Shown here: piece after piece, positions 1-7,846 of the stretch
Numbering within the stretch: the first letter of the stretch is position 1
Layout: every line of letters begins with the position of its first letter
NCBI GenBank assembly: GCA_002712305.1
Contig: PATE01000083.1
Coordinates: 1-7,846 of the forward strand
Source: Gemmatimonadota bacterium
GTDB taxonomy: Bacteria; Latescibacterota; UBA2968; UBA8231
Direction of reading: 5' to 3'
Length of the DNA: 7,846 nt
Program-made: the position numbers and the translations under genes
The notes under the pieces: model-generated
What the model was told of the DNA's origin: nothing
The model's database searches: none
The model's input: only the letters and a program-made list of their open reading frames with translations

Positions 1-138
1 GATCCCTTTTTCGCGAGGCGCCACAACCGACACCTGAAAACACTGAGACACGAGGGCTCGCGCCATCTCCAGCACGAACGCGCCGAACAAATCGCCGCGG
101 AATCGCGGAAATCCTGTGGTCAGAATGCAGACGTGCAT
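1..138 (-). CDS. GT4-type glycosyltransferase, N-terminal part (cut by window edge)
   Basis: A partial gene of 46 codons is open from an ATG at 138 to the window edge. Its start, MHVCILTTGFPRFRGDLF, followed by a helix containing FVLEMARALV, is typical of the N-terminal Rossmann half of GT-B family 4 glycosyltransferases, which often begin 'TxxFPRxxGDxxGxFV'. That segment normally lies near the acceptor side; the donor-binding C-terminal half is outside the window. The start follows the stop of the preceding GT2 gene by 9 nt, so it is very likely in the same operon and translationally dependent on it. There is no strong Shine-Dalgarno in the gap; a purine run (GGAAGAGAG) lies inside the end of the upstream gene. 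Family placement is fairly sure; sugar and acceptor are unknown. Confidence 0.8.
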   Translation of the reverse strand, partial: MHVCILTTGFPRFRGDLFGAFVLEMARALVSQCFQVSVVAPREKGI

Positions 139-147
139 CGCAATGAT

Positions 148-1092
148 CTACTTGCTCTCTTCCATGTCATAGAGCATGGCAAAAAGCAGAAACTGCAACC
201 CCATCAAGACCATCAGCGCGCACACCACCGCTCGTGGTCCACTCACGCCCACTCCCTCGACCTGCTGATAGACAAGGTACCCGCCGAACACGGTTCCGAT
301 CGGGAGAAAGAGGAGACCAAACAGGTAAAAGAAGAGCAGTGGATGGAAGTCACGAACGAGATACCGGAAGAGAATTCGCCAGAAGAAATCGCGGATCAGC
401 ATGGGCGTCACCTTCAGCGCATATCGAAGTCCCTTGATCTGTGACTGCCTCTCTCCTTCCAGATAGATCGCTCGCCTGGGCACGTCGACGACCCGAAGAC
501 CGTACGCATTGAGACGAACGAGGAAGTCCATGGGATAGCCATATCCCTTCCACGCCGAATCCCAGTCCACAAGATCGATGGCACGTCGCGTGATGGCCGT
601 AAAGCCATCGACAACATCGAAAATCTTGTAGTATCCACTTGCCATCTTGGTCATGAAGGAGATCAGCGCATTGGGCAGCATCCGAGACCAAGGCATGTCG
701 TCGAGGCCGTCATCGGGCATGAGAAAGCGATTGCCTTTGCTGTAGTCGGCCTTTCCATCGATCAATGGATCCAACAGCGCCGGTATCTGCTCCATCGGCA
801 TTTGATGATCTCCACCGGTGACGACACAAAGGTCACACTGATCTTCACTGGCCCGTCGATACCCGGTGATAATGCCCTGCCCGACGCCTTGATTCGTTGC
901 GTGGTCGACAAGGACGATCCGAGGATCCCCGACAGCCTTCTGCCGAACGACATCCGCTGTGGAGTCGGTGCTGCAATCATTGACGACGTAGACGACATCG
1001 ATGATCTCGGGCACTGCATCCAGCGTGGGCCCGATCAGCCGTTCCTCGTTGTAGGCAGGAATGGTCAGTCCCACTTTGTTGTCTCGATACAC
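148..1092 (-). CDS. GT2 family glycosyltransferase with two C-terminal membrane segments
   Basis: A 314-residue GT-A fold enzyme of the dolichol-phosphate-mannose-synthase-like GT2 group, expected at the cytoplasmic face of the inner membrane. Visible motifs are IPAYNEE (11-17), VNDCSTDST (37-45), NQGVGQG (67-73), GGDHQMP (93-99) where D95 should be the metal/nucleotide aspartate, ADYSKGNRF (115-123) and the acceptor-side DGFTAITRRA (162-171). Hydrophobic stretches at about 241-264 and 287-308 look like two transmembrane helices, leaving a short charged tail. The start is GTG at 1092, preceded by GGAGAG with 4 nt spacing. It lies 18 nt after the oxidoreductase gene and 9 nt before the next GT4 gene. 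The family usually transfers a sugar from NDP-sugar to a polyprenyl phosphate or a glycan acceptor; which one is not visible. The DxD-region variant is discussed as a finding. Confidence 0.88.
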   Translation of the reverse strand: MYRDNKVGLTIPAYNEERLIGPTLDAVPEIIDVVYVVNDCSTDSTADVVRQKAVGDPRIVLVDHATNQGVGQGIITGYRRASEDQCDLCVVTGGDHQMPMEQIPALLDPLIDGKADYSKGNRFLMPDDGLDDMPWSRMLPNALISFMTKMASGYYKIFDVVDGFTAITRRAIDLVDWDSAWKGYGYPMDFLVRLNAYGLRVVDVPRRAIYLEGERQSQIKGLRYALKVTPMLIRDFFWRILFRYLVRDFHPLLFFYLFGLLFLPIGTVFGGYLVYQQVEGVGVSGPRAVVCALMVLMGLQFLLFAMLYDMEESK

Positions 1093-1110
1093 GCGGCTCT
1101 CCGTTGCCTC

Positions 1111-2151
1111 TCAGTCGAGGGAATCCAACTCGATGGCGATACCGCCGCCTTGCAGCGATCGTGTCGCCGCCTCGAGAACTCTGACAACCCTCAGACCGTT
1201 GCGACCGTCGGTGAGAGGACGTCTCCCCTCCACGACGCTCTGCACGAAATGATTGCACTCCCGTTTCAACGGCTCAGAAAAATCGATCTTGGGGATCAAT
1301 ACATCCCCCGCTCTTTGTGTCAGTTGGAACTTTCCGAAGGAATCGAACTCCCCGAGTGAATCGTCCAGTTGCTCCCGATCTATGCCTTTGTCGAACAGTT
1401 GAATCTTGCCTTCGGTACTAGCGTCATCGTATACGACCATCTTCCGGCTTCCCACGACCGTCATGCGACGAACCTTTCCCGGGTCGAGCCAACTCACGTG
1501 GATGTGGACGGCCACGCCGCCCTCGAATTCCAGATCCAAATACACCACGTCTTCGACGCCGGCCTGCAGATACGTATAACCTCTGGCAGCAACCCGAAGG
1601 GGCTCTCTCTTGAGCCAGCGCATGGCGATCGAGATGTCATGTGGTGCGAGGTTCCAGAGCGCATTCACGTCCTGCCGCACGACACCGAGATTCAAACGCT
1701 GTGAATAGATGTAGTACACCTGCCCCAACTCGCGGGCCTCGATCAGATCTTCCACGTATTCGACAGCGGCGTTGAACTCGAACGTATGACCCACCATGAG
1801 CTGAACATTTTGACCATCCGCCTCTTCGATGAGGCGTTCGCACTCTCTGGACGTTCGAGCGAGCGGCTTCTCAACGAAAACGCTGCGTCCCGATTCCAGG
1901 ATGCGCAGAGCCAGTTCGTAGTGGGTATCCGCTGGCGTGGCCACCACAACCGCGTCGATCGCGCTATTCTTCAACACATCGTCGACGGAGGCGGTAAGAT
2001 CAACGCCCGGATACTGGCGCCCGATGTTGGCTCGCCGAGACTCGTCACGGTCACAGAGCATGCGCAGATCGCAGTCGGGGGTCGATGCCAGATTGCGCAC
2101 GAGATTCGGGCCCCAATAGCCCACGCCGATCACTGCTGTGCCTATTCCCAT
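1111..2151 (-). CDS. Gfo/Idh/MocA family NAD(P)-dependent sugar oxidoreductase
   Basis: A 346-residue protein, normal length for the family. The N-terminal Rossmann fold shows GVGYWGPNLVRN (9-20, with G9-x-G11-xx-G14), an ATPADTHYE strand-turn (71-79) and the hallmark VEKPL (93-97, K95 expected to be catalytic). The C-terminal alpha/beta domain has GHTFEFN (121-127) and WNLAPHDISI (166-175), where H171-D172 fits the usual active-site pair. Members oxidise or reduce a hydroxyl/keto group on a sugar, in such clusters usually a nucleotide sugar (for example at C3). The GYWG...WNLAPHD subgroup is common in polysaccharide loci, but the exact substrate cannot be read here. The common partners, a DegT-type aminotransferase and an acyltransferase, are not in the window. 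ATG at 2151 follows the methyltransferase stop by 13 nt and has GAGAG/GAGG purine runs before it. Confidence 0.9.
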   Translation of the reverse strand: MGIGTAVIGVGYWGPNLVRNLASTPDCDLRMLCDRDESRRANIGRQYPGVDLTASVDDVLKNSAIDAVVVATPADTHYELALRILESGRSVFVEKPLARTSRECERLIEEADGQNVQLMVGHTFEFNAAVEYVEDLIEARELGQVYYIYSQRLNLGVVRQDVNALWNLAPHDISIAMRWLKREPLRVAARGYTYLQAGVEDVVYLDLEFEGGVAVHIHVSWLDPGKVRRMTVVGSRKMVVYDDASTEGKIQLFDKGIDREQLDDSLGEFDSFGKFQLTQRAGDVLIPKIDFSEPLKRECNHFVQSVVEGRRPLTDGRNGLRVVRVLEAATRSLQGGGIAIELDSLD

Positions 2152-2164
2152 TGCCTCAACTCTC

Positions 2165-2944
2165 TCACCGCCGGGTGGCGACTACGATCACCCCGCGGCC
2201 CCAGGGCCAGCGAGAAAACAGTTCGTCAAATCGGAGGACTCCTGCCACTGCCTCTACGAGGGCAGGATTGCGTGCTGCACGCGTATCTGACCGCCCCTCA
2301 CGCTCTTGCGGGGTCATAGCCGCCGTTCGCCGAAGCCATGGGCCAAACAGCATCGAGTGATAGATCCGGCCGAAGGGAAATCCCCACACGCGCACGTCGT
2401 CGATCTCGAAACCAGCCTCACGAAACAGGTCGGCAAACTCATCCCGACCGTATCTCTTCACGTGACCGGCCCAGTCATCTGCCTCGTCCCAGAGCCCCTG
2501 ATTCAGCGGCACACTCGCCACACATGGAGCCCCTGGCTTCAACACGCGAGCAAGTTCGGCGATCGCCGCCACATCGCCGCCATCTTCCAAAGACACGTGT
2601 TCGATCACCTCTCCACACACAGCTCCATCGAATGCAGCATCCTCAAAGGGCAGAGAAGTGACCGACCCCTGATGGACGCTGATACGGCTCTCATTGCCGT
2701 ATCGCGCGATCTTGCGCCGCACCATGGCGACAAAATCCGTAGATCTCTCGAGGGCATCCACGCGGAACCCGCACTTAGCCAGTTCGAGAGCGAGACTCCC
2801 TGAACCGCAGCCGGCGTCCAGCACACGACCATCACTGAGGCGAGGCTCGAAAAGACGCATGAGCAGGCGCTCACGGAACAGGTGAACGGGGCCCCTGATC
2901 TCGGTCTCCCCCCAGGGCGTGGGCTGGATCGTCTGTTCAGTCAT
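2165..2944 (-). CDS. class I SAM-dependent methyltransferase (Methyltransf_11/25 type)
   Basis: A 259-residue cytosolic Rossmann-fold methyltransferase. Motif I is VLDAGCGSGSLA (41-52). The acidic residue at the end of strand 2 is E66 (in ALERS), expected to hold the SAM ribose. Motif II/post-II is FDGAVCGEVIEHV (105-117) and motif III includes LARVLKPGAP (131-140). The C-terminal part from about 180 is less conserved and probably sets acceptor choice. Among glycosyltransferase genes it most likely methylates a sugar or the end of a glycan, but this is inference from context and small-molecule or quinone-type targets are not excluded. Its ATG overlaps the stop of the upstream GT4 gene as ATGA (4 nt), a classic coupling arrangement. 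GAGG at 2952-2955, inside the GT4 gene, is spaced 7 nt from the start and supports this ATG. Confidence 0.88.
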   Translation of the reverse strand: MTEQTIQPTPWGETEIRGPVHLFRERLLMRLFEPRLSDGRVLDAGCGSGSLALELAKCGFRVDALERSTDFVAMVRRKIARYGNESRISVHQGSVTSLPFEDAAFDGAVCGEVIEHVSLEDGGDVAAIAELARVLKPGAPCVASVPLNQGLWDEADDWAGHVKRYGRDEFADLFREAGFEIDDVRVWGFPFGRIYHSMLFGPWLRRTAAMTPQEREGRSDTRAARNPALVEAVAGVLRFDELFSRWPWGRGVIVVATRR

Positions 2945-4071
2945 GCGGCATCCTCAAGTTGTGCAAGCAAGTGGCGCCCGATCGCCGCCGGTGATCCCTG
3001 TGCGACAAAGACCGCATGACCCGAATCACTGAGACGAGCCGCGAGAGCCGGGTCTGCTTGAAGTCGACGAATCGCCGACGCCAGGGCCAGAGCGTCGCCT
3101 GCGGGGCATAGCAGGGCCGTCTCGCCATCGGTGAGCATCTCTCGAATCGCCGGCGAATCGCGCGTGATGACGGGGCGTCCCACAGCAAGGGCGTCGAAGA
3201 CCTTGTAGGGAATCACGCGAGCCGCCTTCTGTGTTGTGCCAAACACGCCAAGGCAGACGTGTGCGCTACTGATATGCTCACACAGTTGCGCCGTGGACTG
3301 CCAGTCGCTGATGAAACGAATTCGAGCACGGGACCGATGGGCCCGGTTTTGCAGTTCATTGAGCTGCCCCCCGGAGCCGATGAGTGTGAAGTCGATCTCT
3401 TCATCCTGCAGCTCGATAGCGGCATCGATGATCGTGTCGATTCCGTGCAGGGGGACATAGGTACCGAAGAACAGAACCCGAAGGGGCTGATCGGGGATTC
3501 GAGCGGGCAATGGACGTACCTGGAATTGTCCATCGTCTTCGCCTACGAAGGAACGCACGAATCGTTGGCGGTCGATGTCGAAGAGCTCGGCGTAGTGGTC
3601 TCCGTGCTGATCTGTATCGACCAGGACGATGTCCGCCGCGCGGAATGCGGTCCGATCCAACCAGCGCAATACCCGCGCCGTCAGGGACCCCTGCTTCGCT
3701 TCCCCGCGATCGCTGACAGCCGTGTCGGACAGCGAAATGAAGGAGATCAGCACAATCCGTCGTCGCCGGCCGATCAACCAGCGAGCCAGGATGATGTCGA
3801 CATATCCGGGGTAGCCGATCAGGACCCAGTCGTGGGCAGGTGCCCGAGCGTATTTCGTGCTCAACGAGATCAACCCCGCGAGCATCCGACCCGCTGTCTT
3901 CAACAACCGTCCGAGTGTGGCACGGGCGAACAACTCGTGAACGAAGCGTCCCCACACTTCGGCGCGACACTCGATGACGGTGACACCCGCTTGCCTCAGC
4001 CCATCGCGCAGTACACGATTGACCGGATACCCCTCTGCAGTCGTATAGGAACCAAAGAGACAGACCGTCAT
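2941..4071 (-). CDS. GT4 family glycosyltransferase (GT-B fold)
   Basis: A 376-residue GT-B enzyme. The N-terminal domain is the more divergent half: VCLFGSYTTAEGYPVNR (3-19), GYPGYVD (86-92) and the inter-domain VLVDTDQHGDHY (149-160). The C-terminal nucleotide-sugar domain is typical: LRVLFFGTYVPLHGIDTII (197-215), FTLIGSGGQL (228-237), FGTTQKAARVIPYKVFDALA (277-296), GRPVITRDSPAIREML (298-313) and DGETALLCPAGD (315-326). The usual acidic donor-binding position in the 'KVxEALA' block is Asp293 rather than Glu. The protein should be cytosolic or membrane-associated and extend a lipid-linked glycan using an NDP-sugar; sugar and linkage are unknown. ATG at 4071 is 15 nt after the GT2 gene, with AGGTGG about 5 nt before it. 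Its end overlaps the methyltransferase start by 4 nt. Confidence 0.88.
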   Translation of the reverse strand: MTVCLFGSYTTAEGYPVNRVLRDGLRQAGVTVIECRAEVWGRFVHELFARATLGRLLKTAGRMLAGLISLSTKYARAPAHDWVLIGYPGYVDIILARWLIGRRRRIVLISFISLSDTAVSDRGEAKQGSLTARVLRWLDRTAFRAADIVLVDTDQHGDHYAELFDIDRQRFVRSFVGEDDGQFQVRPLPARIPDQPLRVLFFGTYVPLHGIDTIIDAAIELQDEEIDFTLIGSGGQLNELQNRAHRSRARIRFISDWQSTAQLCEHISSAHVCLGVFGTTQKAARVIPYKVFDALAVGRPVITRDSPAIREMLTDGETALLCPAGDALALASAIRRLQADPALAARLSDSGHAVFVAQGSPAAIGRHLLAQLEDAA

Positions 4072-4086
4072 TCATCCCACCTGCCG

Positions 4087-4995
4087 TCACCCATCGGCGG
4101 GCGCCTCCTCGGTCCGTTCGAACCGCAACTGGGCGATCTGCTCAGCCAGCAGGCCCATCATAAAAATGACGACGGACGTCGTGAACAGCAGCATCGACAT
4201 GTTGGTGAAGCGATGTTCGGTCTGGAAGGTGTATCCGTAGTAGCCCAACCCCATGAGGAAGAGATACACGCTGACGGGCAGGAAGATCTTCATCGGTGCA
4301 AAGAGCATGCAGATCTTGGCGATCACCATCAGAAACTTCGTGCCATCCGAGAAGAGCCGAATCTTACTCTTCCCCGTTCGTTTCGCGGCTTCGATCGGTT
4401 GGTAGAGCACACTGTGCCCCGCGCGCATCAGGCACAGAGTGATGGTCGTTGGATAGGAGAAGCCATTCGGCAAGAGGCCGGCGAAACGCCGGGCCACGTC
4501 TCGACGGATGGCGCGAAAGCCAGAGGTGAGGTCGTGGATGCGTCGACCTGTGACATACGAAGCAAGGGCGTTGTACAGACCGTTGGCCAGGCTTCGGTGG
4601 AGACCGGCCTGGGATCCCCTGCCGCGGGCACCGACGACCATATCGTAGCGACTGCAGGCGCGCAGAAACTCCGGCACCTGACCGGGATCGTGCTGTCCAT
4701 CGGCGTCCATGAAAACGAGCACGCGCCCGCGGGCATGCCGGATCCCCGTCTTGACGGCGGCACCGTTGCCGATGTTGTAGGGGTGCTGCACGACGCGAAT
4801 GTCGCCCCCGGCACTGCGAGCTTGCTGTGCCGTGTCATCGGAGGAGCCGTCGTCGATGACCAGAATCTCGTAGCGCTCTCTGAGGGAATCCTCCTCATCA
4901 AGCCTCTGGCGCAGCGCGCCCACGACTCGGGCGATGGCCCCCTCTTCGTTGTAGGCCGGCAGGATCACGCTCAATTCAAGCGGGGACGCTACCAT
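4087..4995 (-). CDS. GT2 polyprenyl-phosphate-type glycosyltransferase with C-terminal membrane segments
   Basis: A 302-residue DPM1/ArnC-like GT2. It has LPAYNEE (12-18), VIDDGSSDDT (46-55), NIGNGAAVKTGI (74-85), an intact MDADGQHDP (96-104) for metal and donor binding, and DLTSGFRAIRR (155-165) plus RTGKSKI (206-212), characteristic of enzymes that glycosylate polyprenyl phosphate. Hydrophobic segments at about 221-255 (one or two helices) and 267-290 place it in the inner membrane; the tail is charged. It probably makes a polyprenyl-phosphate-linked sugar, either an assembly primer or a donor for periplasmic modification. Compared with the other GT2 in this operon it is the more canonical one. 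ATG at 4995 has a strong purine-rich site (AGGGGGAGAG) directly before it and a 6-bp stem-loop just upstream of that. It follows the HNH gene by 72 nt, the largest gap in the operon. Confidence 0.9.
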   Translation of the reverse strand: MVASPLELSVILPAYNEEGAIARVVGALRQRLDEEDSLRERYEILVIDDGSSDDTAQQARSAGGDIRVVQHPYNIGNGAAVKTGIRHARGRVLVFMDADGQHDPGQVPEFLRACSRYDMVVGARGRGSQAGLHRSLANGLYNALASYVTGRRIHDLTSGFRAIRRDVARRFAGLLPNGFSYPTTITLCLMRAGHSVLYQPIEAAKRTGKSKIRLFSDGTKFLMVIAKICMLFAPMKIFLPVSVYLFLMGLGYYGYTFQTEHRFTNMSMLLFTTSVVIFMMGLLAEQIAQLRFERTEEAPADG

Positions 4996-5005
4996 CTCTC
5001 CCCCT

Positions 5006-5027
5006 GCGCGATGGACAGCATTCGCGC
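5006..5027 (-). promoter_or_regulatory. stem-loop immediately upstream of the GT2 ribosome binding site
   Basis: A perfect 6-bp inverted repeat (GCGCGA ... TCGCGC) with a 10-nt loop lies in the 72-nt gap between the HNH and GT2 genes. In the transcript it ends one base before the GGGGGAG ribosome binding site of the GT2 gene, so it leaves that site exposed. No U-run follows, so it does not look like an intrinsic terminator. It could be an RNA processing or stabilising element that separates the HNH message from the glycosyltransferase message. A chance repeat is possible at this GC content. Confidence 0.3.
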
Positions 5028-5067
5028 GACTTGGCGGGTTGCCTTGCGAGTCTGAAGCAGTGGCACG

Positions 5068-5589
5068 TCAGTCGGAGGCGGAACGCTCGTCAGATGCGGC
5101 GAACAGTGGTAAGTCACGGCGCAGTTGTGCCTCGAGTCGCTGATGGCAGGCCGCACAAACGCTGATGAGATGCTCGAGCTTGTTCGCCTCCACATTGCTG
5201 TGAAAGCGACGGTAAGGAATCCGGTGATGGACATGCAGCTTGCGTCCCATCTCAGCTTCCGAGACTCCACACTCCTGACAGCGACATTCATCGCGATAAC
5301 GGGCCTCCCGGGCCTGGATCTGCCAATTCCCCCCTCGTCGGTGCCGAGAACGTTTCCGATCGAGGCGGACGGCAAACGATTCTTCGGTCCGAGCCCAGGC
5401 CTGACGACAGGTGACATTGCAGAACTGTAGTGCCATGCCAGTGTCCTGCAGCCACGCGGACAGACTCACCGCGGTCCCGCAATGGGCACAACGGACAGAC
5501 TGTCGCTGGGCATCGGACTGCGTTGAAGATGCCTCAGCTCCTGTCAAAGACAGATTGAGCTGGGCAGCGCCACCCGATTCCTGCTCCAT
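5068..5589 (-). CDS. HNH endonuclease-like protein with an N-terminal zinc-binding motif
   Basis: A 173-residue protein with two cysteine-rich parts. Residues 34-61 form C34-xx-C37 ... C57-xxx-C61 (with FCNVTCRQAW), a probable small zinc knuckle or treble-clef. A basic stretch (KRSRHRR, 79-85) follows. The C-terminal part is a classic zinc-stabilised HNH domain: CQEC (C104, C107), LHVHHRIPYRRF (118-129, H121/H122), N136, and ISVCAACHQRLE (142-153, C145, C148, H149). The metal-binding and catalytic His-Asn-His set appears intact, so nicking or cleavage of DNA is plausible, but the target is unknown. It is a stand-alone protein, too short for a restriction enzyme with its own specificity domain, and no methylase, phage or intron gene is beside it. 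ATG at 5589 has GGGGG (5594-5598) 4 nt before it. It is the first gene after the predicted promoter at 5744-5773. Confidence 0.85.
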   Translation of the reverse strand: MEQESGGAAQLNLSLTGAEASSTQSDAQRQSVRCAHCGTAVSLSAWLQDTGMALQFCNVTCRQAWARTEESFAVRLDRKRSRHRRGGNWQIQAREARYRDECRCQECGVSEAEMGRKLHVHHRIPYRRFHSNVEANKLEHLISVCAACHQRLEAQLRRDLPLFAASDERSASD

Positions 5590-5664
5590 AAAGCCCCCAT
5601 TGCCGGTTGCCGCCAGCCAAAAGGGTACTTGGAGTGATTCAGATTTGGGGATACAACCAGAGGA

Positions 5665-5699
5665 CCCGGGCGTTAGCTATGCGAAATACGCAACCCGGG
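5665..5699 (-). repeat. nested inverted repeat (CCCGGG arms, inner TGCG/CGCA stem)
   Basis: CCCGGG at 5665-5670 and 5694-5699 can pair with each other because the hexamer is self-complementary. Inside lies TGCG AAATA CGCA (5680-5692), a 4-bp stem with a 5-nt loop. Together they give an interrupted hairpin within the leader of the HNH-led operon. No U-tract follows, so it does not look like a terminator. Confidence 0.4.
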
Positions 5700-5723
5700 G
5701 GGAGGGGGTGATCCGGTGTCCAT
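5673..5723 (-). CDS. possible 16-residue leader peptide with four prolines (speculative)
   Basis: A short ORF, MDTGSPPPPGLRISHS, begins at ATG 5723, about 14 nt after the predicted transcription start, and ends with TAA at 5673-5675, upstream of the HNH gene. Four consecutive proline codons are known to slow ribosomes when EF-P is limiting. Its ATG sits in the loop of one leader hairpin and its 3' end overlaps the second hairpin. There is no visible Shine-Dalgarno. The same frame is open upstream to an ATG at 5789, before the promoter. It may be chance. Confidence 0.12.
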   Translation of the reverse strand: MDTGSPPPPGLRISHS

Positions 5724-5738
5724 TGGGGGACCGATCAC
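5708..5738 (-). repeat. inverted repeat at the predicted transcript 5' end
   Basis: GTGATC at 5708-5713 pairs with GATCAC at 5733-5738. The stem extends inward through GGT/ACC and CC/GG with a bulged base or two, giving roughly 11 pairs. It would fold the first 30 nt of the predicted transcript. As double-stranded DNA just downstream of the -10 box it could alternatively be an operator. Confidence 0.35.
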
Positions 5739-5743
5739 GCGCC

Positions 5744-5773
5744 AATATACTGGAAAAGCTGAAGATATGTCAA
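5744..5773 (-). promoter_or_regulatory. sigma-70-type promoter for the HNH-glycan operon
   Basis: Reading leftward, a perfect -35 box TTGACA (5773-5768) is followed by an 18-nt spacer and TATATT (5749-5744), which matches the -10 consensus at five of six positions. Initiation would be near 5737. It lies only 22 nt after the stop of the lipoprotein gene and points at the HNH-led operon, where a promoter is expected. The match was found by eye; no start site is proven. Confidence 0.6.
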
Positions 5774-5790
5774 GATGACAAGTGCCCATT

Positions 5791-5808
5791 CGGCGCTATA
5801 AACCGCCG
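5791..5808 (-). terminator. weak stem-loop at the end of the envelope operon
   Basis: CGGCG and CGCCG arms with an 8-nt loop span the TAG stop of the lipoprotein gene. The stem is only 5 bp and no U-run follows, so it is a poor intrinsic terminator. Read-through from the envelope genes into the HNH-glycan operon is therefore possible. Confidence 0.2.
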
Positions 5809-6185
5809 TCTTTGAGGACCAGATCCACGTCGAACGTATCTCGGATCGTCAGTGCCTGCGCCACGACGGCGACTCGCCGCGGGCGGCCATCACCGGGGCT
5901 GATGAGTTGGGCGACGGCAAGGCCGTCCTGAGTCTGACTCTCGGCGGTGATCTCCCCCGCCGTCGTCGCGAATCGAACGATGGTCCCATCCTTCACAGGG
6001 TTGATGCCTTGAAGAACCGTCGCCCACACTTCGGCCGTGGCCGACGAATCCTCCGCTGACAACTGCGTGGGATAAGCCGAAATGTCCACTGTAAGGGTCG
6101 ATTCCTCACTATCGGTGGGCGCGACGGAAAAGGCGCACCCCGACAGCAGGAAAGGCATGGCGATGAGGAAACAGGTCAGACGCAT
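5796..6185 (-). CDS. small outer-membrane lipoprotein with one invasin-type Ig-like domain
   Basis: A 129-residue protein. A lipoprotein signal peptide MRLTCFLIAMPFLLSGC ends in the lipobox LSGC with C17 as the acylation site. Ala18 follows, so by the E. coli Lol rule it would go to the outer membrane. After a short Ser/Glu-rich linker, residues about 30-123 read as a single bacterial Ig-like (Big_1/invasin-type) sandwich: TLTVDISAYPTQLSA, AEVWATVL, VKDGTIVRFATTAGEI, GLAVAQL, then VAVVAQA. I place the start at ATG 6185 rather than at the longer in-frame start at 6230, because the lipoprotein signal begins there and it falls 5 nt after the preceding stop. No clear Shine-Dalgarno is visible, so translation is probably coupled to the barrel protein. 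Function is likely structural or a partner of that protein; this is inferred from context. Confidence 0.8.
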   Translation of the reverse strand: MRLTCFLIAMPFLLSGCAFSVAPTDSEESTLTVDISAYPTQLSAEDSSATAEVWATVLQGINPVKDGTIVRFATTAGEITAESQTQDGLAVAQLISPGDGRPRRVAVVAQALTIRDTFDVDLVLKDGGL

Positions 6186-6190
6186 GATGG

Positions 6191-7705
6191 TTACCGATAG
6201 TCCGCGTAGGCGAATTGGGGCGGGACCCAAGAGAAATGCTGCGACATGTTGTCGAGAAGATTGAACACCAGATCGTCCAGGGCTCCCTCGTGAACCTGCT
6301 GAATCTCCGCGGCTGACCGAGCGACCGTGATGTCACGACGATCTGCCGGAATCAGGCGAACGCGCTTGCGCAGACGCCCCTCTCCTTCGATCAACTGCGA
6401 CAGGGCTTCCATTTCGATCTTGGCAGGCGACGAAAACCACATCACACGATAACGCAGGCCGACCTTCACCTCTGTTTCAGGCACTTCGAACAGATAGGGT
6501 ACCCGCAGACCGGCGAAACGATTCTCCTTGTAGTGGGTCAAGGCGCCGGAGATGATGACGTCCAATCCCAACTTGCGTGCGATATCGCTCAACTGCTGTG
6601 GCCTCAAAGGCCCGTGTTGGGGTATTCCGGAATAGCGCGCCAGGTCAACAACTTCCAGACTGTCATGCGGATCCAACTCGTGACGCAATCGTTCAACGAT
6701 GCGCTCACCTGCCGAATACTCCTCAAATCCACCAAACTCCACGATCGCCAGTCGAAGCACCGAATCGGGCTCGTAGATCCTCTTCGGCGCAGCAGGTGGC
6801 ACGTAGGCCGTCGAGCGAGAAACGAACCTTCGCCGTGGACTCAGAAAGCCGTGGGTCCTGACGCCGAAGGTGAATTGCGATGGAGTTGGGTGATCGAGAA
6901 AGCCGATCTCCTGGTTGAATTCGAGCTCGATGCCGCGGAACATCTGAATTCTGGCGCCGAACTTCAGGATATTGGCCGCCCGTGACTGTGCCCCCAGTGC
7001 GACGCGTGCCTGATACTCACTGTTGAAGCTCACCCAGCGACTCGAACGTCCAATCTCGACACCGATGCCGTACACCAGTTGCGTCTCAACCGCCACATTG
7101 CCGGGCCTGAACAGACCCCCGTTCGCGTAGAAGGATACCTTCCGGAAGTGGACGTCGAGAAGGGCGTTGAGACCTATGTCGAGCCCGCCACTACTGAACT
7201 GCCTGATTCCACCGATGCTGTCGAGTGCGTGTTCACCCTTGTAGCCAAGGGGCAATCCCAGCAGAAGTTGGGAGGCTATATGTGTTCCGGCACGGATGCG
7301 ACCGGGTCTTGCCCACTTGATGCCCAACACCGGATCGCCCGAACCATACTTGTTCAGACCACCGGCTCCGTCCATGAGAAATGGCAAGACCATGGTGATA
7401 TCCATGGCATCGCTGAATCCGTATCCGAATCCGTAGTAACCGGTATAGATCGTCCCATTGCCGAGGTCGGGACTGACAATCGTCGCCGATCGATTCTGCG
7501 CACGAAGACGAAATCGTCCCTTGCCCAGCGGCTCAGCACTGGCGACCAGATCCAATCCCTGGCCTCCGGGAATCGTGATTGCCGAGTTCGTGGGTAGTTG
7601 CAGGAGCGCCAGATCCTGAGCCCCTGCCTCGGCGGCGAACCAAAGACTCACCAGCAGCAGCAATAACCTCAGGCTGTGCCCGATATGTCTTGTGAGTCTC
7701 ACCAC
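6191..7705 (-). CDS. exported protein: beta-barrel-like N-terminal half fused to a CsgG/TolB-N-like domain
   Basis: A 504-residue protein. Residues 1-29 are a Sec signal peptide (basic start, RLLLLLVSLWF core, cleavage likely after AEAGA). From about 60 to 290 there are alternating aromatic/hydrophobic strands with turns, such as GTIYTGYYGFGYGFSDAMD, GGLDIGLNALLDVHFRKV and ILKFGARIQMFRGIELEF, which looks like an outer-membrane barrel or barrel-like porin fold. A Pro/Arg-rich linker (about 291-316) leads to LRLAIVEFGGFEEYSAGERI (317-336), then LEVVDLARYSG and LSDIARKLGLDVIISGAL (372-389), the pattern of CsgG- and TolB-N-type periplasmic domains. The C-terminal end is IQQVHEGALDDLVFNLLDNM... 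and finishes with an aromatic-rich tail. The first GTG (7705) is only 3 nt after AGGA (7709-7712); the second GTG (7702) is 6 nt away and may be the true start. It lies 5 nt from both neighbours. The fold assignments are read from sequence patterns; the function is unknown. Confidence 0.75.
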   Translation of the reverse strand: MVRLTRHIGHSLRLLLLLVSLWFAAEAGAQDLALLQLPTNSAITIPGGQGLDLVASAEPLGKGRFRLRAQNRSATIVSPDLGNGTIYTGYYGFGYGFSDAMDITMVLPFLMDGAGGLNKYGSGDPVLGIKWARPGRIRAGTHIASQLLLGLPLGYKGEHALDSIGGIRQFSSGGLDIGLNALLDVHFRKVSFYANGGLFRPGNVAVETQLVYGIGVEIGRSSRWVSFNSEYQARVALGAQSRAANILKFGARIQMFRGIELEFNQEIGFLDHPTPSQFTFGVRTHGFLSPRRRFVSRSTAYVPPAAPKRIYEPDSVLRLAIVEFGGFEEYSAGERIVERLRHELDPHDSLEVVDLARYSGIPQHGPLRPQQLSDIARKLGLDVIISGALTHYKENRFAGLRVPYLFEVPETEVKVGLRYRVMWFSSPAKIEMEALSQLIEGEGRLRKRVRLIPADRRDITVARSAAEIQQVHEGALDDLVFNLLDNMSQHFSWVPPQFAYADYR

Positions 7706-7710
7706 GTATC

Positions 7711-7846
7711 CTAGTTCGTCGTCGACTGCAATTCGACGGCCAGATCGCCGATTGCCTGCAGCAGCTGACCCGCATCCTTGAAGCGGAAGTCCTGGTTCAC
7801 GAGCCGTACCTGAGCAGCAGCATTGTTGGGATCTGCGCGATCGACG
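7711..7846 (-). CDS. unrecognised gene, C-terminal 44 residues (cut by window edge)
   Basis: The open frame enters from the window edge and stops with TAG at 7711-7713, leaving 44 codons. It starts VDRADPNNAAAQVRLV and ends DAGQLLQAIGDLAVELQSTTN. The last 25 residues look like an amphipathic helix. I do not recognise a family. The stop is 5 nt before the first start codon of the barrel/CsgG-like gene, and its final codons carry that gene's AGGA, so it should be the upstream gene of the same envelope operon. That makes an exported or envelope role plausible but unproven. Confidence 0.65.
   Translation of the reverse strand, partial: VDRADPNNAAAQVRLVNQDFRFKDAGQLLQAIGDLAVELQSTTN

Follow-up and report, generated by a model that had tools for sequence, protein, structure and literature searches.

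A barrel-like domain fused to a CsgG-superfamily domain in Latescibacterota, and its possible part in shuttling or anchoring T9SS-tailed surface proteins

Several outer-membrane systems combine a barrel with a TPR protein. The barrel PorP, the TPR lipoprotein PorE and the type B cargo PG1035 form one complex (PMC9143113), and F. johnsoniae has five operons in each of which a type B substrate is encoded with a homologue of PorE and an SprF-like shuttle; in Bacteroidota, PorV serves type A cargo (PMC12618676). In PelBC, TPR repeats and a barrel are combined in PelB, with a ring of PelC lipoproteins beneath (PMC12141448). How T9SS cargo is retained at the surface outside Bacteroidota has been little studied; among open-licence papers we found none that connects Latescibacteria with T9SS, nor any describing the fusion of a CsgG-like domain to a barrel.

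We analysed a window of 7,846 bases, the first part of a 15,573-base contig from a Latescibacterota genome, which carries on its minus strand a gene for a protein with both of these domains (6191..7705; GTG start, stop codon at 6191-6193). The coding part excluding the stop, 7705-6194, specifies 504 residues. By sequence reading, residues 1-29 (7619..7705, minus) form a signal peptide, MVRLTRHIGHSLRLLLLLVSLWFAAEAGA, which ends in AEAGA before residue Q; this segment is a hydrophobic helix in the low-confidence AlphaFold2 model and, on the same reading, holds no lipobox cysteine, the mark of the CsgG lipid anchor. A barrel-like domain of ~255 residues follows (residues ~30-285; 6851..7618, minus), recognised by hydrophobicity alternation and a weak full-length profile match to barrels of the Phenol_MetA_deg type. 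An Arg/Lys/Pro-rich linker (residues ~286-316; 6758..6850, minus), which the alignment shows to hold 5-10 basic residues in all homologues, leads to a domain of the CsgG/LpoB/TolB_N superfamily (residues 317-504; 6194..6757, minus). The original prediction, of a signal peptide, barrel-like strands, a Pro/Arg linker and a CsgG/TolB-N-like domain in one protein, is thus borne out in its layout by the sequence, and the combination proved to be conserved across the phylum.

Profile-profile comparison places the C-terminal domain among CsgG relatives. Residues 317-504 matched the phylum's own CsgG-family proteins at an hhalign probability of 96% (E 2.6e-9) and a set of FlgT/CsgG-like paralogues with 98% (E 2.6e-14, 165 columns), the paralogues themselves matching the CsgG set at 97.9%. 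Controls were far lower, with 0.16% for the N-terminal domain against the CsgG set and 0.1-0.2% for cross controls that included the C-terminal domain against barrels. Pairwise hhalign E-values are uncalibrated against a database, and it is the contrast with these controls that carries weight; on that contrast, the core of the domain is, by profile, CsgG-superfamily. Searching with the profile of the fusion protein also recovered L059 (E 3e-6), a bona fide CsgG protein whose Pfam matches are CsgG (4e-14), LpoB (9e-8) and TolB_N (2e-5). In family searches, hmmscan of 17 homologues matched CsgG (PF03783) in four, with a best E of 0.0029, and TolB_N in one (E 0.019), while the window protein itself matched no Pfam family at E<=1, and a PF03783 search of its own genome matched only at contig C54 and not at the fusion gene. 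The CsgG part of the predicted identity stands at the level of the superfamily, and TolB_N as a specific identity was dropped because CsgG matches were commoner and stronger. LptE was also matched in 3 of the 17 homologues (best E 1.5e-4), and a bona fide CsgG protein likewise has a weak LptE match next to its CsgG match. AlphaFold2 modelling of the domain from two sequences gave a pLDDT of 36.9, too poor for a fold search; the low-confidence predicted secondary structure, E-H-E-H-E, would fit CsgG. When the PDB was searched by sequence, using the protein as well as profiles of its full length and of the C-terminal domain, there were either no matches or chance ones (E 0.11 and above). A separate CsgG-like family of about 310-390 residues (L053-L058, L060) was seen in the phylum, sharing a (G)NP/GDP..AGYKSY motif and ending in weakly FlgT_C-like regions under Pfam cut-offs.

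CsgG builds its pore from two hydrophobic membrane hairpins. At the corresponding positions the window protein has inserts of 19 and 25 residues, with Kyte-Doolittle means of about -0.5 and -0.8, and the inserts are short and polar in nearly all homologues. A CsgG-type pore formed by this protein is therefore unlikely, judging from its sequence.

The N-terminal domain shows the alternation expected of membrane strands. Across 17 aligned homologues, residues 30-300 contain 19 strand-like alternating-hydrophobicity peaks against 9.8 +/- 2.2 in shuffled columns, a count equalled in 1 of 500 shuffles at a peak threshold that was our own choice and untuned on known barrels; the C-terminal domain gave 8 peaks against 7.7 shuffled, which is no difference. 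Glycine makes up 14% of the N-terminal and 6% of the C-terminal domain. The best profile relative tried was the Phenol_MetA_deg (PF13557) type of outer-membrane barrel (hhalign probability 53%, E 1.4e-4, 205 columns), a score under any family threshold, and hmmscan found no match to that family in the window protein or the 17 homologues. PorP/SprF (PF11751) was ruled out as the identity of the barrel, with an hhalign probability of 0.4% and no match for PF11751 in the genome at E<=0.01. AlphaFold2 modelling of the full protein from one sequence reached a pLDDT of 33.5, too poor for a fold search. Together, these sequence features make a good but not proven case that residues ~30-285 form an outer-membrane barrel. 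The two ends of such barrels normally lie in the periplasm, and the C-terminal domain is therefore most likely periplasmic.

The fusion is widely kept. Homologues occur in 16 other genomes at 27-82% identity, all of them two-domain, one being cut by a contig start. Three more full-length members, first caught via the C-terminal domain (E 3e-14 to 1.5e-7), belong to a fifth family of the phylum, and their frames read as signal peptide, barrel-like region and C-terminal domain in the same order, so that the architecture is kept in 20 sequences from five families. Since the two domains have stayed joined below 30% identity, the fusion is probably under selection. Two further genomes (G012, G014) hold broken or misassembled copies; at L127:6588-7606 in G014 (contig C137), a start resembling the neighbouring tail protein A runs into the linker and C-terminal domain of the fusion, by internal deletion or misassembly. 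A scan of genome contigs, of a kind that finds only close relatives, returned one relative, L003, and the viral contigs and plasmids searched held none.

The gene lies in a tight run. Five nucleotides upstream ends the gene of a TPR lipoprotein, whose 3' end occupies 7711..7846 of the window and which continues to contig position 8424 (L002:212-925, minus); it has TPR matches and a lipobox-like LTACGGGTG, and neither an OmpA-type peptidoglycan domain nor a beta-propeller. Five nucleotides downstream starts a small Ig-like (Invasin_D3/Big_1-like) lipoprotein (5796..6185, minus, ATG at 6185; Invasin_D3 E 3.7e-4, under cut-off), copies of which, 52-80% identical, hold the same position in most loci of the family. 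Further upstream lie two giant secreted proteins with T9SS-type tails. Tail protein A (L002:5794-8061, minus; contig C2 about 13293-15560) runs off the contig after at least 755 residues and comprises a type I dockerin, a carboxypeptidase-regulatory-like domain and a T9SS type A sorting tail (TIGR04183, 35.7 bits against a cut-off of 23). Tail protein B has 1465 residues with Ig-like repeats, FlgD_ig over cut-off and CHU_C only below it. By eye the N-terminal region of B is cohesin-like, and with the dockerin of A this raises a possible cohesin/dockerin assembly outside cellulosome bacteria.

The order tail protein A, tail protein B, TPR lipoprotein, fusion is kept in four families wherever the contig reaches, with module proteins 41-89% identical within the family of the window and about 25-36% identical in other families. 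In two genomes of the fifth family, A, B and the TPR lipoprotein remain grouped and the fusion gene is found at another place in the same genome; in the third (L052), the TPR lipoprotein and fusion genes are adjacent. Downstream of the module follow GT2, GT4, methyltransferase, Gfo/Idh oxidoreductase and GT2 genes, and glycan genes recur in most loci. One GT2 of 314-317 residues ending in FAMLYDME/FAMLFDME (window 148-1092, minus; L124:4448-5401; L125:2279-3232) lies near the module even in a distant family, at 39% identity, and is steadier than the other glycan genes. An HNH-type protein with a Cys-rich N-terminus (window 5068-5589, minus; PF01844 E 1.9e-6, over cut-off) is likewise kept downstream in most loci at 39-80% identity, although nothing obvious connects it with surface proteins. 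In other families of the class, the place of the small Ig-like lipoprotein is taken by a gene directly after the fusion that encodes Wzy_C (O-antigen ligase) with TPR (L035:10302-12413, Pfam; L038:6076-8286).

The fusion and the TPR lipoprotein are inherited together. Among 64 genomes sampled from the phylum, with presence of the lipoprotein called at E<=1e-15, 20 have both, 3 have one only and 41 have neither (Fisher p 2.4e-13, uncorrected for kinship). The lipoprotein stands alone in G061, and the fusion alone in G012 and G014, as the broken copies. In genus g7, both genes are present in two genomes and absent from the others listed, a patchiness from which it follows that the pair comes and goes jointly. 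That the two are gained and lost together is the strongest functional evidence in this analysis. In G061, a protein with the barrel-end-like terminus LRWTIPF (L126:1749-3506) lies beside the TPR lipoprotein, close to a gene with a FlgD-like tail, and is perhaps another barrel in the same role. SprA_N was found in 60 of the 64 genomes, and in the genome of the window it matches at E 1.5e-38, marking an SprA-type translocon away from the locus, alongside 46 TIGR04183 tails over cut-off. Of the genomes that carry the fusion, G035 and G036 alone were found to have a PorP_SprF member over the cut-off.

A barrel, a TPR lipoprotein and a T9SS-tailed protein are also the components of the PorP-PorE system, which holds T9SS adhesins in Bacteroidota and is the nearest working parallel. 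On that basis we propose, tentatively and at slightly less than even odds, that the fusion and the TPR lipoprotein act as a dedicated shuttle or anchor for the two giant surface proteins with T9SS tails. The fusion protein would be an integral outer-membrane barrel whose C-terminus serves as a periplasmic docking domain of the CsgG/LpoB alpha/beta type. Cargo would use the SprA-type translocon to cross the outer membrane, its tail would be taken over at the cell surface by the barrel, and the CsgG-like domain and TPR lipoprotein would hold the complex from the periplasmic side. We infer the cargo relation of the tailed proteins from gene neighbourhood; the anchoring and the closure of the barrel are inferred as well. 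Adhesin display, one of the two roles originally predicted, would be compatible with this neighbourhood, in which surface proteins are the likely cargo. Several observations speak against a shuttle: by sequence the barrel is not a PorP/SprF homologue, the tails are nearer to type A (TIGR04183) or FlgD_ig than to classical type B, the TPR lipoprotein has none of the OmpA-type or beta-propeller domains of PorE, and in two distant genomes the barrel gene lies apart from the other module genes. The glycan genes directly downstream in most loci fit a polysaccharide role equally well.

These glycan genes keep alive the main rival, an exopolysaccharide exporter in the manner of PelB-PelC, in which the TPR lipoprotein and the barrel-CsgG protein would export whatever the neighbouring glycosyltransferases make. 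The fold of PelC is CsgG-like, so that the locus holds the same three elements as PelBC, divided differently among chains. The glycosyltransferases, methyltransferase and oxidoreductase downstream, the Wzy_C O-antigen-ligase-like gene directly after the fusion in another family and the polyprenyl-type GT2 that lies close to the module in the fifth family too would all suit such an exporter. However, with one barrel per CsgG-like domain, twelve such domains could not ring a single barrel in the manner of PelC unless barrels crowd, the ~255-residue barrel region matches no known polysaccharide exporter at E<=1 in either Pfam or NCBIfam, and the steadiest neighbours are T9SS-tailed proteins rather than synthases; no Pel synthase genes were seen near the fusion gene. 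On balance we regard export of a polysaccharide as unlikely.

LpoB and TolB_N bind envelope partners, and membership of their superfamily would also suit a role in envelope docking or regulation, with the outer-membrane protein reaching peptidoglycan enzymes or a periplasmic motor and the T9SS genes being mere passengers. The two genomes in which the fusion gene lies apart from the tailed proteins agree with this, but four families preserve the gene order with those proteins, the TPR lipoprotein is co-inherited even where the genes are unlinked, and the absence of the fusion from most genomes of the phylum argues against a core cell-wall function; we consider such a role rather improbable. Least likely of all, and in our judgement very improbable, is the self-contained secretion platform first envisaged for this protein, in which the CsgG-like domain would multimerise and either the barrel or CsgG-type hairpins would form the pore. 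CsgG homology and a barrel-like domain on one chain would be its basis, yet the polar inserts at the hairpin positions and the SprA translocon present in 60 of the 64 genomes speak against a channel of its own, and self-containment is unsupported because the TPR lipoprotein and the T9SS-tailed proteins are such constant partners.

Returning to the shuttle or anchor, we speculate that the locus may represent a second class of T9SS shuttle/anchor, one that arose independently outside Bacteroidota and in which an unrelated barrel with its own CsgG-type periplasmic docking domain, together with a TPR lipoprotein, holds a cohesin/dockerin-like surface layer; this broader proposal is possible but somewhat doubtful. 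If it is true, unrelated barrels would have been used on two occasions to fix giant adhesins to the outer membrane, and CsgG-type domains, otherwise seen in pores and lipoprotein rings, would have a further use as tethered modules for docking.

Set beside known systems, the protein shares features with several. Its C-terminal domain is homologous to the FlgT/CsgG-like paralogues of the phylum (e.g. L053-L058), which, instead of a barrel, have an additional stretch at the C-terminus that weakly resembles FlgT_C. Barrels of the PF13557 Phenol_MetA_deg type are similar in length and motif order to its N-terminal domain over the aligned columns, whereas the fusion always carries the C-terminal domain and scores under the family threshold. 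PelB-PelC likewise brings TPR repeats, a barrel and a CsgG-like domain to the outer membrane, with the domains split otherwise among chains and a barrel unrelated by family search. With the CsgG/LpoB/TolB_N superfamily it shares, by profile, the domain core and closing helix; here, unlike there, the domain is tethered to a separate barrel, and the protein has no lipobox and no evident hydrophobic hairpin inserts. From PorP/SprF with PorE the locus differs in a barrel that is non-homologous by profile and has a CsgG-superfamily domain fused on, in a TPR lipoprotein lacking propeller and OmpA domains, in its type A/FlgD-like tails and in a host that is not of the Bacteroidota, while both encode an outer-membrane barrel together with a TPR lipoprotein of the outer membrane and a large surface protein bearing a T9SS tail, and in both the SprA-type translocon lies elsewhere in the genome.
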